A stretch of DNA of 64,000 nt from Rhodospira trueperi (GTDB taxonomy: Bacteria > Pseudomonadota > Alphaproteobacteria > Rhodospirillales > Rhodospirillaceae), in NCBI RefSeq assembly GCF_900101965.1, contig NZ_FNAP01000011.1:62001-126000 (forward strand), written 5' to 3'. Positions within the stretch are counted from its first letter, which is position 1. Every line of letters starts with the position of its first letter. The notes beneath the pieces are model-generated. The model saw only the letters and a list, made by a program, of their open reading frames with translations. It made no database searches and was not told the origin of the DNA. Shown piece by piece: positions 1-64,000 of this stretch. The translations under genes and the position numbers were made by a program.

Positions 1-462
1 CGTCAGGCCGGCGTTGACCGCCCCCAGCAGGTCCTCGTCCGTCATCGCCGGCGCGGAGTCGAACGGCGCCGTGGGGCGCTCCAGGTCGAGCGCGATCACG
101 TCGAGGTCGGCGCCGCCGGCCCGGCACAGTTGATTGATGGCCGCACCGCCGGCCCGGAAGTTGGCCACCATCTGCACGGTGACCTCCGGCGGAAAGGCGG
201 AGACCCCCTGACTGGCAATGCCGTGGTTGCCAGCGAAGACGACGCAACGCGTCCGCTCCAGGCGCGGCGGGTGCCGGCCCTGCCACGCCGCCATCCAGGC
301 CGCGATGTCCTCCAACCGCCCCAGCGAGCCGGCCGGCTTGGTCAGCGTCGGCTCACGCGCCGCCGCCGCCGCCGCCGCGTCGTCGTCGGGACCGGGCAGG
401 TCGCGCGCCAGCGCGCGCAGGGCGTCGAGGGAGGAGGCGGGCGGCAGCACGGACTTGGGCAT
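1..462 (-). CDS. cobT: CobT, nicotinate-nucleotide-dimethylbenzimidazole phosphoribosyltransferase (N-terminal part)
   Basis: CobT makes alpha-ribazole phosphate from dimethylbenzimidazole and nicotinate mononucleotide, for the lower ligand of cobalamin. Only the first 154 residues are here; the C-terminal part, with the catalytic Glu, lies beyond position 1. Family signatures seen are KPAGSLGRLEDIAAW, CVVFAGNHGIASQGVSAFP and a following QMVANFRAGGAAIN stretch. The ATG at 462 is preceded by AGGGAA. The gene is divergent from cobS with a 67-bp gap, so both probably share a control region. I saw no cobalamin riboswitch there. Confidence 0.93.
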   Translation of the reverse strand, partial: MPKSVLPPASSLDALRALARDLPGPDDDAAAAAAAREPTLTKPAGSLGRLEDIAAWMAAWQGRHPPRLERTRCVVFAGNHGIASQGVSAFPPEVTVQMVANFRAGGAAINQLCRAGGADLDVIALDLERPTAPFDSAPAMTDEDLLGAVNAGLT

Positions 463-529
463 GGTGTTTCCCTGGTGTTTTCGGTAAAGAGCCCCTGCCA
501 TACCTGATCGCAGACGAGAAATCACCCCC

Positions 530-1327
530 ATGGAACTCGATCCGGACGCCCCGACCGCCCGCAAAGACGGGCCGCGCCGACGCTTCGACGAGATCAGTCT
601 GGCGCTGGTGTTCCTGACCCGCCTGCCCGGCGTGCGCACCGACTGGTCCCGGCCGCTGATGAGCGCCGCGTGGGCCTTTCCGGTGGCCGGCGCGGTGGTG
701 GGACTGGTCGGCGGCGGCGTGGCGGCCCTGCTGGCGACCCTGGGCGCGCCGCCGCTGCTGGCCGCGACCTTGGGTGTCGCGGCGGCGGTGTTGTTCACCG
801 GCGCGCTGCACGAGGACGGGCTGGCCGACACCGCCGACGGCATCGGCAGCGGCCGCGACCGGGCGCGCTCGCTGGAGATCCTGCGGGATTCGCGCATCGG
901 TGCCTATGGTGTGCTGGCGCTGATCGTCTCCTCCCTGGCCCGGGTGACGGCGCTGGCGGCGCTGCTGGAGGCGGGAGCGTGGACGGCGGCCCTGCCCGCC
1001 TTCGTGCTGGCGGCGGCGCTGGGGCGCGGCGCCGGCCCGGCGGTCATGGCCGCGCTGCCGCCGGCCCGCGACGACGGCGTGGGTGCCGCCGCCGGCCGAC
1101 CCGCGCCGGCGGGCGTGGCCGTGGCGCTGGTGCTGCCGCTGTTGGCCGGGCTGCTTGTGGGCGGCTGGCCGGCGCTGCCGCTGGCCCTGGCGCCGCTGGT
1201 GTGGCTGGGGTGGCTGGCCCTGCGCCGTCTCGGCGGCACCACGGGCGACGTGGTCGGCGCCGCCATCCTGCTGACCGAGACCACGGCTCTCGCCCTGCTG
1301 GCCATGGCGTGGGGAGGCGCCGCCTGA
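530..1327 (+). CDS. cobS: CobS, adenosylcobinamide-GDP ribazoletransferase
   Basis: This integral membrane enzyme joins adenosylcobinamide-GDP to alpha-ribazole (phosphate), the last assembly step of cobalamin. The 265-residue length is normal. The family motif HEDGLADTADGIGSG lies near residues 88-102, GGTTGDVVGA lies near the C-terminus, and several Ala/Leu/Val-rich membrane segments lie between. The stop codon overlaps the ATG of the following phosphatase by one base, so the two are translationally coupled. CobT, CobS and the phosphatase together form the nucleotide-loop branch. Confidence 0.95.
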   Translation: MELDPDAPTARKDGPRRRFDEISLALVFLTRLPGVRTDWSRPLMSAAWAFPVAGAVVGLVGGGVAALLATLGAPPLLAATLGVAAAVLFTGALHEDGLADTADGIGSGRDRARSLEILRDSRIGAYGVLALIVSSLARVTALAALLEAGAWTAALPAFVLAAALGRGAGPAVMAALPPARDDGVGAAAGRPAPAGVAVALVLPLLAGLLVGGWPALPLALAPLVWLGWLALRRLGGTTGDVVGAAILLTETTALALLAMAWGGAA

Positions 1328-1974
1328 TGATCTCCGTCGCCGCGTCCGACACCGCCGCCACGCGCTGGTGGCTGCTGCGTCATGCCCCGGTGCCCGACCC
1401 GGAGGGGCGCATTCTCGGCCGGATCGACGCCGACGCCCATACCGGCGATACCGAGGACCTGGAGGCGCTGGCCCGGCTGCTGCCGCCGCGCGCGGTGCTG
1501 CTGACCACGCCGCTGCGCCGCACCGGCCAGACCGCGCGGGCGCTGGCGGCGGCCGGGCTGCGGCTGCCGCGCGCGGTGGAGGTGGCGGAGCTTCAAGAGC
1601 AGTCCTTCGGCGCCTGGGAGGGCGAGACCTGGGGTGGGCTGGCCAGCCGGGAGCCGCCCGACCCGGCGCTGGCGGCATTCTGGGAGGACCCCGCCCACCA
1701 AGTGCCGCCGGATGGCGAGAGCTTCGCCGCCGTCACCGCCCGCGTCGGCGCCGCGCTGGACCGCCTCAGCCGGGCGCACGCCGGGCGCGACATCGTCGCC
1801 GTGGTCCATGCCGGCACCGTGCGCGCGGCCCTGGCCGTGGCGCTGGATGTGGACCCGGCGACGGCTTTGCGCTTCGCCGTCGAGCCGCTGTCCCTGACCC
1901 GGCTGGACCGGCTGGACGTCTCGCCCGGCCCCGTCTGGCGGGTGGGATGCGTCAACACGCTGATGACGGTCTGA
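1327..1974 (+). CDS. cobC: histidine phosphatase family protein, probable alpha-ribazole phosphatase
   Basis: 215 residues of the phosphoglycerate-mutase/histidine phosphatase superfamily. The catalytic signature LLRHAP lies near residue 16 (RHA in place of the usual RHG). It is followed by TTPLRRTGQTARAL, the QSFGAWEG motif and the second catalytic His in VVHAGTVRAAL. Overlap with cobS (TGATG) strongly suggests it removes the 5'-phosphate from alpha-ribazole or cobalamin phosphate. The name CobC follows enterobacterial usage; in aerobic-pathway nomenclature CobC is a different protein. The specific substrate is inferred from context. Confidence 0.85.
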   Translation: MISVAASDTAATRWWLLRHAPVPDPEGRILGRIDADAHTGDTEDLEALARLLPPRAVLLTTPLRRTGQTARALAAAGLRLPRAVEVAELQEQSFGAWEGETWGGLASREPPDPALAAFWEDPAHQVPPDGESFAAVTARVGAALDRLSRAHAGRDIVAVVHAGTVRAALAVALDVDPATALRFAVEPLSLTRLDRLDVSPGPVWRVGCVNTLMTV

Positions 1975-1975
1975 T

Positions 1976-2216
1976 TCGAAACCCGGTTGATGGGTTCGCC
2001 TGCGTCGGCCGCCGTCCCGTAGGTTGGGGTGAGGTGCGAGGCACAGACCCCCAACGGATCCGACCCCCAAAACCGAATGGCGTTGGGGTTCGCTCCGCTC
2101 ACCCCAACCTACGAGCAAATCCCGAGCGATCCGGAACGGATCGCGACGACGATTTGCTTTAAAAGCAAAACGTTAGAGCCTGTTCGCCGGATTGCGAACG
2201 ATTCAACCGGTTTGAG
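1976..2216. repeat. composite palindromic (MITE-like) intergenic element, copy 1
   Basis: Fills the gap between the phosphatase stop and msrP. Outer arms: CGAAACCCGGTTGATGGGTT at 1977 and, inverted, GCGAACGATTCAACCGGTTT at 2194. Inner arms: GTAGGTTGGGGTGAG at 2019-2033 and its perfect reverse complement at 2098-2112. The core shares CCGAATGGCGTTGGGGTTCG with copy 2 near 30.5 kb, in inverted orientation. A copy of the 45-bp nested palindrome sits inside it at 2114-2158. There is no coding potential, and no transposase is nearby. Confidence 0.75.
2114..2158. repeat. 45-bp nested palindrome, copy 1
   Basis: Outer arms are AGCAAATC and GATTTGCT; inner arms are GCGATCCG and CGGATCGC around a GAA loop. 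The copy at 5618-5662 is identical and the copy at 28516-28560 is nearly so. It is followed by the small palindrome GCTTTAAAAGC. It could fold as a two-tier hairpin in RNA, acting as a REP-like stabiliser or terminator. Confidence 0.85.
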
Positions 2217-2235
2217 CGTGATGCCCGCTCCGCGT

Positions 2236-3189
2236 CTAATACTGCCGCGTCAGGTCCATGCCGCTGTACAGGGACGCCACCTGATCGGCGTAGCCGTTGA
2301 ACATCAGCGTCTCGCGCCGGCCCCATTCGCCGATGCGGCGTTCCCGGGCCTGACTCCAACGCGGGTGGTCCACGGTGGGATTCACGTTGGCATAGAACCC
2401 ATATTCGTAGGGTTGGGACATGTTCCAGGCCGTCGGCGGCTGCTCCTGGGTGAAGGCGATCCGCACGATCGACTTGATCGACTTGAATCCGTACTTCCAC
2501 GGCACGATCAGGCGCAGCGGCGCCCCGTTCTGGTTGGGCAGCGCGCGGCCGTACAGGCCGACGACCATGAGGGTCAGGGGGTGCATGGCCTCGTCGATGC
2601 GCAGGCCCTCGCGGTAGGGCCAGTCCAGCACGCTGCGGCGCTGGCCGGGCATCTGCGAGGCATCGTGAAGGGTCTCGAAGGCGACGTACTTGGCGTTGCC
2701 GGTGGGTTCAAACCGGTCCAGCACCGCCGCCAGCGGAATACCGACCCAGGGGATGACCATCGACCACGCCTCGACGCAGCGCAGCCGGTAGATGCGCTCC
2801 TCCAGCCGGTGGCTGTCGATCAGGTCGGCCGCGCCCAGGGTGCCGGGTTTGGCGCATTCGCCCTCCACCCGGATCTCCCACGGCGAGGTCGACATCTGAC
2901 CGGCATAGCGGGCCGGGTCTTCCTTCTGCGTGCCGAATTCATAGAAGTTGTTGTAGGCGGTGATGTCCTCGAAGCTGTTGGGGTCCTCGTCGGTGGACAA
3001 AGGGCTTGCGGCCACATCCGCCAGCGGCGCGAAGTCCTCGGGCGCCGCCGCCCCAGCGGGACGGCCGGCCAGCCCGGCAAGGGCCAACGCGCCGGCGCCG
3101 ACCATCAGGCGGCGGCGGTCCAGATAAACAGCTTCCGGCGTGATCTCCGACGGGCGCGGGTCGGCGGTTGAGCGGGTCCGGATCAGCAT
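2236..3189 (-). CDS. msrP: MsrP (YedY-type) protein-methionine-sulfoxide reductase, molybdopterin subunit
   Basis: Periplasmic molybdenum enzyme that repairs oxidised methionines in envelope proteins. 317 residues from the ATG at 3189, chosen because GGAG precedes it and the Tat signal follows ([19 protein letters not shown], residues 24-42). The Mo-ligand Cys is about residue 138 in [14 protein letters not shown]. Other family blocks are [12 protein letters not shown], the [15 protein letters not shown] segment and the C-terminal Y..MDLTRQY end. Its usual haem-b partner MsrQ is not adjacent: downstream is only the repeat element and the cobalamin genes. Confidence 0.95.
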
Positions 3190-3614
3190 GGCGGCGGGCC
3201 TCTCCTGGAGGGTGATGGGAGCTGGGAGCTGGGGCCGGCTTGGCGCGACCCATCGCGGGAGCTTGATTGTCGGTTTGGAATGTGTCCATTTTGCGTTTAG
3301 GGTTGGCCCAGGCCATGTCATGACCGCGTGGCGCAATCCTGATCTAGTGTAAATCACAGGGATGAAAGCCACCCCGCCTTCACTGGCCGCAAACGCAGTA
3401 TGAAACAGGGCTAGATGGTGCCGTTCTTGTTGACTTTTTCACGGAATATAAACCCTTTTTGAGTTGTTTGGACTGTACAGAGTCTTGCCCTTCCCGTTAT
3501 AGTGAAGGGAAATGGCGTGGGGCGCCATAGTGGAGCAAACCTCGCGGTGGGCACTGCGTTTGCGAGCAATCGCATGGTTGTCGTCAATGGGTAAGGGAAA
3601 GAAAGGGGCAGCAA
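3190..3614. other. divergent intergenic region, msrP / chemoreceptor
   Basis: 425 bp without a convincing gene. It should hold both promoters. For the chemoreceptor, a TATAGT hexamer at 3498-3503 lies 18 bp after TGTACA, a weak sigma70-like pair. An inverted repeat ATGGCG-TGGGG-CGCCAT lies at 3512-3528. A pyrimidine/A-rich stretch around 3420-3460 stands out from the GC-rich background. Confidence 0.35.
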
Positions 3615-5618
3615 ATGCTCAAGTCGATACGGATTGGTCCCAAGTTGTACGGTGGGTTCGGCGTTGTTTTGACCCTTCTGGTCATCCTCGGCGCGGTGAC
3701 CACTATCCAGTTAAACAGTATCGGCGGCATTTTCGACGAGTATCGCAGCCTCGCTCGCTCCGCCAACGAGATCGGCCGTGTCCAGGCCAACATGCTGATG
3801 GCCCGCATGGGCGTACTGACCTTCATCAGAAAGGGCGATCAGGCGTCCATCGATGAAGTCAGAGAGCGGGCCGACGCCACGCGCGAGTTCATTGGCACAA
3901 CCCGTGCGCTGATCGTCGATCCGGAAGCCTCGCAGTTGCTCGACCAGATGCGTCGCGAGGTGGACGACTACACCGCCGGGTTCAAGCAGATCACCGACCT
4001 TCATGCGGAGCGCGTTCACCTGAACGACACGCTGGTGGAAACCGGCATCGCAATCGAACGGACGCTCACCGAAATCATGCGGTCGGCCTACGACGATCAG
4101 GACGCCGAAGCCGCCTATCTGACCGGGCTCGTCTTGCGGAACCTGCTGTTGGGCCGCCTGTACGTCCAAAAGTTCCTGGAGGACAATGCAAAAGCCTCGT
4201 CCGACCGCGCCATGGTCGAACTCGGTAACTTCGACGACGACATCCAAGACCTGAACGCAGCCCTTCAGAATCCGGGCCGGCGCCAGCTCATGCAGGAGGC
4301 GATCGAGGCCAAGGAGCTCTACGCCGATGCCTTTGACAAGGTCATCACGGTCATCAACACCCGAGACGGCATCATGTCCGGCCAACTGGACGTCATCGGC
4401 CCCCGCGTCGCCCAGCAGGTCGAGGACTTCAAGCTGGAGGTCAAGGAGCAGCAGGACACCCTTGGCCCGCAGGCCATGGCCGCCATCAGCCAGACCATCA
4501 CCATCACCATCGTCGTCGCCGTGATCGCCATCGTGCTGGGCGTCGCCGCCGCCTGGACCATCGGGGCCGGCATCACCAAGCCGATCCACGCCATGACCGC
4601 CGTCATGGGCCGTCTGGCCAACAAGGACTACGCCGCCGAAATCCCCGCCCAGGACCATAAGGACGAGGTCGGCGACATGGCCAAGGCGGTGCAGATCTTC
4701 AAGGACAGCATGCAGCAGGCCGACCGCATGCAGGCCGATCAACTGGAGGAGGCGCGCAAGCGCGATGAGCGCGCCAAGCGCATCGCAGCCCTGAACGACC
4801 AGTTCGACCGGGGCGTCAGCGGCATTCTGGAAGCCGTCGCCGCCGCCGCCACCCAGCTTCAGTCCACCTCCGAAAGCATGGCCTCCATCGCCGAGGAGAC
4901 CAATTCCCAGGCGACCACGGTCGCAGCCGCCTCCGAGGAAGCCTCGACCAACGTGCAGACGGTGGCCTCTGCGGCTGAGGAACTGTCCTCGTCCATCAAC
5001 GAGATCGGCCGTCAGGTGCAGCAGTCCAGCGACATCGCCGCCAAGGCGGCGGCGGAGGCCGACCGCACCAATAAGGTGGTCGCCGGGCTGGCCGATTCGG
5101 CGCAGAAGATCGGCGAGGTGGTCAACCTCATCACCGACATCGCCGACCAGACCAACCTGCTGGCGCTGAACGCGACCATCGAGGCGGCGCGGGCCGGCGA
5201 TGCCGGCAAGGGCTTCGCCGTGGTGGCCAACGAGGTCAAGAGCCTCGCCAGCCAGACCGCCAAGGCGACCGAGGACATCGGCCGTCAGATCGGCTCGGTG
5301 CAGACCGAAACCCAGACCGCCGTCTCGGCGATCGAGGGCATCACGGAGATCATCAACAGGATTAACGAGGTGACCTCCACCATCGCCTCGGCGGTCGAGG
5401 AGCAGAACGCGGCGACCCAGGAGATCGCGCGCAACGTCCAGCAGGCCAGCCAGGGCACGACGGAAGTCTCGTCAACCATCGTTGGCGTGACCGAGGCGGC
5501 CCGCGAGGCGGGCACGGCGGCCGATAGTGTGCTCCAGGCCACCAACTCTCTGAACGAACAGTCCACCATGCTGAAGTCGATGGTGGAGAAGTTTTTGGCT
5601 GACGTCCGCGCCGCGTAA
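3615..5618 (+). CDS. methyl-accepting chemotaxis protein
   Basis: Inner-membrane chemoreceptor of 667 residues. TM1 is at residues about 12-33. A long helical periplasmic sensor (about 34-295, no Cache-type beta features seen) is followed by TM2 ([20 protein letters not shown]). The HAMP domain follows ([24 protein letters not shown]), then the signalling domain whose hairpin tip reads [20 protein letters not shown]. The ligand is unknown. AAGGGG precedes the ATG. The TAA stop shares its last base with a 45-bp palindromic repeat. No che genes are adjacent, so it signals to an array encoded elsewhere. Confidence 0.95.
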
Positions 5619-5662
5619 GCAAATCCCGAGCGATCCGGAACGGATCGCGACGACGATTTGCT
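5618..5662. repeat. 45-bp nested palindrome, copy 2
   Basis: Identical to copy 1 and starting on the last base of the chemoreceptor stop codon, so it forms the very 3' end of that transcript. No T-run follows, so it is not a classical intrinsic terminator. Confidence 0.85.
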
Positions 5663-5805
5663 TGGCCCCACAGCGGCGCGGCGTTCCTCACTCACCCAGT
5701 GACCGCGAAGCCGGCGTTCCCCCACGGGAGCGTCGGCTCTCGTGGATCCCGGAACGAGGGTGATCACCCCGGGCTCCAGATAAACCCATCAAGCGCGGAA
5801 GTGGA

Positions 5806-6225
5806 TCACGGATCCTCCGACAGGCCCCCCAGACCGCACAGGATGGCCCAGGCATCGTCCGGGATCGGCATCACCGAAAGCCGGGACTGGCGGATCAACG
5901 GCAGGTCGGCCAGGCGCGGGTCAGCCTTGATGGTGGCCAGCGTCACGGGGTTCGGCAGGGGGCGCACCGCCTCGACCTCCACCATGCCGAACCGGCCGCT
6001 GGGATCGGACGGGTCCGGATGGTATTCCCGCACCACGCGAACGATGCCGACGATGCGCTTCTCATTCACCGAGTGATAGAAAAAGGCGGTGTCCCCGACG
6101 CGCATGGCCTTCATGTTGTTGGCCGCCTGATGGTTACGCACGCCGTCCCAGGGTTCGGTGCCGACGCGGACCTGATCGTCCCACGACCACGCGCCGGGTT
6201 CCGATTTCAGCAGCCAGTGAGCCAC
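5806..6225 (-). CDS. EVE domain-containing protein
   Basis: 139 residues covering one EVE domain of the thymocyte nuclear protein 1/YTH-like fold. EVE domains are thought to bind modified bases in nucleic acid; the exact bacterial role is unsettled. Diagnostic blocks are WLLKSEPGAWSWDD at the N-terminus, then WDGVRNHQAANNMKAMRVGD and FFYHSVNEKRIVGI. It is the last gene of a minus-strand run behind two YciI genes and gpsA. Its stop lies 187 bp from the convergent chemoreceptor gene. Confidence 0.92.
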   Translation of the reverse strand: MAHWLLKSEPGAWSWDDQVRVGTEPWDGVRNHQAANNMKAMRVGDTAFFYHSVNEKRIVGIVRVVREYHPDPSDPSGRFGMVEVEAVRPLPNPVTLATIKADPRLADLPLIRQSRLSVMPIPDDAWAILCGLGGLSEDP

Positions 6226-6240
6226 CCTGTGTCCCTCCCC

Positions 6241-6528
6241 CTATCCGTCCAACGGCAGGGTGTGCCGGAACGGGCAGATGGTCACCGACGCGAACACGCC
6301 CGCCCGATTGAACGGATCCGCCTGGGCAAACGCCACCACGGAGTCCCGGTCGGGAAACTCGACCACCAGCAGACTGCCGACGCTCAGCGTGCGGGCGTCG
6401 TTCTGCAAGGGTCCGACCATCACGAGACGATCGGCGTGCGCCTCCAGGTGAGTGAAGTGGGCATCGCGATGGGCCGCCCGCAGGGGCGCGCTGTTGGGCA
6501 CATCGACGCAGTTGATCATCCACAGCAT
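6241..6528 (-). CDS. YciI family protein (paralogue 1)
   Basis: 95-residue stand-alone YciI domain, a ferredoxin-like fold whose function is mostly unknown. The sequence runs MLWMINCVDVPNS, then HFTHLEAHADRLVMVGPL, GSLLVVEFPDRDSVVAFAQA and DPFNRAGVF. The ATG at 6528 is preceded by AGGAG. About 38 bp separate it from the second YciI gene upstream, and 15 bp from the EVE gene downstream, so one transcript is likely. Confidence 0.9.
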   Translation of the reverse strand: MLWMINCVDVPNSAPLRAAHRDAHFTHLEAHADRLVMVGPLQNDARTLSVGSLLVVEFPDRDSVVAFAQADPFNRAGVFASVTICPFRHTLPLDG

Positions 6529-6566
6529 GCGGCAGGCTCCTGTTGTGGGCGGGGGCGGACCACCCC

Positions 6567-6854
6567 TCACGCGGGGGCCGGCAGAACCTGCTTGAACGGC
6601 CGGATCAGCACGGCCTCGAACAACCCGGCCTGATAGTAGGGATCGTCGCGCACGAAGGCCTCGACCGCCGCCTTATCCGGCATGTCGACCACGATCAGGC
6701 TGCCCACCATGCCCTCCCCGTCGTCGGTCATCATTGGCCCGCCGAGCTTGATCGACGCGTTGTGCGCCCTGGCGTGGGCCAGATGGGCCTCGCGGGTTTT
6801 GAGGCGCAGGTCCAGGCTGTTCGGTTTGTCCAGACAGTAGATCACGAACATCAT
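6567..6854 (-). CDS. YciI family protein (paralogue 2)
   Basis: 95 residues, clearly homologous to the preceding YciI along its length: MMFVIYCLDKPNSLDLRL, HLAHARAHNASIKLGGPM, GSLIVVDMPDKAAVEAFV, DDPYYQAGLF. Tandem paralogy points to duplication and possible heterodimer formation. It lies between gpsA and paralogue 1. The gpsA-YciI-EVE order recurs in alphaproteobacteria in my recollection, so a housekeeping link is plausible but undefined. Confidence 0.9.
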   Translation of the reverse strand: MMFVIYCLDKPNSLDLRLKTREAHLAHARAHNASIKLGGPMMTDDGEGMVGSLIVVDMPDKAAVEAFVRDDPYYQAGLFEAVLIRPFKQVLPAPA

Positions 6855-6941
6855 CGGCGGGGATGCTCCGGTGCGGGGAAAGAGGATCGACGGACACCCT
6901 AGCAGCCCCGGAGACCCCCGGCCAACCCCGGACGCGGGCGC

Positions 6942-7961
6942 TCAGACCTCCGGTTCGGCGCGGAAGGGGCGGGACAGCAGGCCGGCGATGGCCTGATCCA
7001 GGTCGGCGCGTCCCGACAGCACGGCGTCCACCGCGCCGCTGATCGGCAGGTCGAGGCCCAGCCGCTCGCCCATCGCCACCACGGCGCGGGCGGTATGCAC
7101 GCCCTCGGCCACGGAGCGGCGCTCCCCCAGCACCTCGTCCAGGGTCCGGCCCTGCCCCAGCGCCGCCCCCAGCGAGTAGTTTCGCGACTGCATGGAGGTG
7201 GCGGTCAACATCAGATCGCCCAGCCCCGACAGCCCCATCAGCGTGTCCGGCCGCCCGCCCATGGCGGCGGCCAGCCGCGACAGCTCCGCCAATCCCCGGG
7301 TGATGAGCGCGGCGCGGGCGTTGTCGCCCAGGCCGCGTCCCTCGACGATGCCGCAGGCGATGGCCAGCACGTTCTTGACCGCGCCGCCGACCTGCACGCC
7401 GGTGACGTCGTCGCTCCAGTAGGGGCGGAACGTGGGCGTGCCCAGCGCGGTCACCAGCGCCTCGCCCAAGGCCCGATCCGCGCAGGCCAGGGTGACGGCG
7501 GTGGGCAGGCCGCGCGCGACCTCGGCGGCGAAGGTGGGGCCGGAGAGCACGGCCAGGGGCGTGTCGGGCAGGGCTTCGGCCACGACCTGTCCCATCAGGG
7601 CGCCGCTCTCGGTCTCCAGGCCCTTGGCGCAGATCACGGCGGGCAGGCCGGGGCGCCAGTGCGGCGCGAGATCGGCGCAGACGCGCCGCAGGTGCTGCGC
7701 CGGGGTGACCAGAAGCACCGCGTCGGCCACGCCGACCACGGTGGCGGCATCGGTGCTCGCCGCGAGGCCCTCCGGCAGGTCGATGCCGGGCAGGAAGTCG
7801 GGGTTGGCGCGGGTCGCGGTGATGGCCGCCGCGACCTCCGGCTCGCGCGCCCACAGGTGGACCGCGCGCCCGGCGCGCCGCGCGGTGGCGGCCAGCGCCG
7901 TGCCCCAGGCGCCGGCGCCGATGACGCCGATGGTGGTGATGGTGAAGGTGGTTTCGCTCAT
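6942..7961 (-). CDS. gpsA: NAD(P)H-dependent glycerol-3-phosphate dehydrogenase
   Basis: Makes sn-glycerol 3-phosphate from dihydroxyacetone phosphate for phospholipid synthesis. 339 residues from the ATG at 7961. The Rossmann motif is [14 protein letters not shown] (about residues 10-23). CAKGLE, the catalytic-region [17 protein letters not shown] with its Lys, and the terminal [17 protein letters not shown] stretch are all present. The start lies 7 bp after the stop of the upstream membrane protein gene, indicating one operon. The longer in-frame extension (MSVFHRRG) overlaps that gene and is unlikely. Confidence 0.96.
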
Positions 7962-7968
7962 GCCACGC

Positions 7969-8520
7969 CTATGAAAAACGGACAACGGTGCCCAGGTCCG
8001 GGCGCAGGATCATCAGCACGCCGAGCGCGGCACACATCAGGCCCGTGACCACGACCCAGACGATGGCCTGCACCCGCCGGCCGAAGGCGGAAAAGCCGGC
8101 GGCGCGCAGCCAACCCATCAGGCCGCCCACCACCGGCGCGGCGAAGGGAAAGCCGACCAGGGCGAAGGCCCCCAGCGCGGCCCCCCACAACAGGATCAGG
8201 GGCAGAACGCTCCACCGCAGGTGAATTTTGGGAATGCCGTACAACAGGTCGGTCAGGATCGAGGAGACGAACCCGACCATCAGCCCGGCCAGCCCGAACA
8301 CGACGACGCCCTGGGTGTTCACCACCGGCCCCGGCACCACGCCGTCCACGGGCTTCGGCGCGCCGAAGGTGTCGGTGTACAGCGCCAGTGCCTGAGCCTG
8401 CCACGGAGACGGCAGGGTGACGAGCAGCGCGGCGGCCAGACCGCCCAGCACCCACCCGGCGGTGGTCAGCGCAAGCTGGCCGTGACGCGGCGGCGCCAGA
8501 TAGCGCTCCTCGTCGGTCAT
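7969..8520 (-). CDS. hypothetical multi-pass membrane protein
   Basis: About 183 residues, not recognised. Four or five hydrophobic segments are visible: [19 protein letters not shown] near the N-terminus; a segment with [38 protein letters not shown]; and the C-terminal [20 protein letters not shown]. The loop between the first two carries [12 protein letters not shown]. The start is uncertain: the ATG at 8520 has no close ribosome site, and a GTG at 8535 has GGAG six bases upstream. It is the first gene of the gpsA-YciI-EVE run, where tsaD stands in many relatives. Confidence 0.75.
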
Positions 8521-8640
8521 CTCATGGATCGGCACCAGCCCCTCCCCTCGTCGCGCGTGCTCGCCGGGATATTCGGCCGGGCGGGGCCGCCATGGCAAGG
8601 GGGCGCGGACGATTTCCGGGCCGGGCGCGGCCGGCGCACC

Positions 8641-8671
8641 AAAAAAAGGGGCGGCTCCGAAGAGCCGCCCC
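8641..8671 (-). terminator. rho-independent terminator of the adhesin gene
   Basis: Perfect 10-bp stem GGGGCGGCTC / GAGCCGCCCC. Read on the minus strand, the loop is TTCG, a very stable tetraloop, followed directly by seven T. It lies about 35 bp past the adhesin stop codon and separates it from the gpsA cluster. Confidence 0.95.
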
Positions 8672-8705
8672 GCGAGAGGTGAGCCGGATGATCCCAGGGA
8701 GGGGA

Positions 8706-11700
8706 TCAGACGTTCGGGGTGTCGTTCGCCCCATTCTGGTTGGCGATCAGGGTTTCCAGTTCCTGCTGCGTCATGCCGTTCTCGACCGTGACGTCGAAGG
8801 ATGCGTCGCTGCCGTTCTCGGCGGTGACCGTCACGGTGAAGTCGTTGGCAGTGCCGCCGGACTTCTGATCGACATCCACGTCGAACGTGTCCGCATCCGC
8901 GCCCGAGTCCAGGGCATCGAACAGGGCATCCAGGTCGATGACGTCCTTCTCGCCACCGGTCAGGAACGCAAAGTCCTCGATGATGTCCCCGTCACCGACC
9001 ATGAACACATCGTTGCCTTCGCCGCCCGTCAGGGTATCGGCGCCCTCGCCGCCGTCCAGGTAGTCGTTTCCGGCGCCGCCGATCAGGGTGTCGTCGCCGG
9101 CCCCGCCTTCCAGGGTGTCGGAGCCCTCGCCGCCCTCCAGGGTGTCGTCGCCAGCCCCGCCGATCAGGTGGTCGTCGCCGTCCCCGCCGGTGAGCGTCAC
9201 GCCGCCACCGTTCGAGGCCACCAGGGTGGCGGATTCCGTCGGGATCCCGGAGTTATCATCGTCAATGTCGCCGGCATAGTTGATGGTCAGGGTGGCCGTC
9301 GAGTGATCGCCGTCAGGCTGCTCGACGGTATAGGTGAACGCGATCGAGGTCCCGTCCGTGGGCGGGTTACTGTCGTCCGGAACGAACGCATAGTCGCCGG
9401 TGTCCGGGTCCACGTAGAGGTCGCCGTGGTCGTTCGCCAGGTGCAGCCAGCCGTCATAGGCCCCACCATCCGAGACCGCAGCCCCCGTGTTGATTCCGTC
9501 GCCGATGGAGGCAACGGAGGCCCCCTCCGATCCCAGGCTGTCGTTGTCGAACAGGTTGCCGGAGATCAGCAGAACCGCGGCGGCCTGGGCGAAGGTGTCC
9601 GGCGACATGCCGACATTCCTGTAGACATCGGTGGAGCCGACGGTCGTCGCCACACCCGGATAGACCGTACTGGCGGTTCCCAACACCGTCACGGTATCGC
9701 TGACCGCCGTCACCTCGCTGCTGTCGGCGGTGGTGAGGTACAGGGTGGCGTCGGCCTGGCTGCCGTCCGCATCCTCGATCACGTAGTCCACCTCGGCCGT
9801 GACATCGTCCGCGACATCCTCGCCGGCGGTGTACTCGTAGGTGCCGTCATCGTTGATGGTGACCTCACCGGCATCGCCCAGGCCCAGCGTGAACGAGGTG
9901 TGGGTCGAGTCGAAGGTATACGTGGTGCCGTCGTAGGTCACCGACACCAGCTTCGGCGCGGCCGAACCGTCCAGGTTGGGATCGTCGTTGGCGGTGACGT
10001 CACCGGTGGTGGTCGGCGGCACTGTGCTTTCCAGAACCTCGGACAGCAGGGTGTCATCGGTCACCAGGAAGACGTTGTCGTCGTCCAGGTAGTCCCCGTC
10101 CCGAGACCACGCCACCTTTCCAAGCTGGCTGGTGTCGCTGATGCCCGGTCCCACGCCGACGGCGTAGGCGTCATCGATGCTGCTCTGGTTCTGCAGGAAG
10201 TCGTACCAGGCCGCCTGCTCGGAGTCGCTGATCGCGTTCGAGTCGCCGCCATCTGTGCCAGCGGGATTGCCGTCCGACAGGAAGTACAGGTAGGTCTTGT
10301 CCGCCGCCGGAGCCGGATCGCCCGGAGTGTTGTAGTTGCTCTGAACGGCCGCCAGCGCCGAGTCATAGTCGGTGTAGGGCGCGGTGTTCACACCGTTGAT
10401 GATCGAGACCGCGCCCGACCCCGAGGTCCAGTTGTAGGCCTGCGCGGTATCGTCGAACGTCACGACCTTCACGCTTTGCAGCGCATCGCCGTACGTGGCG
10501 ATCAGATTCGCGATGGCCTGCTGGGCAAGGGCCAGACGCGTGGTATCCGGAGTGCCGTCGCCGTCGGTGTCGATCAGGCCGTTGCCGTAACTACCGCTGT
10601 CGCTGTCCATCGAACTCGACGTATCGAGAACGATCACAAGGTTGACCGTTTCGACCGAGGTGGTGCCTTCCGTCAGGGTCTCATAGTCATCCACCGCCGT
10701 CGGGCCGACGTCGGTATAGGTGATCGTGCCGGTCGCCTCCGTCGAGGTCTCGCCGTCGTCGTCCACCGCTGTGTACTTGAACGCGCCGGAGACGGTGGAG
10801 TCATCGGCCGGGTTGTTCGCCGCGTCGGTGCTCGGGTGGAAGTAGATGGTGGCCTGACCGCCGGACGCCGGAATGTCGGTGGTCTCGTCGATCTGGCTGG
10901 TACCGTTCGGATCGGTGCTGAAGAACCCGTCGAGGTTGGTCAGCGTCGAAGGATCAAGGTTGAAGTGGGTCACCGACCCGTCGTTGTCGGTCCCCGTCAG
11001 GGTCAGCTCGATCACCGAGCCCTGGACACCGGAGTTGGAGGTATCCTCCGCCACCGGCGGCGCGTTGTCCTCGACCACCGAGAAGGTCACGGTGTGGTTC
11101 TCGGTGTCGGCGTCGGTATCGCCATCGCTGTCCACGATGGAGAAGGTGACGCCGACGGTGCTCCCCGCCTCGACGGTGTCGGACAGATCGAAGCTCCAGG
11201 TTCCGGCATCGGTATCCCAGGTCAGGGTGCCCAGCCCCCCCGCCACGCTGCCGTCAGAGCCCACCGCGTAGTCGGTGCCGTCGATGGTGACGGTGGCCGT
11301 CACGTCGCCGGCTCCATCGGCCCCGAAGTCGGCGGAAAGGGTGCCTTCAATGGTCTCGCCAAACAGGACGTTGACGGCATCGGTGTCGTCGCCCTGCTGC
11401 TCCGTATAGGCGTCCTCGATGGTCGCCGAGATGTCGGGCTCGTCATCCACGACCGTAACGTCCACGATCGCCGTGCCGGTGCTGCCGTCAATGTCGGTGG
11501 CCACCACCTTGATGCCGGTGACGGTCAGGTCGTCGGCGTTGGGGCCATTGGAGCCATCAACACCATCCTCGTGCGGCCACGCCTCCAGCAGGGTCGCGGT
11601 GACTTTCACGGTGCCGGCCACCGTGTCCTTCTCGGTCAGGGTCAACCGGAGGGCAGGCTCGCCGTCCAGGTAGCCGATCAGGGTATCGGTGCCGGTGCCG

Positions 11701-14700
11701 ATCCAGACCAGATGCGGCAACGGGTCGTTCTCAAGGCCGGTCTCGACCTCGATCTCTCCGGTATCGCCGAACGTGAAGCCGTCGATGGGATCGGAGCCGG
11801 CCGTGAAGGTCAGGACACCGCTGTCAGTCTCCCCATCCTCGTTCGAGCCGTCGCCGTAACCGGACCCCTCGGTATTCAGTTCAGCCTCTTCGACGGTCAG
11901 GTCCAGCGAGTCGGCCTGGGGATCGGCATACGTCACCGTCGGCCCCTCGCCGTCCTTCACGCAGAAGGTGACGGTCGCGGTGTTGGTGTCGCCGTCGCTG
12001 TCGGTCAGGGTGTACTCGACGCTTTCCTGCACGGGCGCCGGCACCGGGGTGTAGGTGATGCTGCGCAGGTAGTAGTCGCTGGAGTCGTTCTGCGTATTGG
12101 TTCCGTCCAGATACGGATCCGCCGTGAACACCAGGGTCTGGAAAGGCGTGTCGGTCACAACCTCGACGGTGCCGACATTGCCCGAAGGCAGGACAAAGGC
12201 GGCGTCGCCCACCAGATTGCCCTCGCCGTCATAGGCGTACCAGTGCCCGGTCTCGCCGGCATCCTCGGTCTGGTACAGGTTCGAGACCGTGAACGAAGCC
12301 GCGCTGGCGTCCTCGCCCAGGTTCACGATCAGACCCTGGGTCTGGTTGTCCTCGCTGCCGTTGTTGATCTGACCGGGGACCTTCGTGTTGCCGTGACCGG
12401 TCCCCTCAACCCCGATGCCGTTGTTCTCAAAGGTCACGAGACTGGCGTCACCGGTGGGCGGATTGGAGGGATCGAACTCAACGAAATCAAACGCGGTCAC
12501 AGTGATGCCAGCCCAGGCCGTATCCATGTCGCCGGGTTGGCCATCTTCCTTGCCGATGGTCACGTCGTCAACGGACTGATCGACGTTGTCCTTCGGCGTG
12601 TATTCGTAGTCGCCGTTCGAGGACATCTTCAGGGTGCCGTACTGGGTCTCGACCGTCTTCGAGGACTCACCGTCCGCGAAGGAATATGTCGTCTCGACCC
12701 CATCGGCATTCATGTACGTGAACGCCGTGATCGTCCCCGGCACATCCGCGCCGACATCGTCGGCCACCAAGCCGGTGTTCATGCCGGCATTGTTCGGGCC
12801 TTCCTCGCCCGTAATGACGTTACCGGTCAGCGCGCCTTCGGTGTCTTCCACGATGCACCCGGCGACGTCATCCTCGGCCACCGGCGCGTCATCTTCCACG
12901 GTCACCGAGACATAGGCGGTGGCCGTGTCGCCATCGGTATCGGTGCCGACCACCTGGATGCCGCTGATCTCGATGTCGCCGTCACCCAGGTCGTGCTGCG
13001 CCGGATTCTTCAGGACCGCGACCACCTTGAAGGCATCGCTTTCGCCGTTCAGGACCTCGTAGTCGCCGTCGTTGGCATCGTTGCCCACGGGCACCAGCCG
13101 CACCACGAGCACGGTATTGCCGCTGGCATCCTTGGCCACCAAATGGCCGTTGCTGTTCTTCGACCAGGTCAGGGTCTCGTCGATGCCCTCCACCTGAATG
13201 CCCGAGGTGGGATCGGCGAAGGCCACCGACAGGTCGTCGCTTCCGGCGTTGAAGGTGATCTGGCCGGCATCGCGGTCCGTGCCGTTGGCGCTGTCGTCCA
13301 TGTCGGCTTCCTGAACCTGCAGGCCCAGCAGCACGGTGGACGCCGGAGTGTCCTTGTCCGTTGTCGGCGCGTCGGGATCATCCGGCACGCTGTCGTCGTC
13401 ACCGTTGACCGGCGTGTCATCGCCGCCCTTCTTGGTGATCTCGACCGTCGGACCTTCGCCGTCGGCGATATCGATGGTCAGGGTCGCCTGGACCGGGTCG
13501 CCGTCGGCGTCGGTCAGGGTGTAGGTGAAGGTGTCGGTCACCCCGTCGGCGTTGTCGAGATTGCTGTAGGCCTGATAGGCGTACCCGCCGCTGGCGTTGA
13601 TGTAGAGCACGCCGTACTGCCCCTGGACGGTCGCCACGCCGGTGGTCGGCACGTCAACCCCGTTGACCTTGGTGACGGAGGCCAGGAAGTCGGCCCCGGG
13701 GTCGTCGTTCACGGTCACCAATCCGTAGGTCCACTCGCCCTCGACCACCGCGTCGGTGTCGTCGCCGGCACTCGGGCCGCCGTCGTTGACGGTGATGGTC
13801 AGCGGCGCCCAGCTGGTGTCGCCGTCGGCGTCGGTGACTTTGTAGCCGAAGATCAGGTTGAGCGGATCGGCCCCGCCGACCTCACCCGTGTCGGGGTGAT
13901 CGAGCGGCAGGTACTGGTTGTAGGTGTAGTGGCCGTTTGGCTCGATGGTCAGGACGAACACCGGCAGAACGAACGGCGCCTGGCCGATCGTGCCGGTGAG
14001 CACGATGTTGTCGCCGATCATGGTCTTGTCGACCGTGATCTGCTGGTCCAGGGCCTCCAGGTCCACCGGGATCGGCCAACCGAAGAAGGTGTCGTCACCG
14101 TCAACCACCTGGTGACCGTCCACCCAGGGAACGACGTCGATCGCGACGGCATCACTCACACCGGCGCCGTCGCCGCCACCGCGGAACTGCAGGTCACCCT
14201 CCGCCGTCGCGAACACACCGAACGGCACGTCGGGCATGTCTTCGGTGGTCTCGGCCGACGAGGCGAAGGCCCAGGGCACATCGTCACGCACGGTCACGGT
14301 GAACTCGCCGCTGGCGGTGTCGCCGTCGTAGTCCTTGGCGATGAACCCGAAGTCCAGGTCCAGCGTGTTCTGGCCGTCACCGTCCGGATGGTCCAGCGGG
14401 CCGAGCAGTGTGAAGGTGTAGGAGCCGCTGCCGCTGCTGTCGAGCGAGATCGAGAACACCGGCTGGCCGGCGGCCATGGCCATCAGGCCGCCACCGGACT
14501 GCGGGACATAGTAGACGGGGTGCCCACCCGAGGTCAGCCCCTGGGGCAGACCGGTCAGGATCACGGAGGGGAAGGAACCCTCAGCCGGGCCGTCGGCCCC
14601 ATAGTTGATGCCCAGGTTGCCGGTGACCTCCAGGCTTTCCTTGGGCTGGTACTCGTCGTTGCCGGTCGGCAGGTCGTCTTCGTTGACGTAGCCGTCCTGG

Positions 14701-17700
14701 GTGCAGTGGATCGTCGGCCCGTCGTCCTTGACCGTGATGGTCAGGGTACTGGTCGAGGTATCGCCGTCGCCGTCGGTCACGGTGTAGCTGAACGCCAGGT
14801 TCAGCGGGTCATCGCCCTCGGTCTGGTTCTGGTCGGGATGATCCAGCGCCTCGAACTGCTTGTACACATAGCTGCCGTCCGGCTGGACCGTCAGGGTGAA
14901 GACGAGGGTGTCGCCGGCCATGCCGCGCACCACCACGGCCCCGTTCTCGGTGGTCGTCTGCACGTCCACCGTTTCGCCGTGCGACGTCAGCGTGGTCGGC
15001 AGGCCGCCCGGCTCGCCGTCGTGCACCTGCACGCCGTTCCACAACCCGTGGTCGATGATCTGGACGTCGGTCACCTCGGCGCCGTCGGCCCCGGGCACGA
15101 AATCCAGATCGCCGTTGGCGAAGCCCACCAAACCGTACGGGTCCTCCTGGGTGCTGTTGGTCTCGGCCTTGGCCGTCGGCACGTCGTCGTTGATGACGAT
15201 CTTGATGGTGCCGTCCAACGTGTCGCCATCGCGGTCGGTGGCGGTGAACGGCACGTTCAGGATGCGGGCCAGATCGGTGTACCACGCCGCGTCATGGTCG
15301 ATGTTGTCGAACAGCTTGACGGTGTACTGGGGATTGGTCGGATCCTGGTTGAACGACAGGCTCATCACCAGTTCGTCGTTGTACAGGCCCGGCACCGAGG
15401 CATAGAAGAGAACGCCGCCGTTGCCGTCGGAGACGGCATACAGGTCGCGGCCTTCGGAACCCCAGTCGTTGCCGCTCAGGGTCTCGTTCAGGGCCTCGAG
15501 GTTGACCGCGAAGCGGGCGCCGCAGCAGTCGTTGCCGAACTCGACGTTCAGATCGCCGGTGAAGCTCTCCGGCCAGGGGTTGCCGTCGGGCTGTTCGGAG
15601 CCCTGGTCGTCGCCCCATTGCGGCTCGATCTCCGACTCGTTCAGATAGGCCGTCTCCGGGCCGCCTCGTTCAGTGAAGTCGGGCCGGGAGTCGACGCGGA
15701 CCGTGACTTCCTTCTCGGTGGTCGCCCACTCGTCGCGGATGTCGTCGCTGTCGTTCCAGGGCCACCAGTCGGTCGGCACGTCGTTGTCGACGTCGATCTC
15801 CCGGGCGATACCGGTCACGGTCACATCGACGTCGCCGTACCAGTCGGCCGGGCCCTTGAACATCAGGTCGTCGCCGTACTGGTTCATCACCTCTTCGGAG
15901 ATCCAGTAGGCGCCGTTCTGGTACCAAGCCCCGTCAAGAGACGTCAGCGCCACGAAGTGCCCGTTTTGCATGTAGCCCAGGATCATCGGGCCTTCCGGCG
16001 AATCGTAGGCGTCGATGCAGCCGTCGCCTGGCTTGACGCACAGCTCGATCTTGACCCAGTGCGCCTCCGAGCCGTCCTGGTCCGGGAAGTCCACATCAAT
16101 CGTCGGCAGGTCGATGATCTGCTTGCCGCACCAGTAGCCCTGGGCGTCCTCTTCCACTTCGTAGACGGCGGTCTGGTTCCACCACGGACCCTCATGATAG
16201 AATTTGCCGTGGTCGCCCTCGCGGCAGCTTTTGGTGATGCTGATGTCGGGTGCGTCGGCCACCGCCTTGATGTCGTAGTGGTAGCTGGCCTCGGACACGG
16301 CGGTGTTGTTGTCGTCGGTCAGCTCGTCGTCGGTGGCGTGATCCACCGTGGTGACCTCGACGTTCATGGTGAAGTCGTCGTCGGAGTGCTGCGGCAGATG
16401 CACGTTCAGGCCGTGCAGGCTGAGGTCAAGCACCCGGGCGTCGTCACCGCTGACCTCCACCCACTCTTCGGTCTCACTGTCGTACAGCGAATACGAGAAG
16501 TTATCGAAGGTGATCGAGCCGTCCTCGCCGACGGTGACATCCGCGATGATCCACTGGCCCATGGGCGATCCGCCGGCGACGATGCCCCACAGCATCACCG
16601 TCTGCGGGCCGCCCTGCTCGGGCGCGACCCGCGTCGACTGGGGGCTTTGACCGGAGCCGCCGGTGAGCTTTTCGAAGCCGAACCACACCGAGGCGCCGTC
16701 ATCGAGATCGAGATCGGCGAAACTGAGCACCACCTGGCTGATCCCCTCGGAGCCGTCCTTGTCCGGGGTGCCGGTGATGAAGCCCACGCCGAAGACCGGG
16801 CAGCCGTCCCGGTACTCGCCCTTGAAGTGGCTGTAGCGGGCGTTGTCCTCATTGTAGCTGGTCACGAAGTGCGGGTCGCCGTTGTCGTAGTCGGCACCGG
16901 AGACGTAGCCGTCCTCGTTGAAGTCGTCCGACCACTCATGGTCGCCGTCGCGGTACGGCTCGAACGGGCCTTCCTTGAACTCCGCCTTGTCGGCCACGGC
17001 GTCGAGAATCGCCGTGCCTTCGCCGGTGATGACGGCGAGATCGCCGGAGTCCGGATCGTAGATCGTCGCGCTCACGGAGAACGGCACGTCGGTGTCGCCG
17101 TTCTGCGGCGGGATCAGGTAGATGTTGCCGATGTCCTCGACGGAGACGATGAACTCGCCGTCGGCGTTGGGCACGACCAACTGCGCGCCCTCGGTCCCGG
17201 GCTCGCCGATGACCATCAGCCAGCCTTCGTAGCCGTCCTCGCCGATGCTGGTGCGGATGGTGTCCAGATTGATGGTGCCGTCCCCGCTTTCGAAATCGGC
17301 GGGCGTCGGATAGTCGGCCTGATCGCCGGCGAAGAACGCGGCCGCCGGCGCGACGGTCAGGGTGCTGCCCGGCGCAAAGGTTTCGTTGTCCTCCGGGGTC
17401 AGCTCCACCACCAGCCGGCCGTACGCCTTGACGTACCAACCCTCGTCGGCGTTCGGCATGCTGTCCTCGAAGACGCCGGCGTACTCACCCTGGACCCAGC
17501 TCGGCTCATAGTCGTCGCCGCCGGACTCGTTGAAGTCCCTCGGCCGCTCGTCGGGCACATCCACGTCGGTCGCGGCGGTCACGAAGCTGACCGAGAGGGT
17601 CCCCACGGCGAGATCGGGCGCCACGGACTGCGCCAGAAGGGGGCTGACGCCGGGTTCGGGCGCCTCGAACTGCTCGACCCCGGCCGGGCCGGCGAATCCG

Positions 17701-18290
17701 AAATCCAGATCGCCCAGCAGGTCCAGCGGATTGATGCCCTCACCGATGGCACCGATGGAATACAGATTGAACCCGGCACCACCACCGCCGGCGGCACCAG
17801 GGGCCGGCGTCGCGAGCGGCGTGCCCGCTCCGGGGGTGCCGGCGGCGGCCAGTCCGGCCTCCAGGTCCAGGCCGATGCTGGCCAGATAGGCCGCGTCGAT
17901 CGTCACGACCGGCTGTCCAGTCGCCGCCTGCCCGGTCTCCATCAGGGCTTCCGGCACCTGCAGGACGGGCGACGGGATGGCCTCGTCAGCCGTGAACACC
18001 AGATAGTCGACAAGGCGGATGGTGCCACCCGTCTCGAACGTCACCAGCAGATCGCCGCCTTCCTGGGCAATGCCCGTGATGGCGGCGCCCTCGGCGACGC
18101 GATAGACCACGCCCGGGTCCACGGTGACGGCGGTCTCGCCTGCGGCCGGAGCGGTCAGGACGACCGCGTCCGTGATGGCCTGGGCAAGCTGTTGGGTGGC
18201 GGCATCGCTCGGCGTGCTCGCCGAAGCGGAGTCGGAAGCGGTCTCGGAGCCGGTGGAGGCGGAAGAGCGCGAGGTGCCGTTGTCAAGCAT
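8706..18290 (-). CDS. giant RTX adhesin with tandem VCBS/T1SS-143-like modules and a vWA domain
   Basis: 3194 residues, very acidic, predicted type 1 secretion substrate on the cell surface. Order: Ser/Ala/Thr-rich N-terminus with a LapG-type PAAG at residues 48-51; a small beta domain ending [11 protein letters not shown]; a Gly/Pro linker about 150-175; a large Trp- and Cys-containing region (about 250-1030). Then come tandem modules separated by DD.P-type linkers near residues 1035, 1186, 1333, 1500, 1610, 1797, 2112, 2280, 2403 and 2523. A vWA domain follows (MIDAS motif DTSSSMD about 2550), then GGxGxDxLxGG Ca-binding repeats (about 3029-3100) and a C-terminal secretion-signal region. 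GAGGGAC precedes the ATG. No type 1 exporter, LapG or LapD is in the window. Adhesion/biofilm function is inferred from architecture. Confidence 0.93.
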
Positions 18291-18849
18291 GGTCTGTCCC
18301 TCTCTCGTGTCTCGTTGGTGGACCGCGATAATCCGATCCTGCCATTCTGTTTGCCGGGCTGGCGGTTTCCTGGCAGGTCGATCGTGCCGGCGACACCGTC
18401 ACGGTCTGCGTTCAGGAGAACGCACTGCATTTTTCCTGAATACGCCAGATCCACCCCGCGTGACATGCCCCATATGGTGTAAAAACGCACCTGACTGATG
18501 GCATATGCCTTTCGATGTGGAAGCGCGGAAAGACAGCCCTGCTATTCGCCGGAACGGGTACTCGCGACGGCCTTGCTCGGACTTCGCTTCAGTCAATGCG
18601 GATATTTTTGCATCATTTTTGTGGAGTTCCGGCACGGCCCCGGCCGCCCGGGCACACGCGATCCGGCCAAGCACGCCCCCTTGGTGCGGTGCGAGTCTTC
18701 CGGAAACCGGGAGGGAGGGCCAGACCGGTGATGCTTGAGCCGGCGCGCCCGATCTGTCATCACCGTCCCTACTCGAATCGGGGATGGTCGAATCGGGGAT
18801 GGCGAGGCCGGGGTCGTCCGGTCCTGGAACGCGGGAAGGGTTAAGAACG
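18291..18849. other. 559-bp divergent intergenic region upstream of the adhesin
   Basis: No convincing gene: short open frames exist in several phases but none shows domains, a membrane pattern or a good ribosome site. Two CATATG palindromes (CCATATGG near 18470 and GCATATGC near 18500) and an AT-richer patch around 18425-18490 could be regulatory for the minus-strand adhesin. The length fits a complex promoter. I cannot assign a specific regulator. Confidence 0.4.
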
Positions 18850-19590
18850 GTGGGGAAGTCCAAGTCCAAATCGTTCGAACATGCACCCGTGATTGGCGTC
18901 ACCGCCGACGCGGAGGACGGCGGCGGGTATTCGGCCCTGCCCTGGTATGCGCTGCGCCGCAACTACGCCGATGCCGTCGCGGAGGCTGGCGGCGTGCCGT
19001 TGATCCTGCCGCACCGGCCGGATCTGGCGGTGCACTATCTCGACCTGATCGACGGCCTGCTGGTGACCGGCGGCGCGTTCGACGTCGATCCGGCGCTGTT
19101 CGGCGCCGAAACGCGCCACGACAGCGTGGTGTTGAAGGAAGGCCGCACCGACTTTGAGATGGCCATTCTCCGGGGCGCCCTGGACCGCGATCTGCCGGTG
19201 CTGGGCATCTGCGGCGGCCAGCAATTGCTGGCGGTGGCGTTGGGCGGCACGCTGATCCAGCACATTCCGGATGAAGTCCCCAACGCGCTGGCCCACGAGC
19301 AGCCCAACCCGCGCACCGAGCCGGGCCATACGGTCACCATCCGCGCGGATACCTTGCTGGGGCGCATCACCGGCCAGACCACGGCGGCGGTCAACAGTGC
19401 CCACCATCAGGCGGTCAAGAGCGTGTCGGCGCGAGTGACCGTCAATGCCTGGACCGATGACGGCGTCATCGAGGGCATCGAGGATCCCCTGCGGCCCTTC
19501 TGCCTGGGCGTGCAATGGCATCCGGAATACGCCATCGACCCGGCGGACACCGCCATCTTTCGGGCCTTCGTGGCGGCTGCGGGGCGTTGA
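18850..19590 (+). CDS. gamma-glutamyl-gamma-aminobutyrate hydrolase family protein (class I glutamine amidotransferase, PuuD-like)
   Basis: About 246 residues. The class I amidotransferase triad is visible: nucleophile Cys in GICGGQQLLAVALGG, and His and Glu in GVQWHPEYAID. An NSAHHQAVKSV block lies between, as in PuuD-type peptidase C26 proteins that cleave gamma-glutamyl-GABA or similar amides. The GTG at 18850 has GGGAAGGG upstream; an in-frame ATG at 18784 would add a poorly conserved Gly/Arg-rich leader. No putrescine genes are adjacent, so the substrate is open. Confidence 0.88.
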   Translation: MGKSKSKSFEHAPVIGVTADAEDGGGYSALPWYALRRNYADAVAEAGGVPLILPHRPDLAVHYLDLIDGLLVTGGAFDVDPALFGAETRHDSVVLKEGRTDFEMAILRGALDRDLPVLGICGGQQLLAVALGGTLIQHIPDEVPNALAHEQPNPRTEPGHTVTIRADTLLGRITGQTTAAVNSAHHQAVKSVSARVTVNAWTDDGVIEGIEDPLRPFCLGVQWHPEYAIDPADTAIFRAFVAAAGR

Positions 19591-19615
19591 CTCAACGCCC
19601 CCCACTCCGTCGCGG

Positions 19616-20068
19616 TCAGCGCGAGCCTGCGCCGCGCCCGCCGCCGGTGCGTCCCTGCTGCATCACATGCGCCAGTTCATGGGCCACCAGGGCCTGACCG
19701 GCGTGGCTGCCGGGGTTGAAGGTCCCGCTGCCGAACGTGGCATGCCCGCCCGAACTGAACGCGGCGGCGCCCAGGCTGTTGGCTGCCTGGGCGGCCTGAC
19801 CGCCGCTATGGGCCGCCACGCCCGACAGGTCATAGCCGGTTGATGTCCGAAAGCCGCCACCCCGTGGCGCCTCCCGCGCGGCACCGGCCTGTCCGGGGGT
19901 GACCGGCCCACCCGGCTGCCGGTGCCCGGTCTGGAGCGTCGACCCGCGAGCCTGCTGGGCGCCACTCTGAACACCCTGGAGGAAAGGGTCCAGGGCGGCC
20001 GCCATTTTCAGGCGATCCGCCAGTTGCGTGTTGCTGAGCGCTGCCGCGCCCGGTTTTCCCTCGGCCAT
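19616..20068 (-). CDS. small orphan DUF4157 (eCIS core domain) protein
   Basis: About 150 residues. The C-terminal half holds the DUF4157 signature: a Gly/Ala run ending LVAHELAHVMQQG, an HExxH motif like that of the eCIS-associated core domain. The N-terminal half is Gln/Gly/Pro-rich and low complexity. Known homologues are often N-terminal parts of large toxins loaded into extracellular contractile injection systems; here there is no toxin domain and no eCIS gene. The ATG at 20068 has AAGGGA upstream; an ATG at 20092 would add eight residues. Protease activity is possible but unproven. Confidence 0.75.
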   Translation of the reverse strand: MAEGKPGAAALSNTQLADRLKMAAALDPFLQGVQSGAQQARGSTLQTGHRQPGGPVTPGQAGAAREAPRGGGFRTSTGYDLSGVAAHSGGQAAQAANSLGAAAFSSGGHATFGSGTFNPGSHAGQALVAHELAHVMQQGRTGGGRGAGSR

Positions 20069-20090
20069 CGGCTTGGTCCCTTTTCGGTTC

Positions 20091-20126
20091 ATGACCGATC
20101 ATCCCGGTTATGACCGATCATCCCGG
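20091..20126. repeat. two-copy 17-bp tandem repeat
   Basis: ATGACCGATCATCCCGG occurs at 20091-20107 and again at 20110-20126, separated by TT. It lies just upstream of the DUF4157 gene and may be a simple slippage duplication or a duplicated protein-binding site. Confidence 0.8.
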
Positions 20127-20193
20127 CCGACCATCAGAGTTCACCCGTTCCGCCGTCCGGTCAAGACAGATGGCGCCGCGCGGGTGCGGCCTA

Positions 20194-22365
20194 TTACCCC
20201 GCCCGAACGCTGTCCAGGAAGCGGTTGACGGCCGTCGAGAGATCGGCGGCGCGCTGGCTGAGCTCTCCGGCGGCGGTCAGAACCTGCCGGGCCGCGCCGC
20301 CGGCCTCCTTGGCCGCGTCGGTGACACCGGCGATGGAGTGGCTGACCTCCTGCGTACCGCTGGCGGCCTCGGCGGTGTTCCGGCTGACCTCGCCGATGGC
20401 GGCGTTCTGTTCCTCCACGGCGGCGGCGACGGTGGTGGAAATCTCGCCGATCCGCCCCACGGTGTCCGCGAACCGCTCGATGGCGGTGACCGCCTGTTGA
20501 GTGTTGGACTGCACGTCGCCGATGTGCCGGCCGATCTCCTCGGTGGCACGCGCGGTCTGGCCGGCCAGGGCCTTGACCTCGTTGGCGACGACGGCGAAGC
20601 CCTTGCCGGCGTCGCCGGCGCGGGCGGCCTCGATGGTGGCGTTCAGCGCCAGCAGGTTGGTCTGGCTGGCGATGTCGTTGATGAGGCTGATGACCTCCCC
20701 GATGCGGTTGGCCGCATGATCGAGCGCCCGGACGACATCGGTGGTCTGGCCGGCCTCGACCACCGCGCCGGCGGCGGTCGACTTGGCCTGTTCGACCTGA
20801 TGGGCGATCTCGTGGACCGACGCCGCCAGTTCCTCGGTGGCGGTAGCGACCGTCTGCACATTGTTCGAGGTCTGATCGGCGGTGTCGGCGACGTCAGTCG
20901 CCCGTTGACTGGTCCGTTCGGCGGTGTCGGCGAGGGAGCGGGCCGATTTTTCCATCCTGCTCGCGGCGGAGGACACGGCGGAGACGACACCGGACACCTC
21001 GCTCTCGAACCGGTCGGCCATCTCCAGCAGGCTGCGGCGCCGTGCCGCCTCGGCCTCCCGTCGCTCGCGGTCCTGGGTCGCCTTCATCTCCTCCAGGTCC
21101 CGGAAGTGCGCCTTGAAGATCTCCATGGCGTGCGACATGTCGCCCAGTTCGTCGCGGCGCTCGGTGGCCGGGATTTCCACCGTCAGGTCGGCCTCCGCCA
21201 GCCGGCCCATGGCGCCGGTCATGGCGGCGAGCGGCCGCGTGATGGTGTGCGAGAACAGCACGCCGATCACACTGACCACAGCGACGATGACAAGTCCCGC
21301 CACGCTCATGAACAGCTGTAGGTCACGGACCGGGGCCAGGACTTCCGCCACCTGCGCCTCCGCCAGGACGCCCCAGCGCACGCCCTCGAAATCCACGAAA
21401 CCGTAGGCGGAGATCACCGGCTCGCCGTGATAGTTCGTCACCCGCGCGACCCCTTGCTCTCCGCTCAGGGCGGCGCGGGCCGTTTCCGTGTCGACGGTCT
21501 GAACCAGAATTGTGGATTCCTCCGAGAACCGCGAGTCACTGCGTTCCAGCATGTCCTCGCCGACGAGATAGGTTTCCCCCGTCCGGCCCAGACCGGCCTC
21601 GATCTGCATGATGACGTTGATCTGGTCGATCGGCAGCTGGAAGGCGAGCACGCCGAGGAATGCCCCTTCGCTGTCGAAAACCCCCGTGGCGATGAATCCG
21701 GCCGGGGCGTCATGGGACGGCGCGTACGGCTCAAGGTCGACGAAAGCGAGCACGTCGGGCCGGGGATCGGCCGCCACGCGCCGGTAGACGCGGGACAGGC
21801 CCGTGTCCGCCCATTCGCCGTCCACCAGGGATGTGGCGAAGTCGAGTTCCTTGAACACCGTATAGACGACGACGCCGCCCGGCGAGATCAGAAACACGTC
21901 GTAATAACCGCGCGTTCTTTGCAGGTCACGAAACCATTCATGATAGATGGCGTGCGCGTCGTCGTACTCTGTCCCATCCGCTCCCGACAGCAGTTCGTCC
22001 TTCTTTCCCACGGGATTCGGATTGCCATGGATGTACGCCTCCTGAAGCTGCGTGACGACGTCTCCGCCGGCGGCCTGATCCTCAATCCTGTCATAGGTCG
22101 TCGTGAAGTCCACCAGGGCCGTGGACACCAGCGGGTTGCGGGCGACCACATGCAGGTCGTCCCTGAGGTGCTTGAAATACACCGCCAGGGCGGCCTCGCG
22201 GGCCTCGCGGACGGCAATCAGCTTCTCCTCCGCCTGGGCGGTCAGGTCGGCGGAGGCGCGAAGATTGGCCAGGGTGCCGCTGACGGCGACCGTGACCAGC
22301 GCAACCAAGCCGATCAGGAGCGGCAGAACGATGGCAATGCGGAATGACGAGAGCACACGAGACAT
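20194..22365 (-). CDS. methyl-accepting chemotaxis protein with Cache-type sensor
   Basis: 723 residues. TM1 is [19 protein letters not shown] near residues 10-28. A large periplasmic domain (about 35-370) shows Cache-like features: [39 protein letters not shown], and a second half with [16 protein letters not shown] and [15 protein letters not shown]. This fits a dCache or two-part Cache sensor, probably for a small organic ligand. TM2, a HAMP domain and the conserved tip [20 protein letters not shown] follow. The ATG at 22365 is preceded by GAGAGGGTC. The sensor differs from that of the 3.6-kb receptor, so the ligands should differ. Confidence 0.95.
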
Positions 22366-22738
22366 GATCCGACCCTCTCGATACCGGTAGGCGGACAGGG
22401 ACAGCTTGCCTCGTCGGCCGCCCCGCCATCCCGCTTTGCACACCCGGCCGACAGTGCCGACAGACACGACTCCCAGGCGCGACAGCGATAGGCTGAAGAC
22501 TGCTAGGCTTTACTCTTCATTATCATAAGAATTCCGCGGTGCACACAGTCTTTTCGGCACTGGGTTCCCGGAAACCATCTTGCCGGGTGGGCGGTCGTTC
22601 GGCCCTGTCCCGTCACGCGGGGTGTCGAGCACCCCGGGACCGGCGGTGTCGAGAGGTGTGCCTCTGGCATCGTCCGGGCATCTGGTGTATTCGGGATGCC
22701 ATCATCGCCGCATGAACAGACAGGGATCCAGAGGGACC
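22366..22738. other. 373-bp divergent region, chemoreceptor / yebC
   Basis: No gene supported. An AT-rich stretch at about 22500-22545 (GGCTTTACTCTTCATTATCA within it) is the likeliest promoter area. The rest is GC-rich. Open frames crossing it continue into yebC but lack a ribosome site. Confidence 0.35.
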
Positions 22739-23488
22739 ATGGCCGGTCATTCCCAGTTCAAGAACATCATGTACCGCAAGGGCGGTCAGGACGCGAAGCG
22801 TGCCAAGCTGTTCACCAAGCTGGCGCGCGAGATCACCGTCTCCTGCAAAACGGGCTCGCCCGATCCGGACGCCAACCCGCGCCTGCGCGCCGCCATCGCC
22901 GCCGCCAAGCAGGCCTCGATGCCCAAGGACAACATCGAGCGGGCGATGGCCAAGGCGACCTCGACCGCCGACACCGACACGCTGGAAGAACTTCGGTACG
23001 AGGGCTACGGCCCCGGGCAGGTGGCGGTGATCGTCGAATGCCTGTCCGACAACCGCAACCGCACCGCCGCCGAGGTGCGCTCCGCCTTCAACAAGAACGG
23101 CGGGACGATGGGCGAAACCAACTCGGTGGCCTTCAATTTCGAGCGCGTCGGCTATCTGCGGTATCCGGCCGGGGCCGGCGACGCCGACGCGATGCTGGAG
23201 GCGGCGATCGAGGCCGGCGCCGACGACGTCGTCAGCGACGACGAGGGCCATGATATCTACTGCCAGCCCGACGACCTGAACGCCGTGCGCGAGGCCATGA
23301 CGGCGGCCCGGGGCGAGCCCGAGGCGGCGCGCCTGGACTGGCGGCCCAACAGCACCGTGCCGGTGGACGAGGACACGGCGAAAACGCTGCTGAAGTTCCT
23401 GGACGTGCTGGATGACAACGACGATGTGCAGCGCGTGGCGGCGAACTACGAGATCGCCGACGAGATCATGGAAAAGCTGAGCGCGTAG
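22739..23488 (+). CDS. yebC: YebC/PmpR family protein (TACO1-like)
   Basis: 249 residues, full length. It starts [20 protein letters not shown], the conserved YebC opening (the second half normally reads W.NIKHRK). It continues with [23 protein letters not shown], the NIERAMAKA helix and NGGTMGE. YebC proteins were named transcription regulators; recent work also links them to translation at proline stretches. The order yebC-ruvC-ruvA is common in proteobacteria. GAGGGACC precedes the ATG. Confidence 0.96.
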
Positions 23489-23502
23489 CGGGCGCCTGAC
23501 CC

Positions 23503-23600
23503 GTAGGGCGGGTTCGCGCCGCAGGCGCAACCCGCCGTGGGCATTCCCTTGAGCAACCGGACGGCGGATTGCCCCGCGATGCGGGGCGAATCCACCCTAC
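23503..23600. repeat. GTAGGG-type inverted repeat element, copy 1
   Basis: Starts GTAGGGCGGGTTCGC and ends GCGAATCCACCCTAC, a 13/15 inverted match, with a short internal palindrome GCGCCGCAGGCGC. It fills most of the yebC-ruvC gap. A related copy lies at 27365-27451. Confidence 0.7.
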
Positions 23601-23693
23601 GGATTTCGGCGCAGGCGGCTCGGAACGCCGAGACCCGATCACCGCGCGGGCCAAAACCGACGGCCCCGGACGGGGCACCGTGAAGGACATCCC

Positions 23694-24197
23694 ATGCGCA
23701 TCCTGGGGCTGGATCCGGGCCTGCGGGTCACCGGCTGGGGCATCGTGGAGGCCGTCGGCAACCGGCTGTCCCACGTCGCCGACGGCGTGGTGACCAGCGA
23801 CGACGGCGCCGCCTTGTCCGACCGGCTGGCGCAGCTTCATGACGGGGTGATGGCCATTATCGAGCGCTTCGATCCGGTCGAGGCGGCGGTGGAGGAGACC
23901 TTTGTCAACCGCAATCCGCTCAGCACCCTGAAGCTCGGGCAGGCGCGCGGCGTGGTAATGCTGGCCCCGGCGCGGTGCGGGCTGCCGGTGGCCGAGTACA
24001 CCCCCAACGCGGTCAAGAAGGCCGTGGTCGGGCGCGGCCACGCCGAGAAGGCACAGGTCGGGCTGATGGTGCGCACGCTGCTGCCGGGCGCGGCGCCGGA
24101 GCGGCCGGACGCCGCCGACGCGCTCGCGGTGGCCATCTGCCACGCCCATTTGCGAACCGGTCTGGCGGCCCTGACCGGCGGAGGGACCCGACGATGA
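23694..24197 (+). CDS. ruvC: RuvC Holliday-junction resolvase
   Basis: 167 residues. RuvC cuts four-way DNA junctions after RuvAB branch migration. Acidic catalytic residues sit in the expected blocks: [13 protein letters not shown] (first Asp), [10 protein letters not shown] (Glu pair), and the C-terminal [16 protein letters not shown] (last two Asp). The stop overlaps the ATG of ruvA by four bases (ATGA), so expression is coupled. Confidence 0.97.
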
Positions 24198-24823
24198 TCG
24201 CCAGGCTTCGGGGGATCGTGGACAGCGTGGACGCCGACGGCGCGGTGATCGACGTCCACGGCGTCGGCTATCTGGTGTTCTGCTCGGGCCGCACGCTGGC
24301 GCGGCTGCCGGCGCCGGGCGGCGAGACCGCCCTGGTCATCGAGACCCATGTGCGCGAGGACCACATCCACCTGTACGGCTTCACCGACACCCTGGAGCGG
24401 GATTGCTTCCGCCTGCTGGGCACGGTGCAGGGCGTGGGCGCCCGGGTGGCGCTGGCCATCCTGTCCGTGGTGGCGGCGGAGGACCTGGGCCGCGTGCTGG
24501 CGGCGCAGGACAAGGCAGCGCTGGGCCGGGCGTCGGGCGTCGGCCCGAAGCTGGCGACCCGCATCGTCGCCGAGTTGAAGGACAAGGCGGCGAGCCTGGG
24601 CGCGCTCCCCGTCGCGCGCCCGGTGGGCGTGACCCTGGAGGGTGCCGCGCCGGCCCCGGCGGGCGGCGGCGTGGTGGACGACGCCACCTCCGCCCTGGTC
24701 AACCTGGGCTACGCCCGCGCCGAGGCCTGGACCGCCGCCTCATCGGCCGCGACGGCCCTGGGCGATACGGCGACGGTGGAAGGCGTGCTGGGCGAAGCGC
24801 TGCGGGTGTTGGGGCGGGGATAA
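24194..24823 (+). CDS. ruvA: RuvA Holliday-junction branch-migration subunit
   Basis: 209 residues. The OB-fold domain opens [23 protein letters not shown] leads to helix-hairpin-helix motifs ([13 protein letters not shown] and [19 protein letters not shown]). A C-terminal domain ([12 protein letters not shown]) binds RuvB. The usual downstream partner ruvB is not here; the next genes are a small membrane protein and a cytidylyltransferase, so ruvB must be elsewhere. Confidence 0.97.
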
Positions 24824-24918
24824 GCTTCCCCCCACACACTTCGTTGGTATGCAAATTCCGTCGTGTCCCGGCGGCGGACGGCGCTATACTGCCGCCCTCG
24901 TACCAAGGGGGGGATGAC

Positions 24919-25149
24919 ATGGCTGATTTTTTGTCCTTTTTGCTGATTGTCGCGCTGTTCGTCGCGATTCTGGTGTTCACCGCCCGCAAGCGCAAAAAGA
25001 GGGGGCACAGCCGGGGCCGTGGGTGGCGCAACACCTCGTCGGCCTCCTCCGGCAACAGGGATGATGATCGGGATGATCGCGACGACCGCGACGACGATGA
25101 CGGCGGAGGCGACAGCGGTGGGGACGACGGCGGTGGCGGCGACGACTGA
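24919..25149 (+). CDS. small single-pass membrane protein with Asp/Gly-rich tail
   Basis: 76 residues, no family recognised. One N-terminal membrane segment (FLSFLLIVALFVAILVFTA) is followed by a basic stretch RKRKKRGHSRGRG. A tail made almost only of Asp, Gly, Arg and Ser runs to the C-terminus (RDDDRDDRDDRDDDDGGG within it). A GGGGGGG run lies before the ATG, and TATACT lies 29 bp upstream. By the positive-inside rule the tail would be cytoplasmic. The charge block might bind cations or a basic partner; no function can be assigned. Confidence 0.7.
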   Translation: MADFLSFLLIVALFVAILVFTARKRKKRGHSRGRGWRNTSSASSGNRDDDRDDRDDRDDDDGGGDSGGDDGGGGDD

Positions 25150-25185
25150 GCACCCGTCCGCCCGCGCCGGGACGTGGCGCCGCCC

Positions 25186-25884
25186 ATGACGGAGCCCACC
25201 GCTGGCCTGTCCCCTGTGACCGCCATCGTGCCGCTGCGCGGCTCCAGCCAGCGCGTACCGGGCAAGAACCGCCGGCCGCTGGCCGGGCGGCCGCTGTTCC
25301 ATCATATCCTGTCGGCGCTGCGCGCGGTGCCGGAGATCGACACCGTCGCGGTCAACAGTGACGACGAGGCGATTCTGGAGGAGGCGCGGCGTTTCTTCCC
25401 GGGCGTGGTGACGATCCGCCGCCCGGAGGCGCTGTCGGCCCCCGAAACCTCCATGAACGCGGTGCTGCTGGAGGCGCTGGATCATGTGCCTTCCGGCGGC
25501 CTGATCCTTCAGACCCATGCCACTAACCCGTTCCTGTCGCCGGCCAGCCTGAGCGCGGCCATTGCCGCCTTCCGTGCCGTCTGGCCCCGGCACGACAGCC
25601 TGTTTTCCGTCACCCGCCGACAGGTGCGGCTGTGGGACGGCGACGCCCGCCCCGTCAACCACGATCCAACACGTCTGCTGCCGACCCAGGACCTGCCGCC
25701 CCTGTACGAGGAAAACTCGTGCCTCTACCTGTTCACGGTCGATATGCTGCGGGCGCGCGGCACGCGGATCGGCGCCCGCCCGTTGCTGTGGCCGACGCCG
25801 CCGCTGGAGTCCCTGGACATCGACGAGGAGGACGACTTCACCCTGGCCGAGGCCCTGGCGGCGTGGCGGTCAATACCCCCTTGA
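25186..25884 (+). CDS. acylneuraminate cytidylyltransferase family protein
   Basis: About 232 residues. The nucleotidyltransferase signature is near the N-terminus (IVPLRGSSQRVPGKNRRPLAG), with AVNSDDEAI and LQTHATNPFLS in the expected order. The family activates sialic-acid-like or other acidic sugars as CMP conjugates for surface glycans. Nothing nearby supplies the sugar, so the substrate is unknown. A GTG at 25174 is an alternative start. The TGA lies 200 bp before the next gene. Confidence 0.85.
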   Translation: MTEPTAGLSPVTAIVPLRGSSQRVPGKNRRPLAGRPLFHHILSALRAVPEIDTVAVNSDDEAILEEARRFFPGVVTIRRPEALSAPETSMNAVLLEALDHVPSGGLILQTHATNPFLSPASLSAAIAAFRAVWPRHDSLFSVTRRQVRLWDGDARPVNHDPTRLLPTQDLPPLYEENSCLYLFTVDMLRARGTRIGARPLLWPTPPLESLDIDEEDDFTLAEALAAWRSIPP

Positions 25885-26001
25885 ATGCGTCGCTGCCCTA
25901 GAAACCGCAATGCGCCCCTGTCCCTGCGGCGGCGCTCTTCATGGCCCAAGATGACGCGACGGACCTGAGGGACCTCTTCGCCGACCGGCGTTATATTAGA
26001 A

Positions 26002-26017
26002 AATGATAATTCTCATT
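26002..26017. promoter_or_regulatory. Fur-box-like inverted repeat
   Basis: AATGATAATTCTCATT, an AATGA/TCATT inverted repeat in an AT-rich patch within GC-rich DNA, resembles proteobacterial Fur sites. It lies 68 bp before the ATG of the following membrane protein gene, where a promoter would be. Fur versus another Fur-family regulator (Irr, Mur, Zur) cannot be decided by eye. Confidence 0.55.
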
Positions 26018-26085
26018 GCGGCCGGCGGGCCGCCCGGGGTTTGTGTGCGTCATCGTTTCGGACCCATGTCGAAGGAGGCCCGACC

Positions 26086-27303
26086 ATGGCGCAGTCCCGC
26101 TGTCATGCCGCCACCGCCTATTCCCCTCTGTACTTCCTGGCCGCGCTGGGCAACGGCGGGCTGGCGGTGTCGTTCTTCATCTATCTCATGTTCCTGCTGC
26201 CGCGCCCCAACACCCCGATTCCGGTGTTCGAGGACGTGGCGGCGGCCCTGGGTCGGCTGGATGCCGTCGCGGCGTTGGTGGCCGTGGCGCTGGCCGGCAT
26301 CGTCTGGTTCGCGATCCGCCATGTCCAGTTGATGATCTGGAACCTGCGGGCCTGCGCGGCGGAACGGCGCGGTCCGCGCGGCACCTGCGCCCCGCCCGGC
26401 GCCGCCGAGGTCACCATGATGGCCGCGCCGCTGGCCGGCGCGATGTCCATCAACGTCATGTTCGTGCTGGGCGCGCTGTTCGTGCCCGGCCTGTGGTCGG
26501 TGGTCGAGTGGCTGTTCCCCGGCGCGCTGGCCGGCTTCGCGGTGATGGGATATTTCGCGCTGCGCATCCTGACGCGCTATCTGGCCCGCATGCTGGTCGA
26601 GGGCGGCTATAAGGGCGCCGAGACGGCCGGCCTGGGCCAGCTCATCGCCACCTTCGCGCTGGTCATGGTGGCGGTGGGCTTCGCCGCCCCGGCGGCCATG
26701 TCGCAGACCCCGGCCTGGGTGGTGACCGGGTTCCTGGGCTCCGTGTTCTTCCTGTCGGCGGCCGGGATCCTGGGACTGGCGTGGCTGGTGATGGGCCTGC
26801 GCGACATCAAGGAACACGGCATCGCGCCCGAGGCCGCGCCCTCGCTGTGGATCGTCATCCCGGTGCTGACGGTGGCCGGCATCGCCGGCGTGCGCCTGAC
26901 CCACGGCATGGGCCTGCTGTGGCCGGAGGCGGTTGGCGACGGTGCCTGGCTGCCGGCGATGGCGGTGATCCTGTCGGTGCAGGTGCTGTTCGGCCTGCTG
27001 GGCTGGGCGGTGATGCGCCGCCTGGACTACTTCCGTCAGTACCTGGGCGGCGCCCGCCTGAGCGCCGGCTCCTATACGCTGATCTGCCCCGGCGTGGCGC
27101 TGATGGTGTTCGGCATGTTCTTCATCCACATGGGTCTGGTGGACGGCGGCCTGGTGGCGCCGTATGGCCCGGTCCATCTTGCCCTGATCTTGCCCCTGGC
27201 CGTGCTCCAGGCGATCACCATCCGGACCACGGTCCGGCTGGACAGACTGCACTTCGGCCGCCGCACCGAGACCCCGGCCGGCGCGGCCACGGAGACCGGA
27301 TGA
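26086..27303 (+). CDS. multi-pass membrane protein, possibly TehA/SLAC1-like
   Basis: 405 residues with about ten hydrophobic segments, starting YFLAALGNGGLAVSFFIYLMF after a short N-terminus. The layout is reminiscent of the ten-helix TehA/SLAC1 channel superfamily; some databases may file such proteins under a TsoY label, which I cannot confirm. His-, Cys- and Met-containing helices are present (VQLMIWNLRACAAERRGPRG; ICPGVALMVFGMFFIHMG). The ATG at 26086 has GGAGG upstream. The Fur-like site just before it suggests metal-responsive expression. The transported substrate is unknown. Confidence 0.55.
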   Translation: MAQSRCHAATAYSPLYFLAALGNGGLAVSFFIYLMFLLPRPNTPIPVFEDVAAALGRLDAVAALVAVALAGIVWFAIRHVQLMIWNLRACAAERRGPRGTCAPPGAAEVTMMAAPLAGAMSINVMFVLGALFVPGLWSVVEWLFPGALAGFAVMGYFALRILTRYLARMLVEGGYKGAETAGLGQLIATFALVMVAVGFAAPAAMSQTPAWVVTGFLGSVFFLSAAGILGLAWLVMGLRDIKEHGIAPEAAPSLWIVIPVLTVAGIAGVRLTHGMGLLWPEAVGDGAWLPAMAVILSVQVLFGLLGWAVMRRLDYFRQYLGGARLSAGSYTLICPGVALMVFGMFFIHMGLVDGGLVAPYGPVHLALILPLAVLQAITIRTTVRLDRLHFGRRTETPAGAATETG

Positions 27304-27364
27304 GAGCCGCATCAGGACAGCAGAACAATCGGGCGAATGCACTGTTGACGGAATGCGAACCGTC

Positions 27365-27451
27365 GTAGGGTGGGTTCGCGCCGAAGGCGCACCCCGCCGC
27401 ATCACCGCCACACGGCGGATTGCCCCGCTTCGCGAGTCGAATCCGCCCGAC
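27365..27451. repeat. GTAGGG-type inverted repeat element, copy 2
   Basis: Begins GTAGGGTGGGTTCGCGCCG, as in the 23.5-kb copy, and shares the internal ACGGCGGATTGCCCCGC segment. The right end GAATCCGCCCGAC is a degenerate inverse of the left. Confidence 0.7.
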
Positions 27452-27565
27452 CTTCATGAAAGATGGTGGGGCGTTCCGTCCCAAGGCACACGATCCCCAC
27501 GCCTTTATTGCCACGTCTTTGCGACCACACACCGTTTCACCCGATTGCCCCAATAAGGACAGCGG

Positions 27566-27593
27566 GTGACAGCCCGGCGGGCCATGGTATAGT
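27566..27593 (+). promoter_or_regulatory. sigma70-like promoter of bamD
   Basis: GTGACA (five of six to TTGACA), a 16-bp spacer, then TATAGT (five of six to TATAAT). Transcription would start near 27600, about 70 bp before the bamD ATG, consistent with a housekeeping envelope gene. Confidence 0.6.
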
Positions 27594-27669
27594 GCGGGCT
27601 CCCGAGGGCACGGGCGCCCGCCGCCCGACCCTTTGTCCCGGCCGACCCCATCGGATTGCGTCCCGCCTC

Positions 27670-28515
27670 ATGACCCGTCTGCCCGTCCCTTCGCCCCTTC
27701 GCTTGCTCACGCTGGCCCGCGCCGGTCTCGTGAGCCTGGGCATCGCCGTCGCGGCGGCCGGGTGCAGTTCCGATTCCGACCCGTTGGCCTATGAGGAGCG
27801 GCCGGTCCAGGTGCTGTACGGCGAGGCGGTGCGCCTGCTGGAGGAACAGGACTACGGCGCCGCCGCCGACGCCTTCAACGAGGTCGAACGCCAGCATCCG
27901 TATTCGGTCTGGGCCACCAAAGCCCAGATCATGGCGGCTTACAGCCACTATGAGGACAACGAATACGACGATGCGGTGATCGCGCTCGACCGCTTCATCC
28001 AGTTGCATCCCGGCCACCGCGACATCGCCTATGCCTACTACCTGAAGGCGCTCAGCTACTATGAGCAGATCACCGACGTGCGCCGTGATCAGGCCATCAC
28101 CCGATTGGCCATGGAAAACCTGCGAGAGGTCGTCAACCGCTTCCCCAACACCAAATACGCCCGCGACGCCCGCCTGAAGATCGATCTGGCCCGCGATCAC
28201 ATGGCCGGCAAGGAAATGAGCGTCGGCCGCTTCTACCTGCGCGAAAAGCACTATCTGGCGGCCCTCAACCGCTTCAAACAGGTGGTTGAGGACTACGAGC
28301 AGACCACGCACGTCGCCGAGGCGCTGTACCGCATCGTCGAGATCAACACCATTCTCGGCATCGAGCCCGAGGCACGGAAAGTCGCCGCTGTCCTGGGGTA
28401 CAACTACCCGGGCAGTGACTGGTACGTCGACGCCTACCAACTCCTCACCGGCGAACAGATCCGCGATCCGGACGAGGACACAAACTGGTACGACGGCCTG
28501 TTCGACTGGATATAG
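27670..28515 (+). CDS. bamD: BamD outer-membrane assembly lipoprotein
   Basis: 281 residues. Lipoprotein signal with lipobox AAAGC at about residue 36, then TPR repeats typical of BamD/YfiO (VLYGEAVRLLEEQDYGAAAD, FNEVERQHPYSVWATKAQ, DDAVIALDRFIQLHPGH, LREVVNRFPNTKYA). BamD is the essential partner of BamA in folding outer-membrane proteins, so it probably also serves any OMP exporter used by the adhesin. bamD-recN is the usual alphaproteobacterial order. A 45-bp palindrome begins one base after the TAG stop. Confidence 0.95.
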   Translation: MTRLPVPSPLRLLTLARAGLVSLGIAVAAAGCSSDSDPLAYEERPVQVLYGEAVRLLEEQDYGAAADAFNEVERQHPYSVWATKAQIMAAYSHYEDNEYDDAVIALDRFIQLHPGHRDIAYAYYLKALSYYEQITDVRRDQAITRLAMENLREVVNRFPNTKYARDARLKIDLARDHMAGKEMSVGRFYLREKHYLAALNRFKQVVEDYEQTTHVAEALYRIVEINTILGIEPEARKVAAVLGYNYPGSDWYVDAYQLLTGEQIRDPDEDTNWYDGLFDWI

Positions 28516-28560
28516 AGCAAATCCCGAGCGATCCGGAACGGATCGTGACGACGATTTGCA
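28516..28560. repeat. 45-bp nested palindrome, copy 3
   Basis: Same as copies 1 and 2 with CGGATCGT for CGGATCGC and GATTTGCA for GATTTGCT, each a single change in an arm. It starts one base after the bamD stop codon. Confidence 0.85.
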
Positions 28561-28576
28561 TCAATATCAATTCAAT

Positions 28577-28616
28577 AGAGCGCGCTGCGTGAGTCAGAGC
28601 TCACGCCACGCGCTCT
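28577..28616. repeat. long hairpin between bamD and recN
   Basis: A 17-base arm AGAGCGCGCTGCGTGAG, a 6-base loop TCAGAG, and an inverted arm matching at 15 of 17 positions. It is not followed by a T-run, so termination would be rho-dependent if any. It sits 37 bp before recN and could separate bamD and recN transcripts. Confidence 0.75.
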
Positions 28617-28653
28617 CGTAGGAGCCTCGCTTCATTGTCCGCCGGAACCGCGC

Positions 28654-30348
28654 ATGCTGGTCTCGCTGTCCATCCGTGACGTCGTGCTGATCGCGCGCCT
28701 CGACCTGTCGTTCGGCGACGGGCTGGGCGTGCTGACGGGTGAAACCGGGGCCGGAAAGTCCATCTTGCTCGACAGCCTGGGCCTCGCCCTGGGCGCGCGC
28801 GCCGACAGCGGACTGGTGCGCGTCGGCGCCGACCGGTTGTCGGTGACGGCGGCGTTCGACATTCCGCGCGATCATCCCGCCCACGGCATCGCGCGCGAGC
28901 ACGACCTGGACCTCCCCGACGATCTTCTGGTCCTGCGCCGCACCGTGGGCGCCGACGGGCGCGGCCGCGCCTGGGTCAACGATCAGCCGGCGTCCGTGGC
29001 CCTGCTGCGCCGGCTCGGGGAGACGCTGGTCGAGGTCCACGGCCAGTTCGACACCCACGGCCTGCTGAACCCGACCACCCACCGCGCCATGCTGGACGCG
29101 CACGGCGGGCACGGCCGCACGCTGCTCGCCTGCCGAAGCGCCTGGGAGCACTGGCGCGCCGCCGCCCGCGCCCACGAAGCGGCCCTGCGCGACCTGGAGC
29201 AGGCCCGGGCGCACGAGGACCACCTGAGGGCCATGCTGACCGACCTGGAGGCGCTGAACCCGAAGCCGGGCGAGGACGAGGCCCTGGCCGAAAAGCGCGC
29301 CCGCCTGATGAACGGCGAGAAGCTGGCCGAGGGGCTCAACGCCGCCGTCGCCGCGCTCAGCCAGCCGGCGGATGTGGAGGCCGCCCTGCGCGCCGCCCAA
29401 CGGCACCTGGAGCGGCTGGGCGACGCCGCCGGCCCCGGCGCGCGCGCCATCGCGGAGGGACTGGAGCGGGCCGCCATCGAGGTGGCGGAGGCCCGCGCGG
29501 CGCTCGACCACGCCGCCGCCGATGTCGATCTCGATCCACGCCACCTCGATCAGGTCGAGGAGCGCCTGTTCGCCCTGCGCGCGCTGGCGCGCAAGCACGG
29601 CATCGCGGTGGACGATCTGGCCGACCTGATGGCCCGCACGCGCACGAGCCTGGAGTCCCTGGAGGACGAGGGCGGCGCCGTGGCCGGGCTGGCGCGGGCC
29701 GAACAGACCGCCCGGGAGGCCTATGTCGGCGCCGCGCGGGCGCTGTCGGAGGCGCGCGCGACCGCCGCCCGCGCGCTCGACGACGCCGTGGGTCGGGAAC
29801 TGCCGCCCCTGAAACTGGACAAGGCCCGCTTCGCCACCCGCCTGGAGACGCTGGACGAACGCGACTGGGGACCCGAGGGGTTGGAGCGCGTCGCCTTCCA
29901 GGTCGCCACCAACCCCGGTGCCGCCCCCGGCCCCATCCACAAGATCGCCTCCGGTGGCGAACTGGCGCGCTTCATGCTCGCGCTGAAGGTGGTGCTGGCG
30001 CGCGCCTCCACGGTCCCCACCCTTGTGTTCGACGAGGTGGACACGGGCATCGGCGGCGCCACGGCGGCGGCCGTGGGGGAACGGCTGGCGCGGTTGGCCA
30101 CCGACGTTCAGGTCCTCGTGGTCACGCACTCGCCGCAGGTGGCCGCCACCGGCCGGCATCACTGGCGGGTGAAGAAGGCGGACGACGGGGATGGGTCAGC
30201 GACGCGGGTTCTGGGGCTCGGCCCCGACGAACGCCGCGAGGAGATCGCCCGCATGCTGGCCGGCGCGACGGTCACGGCGGAGGCCCGGGCCGCCGCCGAG
30301 AAACTGTTGCAGGCGGCCTCCGGCCCGCAGATGGGGTTGGACCTGTAA
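28654..30348 (+). CDS. recN: RecN, DNA repair SMC-like ATPase
   Basis: 564 residues. Walker A is GETGAGKSILLDS at about residues 30-42; a long Ala/Glu/Arg-rich coiled-coil centre follows; the ABC signature is KIASGGELARFMLALKV; Walker B is TLVFDEVDTGIGG. RecN acts early in double-strand break repair. The ATG follows a purine-poor leader without a strong ribosome site. ligA, which often follows recN in alphaproteobacteria, is not downstream; the end of recN runs into a duplicated and repeat-rich junction. Confidence 0.95.
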   Translation: MLVSLSIRDVVLIARLDLSFGDGLGVLTGETGAGKSILLDSLGLALGARADSGLVRVGADRLSVTAAFDIPRDHPAHGIAREHDLDLPDDLLVLRRTVGADGRGRAWVNDQPASVALLRRLGETLVEVHGQFDTHGLLNPTTHRAMLDAHGGHGRTLLACRSAWEHWRAAARAHEAALRDLEQARAHEDHLRAMLTDLEALNPKPGEDEALAEKRARLMNGEKLAEGLNAAVAALSQPADVEAALRAAQRHLERLGDAAGPGARAIAEGLERAAIEVAEARAALDHAAADVDLDPRHLDQVEERLFALRALARKHGIAVDDLADLMARTRTSLESLEDEGGAVAGLARAEQTAREAYVGAARALSEARATAARALDDAVGRELPPLKLDKARFATRLETLDERDWGPEGLERVAFQVATNPGAAPGPIHKIASGGELARFMLALKVVLARASTVPTLVFDEVDTGIGGATAAAVGERLARLATDVQVLVVTHSPQVAATGRHHWRVKKADDGDGSATRVLGLGPDERREEIARMLAGATVTAEARAAAEKLLQAASGPQMGLDL

Positions 30349-30440
30349 CCGGCGCGATCCCTGTCACGACCCGTTGACGCCGCTCCATGCCGTCAGCAAA
30401 TGGGACTGAATCTGTAACCGGGACGATCCCTGTCATACGA
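30331..30440. repeat. imperfect direct duplication at the recN 3' end
   Basis: The last bases of recN plus flank (30331-30369) recur at 30400-30440; both contain CTGTAACCGG and CGATCCCTGTCA. Between them, 30365-30397 resembles the 3' end of the convergent aminotransferase gene (30605-30637, about 26 of 33). This looks like an old duplication around the junction of the two genes. Confidence 0.6.
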
Positions 30441-30608
30441 AGCCCGTTTGATCCGTTCGCAAATGCGTAGGTTGGGGTGAGCACAGCGAACCCCAACGCC
30501 ATTCGGTTCTGGGGGCCGAAACGTTGGGGTTCGGTGCGTGGCCCCTCACCCCAACCTACGGAAAGACGGTCGAAGAACGCGAACCAATCAAGCGGTTTTC
30601 GTATCACG
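30432..30608. repeat. composite palindromic (MITE-like) element, copy 2
   Basis: Outer arms: ATACGAAGCCCGTTTGATCC on the left and, inverted, AATCAAGCGGTTTTCGTATC on the right. Inner arms: GTAGGTTGGGGTGAG at 30467-30481 and its perfect inverse at 30545-30559. The core is an inverted copy of the core at 2.0 kb. The right end runs just past the stop of the convergent aminotransferase gene. Confidence 0.75.
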
Positions 30609-31764
30609 ACCCGCTCGCCGCGCTCCACGCCTTCAGCCGCTTCGCCGCCTCCGCCATGTCCTCGGTCGCGCCGGCGAAGGAGAAGCGCACGAAGCGGCAG
30701 CCCTGCTCGGCGTCGAAATCCAGCCCCGGCGTCGTGGCCACCCCGGTTTCCATCAGCATCCGCCGGCAGAAGTCCTGGCTGTCGTTGGTCTGGCGCGAGA
30801 CGTCGGCGTACAGGTAGAACGCGCCGTCCGCCGGGGCCAACCGGTCGAACCCGGCCGCCGGCAAGTGTTCCAGCAGCAGCGCCCGGTTGGCGGCATAGCG
30901 GGCAACATTGGCCTGAAGTTCATCCTCGCAGTCCATGGCGAACAGGCCGGCATACTGCGACAGCGTCGGCGCCGAGATGAACATGTTCTGCGCCAGACAC
31001 TCCAGGGGCCGGATCATGTCCGGCGGCGCCACCAGCCAGCCCAGCCGCCACCCGGTCATCGAATAGTATTTGGAGAAGCTGTTGATGACGATGGCGGTCT
31101 CTGTCAGGCCGGCGGCGGACACGGCCGGCTCGCCGTAGACGATGCCGTGGTAGATCTCGTCGGAGATCAGGCGGATGCCCTCCCGCTCGCAATGCGCCGC
31201 CAGCGCCCGCATCTCATCGGGCGGCACCACGGTCCCGGTCGGGTTGGAGGGACTGGCGACGATCAGGCCGTCGAGCCGCTCGCCCGCCGCCTCCAGCACC
31301 GGCACGGTGGGCTGATAGCGGCTGTCCGCCCCAACCGGAAAAATGACCGGCTCAACCCCCAACGCCTTCAGGATGTGGCGATAGGCGGGATAGCCGGGCG
31401 CGGCCAGCCCCACCCGGTCGCCGGCCGCGAACGCCCCCAGAAAGGCCAACTGGAATGCCGCCGACGATCCGGTGGTGACCAGGATGCGCTCGGGCGGCAC
31501 ATCGGCGCCGTGTGCCTCCCGATAGTGCCGGGAAATCCGCGCCCGCAACTCCGGAATGCCCAGGGCCACCGTGTAGCCCAGCCGCTCGGTCTCGATCAGC
31601 GCCGCCAGCCGCTCCGCCGCGCCGCGCGGCAGGCCGGTGCCGGGCTGGCCGACCTCCAGGTGCAACACCCGCTCGCCCGCCGCCTCGCGGGCGGCGGCCT
31701 GACTCATGACATCCATGACGATGAAGGGGGGAACCTTGGCGCGCGCGGCGACTTTCAGAACCAT
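30604..31764 (-). CDS. PLP-dependent class I/II aminotransferase
   Basis: 386 residues, fold type I aspartate-aminotransferase family. Key blocks: LEVGQPGTGLP, VTTGSSAAFQLAFL (phosphate-binding turn), SPSNPTGTVVPP, ISDEIYHGIVYG (Asp and Tyr contacting PLP) and the Schiff-base Lys in NSFSKYYSMTGWRLGW. GCRFVRFSFAG holds the substrate carboxylate-binding Arg. The amino-acid substrate cannot be told from sequence. The start is ATG with neighbouring in-frame options. Its 3' end lies within the border of a repeat element. Confidence 0.92.
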   Translation of the reverse strand: MVLKVAARAKVPPFIVMDVMSQAAAREAAGERVLHLEVGQPGTGLPRGAAERLAALIETERLGYTVALGIPELRARISRHYREAHGADVPPERILVTTGSSAAFQLAFLGAFAAGDRVGLAAPGYPAYRHILKALGVEPVIFPVGADSRYQPTVPVLEAAGERLDGLIVASPSNPTGTVVPPDEMRALAAHCEREGIRLISDEIYHGIVYGEPAVSAAGLTETAIVINSFSKYYSMTGWRLGWLVAPPDMIRPLECLAQNMFISAPTLSQYAGLFAMDCEDELQANVARYAANRALLLEHLPAAGFDRLAPADGAFYLYADVSRQTNDSQDFCRRMLMETGVATTPGLDFDAEQGCRFVRFSFAGATEDMAEAAKRLKAWSAASGS

Positions 31765-31823
31765 GACGGAACACCATACGGAATGGGGACACTGCGGGAC
31801 GCAGAGGACGGCTTTGGGATCCG

Positions 31824-33158
31824 TCAGGGCTCGCCGACAAGCATCGACAGGCCGGCGCCGCGCGGATCGACGGCCACGCGACAGGTTTCCGGGCTGCGCG
31901 GAATGCCATCGGGGCAGGACATCAGGGTGACCAGCGCCTTGCCCAGGCCGCCGGCCGACGCCCGGGAGACACTTTCGGCCGGCGAGCGCCCGTCCTTGAG
32001 CGCCGGCACGCCGGTCTCCAGCGCCAGATCCACGGCGCCGCCCCCGGCGGCGGCCACGCCGCCCAGGGTCACGTCCGAGTGGGTGTTGAGGCGCAGCATG
32101 ATGGCAATGGCCGGGCTTTGCGAGGTCGGCAGCGGGGCGAGCACAAAGCCGAACCCAGGCAGCGGTCGGCCGGTGCCCATCGGGCGGTTCAGGGTCAAAG
32201 CGCAGGCCACCGCGCCGCCGAAACTGTCGGCCACCAGGAACCCGGTGGCGCCCCGGTCTCCCATGCCGCCGCTCATCCCGTGCGCCACGCTGTCCGCCAG
32301 ATCGGGCAGCGGAGGCGGCAGGGCCGACGGCTCGCCGGCGCCGTCCGTGCCGGCCCAGCGATGGGCGAAGTCGGCGGCGCTGTCCGGCACCGGCGAAAAG
32401 GCGTCCGTGTGCGAGCGATAGTCCGTCAGACGCGCCGGCCGCCAGACCGGCCGCCAGTCCCGCAGCGTCTCGGTGTCGATCCCATACCCCCCGGCGTCGG
32501 CGGCGGCGATCAGTTCCCGGGCCACCGGGCCGGCGTGGTATTCTCCCGGACTGACCCGCGCCAGACCCAGGGCACGGGCCAGGCTGAGATTCTCCAGCCG
32601 CTGTCCCTCCACCGGCGCGACCACGCCGTGGACCGGCGCCGTCAGCCCCAACGCCCGGACCTCGGCGGCCAGCGCGCGCGAGGCCGGAAACCCGAAGCGG
32701 GCCAGCGATTCGGCCGGCGAGACCAGGGATTCCCAGCGCACCGCACCGGAGCGCGCATGCAGCGCGTACAGGCCGCGCGGCATCGCCGGCACCGCCACCG
32801 CGCCCCCAAGGCCGGGCAGGCCGGCCGCCTCACGCGGCAGGAAGTCGAGGACCTCGACCCGCGTGTCGCCGTCGTCGTCCCGATCCTGAACCAGACAGAC
32901 CCCGCCCCCGCCCAGGCCGGCGGAGGTCGGCAGCGTCACCGCCAGCGTGAACCCCATGGCCACCGCTGCGTCGGCCGCCGTGCCCCCGGACGACAGGACG
33001 TCCCGGCCCACGACGGCGGCGCGCGGTTCGTCCGCCGCGACGATCCCGGCGAACCCGTCGACATAGCCCAGCACACCCGGTTGACGCTCCGCCCCGCAGG
33101 CCGAAAGAACCGAGACCACCAGCGCCGCGCCCAGCGCGCGCCAACGGCGACCGGCCAC
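31824..33158 (-). CDS. gamma-glutamyltransferase-like lipoprotein lacking the usual catalytic Thr
   Basis: About 444 residues from the GTG at 33158, which has a GGGGGGG run upstream; it starts a lipoprotein signal with lipobox LSAC (Cys about 21). GGT features: RAAVVGRDVLSSGGTAADAA, TLPTSAGLGGGGVCLV, and the small-subunit-like GATGFLVADSFGGAVACALT. In active GGTs the last block opens with a nucleophilic Thr-Thr pair; here the first Thr is Ala. It is also about 130 residues shorter than typical GGTs. A catalytically altered or non-enzymatic surface lipoprotein is likely. An ATG at 33290 would overlap the start of the divergent M48 gene. Confidence 0.72.
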   Translation of the reverse strand: MAGRRWRALGAALVVSVLSACGAERQPGVLGYVDGFAGIVAADEPRAAVVGRDVLSSGGTAADAAVAMGFTLAVTLPTSAGLGGGGVCLVQDRDDDGDTRVEVLDFLPREAAGLPGLGGAVAVPAMPRGLYALHARSGAVRWESLVSPAESLARFGFPASRALAAEVRALGLTAPVHGVVAPVEGQRLENLSLARALGLARVSPGEYHAGPVARELIAAADAGGYGIDTETLRDWRPVWRPARLTDYRSHTDAFSPVPDSAADFAHRWAGTDGAGEPSALPPPLPDLADSVAHGMSGGMGDRGATGFLVADSFGGAVACALTLNRPMGTGRPLPGFGFVLAPLPTSQSPAIAIMLRLNTHSDVTLGGVAAAGGGAVDLALETGVPALKDGRSPAESVSRASAGGLGKALVTLMSCPDGIPRSPETCRVAVDPRGAGLSMLVGEP

Positions 33159-33288
33159 ACGTTGCCCCCCCACACGTTGACCGGGGGCGGGCGAGTCACT
33201 ACCGTTTTCAGAACAGGCACAGACGCGATCACGGCCGCAAGCCGTTGGCGTGTCGCCAGACGCGGGAGAGACATCGGTGTTAACGCGC

Positions 33289-34635
33289 ATGCGGTTCCCC
33301 TGGGGTTCGATCCTGTCGTTGAGTGTCGCGGGTGTCCTTCTGGTGGCGCTCGCGACCGTCCCGGCGCGGGCCCAGACCCTGATCCGGGACGCGGAAATCG
33401 AAGGTATCATCGCCCAGTACGCCGCGCCACTGCTACGCGGCGCCGGCATACCGCCGGAGTCGGTGTCCATCCGCATGCTCGCGGACGACCGCCTGAACGC
33501 CTTCGTGGTCAAGGGGAACCGGATGTATCTGTTCACCGGTCTGATCCGGCGGGCGGAACAGCCGGATGCCCTGATCGGGGTCATTGCCCACGAGATCGGT
33601 CACATCGCCGGCGGCCATCATGTCCGCCTGGACCGCAACCTGGACACGCTGGAGACCACCTCGATCCTGGGCCTGCTGCTGGGCACGGCGGCCGGGGTTC
33701 TGACCGGCCGGCCCGACCTGGGAATGGCCGTCGGCAGCGGTGTGCAGGACATGGGCGTGCGCAACTTCCTCGCTTATTCCCGAACCCAGGAGTCCTCCGC
33801 CGATGCCTTCGCGCTGAAGGCCCTGGACCGCGAGGGCCTGCCGGCCGACGGCCTGCTTGACTTCATGCACGCGTTGGAAAACCAAACCGCCCTGTCGACG
33901 GACAGTCAGGACGCCTACCTGCGCACCCACCCGCTGACCCGTGACCGCATCCGGGCGGTCGAGGCCCATGTCGCCGGGACCTCCGGAACCGGCGCCGCCG
34001 TGCCGGCCGCGTGGATCGACCTGCACGCCCGCATGCTGGCCAAACTCAACGGGTTCCTGTTGCGTCCCAGCGAAGCCTTGCGGCTGTACGCGGATCGGGA
34101 TGACCTTCCCGGACGGTACGCTCGGGCCATCGCCCACTACCGCGCCGCCGAACTGGACCCCGCCCTGAGCCTCATCGACGGCCTGATCGCCGAGGAGCCG
34201 GACAACCCCTTCTTCCACGAACTGAAGGGGCAGATGCTGTTCGAGAGCGGCCGGGTGCGGGAGGCGCTGCCGTCCCACGAGCGCGCCGTCGCGCTGGCCC
34301 CGAATGAGCCCCTGCTGCGCGTCGCCCTGGCGCACGCCCAGATCGAGAGCGGCGACGAGGCGCTTCTGGCGCCGGCCCGCGACAACCTGTCCAACGCGCT
34401 GTCCCGCGATGACGGCAACGCCTTCGCGTGGCGGCTGCTGGCCCAGGCCTATGGCCGCGCAGGCGACAGTGCCCGGGCCGACTACGCCATGGCCGAGACC
34501 GCCTTGCGATCCGGAGAGTTCGACCGCGCGCTGTTCCACGTCGGCCGCGCGGAAACCCAGATCCAGCGCGGCTCGCCCACATGGTTGCGCCTACAGGACA
34601 TCCGCGTCCAGGCCGAGCGCCGCCGGGATGAATAA
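33289..34635 (+). CDS. M48 family metalloprotease with TPR region (BepA/YfgC-like)
   Basis: 448 residues with a Sec signal peptide (LSLSVAGVLLVALATVPARA). The zinc motif HEIGH is at about residues 101-105, within VIAHEIGHIAGGHHVR; the third ligand lies in SRTQESSADAFALKALD. TPR-like helices fill the C-terminal half. BepA-type proteins work in the periplasm on stalled outer-membrane proteins such as LptD and on the BAM complex. The start is ATG with GGGAGAG upstream. Its promoter shares a 130-bp gap with the divergent lipoprotein gene. Confidence 0.92.
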   Translation: MRFPWGSILSLSVAGVLLVALATVPARAQTLIRDAEIEGIIAQYAAPLLRGAGIPPESVSIRMLADDRLNAFVVKGNRMYLFTGLIRRAEQPDALIGVIAHEIGHIAGGHHVRLDRNLDTLETTSILGLLLGTAAGVLTGRPDLGMAVGSGVQDMGVRNFLAYSRTQESSADAFALKALDREGLPADGLLDFMHALENQTALSTDSQDAYLRTHPLTRDRIRAVEAHVAGTSGTGAAVPAAWIDLHARMLAKLNGFLLRPSEALRLYADRDDLPGRYARAIAHYRAAELDPALSLIDGLIAEEPDNPFFHELKGQMLFESGRVREALPSHERAVALAPNEPLLRVALAHAQIESGDEALLAPARDNLSNALSRDDGNAFAWRLLAQAYGRAGDSARADYAMAETALRSGEFDRALFHVGRAETQIQRGSPTWLRLQDIRVQAERRRDE

Positions 34636-34711
34636 TACGGCAAGCGGATGATTGGTTCGGTGTGTTGACGATCCAGTGTAGGGCGGCTGGCCGGACGTGC
34701 TGGGGCCGGAG

Positions 34712-35074
34712 TTACTGGGACAAGGCTTCGGAAATCGCCTTGAACGGGTTCAGGCTGGACAGTCCGCCACCGCCACCGCCACCGCCCCCGGCGGCGGGGT
34801 CCAGATTGGCCAACTCTTCCGGGCTCATGGTGCTGAAGTCCACCTCGGCCATCACCGTCGGCCGCTGCGTCGGCACCACCAGGGTCGCGACCAGGACCGC
34901 CGCAGCCAGCACGCCGCCCACGATCACCAGCCGACGCATGCGAGCGGCGCGGCGGGCGGCGGCGCGCTCCCCGGTTTCCGTGCGGGCGAATGTGGCCAGT
35001 TCCGCCACCTGCGGATCGGACGGCAGGCGCCGCTTCCCGAATGCCGGCTCTTTGTGTGCTGCCCGGAGGGTCAT
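34712..35074 (-). CDS. hypothetical single-pass membrane protein with poly-Gly stretch
   Basis: 120 residues, family unknown. A basic N-terminal half (ERAAARRAARMRR) is followed by one membrane helix (LVIVGGVLAAAVLVATLVV, about 48-67), then an acidic segment, nine Gly in a row and SSLNPFKAISEAL. The membrane pattern and basic flank support this strand over overlapping plus-strand frames. It is convergent with the M48 gene. Confidence 0.6.
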   Translation of the reverse strand: MTLRAAHKEPAFGKRRLPSDPQVAELATFARTETGERAAARRAARMRRLVIVGGVLAAAVLVATLVVPTQRPTVMAEVDFSTMSPEELANLDPAAGGGGGGGGGLSSLNPFKAISEALSQ

Positions 35075-35200
35075 CGCCTGATGCCTCGCATTCGATCCAA
35101 AATCCGATCAAGTTGGTATCATTGTGTGCCGATCCGGGCAACAACCCAAACGTAAGGGTGGCCAAAAGTCATAGGCCCAACGGCGATGATGGGTCTGACA

Positions 35201-35941
35201 TTAGGCTGAGGCGTGACGCAGCATGATCGGCCCTGTGATCAGCCATCTCAGGGCCATGGCCAGATCGTAGACGGGCGCCCCGGCCTCGCTGCGGACGCGC
35301 TGCCGGAACGGCCCCAGGTTGGTGCATTCCAGCACCACGGCATCCAGCTTCCCGCCCGCCTGCGTGCGCAGGCGCTGGGTGGCCAGCGCCACCTCGCCAC
35401 TGGCGACGGCGGCGTCGAACGACGGACGGTCCTCCGCAATGGTCGGATAGAACACGCGCGACAGTTCCATGCCCTCGATGATGACGTCTGGATCCCAGGC
35501 CGCCCCGAAGTGCGACGCCGCCAACGCGCGCGAGTCGAGCGTCAGTACGCCGATCCGGGCACGCGGCCCATGGGCCTCGCGCAGCAGGGGCAGAAGCAGC
35601 AGCGCGCTTGTCACCACCGGCACCGAAACGGCCGCCTGGAACCGCGCCTGCAACGCGCCGAGATATCCGCAACTGGTGCCGATGACACAGGCCCCTTCCT
35701 TCTCCAGGGCGCGGGCGGCGTCCACCAGGGCATCGGCGGTGGCCTCGTCGGGCGGCTTGGGCCGCGCGACGAGGCCGACACGGGCGCCGGGCACGCGCCG
35801 GTAGATCACGCGGCCGTCAAAGGTGTCCGGATGACCGATGTCACCCGGCGCGCGCGGAAAACGGGTGTCCAACATGACGATGCCGACCAGCCCGGTCGAA
35901 CGCGGGGCGGGCGATGCGGACGGCGGAACTCCAGGAACCAT
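35201..35941 (-). CDS. aspartate/glutamate racemase family protein
   Basis: About 246 residues. Two-Cys active-site layout of the cofactor-independent racemase superfamily: IGTSCGYLGALQ in the first half and VLECTNLGPF in the second. RIGVLTLDSRAL and GAPVYDLA are further family-like blocks. It could be an Asp/Glu racemase or a hydantoin racemase/maleate isomerase relative. The ATG at 35941 is used, although the first 15 residues are poorly conserved. It is divergent from the TRAP binding protein with a 260-bp gap. Confidence 0.82.
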   Translation of the reverse strand: MVPGVPPSASPAPRSTGLVGIVMLDTRFPRAPGDIGHPDTFDGRVIYRRVPGARVGLVARPKPPDEATADALVDAARALEKEGACVIGTSCGYLGALQARFQAAVSVPVVTSALLLLPLLREAHGPRARIGVLTLDSRALAASHFGAAWDPDVIIEGMELSRVFYPTIAEDRPSFDAAVASGEVALATQRLRTQAGGKLDAVVLECTNLGPFRQRVRSEAGAPVYDLAMALRWLITGPIMLRHASA

Positions 35942-36201
35942 GGTCAAAACCCCGTGGATCGCGGCGGGCGGGTGAGGCGCATCCCATACCATGCGCCCGC
36001 CACCCGGCCCGACACAAGGATAACCCCACCCGCGACCCGCCGCGGCGCCGGGCGGTTCCGGTCGCTTCGCGGGTCGGAAGCTTTGACCAGGCCGGGAATG
36101 CTGTCTAACACTGGTCTGCGCAAGACCGACCGCGACGTTCGGTTTCTGACCGGCTCCCTCCGCCCGGAGCGGGGAGCCGCCACACAGGGAGGTTCGCCAT
36201 C

Positions 36202-37212
36202 ATGTCTCATCCGACCACCAGCCGCCGGACCCTTTTCCGTACCGCCGCGCTCGGTGCTGCCCTGACTCTTCCTCTGGGGCTGAGTGCCGGAGCCGCCCAG
36301 GCCGAGACCTGGGACATGCCGATGGCCTACGCGGCGTCGAATTATCATTCCGAGAACAACGCCGCCTTCGCCGCCGCCGTGACGGAGCGCACCGACGGTG
36401 CCCTGGAGATCAAGACCCACCCCGGCGGCTCGCTGGTGCCGGGCGGTGAGATCTTCGGCGCCGTGCGGCGCGGTATCGCGCCCATCGGCGAGCGCCTGAT
36501 GTCGGCCCTGGGCAACGAGCACCCGATCTTCGAGATCGACGCCGTGCCCTTCCTGGCCACCAGCTTCGAGGAGTCGCGCAAGCTGTATGAGGCCTCCAAG
36601 GCGGCCACGGAGGACGTGCTGGCCGAGAAGGGCCTGAAGCTGCTCTATGCCGTGCCGTGGCCACCGCAGGGTCTGTACGCGATCCACGAGATCAACAGCA
36701 TCGAGGACATGGAGGGCCTGAAGTTCCGCGCCTACAACGCCGCCACCTCGCAACTGGCGGAAATGATGGGCGCCATCCCCACCAAGATCGAGACCGCCGA
36801 ACTGTCGCAGGCCTTTGCCACCGGCGTGGCGGAAAGCATGATCTCTTCCGGCTCCACCGGCTACGATCGCAAGATCTGGGAGTTCGTGGACTATTGGTAT
36901 GATGTCCAGGCGTGGCTGCCCAAGAACATGGTGATCGTCAATCTCGACGCTTGGAACGCGCTGGACCCCCAGATCCAGGGCATCGTTGTCGAGGAGGCCG
37001 CCAAGGCCGAGGAGGCCGGCTGGGCCGAGGCGCAGCGCCTCGCCGACTGGTACAAGGAGCAACTCGCCGCCAATGGCATGACCGTCGCGCCGCCGTCGGA
37101 CGAACTGAAAGCCGGCTTCCAGGAGCTGGGCGCGCAGATGACCGCCGAGTGGACCGAGCGCGCCGGCGACATGGGTCAGGCCGTGCTGGAGGCGTATGAG
37201 GGCATGGAGTAA
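36202..37212 (+). CDS. TRAP transporter solute-binding protein, DctP family
   Basis: 336 residues. Twin-arginine-like signal (SRRTLFRTAALGAALTLPLGLS). The mature part carries DctP blocks: AAAVTERTDGALEIKTHPGG, GEIFGAVRRGIAPIGE, the signature region SIEDMEGLKFRAYNAATSQL and TAELSQAFATGVAESMISSG. It binds an organic acid or similar solute in the periplasm. No DctQ or DctM membrane subunit is adjacent, so it is an orphan or pairs with a transporter elsewhere. CAGGGAGG precedes the ATG. Confidence 0.92.
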   Translation: MSHPTTSRRTLFRTAALGAALTLPLGLSAGAAQAETWDMPMAYAASNYHSENNAAFAAAVTERTDGALEIKTHPGGSLVPGGEIFGAVRRGIAPIGERLMSALGNEHPIFEIDAVPFLATSFEESRKLYEASKAATEDVLAEKGLKLLYAVPWPPQGLYAIHEINSIEDMEGLKFRAYNAATSQLAEMMGAIPTKIETAELSQAFATGVAESMISSGSTGYDRKIWEFVDYWYDVQAWLPKNMVIVNLDAWNALDPQIQGIVVEEAAKAEEAGWAEAQRLADWYKEQLAANGMTVAPPSDELKAGFQELGAQMTAEWTERAGDMGQAVLEAYEGME

Positions 37213-37730
37213 CGGGGCAACCGCCGCGTGGGCCTGAATTTCCCGGTATGGGGGAAGGGCACCGGTCGTGACGTGAACGACGCCGACCACGCCCCTCCCC
37301 CCAAAAGGAAATGGTCCGAAAACCGTTTGATCCGTTCCGGTTCGGCGTAGGCTGGCCGTCTCCTCCTCCCATCGAGGGCAGGCTGGGAAGGGGGCGAGTT
37401 GGTTTTTCCGCCGGTCGCATCTTCCGCCGTGGGGCAGTGATTCAACCCCACCCCACCATGGAAGGCGCTTGCGGCGTCGACCGTCCGAATCGAATGCTCC
37501 GGCGCCAGGTGGAAAGAAATAGGCGGAATCCGTATCAGCAGGCGTGTGACCCGGGTCCCGCTGAACCTTCGTTCCGAACGCGAGCTTGTTGCGTGTTCGA
37601 ACAGATGTCGCTATCCTCTCATGGTTGACGTGCAAAGCGGGCAACCCTTTTGCTGCACTGCGGATTCCGCACCAGCGAAGGGGAACAAAAACCGATCACA
37701 AACGCACCGCAACCAGGGAGGGATTCTTTC
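37213..37730. other. 518-bp intergenic region with a degenerate repeat element
   Basis: No gene supported. CCGAAAACCGTTTGATCCGT at 37317 matches the outer arm of the composite elements and is followed, as there, by GTAGG. CGGAATCCGTATCAG near 37522 resembles the opposite arm. A decayed copy of about 220 bp is therefore likely. The last 150 bp must carry the sulfite dehydrogenase promoter; I see no clear regulator site. Confidence 0.4.
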
Positions 37731-39035
37731 ATGAAAAAGGAACGTGGACTCCGCGAACTTTATGAACAGGACCCGATTGCCGCCGACGAGGCCGTGTTCG
37801 GTCGCCGCTCCGGTCACGACCGTCGGGGCTTTCTGAAGGGCGCCGGACTGGCCGCCATGGGCGCCGCGCTGGGCTCGACCCTGCCGTTCGGCCGCACCAT
37901 GCCTGCGGGTCTCATTCCCGCCGCGCTTGCCGATTCGCTCGAGGATTTCGTCATTGAGGGCAAGAACGGCCTGACCGTTCTGAACGACAAGCCAGTAAAC
38001 GCGGAAACGCCGCCCCATCTGCTGGACGACGACATCACGCCTATCAAGCACTACTTCATCCGCAACAATGGTGTGCCGCCCCAGGATATCAGCCCCGACG
38101 GCTGGCGTTTGACCGTGGACGGCGAGGTCAACGAGGCTCTCGACCTGAGCATCCAGGATCTGGCCGACCGGTTCGAGGTCGTCACCCTGCGCCTGCAGCA
38201 TGAATGCGGCGGCAACGGCCGGGCCGGGTTCAATCCGCCGGCCAGTGGCAACCAGTGGACCACCGGCGCCATCGGCAACGCGGAATGGACCGGCGTGCGT
38301 ATGCGCGACGTGCTCAACGCCGCCGGGATCAAGGACAGCGCTCTTTATACCGCGCACTACGGGGCTGACAGTCACCTTTCCGGCGATCCGAACAAGCGGC
38401 CGATCTCGCGCGGCGTGCCGATCTGGAAAGCGATGGACCCGCACACCCTGATCGTCTGGCAGATGAACGGACAGGACATCCACCCAATGAACGGCGCGCC
38501 GTTGCGCATTCTGTGTCCGGGCTGGCCCGGCTCGACATCGCAGAAGTGGCTGACCCGCATCCAGGTGCGTGACGTGATCCACGACGGCACCAAGATGGCG
38601 GCGCCCAGCTACAGCGTGCCGATGTATTCCGTGCAGCCCGGCGCCGAGGTGGAGACGTCGGACTTCAAGGTGATCGAGTCCATGCCGGTCAAGTCCCTCA
38701 TCACGTACCCGCGAAGCGGCCACCGGCTTCCGACCGGACACCGCATCCTCCGGGTGCGCGGCCATGCCTGGTCCGGGGACGATGTGGTGACCGCCCTCGA
38801 CATCAGTTACGATTTTGGCGCCACGTGGACGCGCGCCGACCTGCAGGCCCCGCCCAACCGCTACTCGTGGCAGCGCTGGGAGGCCGAGATCACGTTCCCG
38901 ACCAAGGGCTACTACGAGATCTGGGCACGGGCGACCAACCACCGGGGACAGCAGCAGCCGTTCGTGCCGCCGTGGAACCCGAAGGGGTATCTCAACAACG
39001 CGATGCACCGCATCGCTGTCATGGTGCCCGCGTGA
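37731..39035 (+). CDS. sorA: SorA-type sulfite dehydrogenase, molybdopterin subunit
   Basis: 434 residues. Tat signal with DRRGFLKGAGLAAMGAAL at about 30-47, so exported folded with cofactor. Sulfite-oxidase fold: the Mo-ligand Cys is about residue 159 in LQHECGGNGRAGFNPP; Arg/Trp-rich blocks follow (PSYSVPMYSVQPGAE; RVRGHAWSGDDVVTALDIS dimerisation domain). It oxidises periplasmic sulfite to sulfate and passes electrons to the cytochrome c encoded immediately downstream. AGGGAGGG precedes the ATG. A SoxCD-like role is possible but less likely next to a single mono-haem partner. Confidence 0.9.
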   Translation: MKKERGLRELYEQDPIAADEAVFGRRSGHDRRGFLKGAGLAAMGAALGSTLPFGRTMPAGLIPAALADSLEDFVIEGKNGLTVLNDKPVNAETPPHLLDDDITPIKHYFIRNNGVPPQDISPDGWRLTVDGEVNEALDLSIQDLADRFEVVTLRLQHECGGNGRAGFNPPASGNQWTTGAIGNAEWTGVRMRDVLNAAGIKDSALYTAHYGADSHLSGDPNKRPISRGVPIWKAMDPHTLIVWQMNGQDIHPMNGAPLRILCPGWPGSTSQKWLTRIQVRDVIHDGTKMAAPSYSVPMYSVQPGAEVETSDFKVIESMPVKSLITYPRSGHRLPTGHRILRVRGHAWSGDDVVTALDISYDFGATWTRADLQAPPNRYSWQRWEAEITFPTKGYYEIWARATNHRGQQQPFVPPWNPKGYLNNAMHRIAVMVPA

Positions 39036-39439
39036 TGCGGCGCCCGGATCGGACCGCCGCGCGGCCCGGTCGGGGATGGCGAGAGAAGATGGTGGCGGTG
39101 GCCTGTGCCGTTGCCGTCCTTTTCCCCGGCAGCGCCATTGCGCAACAACGGGAGACGTTGCCCGGCGACGGCGAGGGAAAATGGATCGTCGAGTCGTGGT
39201 GCAGCGCCTGCCACTCCCTCAATATGGTCGTCCAACAGGGGATGTCCCGCCGGCGCTGGGACGAAACGCTGGTGTGGATGGTCGAGAAGCAGGGCATGCC
39301 GGAACTGCCGGACGACGCCCGCGAGACGGTCCTGGACTATCTCGCGGAACACTTCGGCCAGGAGCATCGGCCCGGCGGCAGGGCCGGTTCGCCGATGTCC
39401 ATCGGGACCGGGGTTCAGCCGCTGTTCCCGACACAGTAG
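39035..39439 (+). CDS. sorB: mono-haem cytochrome c, probable SorB partner
   Basis: 134 residues with a Sec signal (MVAVACAVAVLFPGSAIA). One haem site CSACH lies in VESWCSACHSLNMVVQQG, and a Met-containing helix follows (GMPELPDDARETVLDYLAEHF). It overlaps the sorA stop by one base (TGATG), so the two form a coupled SorAB sulfite:cytochrome c oxidoreductase. The real start could be the internal Met 18 residues later. Confidence 0.85.
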   Translation: MRRPDRTAARPGRGWREKMVAVACAVAVLFPGSAIAQQRETLPGDGEGKWIVESWCSACHSLNMVVQQGMSRRRWDETLVWMVEKQGMPELPDDARETVLDYLAEHFGQEHRPGGRAGSPMSIGTGVQPLFPTQ

Positions 39440-39529
39440 GCAGGGCGGATCGTGGCGCTTGTTGGCGGAAGATCGTGACGGCCGATGTCTCGCGCGGGGC
39501 ATCGGCCGGTGCCGTGGTGCCATGGCGGG

Positions 39530-40480
39530 CTATTGCAGCAGACCGGCGCTTTCGATGCCGTACAGCAACAGCGTGACCGTCACGATGGACAGCAGCGTCG
39601 TCACCAGGATGCTGGCCGAGGCCTGGTCCACCCAGGTCTCGAACTGTTGAGCCATGACGAAAACGTTGGACGCGGTCGGCAACGCCGCCAGCAGCACGGC
39701 CGTGCCCACCCACACCGGGTCGAACGGGCCGAAAAAGGTCAGCCCCGCCAGCATGATGAACGGATGGCCGAGCAGCTTCATGGGCACGATGTAGCCCAGC
39801 GCGCCCGGCACGCCCCGGGTGCGCCGGTTGGCCAGGGTGACCCCCATGGCGAACAGGGCGCACGGCGCCGCCGCCTGGGCCAGATAGTCGATCAGGCGGG
39901 CCAGGGGAGCCGGCGGTTCCCAGCCGGTGACGGCGGCGGCGACTCCCAGAAAGACCGCGACGATAAACGGATGCGTCACCACCTGACGCACCACCGTCAG
40001 CGCCAGCCGCGCCGGCGATTCGGTGTCGCGTCCGGCCAGCGCCATCATGGCCGGCGCCAGCGTGAAGTGCATGATGTTCTCGAAACAGAAGATCAGCGCC
40101 ACCGGGACGGCGGCCTCCGGCCCGAACACCAGGAGGGCCAGCCCCGGCCCCATGTAGCCGATGTTGCCGTAGGCGCCGGCCAGCCCCTGGATGGTCGAGT
40201 CCGCCACCTTGCCGCGCGAAAAGAGCATTCCCAGGCCGAACGTCACGGCGGCGACCGTGAAGGTCATGCCGACGTTCGTGGCGATGAAGCTCCACTGCGT
40301 CAGTTTCTCGACGGGTGTTTCGGACAGCAGGCTGAAGAACAGGGCCGGCAGCGCGATGTAGACGACGAAGACGTTCAGCCACCCGAGTTCCGAGACCGGC
40401 AGTTTCTTGGCCCGGCCGGCGATGCCGCCGACGGCGATCAGGCCGAAGAACGGCGCGATCAGACCGATGATCTCAAGCAT
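39530..40480 (-). CDS. AEC (auxin efflux carrier) family transporter
   Basis: 316 residues, about ten membrane helices in two similar halves, opening IIGLIAPFFGLIAVGGIAGR. Family landmarks are YIALPALFFSLLSE and GAYGNIGYMGPGLA in the first half and LPTASNVFVMAQQF in the second. Bacterial members export or import small organic acids such as malate or malonate; the substrate here is unknown. It lies 90 bp from the convergent cytochrome gene and about 48 bp from the thioesterase on the same strand, so the two may be co-transcribed. Confidence 0.9.
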   Translation of the reverse strand: MLEIIGLIAPFFGLIAVGGIAGRAKKLPVSELGWLNVFVVYIALPALFFSLLSETPVEKLTQWSFIATNVGMTFTVAAVTFGLGMLFSRGKVADSTIQGLAGAYGNIGYMGPGLALLVFGPEAAVPVALIFCFENIMHFTLAPAMMALAGRDTESPARLALTVVRQVVTHPFIVAVFLGVAAAVTGWEPPAPLARLIDYLAQAAAPCALFAMGVTLANRRTRGVPGALGYIVPMKLLGHPFIMLAGLTFFGPFDPVWVGTAVLLAALPTASNVFVMAQQFETWVDQASASILVTTLLSIVTVTLLLYGIESAGLLQ

Positions 40481-40527
40481 GCCTGCGGTCCTCAGCGTGG
40501 CGGCGGCACACGCGGCCCGTCCCCGGG

Positions 40528-40989
40528 CTACGTCCCGACCCGCATCATGGTCGCCTGCATCAGCGCCACGGGTTTTTCCGTGCCGTCTGTCTGTTCGGCG
40601 ATGACGGAGGCCTGCACCACCACGATCTGGCGGCCGGCGCGCAGCACCTGCCCCCGGGCGCGGAAGCGGTGCCCCACGGCCGGGGCCAGCAGGTTGTGCT
40701 TGAACTCGATGCTCAGCACGTTGCTGTCGGGCGGCATGACGGTGTAGGCGGCGTATCCGGCGGCGGTGTCGGCCAGCGCGGCCGTCACCCCGGCATGCAG
40801 AAAGCCGTTCTGTTGGGTCAGGTCCTCGCGGAACGGCATGACCAGTTCGACGGCGCCAGGGGCGACATCGGTCACGCTGGCCCCAAGGGTGGCCATGAAC
40901 GCCTGACTCGCGAAACTGTCACGCACACGCTGGACATAGTCCGGGCATCCGGGCGAGAACGAGGGAGGGGTGATCGGGGCCGTGTCCAT
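40528..40989 (-). CDS. PaaI-type hotdog thioesterase
   Basis: 153 residues, one hotdog domain. The catalytic-helix motif QNGFLHAGVTAALADTAAGY contains the conserved HAG...D pattern of PaaI/YdiI thioesterases; FKHNLLAPAVGHRFRARGQV follows. It probably hydrolyses an acyl- or aryl-CoA. It is divergent from a TetR gene with a palindrome between them, suggesting local repression lifted by an acyl-CoA-like ligand. Confidence 0.88.
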   Translation of the reverse strand: MDTAPITPPSFSPGCPDYVQRVRDSFASQAFMATLGASVTDVAPGAVELVMPFREDLTQQNGFLHAGVTAALADTAAGYAAYTVMPPDSNVLSIEFKHNLLAPAVGHRFRARGQVLRAGRQIVVVQASVIAEQTDGTEKPVALMQATMMRVGT

Positions 40990-41032
40990 GATGGGGTGCC
41001 GTCCTGGTGATCCGCGCGGCGGAGGGAAAAGT

Positions 41033-41046
41033 ATACGCCAACGTAT
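41033..41046. promoter_or_regulatory. candidate TetR operator
   Basis: ATACG-CCAA-CGTAT inverted repeat between the divergent thioesterase and TetR genes, about 45 bp from the thioesterase start. TetR regulators commonly bind such sites in their own divergent promoter. Confidence 0.5.
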
Positions 41047-41109
41047 GGACGGACCCCGGTCCCGTCAAGACGCAAGCGGCTCACGCCGCGCCGGCCTGGA
41101 GGCGATACC

Positions 41110-41685
41110 CTGAGGGAAGCCAAGACACACCGCGACGCGTGGCTGGAGGCCGCCTTCGCCATGCTGGCCGAGGGGGGCGTGGACAATGTCCGCGTCGAGC
41201 CGCTGGCCCGGCGACTGAACGTGACCAAGGGTGGGTTCTATTGGCACTTCCGCGATCGCGCGGACGTGCTGGCGGTGATGCTGGAGCGCTGGCGCGATGG
41301 CCGCGTGGCGGTGATCGTCCGTCATGTGGCGCCGGGCGAGGACGAGGACGCCGAGGCCGTGCTGCGCCGCCTGCTGGACCGCTATCTGGACCATCCGAAT
41401 CCCCGGGGCTCGGCCATCGAAATGGCGGTGCGCGACTGGGCGCGTCACGACCCCGCCGCCGCCGAGGCGGTGGCCGAGGTGGACCGCGCCCGCCTGGCCC
41501 ACGTCACGCCGCTGTTCGAATCCCTGGGCATGGATGCCTGCGAGGCGCGGGCGCGGGCGCGCCTGTTCTACGCCTATGTGTTCGGCCAGAACCTGCTGAC
41601 CCCGGGCACCGGCGACGCGGCCGAGACCACACGGGTGTCCGACCGCATCACCGCCATTCTGCTGGGCCGCGACGCGTCCGCATGA
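41110..41685 (+). CDS. TetR/AcrR family transcriptional regulator
   Basis: About 191 residues if it begins at a CTG at 41110, which has GGAGG seven bases upstream. The in-frame ATG at 41161 would cut off the first DNA-binding helix (REAKTHRDAWLEAAFAM). The HTH reads VEPLARRLNVTKGGFYWHFRDRADV, typical of TetR. The C-terminal ligand domain is divergent (YLDHPNPRGSAIEMAVRDWA). No ATG, GTG or TTG exists between the CTG and the upstream palindrome. It probably controls the divergent thioesterase/transporter pair. Confidence 0.85.
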   Translation: MREAKTHRDAWLEAAFAMLAEGGVDNVRVEPLARRLNVTKGGFYWHFRDRADVLAVMLERWRDGRVAVIVRHVAPGEDEDAEAVLRRLLDRYLDHPNPRGSAIEMAVRDWARHDPAAAEAVAEVDRARLAHVTPLFESLGMDACEARARARLFYAYVFGQNLLTPGTGDAAETTRVSDRITAILLGRDASA

Positions 41686-41731
41686 TCCGGTCTTCGTCTG
41701 AATCCTGAAGGCCGCGTTGATGGATGGGAGG

Positions 41732-42766
41732 TCAGGCGTCGGCGGCCTTCAGCGCGTCCATGAGCGCCCGATAGCGCGCCACCACGGACGCGCGCGAGAA
41801 CTCGGCCGCCACCCGTTCCAGCCCGCGCCCGGCCAGATGCGCCCCCAGGTCCCGGCTGTCCAGAACACGCCGGATCGCGCCGGCCAGCGCGGCGGCGTCG
41901 TCCTTCGGCACCAACAGGGCGTCGTCCCCGTCGCGCACCATCTCGGCCGGGCCGGCGGCATCGGCCACGACCAGAGGCTTGCCGTGCGCCCAGGCCTCGA
42001 CGGTGACGGTGCCGTTCGGCTCGTAGCGCGAGGGGAACACCACCATGTCGGCGGCGCCCATCAAGGCCGTGCGGTCGGTGCGCCAGCCCAGGAAGCGCAC
42101 CCGCCCGGCCACGCCCAGGCTGTCCGCCAGGGCCTCCAGTTCGGCCCGGTTCGGCCCCTCGCCGGCGATCCACAGCCACGCCGCCGGCACCTCGACCAGC
42201 GCATGCAACAGTACGTCCAACCCCTTGGCCGGGTGCAGCCGGCCCAGCGCCAGCAGCAACGGCGCGTCGTCGGGCGTGCCGTGGTCGGCGCGCGGCACCG
42301 GGACCGCCGCCGCGTCCACTTCGCAGAAGTTGGGGATGGTATGCACGCGGTGCTCGGGCCAGCCGCCGTCCAGGATATGGCGCCGGATGCCGGGGATGAT
42401 GGCGATCAGGTGGTCGAAACCCCGGTAGTACTTCAGGTCGTAGTAACCGCCCAGGCGCGCGGCGCGCAGCCACGGCCCGGCCGGCAGCTTCGATGCCGCC
42501 CGGTTCATCCAGGCTAGCGCGACCGTCGCGCCGTGGTCGCGCAAATGACGGCGCAGAATGCCGGGCGTGCGAAGGTCCAGCCCGCCCCCGAACGGCGCGG
42601 TCTCGACGGTGCAGCCGGCCGCGCGCAGGGCCTCGACCCGGTGCGCGTGCGGGCGGATGACCAGCGATTGGTCCACGCCGTCGCCTTCCAGCGCGGCGGC
42701 CAACGTGGTGAAGAAGGTCTCCGCGCCCCCGTGGGCGGCGCCGGCCATGACCTGGGTAAGATGCAT
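41732..42766 (-). CDS. glycosyltransferase family 4 protein
   Basis: About 344 residues from the ATG at 42766. N-terminal MHLTQVMAGAAHGGAETFF is the GT4 donor-loop opening; the C-terminal Rossmann domain shows LLALGRLHPAKGLDVLLHAL, the IAGEGPNRAEL block and the nucleotide-sugar E-x7-E motif in PSRYEPNGTVTVEAWAHG. A GTG at 42817 overlaps the stop of the upstream gene by four bases (GTGA) and would add 17 residues; no purine-rich site precedes the ATG, so coupled initiation at the GTG is a real alternative. Last gene of a three-gene operon. Confidence 0.9.
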   Translation of the reverse strand: MHLTQVMAGAAHGGAETFFTTLAAALEGDGVDQSLVIRPHAHRVEALRAAGCTVETAPFGGGLDLRTPGILRRHLRDHGATVALAWMNRAASKLPAGPWLRAARLGGYYDLKYYRGFDHLIAIIPGIRRHILDGGWPEHRVHTIPNFCEVDAAAVPVPRADHGTPDDAPLLLALGRLHPAKGLDVLLHALVEVPAAWLWIAGEGPNRAELEALADSLGVAGRVRFLGWRTDRTALMGAADMVVFPSRYEPNGTVTVEAWAHGKPLVVADAAGPAEMVRDGDDALLVPKDDAAALAGAIRRVLDSRDLGAHLAGRGLERVAAEFSRASVVARYRALMDALKAADA

Positions 42767-42813
42767 GGGAGGGGCTTTCGTCACAGAACAGGACACGGAC
42801 GCGGTTCCGCCGC

Positions 42814-44088
42814 TCACTCCACCGCCATGATGGCTTCCCAGCGCTTGAACGCGTCCAGGCCGTCGATCATGACGCCGTCAAAGCCCAGGTCCATCACCGC
42901 GACGAAGTATTCCCCAAGCTGATTTTTCCACGCCGGGTCCCAGAATTCGGTGAAGTGCGCCCCGGGCCGGCCCAGCGCGGTGGCCGACAGCCAGCGCGGC
43001 GTGCCCAGGTCCCAGGACGGCTCCCAGTAATACTCGTCGGCGTTGGCGTAGCCGACGTCGAACGCCGCCATCACCAACCGACGCGCGCCCAGCTTTTTGT
43101 AGCGCAGTTCGCGGACGTGCTGCGCCGCCAGGGCCTTTTCCCCCAGTACGAAGGGGTCCAACACCAAAATGTCGTGGTTGGTCTCGCGCAGCGCCCCGAT
43201 CAGCAGGCTCACGTCGCCGAACCCCGACGCATCCTCCAGCACCAGGATGGAGCGGGCCTGTTGGGGATCGGTGATGTTGTCCGCGTTCTCGCCCCAGGGG
43301 CGTTCGGTCGGAATGTCGTCGAGGCGGCCCTGGGGATCGGTATCGACATGAATCAGCAGGCCGGCGGTGCGGGCGCGGCGGCGCGCCTCGTCGGCGATGT
43401 CCGGGCTGGCGCAGTGGTCGATGGAGGCCAGAACCATGTTCAGGTCCGCCAGACGCACCAAGTCCTCGTCACTGACCGGCGGTTCGCCGCAGAACTGGCC
43501 GTCGATCACGAAGCCGTCGATGGCGGCCAGGAATCCGCTGGCCGGTTCGCCAACGCCGGCCGCCGGGCTGTCCGGGTCCAGGTTGCCCTGTCCGGCGCGG
43601 GCGATCCGGGCCGCCTCCAGCACGGCGGCGCGGCGGCTCCGGAAGGCCAGTGGCGCGCCCCCGCGCGCCAGGACGGCGAAGCCCGGCTGGCGGGCGCGGG
43701 CATAGCGCGACAGCTCCTGGACAATGGCCCGCAGTTCAGCGCGCACGTCGGGAACCAGCCAGGGCGGCAGGGACAGGATCGGCTCCCCGGGGTCCTCGGT
43801 GGCCTCGCGCGCGGCCTCGCGCGCCTCCCTCTGGCGGCGGAGCAGGTCGAGCAGGCCCGGCTGGTCGTCTCCGCCACTGGACAGGCCCTGCGGGTCCATG
43901 CCCTCCTGCTCCGGTTCCAGCCCGATGTCCCGCAATTGCTGCATCAGGCTTTGGGTCCCGGAGGGAGGCGGCGCCACCATCGCCGGCCCCTCGGCGGGCG
44001 CCGGCTCGTCGGCGGCGCGCGCGGCCCCCCCGGCCATCAGCGCAACGCCCAGGGCGAGGGGAAGAAGTCGGGAAACCATCCTGCTCAT
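42814..44088 (-). CDS. secreted GH114-like (endo-alpha-1,4-polygalactosaminidase-type) protein
   Basis: 424 residues with a signal peptide ([18 protein letters not shown]) and a Pro/Glu/Gln-rich linker to about residue 100. The rest is a TIM-barrel-like domain with [56 protein letters not shown] and the closing [24 protein letters not shown], which resembles the acidic end of GH114/TM1410-type proteins. Substrates of the family are galactosamine-containing polysaccharides; this one is inferred. It overlaps the upstream FAD gene by four bases and the downstream GT4 by up to four. Confidence 0.7.
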
Positions 44089-45203
44089 GCGGTCCACTCC
44101 GCCACGGTCTCGGCGATGGCGAGACAACTGGTCAGGCCCGGGCTCTCGATGCCGTACAGTGCCGCATAGCCGGGAACCCGCGTCTCGCGCGGGGACTGTA
44201 TCACGAAATCGCGCGCGGGTTCTCCCGGAGCCTGCACCTTGGGACGGATTCCGGCATAGGCCGGGGACAGCGCGCCGTCGGGCAGCCCCGGCCAGTAGCG
44301 GCGGATGCCGTCCACGAAGAGGGCGGCACGGCCCGGGTCCACGGTGTAGTCGATGCGGTCGATCCACTCCACGTCCGGCCCGAAGCGGCCCTGCCCGCCC
44401 AGATCGCGGGTGTAGTGCAGCCCCAGGCTGGCCGGCCCGGGCACCGGATAGATCAGGCGGCGGAAGGGCGCCCGGCCGCTCAGCGCGAAATACACGCCGC
44501 GCGCCAAATGCAGCGGCGGCACCGTCTCGGGCGGCACGCCGGCGATGGCCCGGGCGACCGCCTGGGCGCCCAACCCGGCGCAGTTGACGACGCCGCGCGC
44601 GCGCAGGCGCATGGGGGCCTCGCCGCCAACGTCCAGATCCACCCCCCCGTCCACCACCCGTCCGCCCGTGACCGGGCTGCGCAGCGCCAGCGCCGCGCCC
44701 GCCGCCTCGGCGTCGCCCAGCAGGGACAGCATCAGGCCGTGACTGTCGAGGATCCCCGTCTCCGGCGACAGCAGCGCCGCCGTGCAGGCCAGGCCATCCG
44801 GCTCCAGCGCCATGGCCTCGGCGCCGGAGAGCCAGGGCAAGTCCACCCCGGCCGCCGCCGCCCGCGCCTGGACCGCGCGCAGGGCGTCGTGTTCGGCCTC
44901 GCCGCCGGCGGGGCTGGCGACGATCAGCTTGCCGCATGTGTCGTGGGCGATGCCGCGCTCGGCCAGATAGCGATAGAGCATCCGGCGGCCCCGCACGCAC
45001 AGGCGCGCTTTCAGGCTGCCCTCCGGGTAGTACACGCCGGCATGGATGACTTCGCTGTTGCGCGACGAGGTGGCGGTGCCGAAGGCCTCGGCGGCCTCCA
45101 GGATGACGACCTCGCACCCGGCCAGGGCCAGCGCGCGCGCCACCGCGAGGCCCACGACGCCGGCCCCGATCACCACGCGTTCGACGGTCTCAGGGGTGGT
45201 CAC
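44085..45203 (-). CDS. FAD-dependent oxidoreductase, L-2-hydroxyglutarate oxidase-like
   Basis: 372 residues from the GTG at 45203. Dinucleotide motif [20 protein letters not shown], then [21 protein letters not shown], a block typical of the LhgO/L2HGDH group within the DAO superfamily. [18 protein letters not shown] and [16 protein letters not shown] close the FAD site. Probably oxidises a 2-hydroxyacid to the 2-oxoacid with electrons to quinone or oxygen. First gene of the FAD-GH114-GT4 operon, an unexpected company. A longer start at 45329 would overlap the mfd stop region and is not needed. Confidence 0.88.
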
Positions 45204-45334
45204 GGAGGGAGCCTCGTCTTTGAACGGAGCATGACGGCGATGGAGGATGGACCCGTCCGGTCGGTGCGCGCAAAGTACCGCGCGCCCGATCCCTTGGCCA
45301 GCGGAATGCCGGGGGCGCGGCTTTCGCAAGGCGC

Positions 45335-48300
45335 CTACCCCGCCGCCACCCCGGCCAGATCCTTCATCAGCCGGTGCAGGCCCTGCAAACGCCGCGCGTC
45401 GTCCGCCCAGTCGCGCTTGGCGACCAGCTTGTGGTCGGGCCGGAGTTTCACGCTCGTCACGTTCTTGCCGATGAACTGCACCAGCCCGGCCGGGTTGGGG
45501 AAGTCGTTACCCCGGAAGGTGATGACCGCGCCCTTCGGCCCGGCGTCGATCTTCTCCGCGTTGGCCATACGGCACAGAACCTTGATGCGGATCACCTTCA
45601 ACAGGTTCTCGACTTCGGTCGGCAGCGGGCCGAAGCGATCGATCATCTCGGCCGCCAGCGCCTCGACCTCGTCGTCCGCCGTCACGTCTCCGATGCGCCG
45701 GTACAGCGACAGCCGCACCCCCAGGTCGGGCACGTAGCCCTCGGGGATCAGGATCGGCGAGCCAAGGGTGATCTGCGGCGACCAGGTCTCCTCGGCCGCC
45801 TCCATCCCCTCGCCCGAGCGGGCGGCGGCCACCGCCTCCTCCAGCAGGTGCTGATAGAGTTCGATGCCGACCTCGCGGATATGGCCGGATTGCTCATCGC
45901 CCAGCAGGTTGCCCGCCCCGCGAATGTCCAGGTCGTGGCTGGCCAACGTGAACCCGGCCCCCAGGGTGTCGAGCGTCTGCATGACATCCAGCCGTTTCTC
46001 GGCCGCCTTGGAGAGTTTCCGGTTCGGCCGGATGGTCAGGTAGGCATAGCCGCGCGCCTTGGCCCGCCCGACGCGGCCGCGCAACTGATAGAGCTGGCCC
46101 AGCCCGAACATGTCGGCGCGGTGAATGATGATGGTGTTGACGCGCGGCATGTCGAGGCCGCTCTCGATGATGTTGGTCGCCAGCAGGATGTCATACTGCC
46201 CGTCGGCGAAGGCGGTCATGACGTCCTCAAGCTGCTTCGCCGCCATCTGGCCGTGGGCGACGGCCACCTTGACCTCGGGGACAAGAGCTTCCAGCCGCTC
46301 CGCCACCTCGTCGATGTCCTTCAGGCGCGGACAGACATAGAAGCACTGCCCGCCCCGGTAGCGCTCACGCAAAATGGCCTCGCGGATCACCACCGGATCG
46401 AACGGCAGCACGAACGTCCGCACCGCCAGCCGGTCCACCGGCGGGGTCGCGATCAGGCTCATCTCGCGCACCCCGGTCAGCGCCAGTTGCAGGGTGCGCG
46501 GGATCGGCGTGGCGGTCAGGGTCAGGACGTGGACATCGCTCTTGAGCTGTTTCAGGCGCTCCTTGTGCGCGACGCCGAAGTGCTGCTCCTCGTCGATGAT
46601 CAGCAGGCCCAGGGTCTTGAAGTGAATCGACTTGGCCAGCAGGGCATGCGTGCCGACAACGACATCGAGCGTACCGCTGGCCAGTTCGGCCTTCACCGCC
46701 GTGGCCGCCTTGCCGGTGACCAGCCGCGACAGGTGGCCGACCCGCACCGGCAGGCCGGCAAAGCGTTCGCTGAACGTCTTGTAGTGTTGGCGCGCCAGCA
46801 ATGTCGTCGGCACCACCACCGCCACCTGCTGGCCCGACAGCGCGGCGACGAAGGCGGCGCGCAGTGCCACCTCGGTCTTGCCGAAGCCGACGTCGCCGCA
46901 GACCAGCCGGTCCATGGGCTTGCCGTCGCCCAGGTCCTCCAGCGTTTCCCCGATGGCCCGCAACTGGTCGTCGGTCTCGACGTAGGGGAAGCGGGCGGCG
47001 AATTCGTCGTACAGGCCCTCGGGCGGCGTGTAGACCTCGGCCTTGCGGAGATGGCGGGCGGCGGCCACCTGGATCAACTGCTCCGCCATATCGCGGATGC
47101 GGTTCTTCAGCTTGGCCTTGCGCGCCTGCCAACCCACCCCGCCCAGCTTGTCGAGGTTCACCCCGGCGGTCTCGGAACCGTAGCGGGACAGGACCTCGAT
47201 GTTCTCCACCGGGACGAACAGCTTGTCCTCGCCAGCGTAGATGACCCGGATGCAGTCGTGCGGCGCGCCGCCGACCGTCAGCGTCTCCAGCCCGTCATAG
47301 CGGCCGATGCCATGATCGACGTGCACCACCAGATCGCCCTCGACCAGAGTCGAGGCGTCCTGGATGAACGAGTCGGCCTTGCGCTTCTTCTTCTGCGGTC
47401 GGGCGAGGCGGTCGCCGAGTACGTCCTGTTCGGCGATGACGGCCATTTCAGGGGTCTCGAACCCCCGGTCCAAGCCCAGCGCCACCAGGGCCAGGGCGTC
47501 TTTGTGCGCCGTGGCGAGATCGGCCCAGTTTTCCACGGTTTCCACGGGCGCCGATCCGTGATCGCGGATCAGTCCGCCCAGCCGATCGCGCGAGCCTAGC
47601 GAGTGCGCCGCCAGCACCACCCGTTTCCCGGCGTGGATGCGCTCGCCGGCGTGGGCGGCGACGGCCTCGAACACGTTCTCGCCGGTGCGGGCGCGCACGT
47701 CGGCGAAGTCGCGACCGGGCCGGCCCTCCATGTCCAGGGTGTCCGGCGCCGCCTCGGCCGGGGCGTAGGGCGACAGGTCGAACACGCGGGGCGCCGCGCC
47801 CAACAAACGTGCCCAGTCCTCGTCCGTCAGGAACAGCCGCTCCGGCGGAATCGGGTTGTAGATCAGGCCGCCCTCGCCCGAGCCCGACACGGCGATGTCG
47901 CGCCGGGCGGCGTGGTATTCCTCGATCTGCTCCCAGCGCGCGGCGCGGGCGGCCTCGGCGTCGGGATCGAGGGTGACGATCGCCTCGGGCGCATAGGCCA
48001 GCAGCGTGTCCATGCCGTCGTGGAACAGCGGCAGCCAGTGTTCCATGCCGGCCATGGCCTGCCCGGCGGAGATGGTTTCGTACAGCGCGTCCTCGCGTTT
48101 CGGCGCGCCGAACAATTCGCGATAACCGGAACGGAAGCGGGCGATGGAGGCGTCGTCCAGCGTCAGTTCGCTCATGGGCTTGAGGACGACGCGGTCGGCC
48201 TCGCCGGTGGTGCGCTGGCTGACGGCGTCGAACACGCGCAGGCCGTCCACCTCGTCGCCGAACAGGTCCAGGCGCAGCGGGTCGGCGTGGCCGGGCGGGA

Positions 48301-48841
48301 ACAGGTCCACCAGACCGCCGCGCACGGCGTACTCGCCCGGTTCCATCACCTGCTCGGCGCGCACATAACCGGTGCGGCCGAGGAAGCCGAGCAGGGCCTC
48401 CATGTCCAGGCTCTCGCCCTTGACGATGGGGAAGGCGGACCCGGCCAGCGACTCGCGCGGCGGCAGGCGCTGGGTGACGGCGTTGACGGTGGTCACGATC
48501 AACAGCGGGTCGGGCGCCGGGGCGTCGGGCGGCAGGGACGCGAGGTCCGCTAGGGTCTCGATGCGCCGCGCCAGGATGTCGGCGTGCGGCGAGACCCGGT
48601 CATACGGCACGCAGTCCCATGCCGGCAGGTCCAGCACGCGCAGGTCCGGCGCCATGAAGCGGGCGACCTCGACGAGGGTCGCCAGCCGCACGTCGTCGCG
48701 CGCCACGTGCAGCACCGGCCGGCCCTTTCGGGCGCGGGCCAGGGCGGTGAGCACATGGGCGTCGTGCCCCTCCGGCATCCCGGCCAGGGTGACGCGGCCC
48801 TTGGTTTCGTGCAGGGCCTTCTCGATCTGTCGTTTCAGCAC
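45335..48841 (-). CDS. mfd: Mfd transcription-repair coupling factor
   Basis: 1168 residues, full length. Order: UvrB-like N-terminal module ([19 protein letters not shown]), RNA-polymerase-interaction domain ([18 protein letters not shown]), helicase domain with Walker [17 protein letters not shown], the [19 protein letters not shown] box, [20 protein letters not shown]-like motif VI (here [20 protein letters not shown]), and the C-terminal TRCF domain. It removes stalled RNA polymerase at lesions and recruits UvrA. The start is GTG with no strong ribosome site. Confidence 0.97.
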
Positions 48842-49159
48842 GGGAGGCGACGTGTCCAGCGATCACGGGAGGCGGGCATAGCGCGTTCCCCGTCCGGGAG
48901 TCAAACCCGCGCCGCCGCCGCGGATGTGAATCAGATCGCTCCGATGGGGCGAAAGAACAGCGCGCGCCTGCGGTGCGCCGACCCCTTCATCCGGACGCCG
49001 CATGATGCCTCAGGGCGGGAATCGGGCGGGCCGGTGACCCGGGTCACAGACTCCTGCCACGGTTCGCGCGGAAAATAGTCATTATTCCAGGCGAAGATGC
49101 CCGGTCGGATCGGATGCAAGGTCCGGATCGACACGCCAGGACTCAGGGAGGATCGACCC
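48842..49159. other. 318-bp intergenic region, mfd / secreted protein
   Basis: No gene supported. It holds the 14-bp perfect palindrome at 49034-49047 and an AT-richer patch near 49073-49087 that may contain the plus-strand promoter. The rest is GC-rich without repeats I recognise. Confidence 0.4.
49034..49047. promoter_or_regulatory. perfect palindrome GTGACCCGGGTCAC, candidate operator
   Basis: 14-bp perfect dyad about 113 bp before the ATG of the secreted Cys protein. The cognate regulator is unknown. It differs from AT-rich BigR/SqrR sites, so the adjacent sulfide-type repressor is not an obvious match. Confidence 0.35.
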
Positions 49160-49570
49160 ATGACCCGCTTGGCCGGATACCTGACCGCAGTCGCCCTGAC
49201 CGTCGGCTTGGCTGGCGCCGCCGGGGCCGCCCCAGAAACCATGCCCGGGACCATGAAGACGCCCTCCGCCGCCGACATCCCCGTTGTCTTCACATCGGAA
49301 GCGTTCGCCGCGACCCCTGAGGCGCTGTGCGACGGCGCGTTGGAAAACGTGGCCATCGGCCGTCCCGTGCCGTTCCGCGCGGCCGGGTGCCTGCGCACCT
49401 TCCTGCTGGAGGCCGACTCAGCCGCGACGGTGGCGGCACGTCCGGCGCCGGAGGCCTGCGAGGCCCTTCTGCCCAGCTTCGCCGTGGGCGCGCCGGTTCT
49501 CCTGGGCGCGGCCGTGCCGTGCGTGGAAGACTACATCCTGACCGGCCGCGATCAGGTGGCCACCCGCTGA
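49160..49570 (+). CDS. hypothetical secreted four-cysteine protein
   Basis: 136 residues, no family recognised. Signal peptide LAGYLTAVALTVGLAGAAGA, then a mature part with four evenly spread Cys (EALCDGA, AAGCLRTF, EACEALL, VPCVEDYIL), suggesting two disulfides in the periplasm. GGGAGGA precedes the ATG. It is convergent with the ArsR-type repressor gene, 22 bp apart. Confidence 0.7.
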   Translation: MTRLAGYLTAVALTVGLAGAAGAAPETMPGTMKTPSAADIPVVFTSEAFAATPEALCDGALENVAIGRPVPFRAAGCLRTFLLEADSAATVAARPAPEACEALLPSFAVGAPVLLGAAVPCVEDYILTGRDQVATR

Positions 49571-49592
49571 TGTGCCGGGCGCGTCGGCGCGG

Positions 49593-49979
49593 TCAGCCCG
49601 CGCCGGCCGGGGACGCCGCGGAAGCGCCGCACCCCTCGCCGGCGGGCTTCGGCACATCGCCGGGCGCGGCGGCCCGCGGGGCGCAATAGATCGTGTATAA
49701 GGTCCCGAGAATCGCCGCGACCTCGTCGCCCTTCAGCGAGTAATAGATGGTCTGGGCCACCCGCCGGGTGCGCACCAAGTCGTCGCGGCGCAGGCGCGCC
49801 AGATGCTGGGACAGGGCCGACTGGCTGAGGCCGACCACCCGCTCCAGTTCGCCGACCGAGCACTCGTTGCCGTGCAGCTGACACAGGATCAGCAGGCGGT
49901 ATTGATTGCTCATGGCCTTGAGCAAGGTGCTGGCGCCGCGCGCCTGCTCTTGCAGTTTCTGGAGGTCGTCCTCGGTCAT
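49593..49979 (-). CDS. ArsR-type repressor of the SqrR/BigR sulfide-sensing group
   Basis: 128 residues. ArsR winged helix: MSNQYRLLILCQL, VGELERVVGLSQSALSQHLA, LVRTRRVAQTIYYSL. Cys33 (ILC) and Cys99 (TIYC) are 66 residues apart, the same spacing as the redox pair of BigR and SqrR that forms a polysulfide bridge and releases DNA. Metal-binding ArsR motifs (ELCVCDL) are absent. The C-terminal tail beyond Cys99 is longer and carries another Cys (GEGCGAS). An AT-rich patch at 50030-50045 upstream may be its own operator. No sqr or persulfide dioxygenase gene is adjacent. Confidence 0.85.
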   Translation of the reverse strand: MTEDDLQKLQEQARGASTLLKAMSNQYRLLILCQLHGNECSVGELERVVGLSQSALSQHLARLRRDDLVRTRRVAQTIYYSLKGDEVAAILGTLYTIYCAPRAAAPGDVPKPAGEGCGASAASPAGAG

Positions 49980-50109
49980 GCCCGCCCCGCCGCTCTCAAT
50001 CCATACCCGATCCGGGCCGGGTGGACACGTACATTAGCATATTCCGAACCTGTAACAACGCGGGAATGCCATCCGGCCGACGAGCAGTTCAGCCGCGACC
50101 GGGCCGGAC

Positions 50110-50583
50110 TCACGCGCCGGCGCGAGCCAGTTTGGCCAACTCAACCTCGGCACGCAGTTCGATTTCGTCGAGCAGGGCGTCAAGCTGGCGATCCGGTCCC
50201 TGCTCCCGCTTGGCACGGACCATGCTGGCCAGTTCCATCAGGCGGTCCTTGGGGATGGCGCCCAGCAACAGACCAAGGCGAACCTCTTCCAGACGGTCGA
50301 GCATGTCCTCGCCCCGTCGGATCAGACGGGTCTGGCGCTGTCGGCGTTGGGCGGCGTCGTCCGCCGCGCCGACCTCCTGCAGGGCCAGCAACCCATCGAG
50401 CCCGCCGACGCCTTGGGCCTCGGCAATATCGTCGGTCCCGCTTCCGCTGCCCGGAGCCTCGGTGAGGAAGCCCTTGAGCGCCCGCTCGAAATCCAGGCCG
50501 GAGGCGGCGTCTCCGGCGCGATCCGCGCGCCGGGAGCGATTTCCAGGAGCGCCACGAGACGGCCCTTCGATCTTCATGGTCAT
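50110..50583 (-). CDS. fliX: FliX, flagellar assembly regulator
   Basis: 157 residues. The N-terminus MKIEGP resembles FliX openings, then a disordered Arg/Gly/Ala stretch and a helical C-terminal half (LLALQEVG, RRGEDMLDRLEEVRLGLLLG, LDEIELRAEVELAKLA). In Caulobacter FliX links assembly of early flagellar structures to FlbD-driven sigma54 transcription. Its position divergent from flgI is the conserved alphaproteobacterial arrangement. A sigma54-type promoter precedes it at 50684-50699. Confidence 0.88.
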   Translation of the reverse strand: MTMKIEGPSRGAPGNRSRRADRAGDAASGLDFERALKGFLTEAPGSGSGTDDIAEAQGVGGLDGLLALQEVGAADDAAQRRQRQTRLIRRGEDMLDRLEEVRLGLLLGAIPKDRLMELASMVRAKREQGPDRQLDALLDEIELRAEVELAKLARAGA

Positions 50584-50683
50584 CGCGTCTACCCGTTTTG
50601 ATCCCGCCGCCCGGCCGTTACACCCTAGAATGGCCGGCCCGGCCCCGCCTGTTGAACCATGCTACTGTCCAGATCCCAGAACC

Positions 50684-50699
50684 TGCAACCATCACGCCA
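50684..50699 (-). promoter_or_regulatory. sigma54 promoter of fliX
   Basis: On the minus strand TGGCGTGATGGTTGCA: GG and GC are ten bases apart as required, with TGGC and TTGCA perfect against TGGCACG-N4-TTGCA. It lies about 100 bp before the fliX start. Confidence 0.7.
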
Positions 50700-50946
50700 G
50701 ACCGATGCACCGGGTTTATAATCCTGGGATCAACAATAAATCGATCTCTTAGGACATGTAAATAACATATTAAGATTCATAGAATTTTAGAGATTCAACC
50801 ACATCGGCGCCAGCCGCCGGCCCCTCGCGACCCCTGACGCGACCGCTGGGCAACATCTGCCGGCCTGCGGGCCGGACCTGCCCACCGCATCCCGGCGCGC
50901 CCCTGCACAACGCCCTGAAAGTCCTGACATTTCGCCCCGCCACCGC

Positions 50947-50962
50947 TGGCACGCGGTTCGCA
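50947..50962 (+). promoter_or_regulatory. sigma54 promoter of flgI
   Basis: TGGCACGCGGTTCGCA: GG-N10-GC spacing exact, TGGCACG perfect, one mismatch in the -12 element (TCGCA for TTGCA). Transcription would begin near 50973, about 78 bp before the flgI ATG. Confidence 0.72.
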
Positions 50963-51050
50963 TCGACCGGGACGGCGCGGTGTCTCTGCCGCGCCCCGCC
51001 GGGGAGTCATGCCGCGTGGCGTGCGCCCCTGGATCAACGGGAGAGCCAGG

Positions 51051-52217
51051 ATGAGGACCATGCCTGACCGTCGTTCGCCGCGCACCCGACGCGCCCACGC
51101 CGCGACCGCCCTGCTGGCCGCCGTGATGGCGCTCGGCCTTCTGGTTCTGGCCATGGCGCCGGCGGCCTGGGCCGCGTCGCGCGTCAAGGACATCGCCAGC
51201 TTCGAGGGCGTGCGCGACAACATTCTCATCGGCTACGGTCTGGTGGTCGGGCTCAACGGCACCGGCGACGACATGGACGACGACCCCTACACTCGCGAAA
51301 GCCTGATCGGCATGCTGGAGCGCATGGGCGTGAACACGCGCGACGACGACCTGTCGCCCGACAACGTCGCCGCCGTCATGGTCACCGCGACGCTGCCGCC
51401 GTTCGCCCGTCAGGGCAGCCGGATCGACGTCACCATCAGTGCTCTGGGCACCGCCAGCAATCTGCTCGGCGGAACCCTGCTGGTGACGCCGATGATGGGC
51501 GCCGACGGCGAGGTCTATGCGGTCGCCCAGGGTCAGGTTCAGGTCGGCGGCTTCGTCGCCCAGGGCGAGGCGGAGACCGTCACCAAGGGCGTCCCCACCA
51601 ATGGCCGCATTCCCAACGCGGCGATCATCGAAAAGGAAATTCCGTTCACCCTGGAAGACATGGAATCGGTCAAGATCAGCCTGCGCAATCCGGACTTCAC
51701 CACCGGGCGGCGGGTGGCCAATGCCATCAACACCTTCCTGGGCACCGAGGTGGCACGCCAACTCGACCCCGGCACCATCCTGGTGCGGGTGCCGCGCGAG
51801 TACCCGGGCGGCGTCGTGGCGCTGCTGACCGATGTCGAGCAACTGCGCGTCGAGCCGGACCAACTGGCCCGCGTGGTGATCGACGAGCAGACCGGCACCA
51901 TCGTCATCGGCGAAAACGTGCGCGTCGATACCGTGGCCATCGCCCAGGGCAATCTGACCATCCGCGTGACGGAAACGCCGCAGGTCTCACAGCCGGCGCC
52001 GTTCTCGACCACCGGCGAAACCGAGGTGGTGCCGCGCACCGAAATCACGGTTGATGAGGAAGAGGGCAATCGGCTCACGGTCGTCAATCCCGGCGTGACG
52101 CTTCAGGATCTGGTGAACGGCCTGAACGCACTCGGGGTCGGGCCGCGTGACATGATCTCGATTCTTCAGGCCATCAAGGCCGCCGGCGCCATGCAGGCGG
52201 AAATCCAGGTGATGTAG
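51051..52217 (+). CDS. flgI: FlgI flagellar P-ring protein
   Basis: 388 residues. Signal peptide (LLAAVMALGLLVLAMAPAAWA), then ASRVKDIASFEGVRDNILIGYGLVVGLNGTGD, the standard FlgI opening; RIPNAAIIEKEIPF and VNPGVTLQDLVNGLNALG close it. It forms the periplasmic bushing around the rod. The ATG at 51051 is chosen because GGGAGAGCCAGG precedes it; upstream ATG and GTG codons lack a site. First gene of the flgI-flgL run. Confidence 0.97.
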   Translation: MRTMPDRRSPRTRRAHAATALLAAVMALGLLVLAMAPAAWAASRVKDIASFEGVRDNILIGYGLVVGLNGTGDDMDDDPYTRESLIGMLERMGVNTRDDDLSPDNVAAVMVTATLPPFARQGSRIDVTISALGTASNLLGGTLLVTPMMGADGEVYAVAQGQVQVGGFVAQGEAETVTKGVPTNGRIPNAAIIEKEIPFTLEDMESVKISLRNPDFTTGRRVANAINTFLGTEVARQLDPGTILVRVPREYPGGVVALLTDVEQLRVEPDQLARVVIDEQTGTIVIGENVRVDTVAIAQGNLTIRVTETPQVSQPAPFSTTGETEVVPRTEITVDEEEGNRLTVVNPGVTLQDLVNGLNALGVGPRDMISILQAIKAAGAMQAEIQVM

Positions 52218-52243
52218 GGACGGCAGGGGTAGGAGTGGAGACC

Positions 52244-52588
52244 ATGGACAGCATGATCCAGGCTCAGGGCGCGATGGCCTCCCAGGCCGCTTCCGGCGGT
52301 GCCGGGCTGGCGCATGTTTCGGCGATGGCGTCGGCCGCACGGGCCGGCGACATGGACGGGGCGCGGGCGGCGGCGAAGGACTTCGAGGCCTTTTACCTGT
52401 CGCAGATGCTGCAACCAATGTTCTCCGGGCTATCCACGGCGCCGCCGTTTGGTGGCGGTCACGCCGAGAGCGTCTGGCGCTCGCTGCTGGTGGATGAATA
52501 CGGCCGCCAGATCGCCCAGGGCGGCGGCGTGGGGGTCACCGACGCCGTCATGCGGACCATGCTGTCCGCCCAGGAACAATCGGCCTGA
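52244..52588 (+). CDS. flgJ: FlgJ-type rod-binding protein (CheL-like, no muramidase domain)
   Basis: 114 residues, covering only the FlgJ N-terminal rod-binding domain: AAKDFEAFYLSQMLQPMFSGL, then GGGHAESVWRSLLVDEYGRQIAQGGGVGVTDAVMR. Single-domain forms are the rule in alphaproteobacteria, where a separate lytic enzyme opens the peptidoglycan. AGGAG precedes the ATG at 52244. Confidence 0.9.
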   Translation: MDSMIQAQGAMASQAASGGAGLAHVSAMASAARAGDMDGARAAAKDFEAFYLSQMLQPMFSGLSTAPPFGGGHAESVWRSLLVDEYGRQIAQGGGVGVTDAVMRTMLSAQEQSA

Positions 52589-52614
52589 TGTAGGACGTAG
52601 GGAGGATGCCAGTC

Positions 52615-53481
52615 ATGTCATCGGACAAGCCAACCTTGAAGCCGCCGCCGACCATCGGGTCGGCGTTCGGACCACGGCCGGCGGCCCCCGATAAGGCGGG
52701 TGCGGGACCGGGTGCGTCCGCCGCCGGCACGCCGAGGCTGTCCATCGGGACCGCCCCGCCGCCGTCCGCGCGCGGCGAAAACGCCCCTCCCGCGCCGCCG
52801 TCGGCCGCCGGTGTCCGCGTCGCGCGGCCCCCCGCCGCCGCGTCGGGCGGGCTTGGCTCTCGCCCCGCGACGCCGGGGCCGGCCCCCGTCACGTCGGCGC
52901 CGGCCGCGCCGCAACCGACCGTCACGTCGGCACGGCGACCGAGCGGGCCACGCCGCGCCGCCGAGAGTGCCGTACGCCGGTCGCGCCGCGCCTCCGAACC
53001 CGGCCGGGCCGCCCGCGAAGCCCGCCCACCCAAAGGGACCGTGCGCTCCAACCCCGAAGCCGCCGAGGTGGTGCGCGCCGCACGGACCCTGGCCGACCTG
53101 CTGATCGAGGAAAACAAGGCCCTGCGCGTCCATGATGTGGAGGCGGTCAAGGCCCTGACCGAGCGCAAGAACACCTGCACCCACGTGTACCGGCAGCGCA
53201 TGCTGGCGATTCATCGGGATCCGGGTCACCTCACAGGGCTACCCGAGGATGAACGCGAAATCGTCCGCGCGACGGGCGTCTGGCTCGAAGCCCATCTGTC
53301 CGAGAACGCCCGCCTGCTGAAGAGCACCATGGAGGGCACCAACCGCCTGATGGGACTGGTCGTCAAGGCGGTGCGCGAGGTCAACGAGGAACAGGCCGCC
53401 GGTTACGCCGCCGATGGCCGGCTCGACGATTCGGGCCATGTGCCGTCGCGGGTAACGCTGTCGTACAATCAGAACCTGTGA
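52615..53481 (+). CDS. FlgN-like flagellar export chaperone with long Pro/Ala-rich extension
   Basis: 288 residues. The last 140 (from about residue 150) form helices like FlgN-type chaperones: ARTLADLLIEENKALRVHD, VKALTERKNTCTHVYRQRML, LLKSTMEGTNRLMGLVVKAVRE. The first 145 are Pro/Ala/Arg/Ser-rich and surely disordered. It lies between flgJ and flgK, where a chaperone for FlgK and FlgL is expected. GGGAGG is nine bases before the ATG at 52615. Assignment as FlgN rests on position and helical pattern, not clear identity. Confidence 0.7.
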   Translation: MSSDKPTLKPPPTIGSAFGPRPAAPDKAGAGPGASAAGTPRLSIGTAPPPSARGENAPPAPPSAAGVRVARPPAAASGGLGSRPATPGPAPVTSAPAAPQPTVTSARRPSGPRRAAESAVRRSRRASEPGRAAREARPPKGTVRSNPEAAEVVRAARTLADLLIEENKALRVHDVEAVKALTERKNTCTHVYRQRMLAIHRDPGHLTGLPEDEREIVRATGVWLEAHLSENARLLKSTMEGTNRLMGLVVKAVREVNEEQAAGYAADGRLDDSGHVPSRVTLSYNQNL

Positions 53482-53520
53482 CCGGCAGAAGCCGGTCGCG
53501 GCGCGGAAAGGACACGATCC

Positions 53521-55731
53521 ATGAGCCTGACCCAAGCCTTGAACACAGGATTGCTTGGATTGCAGGTCAGCCAGAAGGGGCTGGACCTGGTCTCGCGCAA
53601 CATCGCCAACGTCAACACGCCCGGCTACACCAAAAAGGTCTTCAACCAGGAAAGCTTGGTCCTGAACGGCACCGGCGCCGGGGTGCAGGTGACCGAGGTC
53701 ACCCGACGGGTCGACTACGGCCTGATGCAGGAACTGAACCGCGAGAACGCCCAGCTTCAGGAATATGCCGTCGTCGCCGAATACTTCGAGCGCATGCAGT
53801 CCCTGTTCGGCCGACCGGGCGACAACAATTCGATCGCCCATCTGATCGGTGACCTCGCCGACGAGATCGAGGCCCTGGCCCTGGACCCCAACGAGACCGG
53901 ACAGCATTTGGCGACAGCGCGAAGCGCCGAGACTGTCTCTTACAAACTGAACAGCATGGGTGAGACGCTGCAGCGTCTGCGTCTGGAGGCCGATCAGGCC
54001 ATCGAGGATGCCGTCCGGGATGTCAACGAACTGCTCCACGACATCCACAACCTGAACCAGGACATCGCCAACGCCCTCAGCACGGGCAAGGACGGCACCG
54101 ATCTGCTCGATCAACGCGAGAAGGCGGTGCAGGACCTGACGGCGCTGATGAACATCACCACGTTCGAGCGCAACAGCGGCGAACTGACGGTTTTCACCCA
54201 GGGTGGCGACATCCTGTTGGACCAGCAGGTCAAGGAACTCAGCCACACCTCGCTGTCCGGTATCTCCGCCCTGTTGACCAAGGGCGGCAACGACATCACC
54301 GGCATCAGGGTCAACAACGCCGACATCACCGACGACATCAAAAAGGGCAAGCTGGCGGCGCTGATCGAGATGCGCGATTCGACCCTGACCGACTATCAGG
54401 CCCAGCTTGACGAACTCGCCGCCGGTCTGAAGGAGACGGTCAACCTCGTCAACAATCGCGGCACCAGCTATCCGAACCTGGCGAACCAGTTCGTCGGCAC
54501 GCGGACGTTTCTGGACTCAACGACCCAGACCATCTCCATGGACGCGGATCACAACACGATCATCGCCCTGTTCGACTCCGACGGGACCCAGGTTGCGCAG
54601 ACCGACATCAAGGCCCTGGTCGCCACCCTGCCGGGTCCCGGAGACCTGGAGACGGGCGAGACCGTCGCCGATGTCGCATCGGTTCTCGATACCTGGCTCA
54701 AGGCCAACGCCGACCCGGGCGCCTCTGCCGCGGTCAACGCGGACGGCGTTCTGGAAATCAACCTGAACACCACGGCTTACGGGTTGGCGTTCCGTGACGA
54801 GAACACGACGGCGGCAACGTCGACCCAGGACGATGCCGAGATGTCCTTCGACATGGATGGCGACGGCACCAACGACACCACCGTCAACGGGTTCTCCAAC
54901 TTTTTCGGTCTCAACGATATCTATACGACGGCGCAAAAGGACTGGGTCTGGGATTCGGACATCAAGTCCGCCAGTTGGTCCCCCATGACGGCCGGGACAC
55001 TGACCTTCAGCGACAACGACCCGGACACGGCCCATCCCGGCGCCCCCGCCCCAAACCTGGGCTGGGGCAGCATTTCCATCGCCGCCACCGACACCATCCA
55101 GGACATTGCCGACAAGATCAACGCCACCGGAAGCGGCCTGAACGGGGTCCTGGAAGCCGAAGTGGTGCGGGAAGGCGACGGCGTGCGACTGCGCCTCAAG
55201 CAGCTCAACGGGTACGACATGGCGGTCACGCAGGCCGGCGGCACCGGCCTGATCGACGCCTTGGGTCTGGAGGTCAGCAACGGCGGACTCGCGAACACCC
55301 TGAAGATCAAGGATGAGATCGTCGACAATCCCTCCCTGATCTCGCGCGGGGCGATGATCTACAACAGCGACACCACCGAGTACTCGCTGAGTCCCGGCGA
55401 CAACAGCACGGCCAACGCCCTCGCCGAGGCCCTGCGGGCCACCCAGGGGTTCGAACGCGCCGGCGACCTGCCGGGGACCACCAAGACCCTGGCCGAGTTC
55501 GCGGCGATGACCGTGTCCGCGAATGCCAGCGAGGCCGCCCGCAACGAGAGCCGGCTGGAATTTCAGTTTAGCTTGGTCGACACGCTGAGCCTGAAAAACG
55601 CGGAGATCAGCGCCGTCAACCTGGACGAGGAACTGGCGGAACTGATCATTTTCGAACAGAGCTACGCCGCGTCGGCGCGGGTGATCTCCACCATCTCCGA
55701 CATGTTCGACATTCTAAACAGCATTCTGTGA
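53521..55731 (+). CDS. flgK: FlgK hook-filament junction protein
   Basis: 736 residues. Conserved N-terminus MSLTQALNTGLLGLQVSQKG with VSRNIANVNTPGYTKK, and C-terminal helix AVNLDEELAELIIFEQSYAASARVIS. The D2/D3-like centre (about 290-620) is enlarged relative to the roughly 550-residue enterobacterial protein and rich in Asp, Thr and Asn. It joins hook and filament together with FlgL. It starts 39 bp after the chaperone gene, in the same operon. Confidence 0.96.
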   Translation: MSLTQALNTGLLGLQVSQKGLDLVSRNIANVNTPGYTKKVFNQESLVLNGTGAGVQVTEVTRRVDYGLMQELNRENAQLQEYAVVAEYFERMQSLFGRPGDNNSIAHLIGDLADEIEALALDPNETGQHLATARSAETVSYKLNSMGETLQRLRLEADQAIEDAVRDVNELLHDIHNLNQDIANALSTGKDGTDLLDQREKAVQDLTALMNITTFERNSGELTVFTQGGDILLDQQVKELSHTSLSGISALLTKGGNDITGIRVNNADITDDIKKGKLAALIEMRDSTLTDYQAQLDELAAGLKETVNLVNNRGTSYPNLANQFVGTRTFLDSTTQTISMDADHNTIIALFDSDGTQVAQTDIKALVATLPGPGDLETGETVADVASVLDTWLKANADPGASAAVNADGVLEINLNTTAYGLAFRDENTTAATSTQDDAEMSFDMDGDGTNDTTVNGFSNFFGLNDIYTTAQKDWVWDSDIKSASWSPMTAGTLTFSDNDPDTAHPGAPAPNLGWGSISIAATDTIQDIADKINATGSGLNGVLEAEVVREGDGVRLRLKQLNGYDMAVTQAGGTGLIDALGLEVSNGGLANTLKIKDEIVDNPSLISRGAMIYNSDTTEYSLSPGDNSTANALAEALRATQGFERAGDLPGTTKTLAEFAAMTVSANASEAARNESRLEFQFSLVDTLSLKNAEISAVNLDEELAELIIFEQSYAASARVISTISDMFDILNSIL

Positions 55732-55846
55732 CGCGGGGAATCAGAACCATGACCAGCGCGGCGGCAAGCAAAAACGAAAGATACGGAAAGGGATGCACGG
55801 CCCCCGTCCAGGGCGACCGTGACCGGGCCAAGCAGGAGGCGACGCC

Positions 55847-57544
55847 ATGCTCTCGATGATCTCGCGTGTGGGCACCTTCGCCCAGAGAAGTTCGCTGGTG
55901 CAGCAGATGACCACGCTGCAACAGCGCATGTACGAATCGCAGACACAGCTTGTGACCGAAAAGAAGTCGCAGGACTACACCGGCATTTCGTCCGCCAGTT
56001 TCAGGCTGGTCAGTGTCGAGACAGAATTGTCCGGCGTACAGCGCTTCCGCCAGACGAACGCGATCGCTGAGACGCGGTTGAGCGTCATGAACACGGCGGT
56101 CACGGGCATCAAGGATTCCCTGCATTCCATGCGCGACCAGATCAACTCGCTGGATGTTCTGAGCATTAAGAACAACGTCCTGAACGGGGATGAACTGGAC
56201 AAACTGGAGAGCTTGCAGCAATTCGCATTCGGTCGCCTTCAGGAAATTTCGTCTCTTTTGAACTCAAAAGCTGATGATGACTATCTCTTTTCTGGCGGCC
56301 GCACGGACAGGACCTCTGCCAAACTCCCCTTTGGATCGCTAAAAGAGTTCCAGGACTTCTACGACGGGACGACGATTACCTATCCAGGATCGCGCATCAA
56401 TGACACCCTCCCGTCGGCCAGCCAGGCACGCGGGGCCCACGTCGCCAACGTCGAACTGAAACCCGCCGAATACACGCCGCCCCTGGTGGCCGGCGGGGGA
56501 CCGCCGCCGGCGACGCCCTATACGCTCACCATCAACCCTGTCACGGCGTTCGACAACATTCCGGCGGGAAGCACCATTCGCCTGACCGACGGCAATGACG
56601 TCACCGACGTGTACACGGTCCTCTCCAACGCCGGGGCCGGCACGCTCGAACTCAGCGGCGGCCAGAACGGAAAGGATCCGACCGCCGACTTCGATCTGGC
56701 GTCCGTGACCGTCGAAACCATCACATACTACGGTGGCGACGACCTGGAGCTTGAGCACCGGATCAGCGAACAACGGACCCTGGAACTCGGCATCAACGCC
56801 AAAGATCCGGCGTTCGAGAAAGCCATACGCGCGCTCGGCATTCTGGCGCAGGGCAGCCTGACGCATGACGTCACCGCCAACCTGGGCACTCTGACATTCG
56901 ACGAGGCCCCGCCGGGCGCGCTGCTCGCCAACCCGGACCCGCCGACGCTGGCGCTGGGGGACATCACCGGCGGCTGGGTCCAATCCGATCAGTTGAACGC
57001 CTTCGACGACATCCAGGTCGGAGAGACGGTTTCGTTCAGCAGCGACCGCAACAACTTCGAGAACGGCGACAAGGCGTTCAAGGTCGTCGGCAAGGACAAT
57101 GACGGTGTGGGCGTGTCGCGTCTGTATTTCGAGGCGGTGCCGGACTATGACGTCGTCGATATCGCGGGGACCGGAACCACGGAAACCCTCGACACCACGA
57201 CGGATGCCCAGGTCTTCACCAGGGCATTCAAACCGGACCGTATCCGGGATGCCCTCGCCCTGCTGAACGACGCCATCAATCACAACGCCACGTCGTCGGA
57301 AATGAGCAGCGACATCGAGGAAATTTCTCAGCGCATCGGATACATGCAGATCACGGTCGATACGGCCCTGGAGAATTCGCTGGGCTACGAGACGTTTCTG
57401 GAAAACCGGATCGGCGCCTTCGAGAACGTGAACACCATGGTCGCGGCCGCACGGCTTCAGGACGATGTCCGCGCCCTGGAAGTCTCGTACCAGAGCTACG
57501 CCCGCGTCAGCCAGCTCTCGCTGCAGAATTATCTGGCGCTGTAG
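55847..57544 (+). CDS. flgL: FlgL hook-filament junction protein
   Basis: 565 residues, larger than the usual 300-400. The N-terminal flagellin-like helix MISRVGTFAQRSSLVQQMTTLQQRMYESQTQLVTEKK and the C-terminal helix RLQDDVRALEVSYQSYARVSQLSLQNYL are present. A long variable surface insert (about 170-470) contains a Pro-rich stretch and beta-type repeats. Last gene of the flagellar run; about 115 bp separates it from flgK. The junction with the convergent MlaD gene is only 30 bp. Confidence 0.92.
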   Translation: MLSMISRVGTFAQRSSLVQQMTTLQQRMYESQTQLVTEKKSQDYTGISSASFRLVSVETELSGVQRFRQTNAIAETRLSVMNTAVTGIKDSLHSMRDQINSLDVLSIKNNVLNGDELDKLESLQQFAFGRLQEISSLLNSKADDDYLFSGGRTDRTSAKLPFGSLKEFQDFYDGTTITYPGSRINDTLPSASQARGAHVANVELKPAEYTPPLVAGGGPPPATPYTLTINPVTAFDNIPAGSTIRLTDGNDVTDVYTVLSNAGAGTLELSGGQNGKDPTADFDLASVTVETITYYGGDDLELEHRISEQRTLELGINAKDPAFEKAIRALGILAQGSLTHDVTANLGTLTFDEAPPGALLANPDPPTLALGDITGGWVQSDQLNAFDDIQVGETVSFSSDRNNFENGDKAFKVVGKDNDGVGVSRLYFEAVPDYDVVDIAGTGTTETLDTTTDAQVFTRAFKPDRIRDALALLNDAINHNATSSEMSSDIEEISQRIGYMQITVDTALENSLGYETFLENRIGAFENVNTMVAAARLQDDVRALEVSYQSYARVSQLSLQNYLAL

Positions 57545-57574
57545 GGATGCGGCAGCCGAGCCGGGCGGCGGATC

Positions 57575-58036
57575 CTATCCGCCGCCCCCGGCCGGCTGGG
57601 TGGCCAGGAAGATGATCTCGCCGACCAGATCCTCCAGCGACTGGTAGTTCTCCGTACGCGCCAGTTCGGCGTCCGGTTCGAGCATGTCGTCGGACGAGCC
57701 CGGAATCAGCTTGATGTAGCTGCCGCCCAGCAGGCCGTCGCTGGCAATGGCCGCTCGGGTATCGGTGGGCAGGCGCACGCTGTCCAGCACGCTCATGTCC
57801 ACGACCGCCTCGAAGGTGTCCGGATCCAGCCGCTGGCCGGTGACGGAGCCGACCTGGATGCCGGCGAGACGAACCTCGCCACCCACCGACAGGCCGCCCA
57901 CCTTGGTGAAGCTGGCGTGGAGCGGATAACCCTGGACCTGACGCAGATCGGCGGTGGTGGTAGCGAACACCAGAAACACGGCGGCCACAAGCAGAACCAG
58001 AGCCCCCATGATGGTTTCGAGGGGATTGCGGTTCAT
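57575..58036 (-). CDS. mlaD: MlaD-family protein (MCE domain), copy A
   Basis: 153 residues: one N-terminal membrane helix (TIMGALVLLVAAVFLVFA), then an MCE domain (LHASFTKVGGLSVGGEVRLAGIQVGSV, ALPTDTRAAI-type VRLPTDTRAAIASDGLLGGSYIKL). MlaD hexamers carry phospholipids between membranes in the Mla system. No mlaE or mlaF is adjacent. It lies 203 bp downstream of a second MCE gene, with a repeat element between. Confidence 0.92.
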   Translation of the reverse strand: MNRNPLETIMGALVLLVAAVFLVFATTTADLRQVQGYPLHASFTKVGGLSVGGEVRLAGIQVGSVTGQRLDPDTFEAVVDMSVLDSVRLPTDTRAAIASDGLLGGSYIKLIPGSSDDMLEPDAELARTENYQSLEDLVGEIIFLATQPAGGGG

Positions 58037-58104
58037 GGTTCGGTGTGTCCTCTCCCATCTTGTTCCCAGGTTCCGCGATCCGGCCCCGGTTCAGCAACCG
58101 CATC

Positions 58105-58192
58105 GGGTGGAGTGAGCGGAGCGACCCCCAACATCGTCCGGGCCAATCGGCCAAACCCGTTGGGATTCGGCGCCTCGCGCCTCGCCCCAACC
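58105..58192. repeat. degenerate inner-palindrome (GGGGTGAG-type) element, copy 3
   Basis: GGGTGGAGTGAGCGGAGCGA on the left and GCCTCGCCCCAACC on the right, with CCCCCAAC and GTTGGGATTCGG inside, match the core of the composite elements at 2.0 and 30.5 kb. Typical outer arms are not obvious. It sits between the two mlaD-type genes. Confidence 0.55.
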
Positions 58193-58239
58193 AACGACTC
58201 GTCACCCGTCGCCAACGCCCCCATGAAACGGTTCCCGGT

Positions 58240-58737
58240 TCAGTACCCCACAGGCTTGGAGGGGTCCAGACCGCGTTCCTGTTTGGCGCGGGCGACGATC
58301 TTGGCCAGCAGGTCCTCGATAATCACCGAATCCTGCGTGTAATCAAAGCTGTCCCCCGGCTCCAGCGCGTCCAGGGCTCCACCCGGTTCCAGTTCGACGA
58401 ATTTGCCGCCCATCAGGCCGTCGGTATGGATCATCGCCGCGGAATCGACCGGCACCTCGACATCGCCGTTGATACGGAAGGTCACCACGGGGCGATAGTA
58501 CGGGCCCAGTTCCATGGCCACCACCTCGCCGACGGGCATGCCGGCCATGCGCACCGGCGTCCCCGGGGCGATGCCGTCGGCCTGTCCGAACCGGGCCGTC
58601 AGCTCGTAGGCGCCATCCTCGCGCAACGGCCCCGTGTTCCGGTCGCCGACCCCGGAGGAACTGTAGGCAAAGACCAGCGCGGCCGCCACCAGAACCGCCG
58701 TTCCGACCATGATCTCCCGCCGCGCCTCGGTGGTCAC
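58240..58737 (-). CDS. MlaD-family protein (MCE domain), copy B
   Basis: 165 residues from a GTG at 58737 with GGGAG upstream. One membrane helix (EIMVGTAVLVAAALVFAYS), then an MCE domain (LTARFGQADGIAPGTPVRMAGMPVGEVVAM, DSAAMIHTDGLMGGKFVELEPGG). The acidic C-terminal tail and the sequence differ clearly from copy A, so this is an ancient duplication and mixed hexamers are conceivable. Downstream of the NDUFA12 gene by 41 bp. Confidence 0.92.
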   Translation of the reverse strand: MTTEARREIMVGTAVLVAAALVFAYSSSGVGDRNTGPLREDGAYELTARFGQADGIAPGTPVRMAGMPVGEVVAMELGPYYRPVVTFRINGDVEVPVDSAAMIHTDGLMGGKFVELEPGGALDALEPGDSFDYTQDSVIIEDLLAKIVARAKQERGLDPSKPVGY

Positions 58738-58778
58738 GATCCGCGCTCCCGTCGTCCCAATCCGTTCGCCGTCCTTGA

Positions 58779-59117
58779 TCAGGTGCCCGGGGTCCAGGCC
58801 TCGTAGTCGCCGCTGGCCGGCCGGCGCCGGCCGCCGCGTCGCTCGTCACCGGTGGGCACATAAGCCGCCGGTGTGCCGGACAGATTGGGGACGTGCGGCT
58901 TGGCCCAGGGCCGATCCGTGACCTCAAGGGGCGCATCCACGGTGTGGTGCAGCCAAGCGTGCCACTCCGCCGGCACCTTGGACGGCTCCGGCACACCGTT
59001 GTAGGCGACCCAGCGCTTGGGCCGCCGGCCCTTGGGCCGGCCGCGTTCCTCGAAATAGACGTTTCCAAACGTGTCGGCGCCGACGCGGCGCCCCTTCAGG
59101 GAAAGACCGAAGGGCAT
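58779..59117 (-). CDS. NDUFA12-family accessory subunit of complex I
   Basis: 112 residues. The diagnostic stretch is GNVYFEERGRPKGRRPKRWVAYNG, followed by SKVPAEWHAWLHHTVD. This accessory subunit of NADH:ubiquinone oxidoreductase is shared by mitochondria and alphaproteobacteria and binds near the 13-kDa zinc subunit. It is often found beside mlaD-type genes in this class. A longer start is possible but unnecessary. Confidence 0.92.
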   Translation of the reverse strand: MPFGLSLKGRRVGADTFGNVYFEERGRPKGRRPKRWVAYNGVPEPSKVPAEWHAWLHHTVDAPLEVTDRPWAKPHVPNLSGTPAAYVPTGDERRGGRRRPASGDYEAWTPGT

Positions 59118-59423
59118 GGTGCTGTCATCCGCTCCGCAAGAGTGATCTCGGGGATACGGAAGGTAGCTCGGATCGCCGCATCGGGGAAGGGGCATCATGC
59201 GTGGCCGACCGGTCTCTGGATGAGACCGTCACCAGGGACGCGACTCTCGGTGCGGATCCAACAGGTGCCCCAGACACGAACCGGACCGCATCAAACGGAC
59301 TTCGTATCAGGTCCCGGGGTATCAGGTCCCGGGCCGCCCGCCCGGCCATGCCCGGCCATGGTCAGCGCATCACCGGCCCCGGCGCGCATGCCGAGACCGG
59401 GATGGATGTGCCGAAGCGGACGC
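59118..59423. other. 306-bp intergenic region with short tandem duplications
   Basis: No gene supported. GCATCAAACGGACTTCGTATCA near 59289 resembles one outer arm of the composite repeats. GTATCAGGTCCCGGG is duplicated perfectly at 59304-59318 and 59319-59333, and CCCGGCCATG at 59341-59350 and 59351-59360. Confidence 0.6.
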
Positions 59424-59903
59424 TTACGCCGCAGCCGCGTCCTTGTCGGTGCTGGCGTGCGTGATCGCGGTCGGACCGGACGCGGAGGCGATTTCGATCC
59501 GGCGCGGCTTCTTCTCCTCCGGCACCTCGCGTTCCAGGCTCACATGCAGCAGGCCGTTCTCGATGGCCGCGCCGCGCACCTTGATATGGTCGGCCAGTTC
59601 GAACTTGCGCTCGAACGCGCGGGTGGCGATGCCCCGATGCAGGTACTGCCCCTCGGGCTCCGCGCGCTCCTGACGGCCGGAAATAATCAGCGTGCTGTCG
59701 TGCACGGTCACATCCAGGGTTTCCGGAGCGAAGCCGGCGACCGCCATGGTGATGCGGTAGGCGTCGTCGGAGACCTTCTCGATGTTGTAGGGCGGATAGG
59801 CGGCGGCCTGCTCGTCCAGGCGGCTGGCGGTATCCAGCAGACGGCTGACGTTGTCGAAGCCGATGGCGAAACGATGCAGAGGGGTCAGATCAAAAGTACG
59901 CAT
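59424..59903 (-). CDS. Hsp20/IbpA-type small heat-shock protein
   Basis: 159 residues: alpha-crystallin domain with YPPYNIEKVSDDAYRITMAVAGF, TLIISGRQER, the IATRAFERKFELADHIKVRGA block and ENGLLHVSLEREVPEEKK. It holds unfolding proteins for later refolding. The N-terminus MRTFDLTPLHRFAIGFDNV matches rhizobial class A Hsps. GGAGG is seven bases before the ATG at 59903 and appears sequestered by a ROSE-like hairpin, so synthesis should rise with temperature. Confidence 0.95.
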   Translation of the reverse strand: MRTFDLTPLHRFAIGFDNVSRLLDTASRLDEQAAAYPPYNIEKVSDDAYRITMAVAGFAPETLDVTVHDSTLIISGRQERAEPEGQYLHRGIATRAFERKFELADHIKVRGAAIENGLLHVSLEREVPEEKKPRRIEIASASGPTAITHASTDKDAAAA

Positions 59904-59949
59904 GTCGAAGTCCTCCTTCAGAAGCGACTTGGGCAGAAGCGACTTGGGG
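59904..59949 (-). promoter_or_regulatory. ROSE-like RNA thermometer with duplicated anti-Shine-Dalgarno arm
   Basis: In the Hsp20 mRNA leader, AAGUC-G-CUUCU can pair with AGGAGGACUU, which contains the ribosome site, leaving one G bulged; the pairing arm includes UCGCU, matching the U(U/C)GCU motif of ROSE elements. The arm is present twice because CAGAAGCGACTTGGG is perfectly tandemly duplicated at 59919-59933 and 59934-59948. The proximal copy closes a UGAA tetraloop. Confidence 0.65.
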
Positions 59950-60146
59950 ACAGCCGGGCGCATCGTGTGATCGCAACCCGGATGCCGCGGTTTGCAGGTC
60001 GGCCAAGGGCTCGCCGGCACCGCCGCGCGAGGCCTTTCGGCCGGGACCGGTCCCCGTTCGGGCAACCGGATGGCGTCGATTTGGGTTGGAGAAATCGGGG
60101 CCGCAAGAGAAAAAATCGACCCCTTTAGCCTTATGATAAGGGAGCC

Positions 60147-62300
60147 CTATGATCGCGGCGTCTTGGGCGCGGTCTTGTGGACCAGTTGTTCGTCCACCCA
60201 GCCGTCCGCCTCGGGATCGACGGGCAGCGGCGCCTCATGGTCCAACGACCCCTCGGGCAACGGCGCCGTGGCGCCGGACGCCTCGTCCTCTCGTGGCCCG
60301 TGCTCGACCTCGGGTTCACCGCCCCCCTCGGTCGTCGCCCCCTCGGTCGTCGCCTCGTCGGGGGCGCCCTCGGTTTCGCTGGGGGATCCGCCCCACAGCA
60401 CCTCATGGATCGGCTGCGGCCCCTTGATCCCCTTGAGGGTCTCGGTGCCCCGATCCGCGAACCGCAGGTCCGTATCCGCGCACATGTCGCGCACCACCTG
60501 GGACACCATGATCTGGTCGGCATCCGCCTTGGCGCAGACGCGCGCGGCGATGGTCACGGCGAGCCCGTAATAATCGTTCTCGGCGCTGATCGGCTCGCCG
60601 GCATTGATGCCGATGCGGATGCGCAACGGCATGTCCGGGTGGGTCTGGTTGTGGGCGCGCACCGCCTTCAGGACGTCGGCCATGCCCCGCACCGCGTCGG
60701 GGACATGCTCGAACGTGGCCATGATGCCGTCGCCCGTATGCTTGATTTCGCGCCCCGAGAAGCGGCCCAGGGCGGAGCGGACGGCCGAGTTGTGCGCCCT
60801 CAGGATGTCCTGGGCCTTGATGTCCCCGACCGCGCTGGTCATGTCGGTGGAACCCACGATGTCGGTGAAGACGATGGCGATGGTATTGCCCGTCACCTTC
60901 TGGGTTCTGGGGGTGTTCCAGTCCTCCACCACCATGCCCAGGTTGTCGAACGGCTCGACACCGCCGTTCAACATCAGGGTCATGGCCTCGCGTCCGTATT
61001 GCACCATCTGCGCATACCGTTCCTCTGTCAGATAGGTGTCGAGCTGGACGACGAAGGATCGTGCAAGGGCCGGGCGCGTCCCCATGATTTCGGCGGTTTC
61101 GCGCAGCAGGAGTTGGGATTCGGACCGGCTCATGCCCACCCGGTGTCCAAGAACGTCGCAGCACCCGGCCAGATAGAGATTGATGCCGAACCTGTTGTAG
61201 GTGTCCAGGTGGGAGCGGATGGTCTTGAGGGCCGAAACGTACTTGCCCAGGAACGAATGCAGGAGGTCCCGGCCGGCGGACAGCGCCGGGCTGACGGGCG
61301 CCTTCGGCTCAGCCTGCTGGTCCTGAGCGTCCGGATCGGTCGCCGCCTCTGCCTCGCCATCGGCTTCGCCCGACCGCGCCTGCTGTGGGGCCTCTTCCTC
61401 CTGGCCTTCCTTCTTCTTTTCCGCTTTTTTCTGCTTTTTTTCTTCTTTTTCGCGCTCTTTTTCTTCGCGTTTCAGCCTCTGGTATTCTTGGAGTGTCGGT
61501 GCATCCTTGGCGCTCATTTCTTCGGGGGCGGCGGCCTCTCCCGAGTCGTCCGTCGGTTCTGGGGTCGGTTCTGGCGTTCGTTTGGACGGTTCGGGTTTGC
61601 GCTCCCTCTCCGGCATGGACTTTTTCACGGCGGCCGACCTCGCGCTGTCGGCCTTGCGTTTCCGCGCCCGTGCGCTGTCTTCCAGAAACCCTTCCAGCGG
61701 GACCAGTCGCGCGGTCAGGAGGAGCCCGGTCCCCAGAACCAGAACCATGAAGGCCGCGAACAGGGTCTCCGACAACAAAATGGTGTCGATATAGACGCCT
61801 GCGTTGCGAAGCATGCTGATTCCAACCGGGATCAACGCGGTCCCGGAGGTCGCGATCACCAGACTGGCGATCACCACGAACATCAGACGGGCGACCAGAT
61901 CCCGCACGGTGCGGACGGGTTTGGGTTTGCCGAGAAGGGAATGGCGCGGCGGCTTGTCGGCCGATTCGGTTCCGAATGCCTCTTCCAGCCCCGGCGGGAT
62001 CACCGTATGGGGGCGGGTGCCGTGAAAGGCCGTCCCGCCGACAGGTCCCAGCGCCTCGCGGTCCCGTGCCCGTTCGCGTTCGCCCCGCGCCAACGGACTT
62101 CTGAAGACCGTTTGATCCGTGTATCTGTTTGTGTCCGTATTATAGGACTCCCGGATCACCTTGGTCGGACGTCGGATGCGCGCGTCAAGTTCTCGGGCCT
62201 CATCCAGCGCCTGGTTCTTTTCAGCGCTGGTGTACCGCCCATGCAGAACCCACCCGCCGTTCTCCAGCGCATAAACCTCATAATGAGCGATCGTCGGCAT
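60147..62300 (-). CDS. class III adenylate/guanylate cyclase with two membrane helices
   Basis: 717 residues. A short N-terminal domain (about 1-70, YEVYALENGGWVLHGRYTSA), then two membrane helices (LMFVVIASLVIATSGTALIPV; LFAAFMVLVLGTGLLLTARL). A very charged Lys/Glu coiled-coil-like linker with Pro-Glu repeats follows (about 225-360), then a helical domain and the cyclase domain: VFTDIVGSTDMT, REIKHTGDGIMATFEHV, IRIGINAGEPISAENDYYGL. Both metal-binding Asp are present. An acidic tail of about 85 residues ends the protein. It makes cAMP (or cGMP) at the membrane; the input signal is unknown. The ATG at 62300 follows CCCGGAACGGAT. Confidence 0.93.
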   Translation of the reverse strand: MPTIAHYEVYALENGGWVLHGRYTSAEKNQALDEARELDARIRRPTKVIRESYNTDTNRYTDQTVFRSPLARGERERARDREALGPVGGTAFHGTRPHTVIPPGLEEAFGTESADKPPRHSLLGKPKPVRTVRDLVARLMFVVIASLVIATSGTALIPVGISMLRNAGVYIDTILLSETLFAAFMVLVLGTGLLLTARLVPLEGFLEDSARARKRKADSARSAAVKKSMPERERKPEPSKRTPEPTPEPTDDSGEAAAPEEMSAKDAPTLQEYQRLKREEKEREKEEKKQKKAEKKKEGQEEEAPQQARSGEADGEAEAATDPDAQDQQAEPKAPVSPALSAGRDLLHSFLGKYVSALKTIRSHLDTYNRFGINLYLAGCCDVLGHRVGMSRSESQLLLRETAEIMGTRPALARSFVVQLDTYLTEERYAQMVQYGREAMTLMLNGGVEPFDNLGMVVEDWNTPRTQKVTGNTIAIVFTDIVGSTDMTSAVGDIKAQDILRAHNSAVRSALGRFSGREIKHTGDGIMATFEHVPDAVRGMADVLKAVRAHNQTHPDMPLRIRIGINAGEPISAENDYYGLAVTIAARVCAKADADQIMVSQVVRDMCADTDLRFADRGTETLKGIKGPQPIHEVLWGGSPSETEGAPDEATTEGATTEGGGEPEVEHGPREDEASGATAPLPEGSLDHEAPLPVDPEADGWVDEQLVHKTAPKTPRS

Positions 62301-62540
62301 GCGATCCGTTCCGGGATGGCCGATCTCGACTTGGCGCCGGAGAACCGCCACAGAGGCCAAGGATGATCCTAGAGATCGTGTCTAAAAGGTACGGCTTCGT
62401 TGGTAAAGGAACAATAGCCCTTCTCGGTGGAGGCGACAGTGAATCACCCGCCGTTGTGGCCTTGACAGCGTTCCGTGAATGCGTCCCTGTTGGAACGAAG
62501 CGGTCTGCGCCCGCGTTCAAGGATACAAGGCTCGGCAGGC

Positions 62541-64000
62541 ATGTCGGACAGGTCCGGCCCGGAGGCGGGCGACATAGATAGCGAAAACGGCCATGCCGTG
62601 CATCCCCTAACCCAGGCCCAGCGCCTGTTCGCGGCGGGCGACGATGTCGGCGTGCGCGCGCTGGCCGGCGCGCTCGGCGAGGATCAGGCGCCCGACGAGC
62701 GCGGAACGTTCATGCGCCTTCTCGGTCTGGCGGCGCTTCGTCAGGGAGACGCCAAGGCCGCCCGTGGCTGGCTGGAGGACGCCCGCGCGGTGCTCGGCGA
62801 CGCGGACGCGACACTCAACGTGGCCCTGGGCGGCGCCTGTCTGGCCGACGGCGCCTTCGGAACCGCCGAAACCCATTTCCGGCGCGTCCTCGCCCAAAGG
62901 CCTGATGCTGTTGGCGCGAATATCGGCTTGGCCTGCACGCTAGAACGGCAAAATGATCGAACCGGTGCCCTTGAGGCCTGGCGAGACGCCATGGCGGCCA
63001 TGGTCGGCCGGATGCGGGCGGACTCGGACCCCTGGATGCTGGGATTGCCGGCGGCGTTCGGCCGCGCCCCCGTGCTTGAGATGGCCGGACAGTTGTACCG
63101 GCACGGCGACGCGACCGCTGCGGATCGCCTCGTGGAACGCGTGCTGGCGATCTTTCCAACGGATGCGGCGGCCCTGGACCTGCGGCGCCAAATCCCTGCA
63201 ACAGGCGCCGAAGCCGCCGAGGCGCGGCCGGAACCGGGCGGGGACGCCGGACACGGGCCGCCGATCAACACCGACCCGGTCGCGCCCCAGTCCTTGATGA
63301 CCAAGGCGGAGGAAGCGGAAGGAGCCGGCCAGCATGACCGCGCCCGAACCCTGTTCCGAAAGGCCGGCGCGCTGGCGGTGGACGCACCCAGCCCTCTTGA
63401 GGACGAGGTGGTCTCCCTTGCCTTGGCGGCGGCGGATGCCCTGCGACGCCTGGGCGATCCCGGGCCGGCCGCCGATCTGCTGGCGCGCCTCGCGGAACGG
63501 CGTCCGCACGACCCGGAGGTGGTCCGGTTGCGCGCCCTGACGCTTCATGCGGCCGGGCAGACCGAAACAGCGGTGACCGTGATCGAGCAGACGATGGAGT
63601 CACACGGCACACCCCCGCCGGTTTCATTGCTGCTGGTCCATGCCAGCCTCCTGCGCCGGCTGGATCGACCGGACGCGGCCGCCGCGTCGTGCCGGCGCGC
63701 CATTGCCGCCAACCCCCTGGTGGGGGCGCCCTTCCATCATCTGGCCCAGATTCTGGAGCAAGCCGGACGCGGCGACGAAGCGGTGGCCGCCTGTCATGCG
63801 GCCCTGCTGCGTGGTCCGGATCAGTCCGGATGCCACAGCCTGATTGCCCGCATTCTGGAGCGGCGCAACCAGATCGATCCGGCGATCGAGCATTACGCCC
63901 GCATGCTGGAGCATCAGCCGGACAACACCGACGTTCACTTGGCGCTCGGGCAAGCCCTGCTGCGACGGGGCGACTGGGAGGACGGCTGGGAGGAATACGA
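62541..64000 (+). CDS. TPR-repeat protein, probably with a glycosyltransferase-type C-terminus (incomplete)
   Basis: At least 486 residues; the 3' end lies beyond the window. Starting MSDRSGPEAGDIDSENG, it is built of Ala/Leu-rich TPR helices throughout (for example ARTLFRKAGALAVDAPSPLE and LAQILEQAGRGDEAVAACHA). The last visible segment, LALGQALLRRGDWEDGWEEY, is the phrase that in many proteins precedes a GT9-like glycosyltransferase domain, common beside flagellar or LPS genes. The function is therefore only inferred. Divergent from the cyclase gene, 240 bp apart. Confidence 0.7.
   Translation, partial: MSDRSGPEAGDIDSENGHAVHPLTQAQRLFAAGDDVGVRALAGALGEDQAPDERGTFMRLLGLAALRQGDAKAARGWLEDARAVLGDADATLNVALGGACLADGAFGTAETHFRRVLAQRPDAVGANIGLACTLERQNDRTGALEAWRDAMAAMVGRMRADSDPWMLGLPAAFGRAPVLEMAGQLYRHGDATAADRLVERVLAIFPTDAAALDLRRQIPATGAEAAEARPEPGGDAGHGPPINTDPVAPQSLMTKAEEAEGAGQHDRARTLFRKAGALAVDAPSPLEDEVVSLALAAADALRRLGDPGPAADLLARLAERRPHDPEVVRLRALTLHAAGQTETAVTVIEQTMESHGTPPPVSLLLVHASLLRRLDRPDAAAASCRRAIAANPLVGAPFHHLAQILEQAGRGDEAVAACHAALLRGPDQSGCHSLIARILERRNQIDPAIEHYARMLEHQPDNTDVHLALGQALLRRGDWEDGWEEY

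Follow-up and report, generated by a model that had tools for sequence, protein, structure and literature searches.

A probable ROSE-type RNA thermometer ahead of hsp20 with a genome-specific tandem duplication of its anti-Shine-Dalgarno arm

ROSE elements (Rfam RF00435; the Bradyrhizobium japonicum hspA type) belong to small heat-shock protein (sHsp) genes of alphaproteobacteria. They occupy the sHsp leader, place a UYGCU motif against the Shine-Dalgarno (SD) sequence in their last hairpin, and carry stable hairpins upstream (PMC3669281, PMC4166951). The leader of the Neisseria meningitidis cssA thermosensor has a short stretch that differs from strain to strain, and where 8 nt are lost the hairpin is weakened (PMC4166951). 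In fHbp of the same species, two short repeats are each able to pair with the ribosome site, and mutants show them to be partly redundant (PMC4999090). For thermometers with duplicated anti-SD arms, a search of the literature gave no result.

Here we describe an hsp20 leader within a 64,000-nt stretch of DNA, the whole of which is referred to as the window. This leader shares with ROSE its position ahead of an sHsp gene and a U(U/C)GCU motif paired imperfectly and with a bulged G to the SD in the last hairpin. Where ROSE has stable hairpins upstream, it has two candidate hairpins. It differs from ROSE in having an additional copy of the anti-SD arm and, like most Rhodospirillaceae leaders tested, in scoring under the curated Rfam cutoff. 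Its repeats resemble those of fHbp in that there are two, each able to pair with the ribosome site, but those of fHbp measure 6 nt and are part of the coding region, whereas those of the hsp20 leader are 15 nt long, tandem and upstream of the SD. The hsp20 repeat can also be likened to the variable stretch of cssA, where strain variation has been seen and where, unlike in the hsp20 leader, no ROSE motif is known. We consider it likely (probability about 0.88) that the hsp20 leader is a ROSE-type thermometer in which a recent, genome-specific 15-bp duplication has left an upstream copy that is mostly a bystander. This reading builds on the sequence, its conservation and covariation, and the distribution and base rate of the duplication. 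The gene and the parts of its ribosome site are as follows.

59424 to 59903, minus strand: hsp20, an IbpA-type small heat-shock protein gene of 159 amino acids (translation, Pfam HSP20, starts of homologues)
59894 to 59901, minus strand: GCGUACUU, spanning the last AUG base up to codon 4; predicted to pair with the distal arm AAGUCGC, one U being bulged (minimum free energy and sampling)
59908 to 59916, minus strand: 3' arm of the ROSE hairpin, GGAGGACUU (covarying helix; covariance-model match 59942-59898)
59912 to 59918, minus strand: Shine-Dalgarno AAGGAGG, 8 nt upstream of the AUG (sequence)
59919 to 59933, minus strand: gene-adjoining copy of the 15-bp tandem repeat (sequence)
59921 to 59930, minus strand: proximal anti-SD arm AAGUCGCUUC, which has the bulged G and the UCGCU motif and serves as the working arm (covariance-model match, sampled structures)
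59934 to 59948, minus strand: upstream copy of the 15-bp tandem repeat (sequence; present in this genome only among the leaders compared)
59936 to 59945, minus strand: distal (duplicate) anti-SD arm AAGUCGCUUC, predicted to be a minor competitor for the SD and to pair mostly with codons 1-4

The protein encoded at 59903-59424 matched Pfam PF00011 (HSP20) with an E-value of 5e-22, and its closest NCBIfam model was IbpA, with a score under that model's cutoff. It is present in five congeners and about 50 more relatives within the order, the nearest named one being from Roseospira navarrensis (89% identity). Homologues have the same initial methionine (MRTFDL) as the start at 59903, and the GGAGG of the SD is kept in all congeners.

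On the minus strand the leader reads CCCAAGUCGCUUCUG CCCAAGUCGCUUCUG AAGGAGGACUUCGAC AUG. The two 15-nt copies are identical and head-to-tail, and the 15-mer has no other occurrence in the whole genome beyond these two sites. The original prediction, made from the sequence of the window, had reported this perfect tandem duplication containing the pairing arm as well as the U(U/C)GCU signature of ROSE, and both were confirmed, the latter as UCGCU in each copy. Similarly borne out was its bulged-G pairing to the SD: in the proximal copy GGAGGACUU is the partner of AAGUC-[G]-CUUC, with a bulged G and a UGAA loop. The helix had been drawn as AAGUC-G-CUUCU, which holds through CUUC; the additional U-A pair was dropped because the 2-nt loop that it leaves is too small.

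Leaders were collected for hsp20 homologues, some on genome contigs and others from the whole genomes of relatives and of members of the class. Of 191 distinct alphaproteobacterial hsp20 leaders, 183 had a UYGCU motif no more than 40 nt from the start, as compared to 6% in shuffles. We then aligned 34 leaders with the window's genus left out. Across this alignment the nine-pair helix with the bulged G had 97.1% of its cells paired, and it contained 26 double-sided changes versus 7.8 in shuffles, none of 500 shuffles being as high. Its covariation score was 0.459, as compared to at most 0.189 for slid registers. The hsp20 hairpin is therefore maintained by compensatory changes among relatives. 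A covariance model (R1) built from the same alignment, and so also without the window's genus, matched the window at 59942-59898 with 30.0 bits and an E-value of 1.5e-6, using the proximal arm. The hsp20 leader was the top R1 match within its own genome, and the model also matched 5 of 5 congeners (19.6-30.8 bits). One further match in a congener (G002:C103:993), which is antisense within a cbbX-like gene, was taken as chance.

The proposal of a ROSE-type thermometer at the hsp20 ribosome site is thus supported by motif frequency, covariation and the covariance-model match, and we regard the leader as a well supported example of an ordinary ROSE-type, heat-melting RNA thermometer. The family features described for ROSE (PMC3669281, PMC4166951) are present or plausible in this leader: an HSP20-domain gene starts at 59903, and in the model alignment UCGCU of the proximal arm falls within the 3' hairpin and pairs imperfectly with the SD. 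An Rfam scan of the window gave no match at the gathering score. RF00435 was nevertheless the best family for the leader, aligning over its full length including the 5' hairpin (59981-59897) with 19.5 bits against a cutoff of 45. Relatives with the same hairpin scored 22-30 bits under this model or were unlisted, and only 1 of 12 loci tested, a Methylobacterium, reached the curated cutoff (48.5 bits). The low score counts against the ROSE reading, though most related leaders also fall under the cutoff, and we take it to reflect a limit of the model, a property of its training set and not of the element.

Farther upstream lie additional conserved elements, two candidate hairpins and a putative promoter.

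59954 to 59981, minus strand: 5' leader hairpin, CCGGGUUGCGAUC...GAUGCGCCCGG (counterpart, by alignment, of the first hairpin in Rfam ROSE)
60047 to 60069, minus strand: further upstream hairpin, CCGGUUGCCCGAACGGGGACCGG (conserved in six congeners; structure by inspection)
60079 to 60107, minus strand: putative sigma-32-type promoter, CTTGCG ... ACCCAAAT (conserved in six congeners; consensus resemblance)

The GCGATC...GATGCG of the 5' hairpin is kept in six congeners. When the 260 nt upstream were aligned for these six, CTTG, 17 nt and (A/C)CCCAAAT were conserved from 60107 to 60079, an element that we take to resemble the sigma-32 promoter consensus. A sigma-70 promoter scan found nothing. 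A transcription start near 60070 would follow from the putative sigma-32-type promoter, which together with the strongly conserved hairpin at 60047-60069 suggests a leader of about 165 nt. A start at that position would place both arms within the leader, and so a start downstream of 59948, which would exclude the arms, is unlikely; the most likely promoter lies upstream of them.

The proposed working of the element is that at low temperature the proximal arm, AAGUC-G-CUUC, would pair with the 3' arm and hide the ribosome site, and we infer that in the cell heat would loosen the imperfect helix near the bulged G and the UCGCU motif, allowing Hsp20 to be made. The upstream copy, which probably arose by the slippage-type duplication common in this genome, would be mostly a bystander, with little chance of capturing the SD itself and otherwise lengthening the hairpin by pairing with codons 1-4. 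It would be tolerated because the working hairpin beside the SD stays intact.

Structures sampled for a transcript that runs from 59981 up to codon 7 are in line with a dominant proximal arm, which held the SD in 0.90, 0.80 and 0.68 of structures at 25, 37 and 45 C, as compared to 0.05, 0.12 and 0.21 for the distal arm. In agreement with the sampling, constrained energies put the distal register 1.1 kcal/mol worse at 37 C. The ribosome site thus stays paired at low temperature, as a thermometer would have it, but the original picture of two competing arms is not supported: at 37 C the proximal arm dominates by 0.80 to 0.12 and the distal arm competes weakly. Wherever a sampled structure contained the proximal helix, codons 1-4 (GCG-U-ACUU) were the partner of the distal arm. 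Two-copy and one-copy forms were compared over 30 combinations of transcript ends. With two copies the mean cost of opening the SD rose by 0.9 kcal/mol at 25 C and 0.8 kcal/mol at 42 C, and the SD was tighter in 19 of 30 constructs at 25 C and in 23 of 30 at 42 C. The melting slope was steeper with the duplication in 15 of 30 constructs and not in the other 15, with one further construct shallower, and there is therefore no consistent effect of the duplication on slope. The second copy is predicted to give at most a slightly tighter lid, with no consistent sharpening. These energies serve only for comparing one form with another and do not give a melting point: the non-canonical ROSE pairs lie outside the energy tables of ViennaRNA, the absolute opening that it predicts is small even at 50 C, and for that reason it cannot confirm a melting temperature.

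The distribution of the duplication is narrow. All five congeners examined have a single arm, including one (L116) in which the identical arm is present in one copy, so that the second copy occurs in 1 of 6 genomes of the genus, and in none of the other 190 hsp20 leaders is the arm tandemly duplicated. With the hsp20 leader as query, a search of plasmids gave no match. To place the repeat against the genome at large, a base rate was taken from 759 kb of this genome, in which 23 perfect tandem duplications have a unit of at least 12; the shuffled control holds one of 12 and none longer. A unit of 15 is the commonest above 9 and accounts for 9 of the 23. A perfect 15-bp tandem copy is therefore not a chance match of letters, yet it is not exceptional in this genome. 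Since the leader duplication is one of many such events, selection is not needed to explain it, and a selected or conserved duplication was rejected on the distribution and the base rate. The duplication looks like a recent slippage event specific to this genome, and it is probably near-neutral, a property that we infer. The earlier suggestion that slippage tunes the thermometer in evolution finds no support in this distribution. Examples of short perfect tandem duplications in the sampled genome include L130:289, L130:14058, L170:9263, L177:14937 and L185:15886. Four lie within about 1 kb around hsp20 (59304-59333, 59340-59360, 59919-59948 and 60323-60354, with units of 15, 10, 15 and 15), while the sampled genome has about one with a unit of 10 or more per 26 kb.

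Given the cssA and fHbp precedents, the idea of a useful second arm is, by analogy, mechanistically reasonable and not new in kind, but it is not supported in the hsp20 leader. Such an arm would make the element a two-register thermometer, in which the distal arm recaptures the SD or clamps the start-codon region and thereby changes the melting point or lowers the leakage. The climb of the distal share of SD pairing (0.05 at 25 C, 0.21 at 45 C), the 0.8-0.9 kcal/mol by which two copies make the SD harder to open (mean of 30 constructs) and the pairing of the distal arm with codons 1-4 in the majority of sampled structures all speak for it. Its effect on slope, however, is a coin-flip (15 of 30), the duplicate is seen in no congener and in none of 190 other leaders, and what the distal arm pairs with in the coding region is a complement short enough to be expected by chance; we therefore hold a functional duplicate to be unlikely. 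Slightly less likely again is its fuller form, in which the SD would be held at low temperature by the proximal arm and codons 1-4 would be clamped by the distal arm, which would recapture the SD as the proximal helix melts, raising the set point and turning copy number into a dial adjustable by slippage. The sharpened or shifted melting that the original prediction thought possible with two arms is not supported, and sharper melting in particular was rejected for its mixed sign over the 30 constructs.

A repeat-number switch, by which copy number would vary among strains and tune hsp20 through phase-variation-like slippage, would suit copies that are short and perfect, and the weakening of the Neisseria cssA thermometer by an 8-nt leader loss (PMC4166951) shows a comparable change. 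The copies number only two, however, and multiple copy numbers were not seen in the genus, at one genome per species, which makes this very improbable. Hardly credible is a coding repeat, with hsp20 beginning upstream at a TTG at 60065 and the 15 bp forming a five-residue protein repeat. The reading frame is indeed open upstream as far as 60065 and 15 is divisible by three, but homologues begin at MRTFDL with a strong SD 8 nt ahead, the open frame of two congeners stops a few codons upstream (open frames of 164 and 165 amino acids), and the covariation of the leader is RNA-like. An N-terminal coding extension of Hsp20 was accordingly rejected on the start positions of homologues and the stops in congeners.

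The R1 model also revealed a ROSE hairpin outside of sHsp leaders, namely in the leader of rpoH, which encodes the heat-shock sigma factor, in this genome (G000:C22:31735-31777, equivalent to L260:1170-1212), a gene whose identity as sigma-32 is given by a TIGR02392 score above cutoff. ROSE has been described as always tied to small heat-shock genes (PMC4166951), and our literature search, whose coverage is incomplete, found no report of rpoH with ROSE. Matches on the rpoH strand were obtained in all six Roseospira genomes and, over the relatives within the order as a whole, at 22 of the 30 rpoH loci.

rpoH loci with a ROSE hairpin by R1 model matches: L260-L265, L268, L269, L272, L274-L277, L281-L289 and L301

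In four loci the match covers the rpoH start itself, and in most others the hairpin lies about 140-350 nt upstream, directly 5' of the start codon that opens a short reading frame, one that is not conserved. On the likely reading, ROSE would gate rpoH directly in some species and by way of the short upstream frame in others. The helix of the rpoH leaders covaries, with 98.5% of cells paired and a score of 0.473 versus at most 0.187 for slid registers, in an alignment that was fitted to the R1 model and that includes one extra match off the rpoH strand. In a class-wide sample 1 of 29 rpoH loci had the hairpin, again from the same order, and outside the order the hairpin is apparently absent. 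One relative has a second R1 match, of 21.8 bits, on the strand opposite rpoH (L301:2691-2730).

The aggregate data document probable ROSE control of hsp20 throughout the genus and, by way of the 191 leaders, over much of the Alphaproteobacteria, where the Rfam ROSE model misses most of the cases tested. In the duplicated arm nature offers a single-step experiment on how a thermometer puts up with, or makes use of, a second anti-SD arm. The finding of a ROSE hairpin in rpoH leaders of most Rhodospirillales examined would extend ROSE beyond small heat-shock genes, and this result may outweigh the hsp20 duplication in importance.
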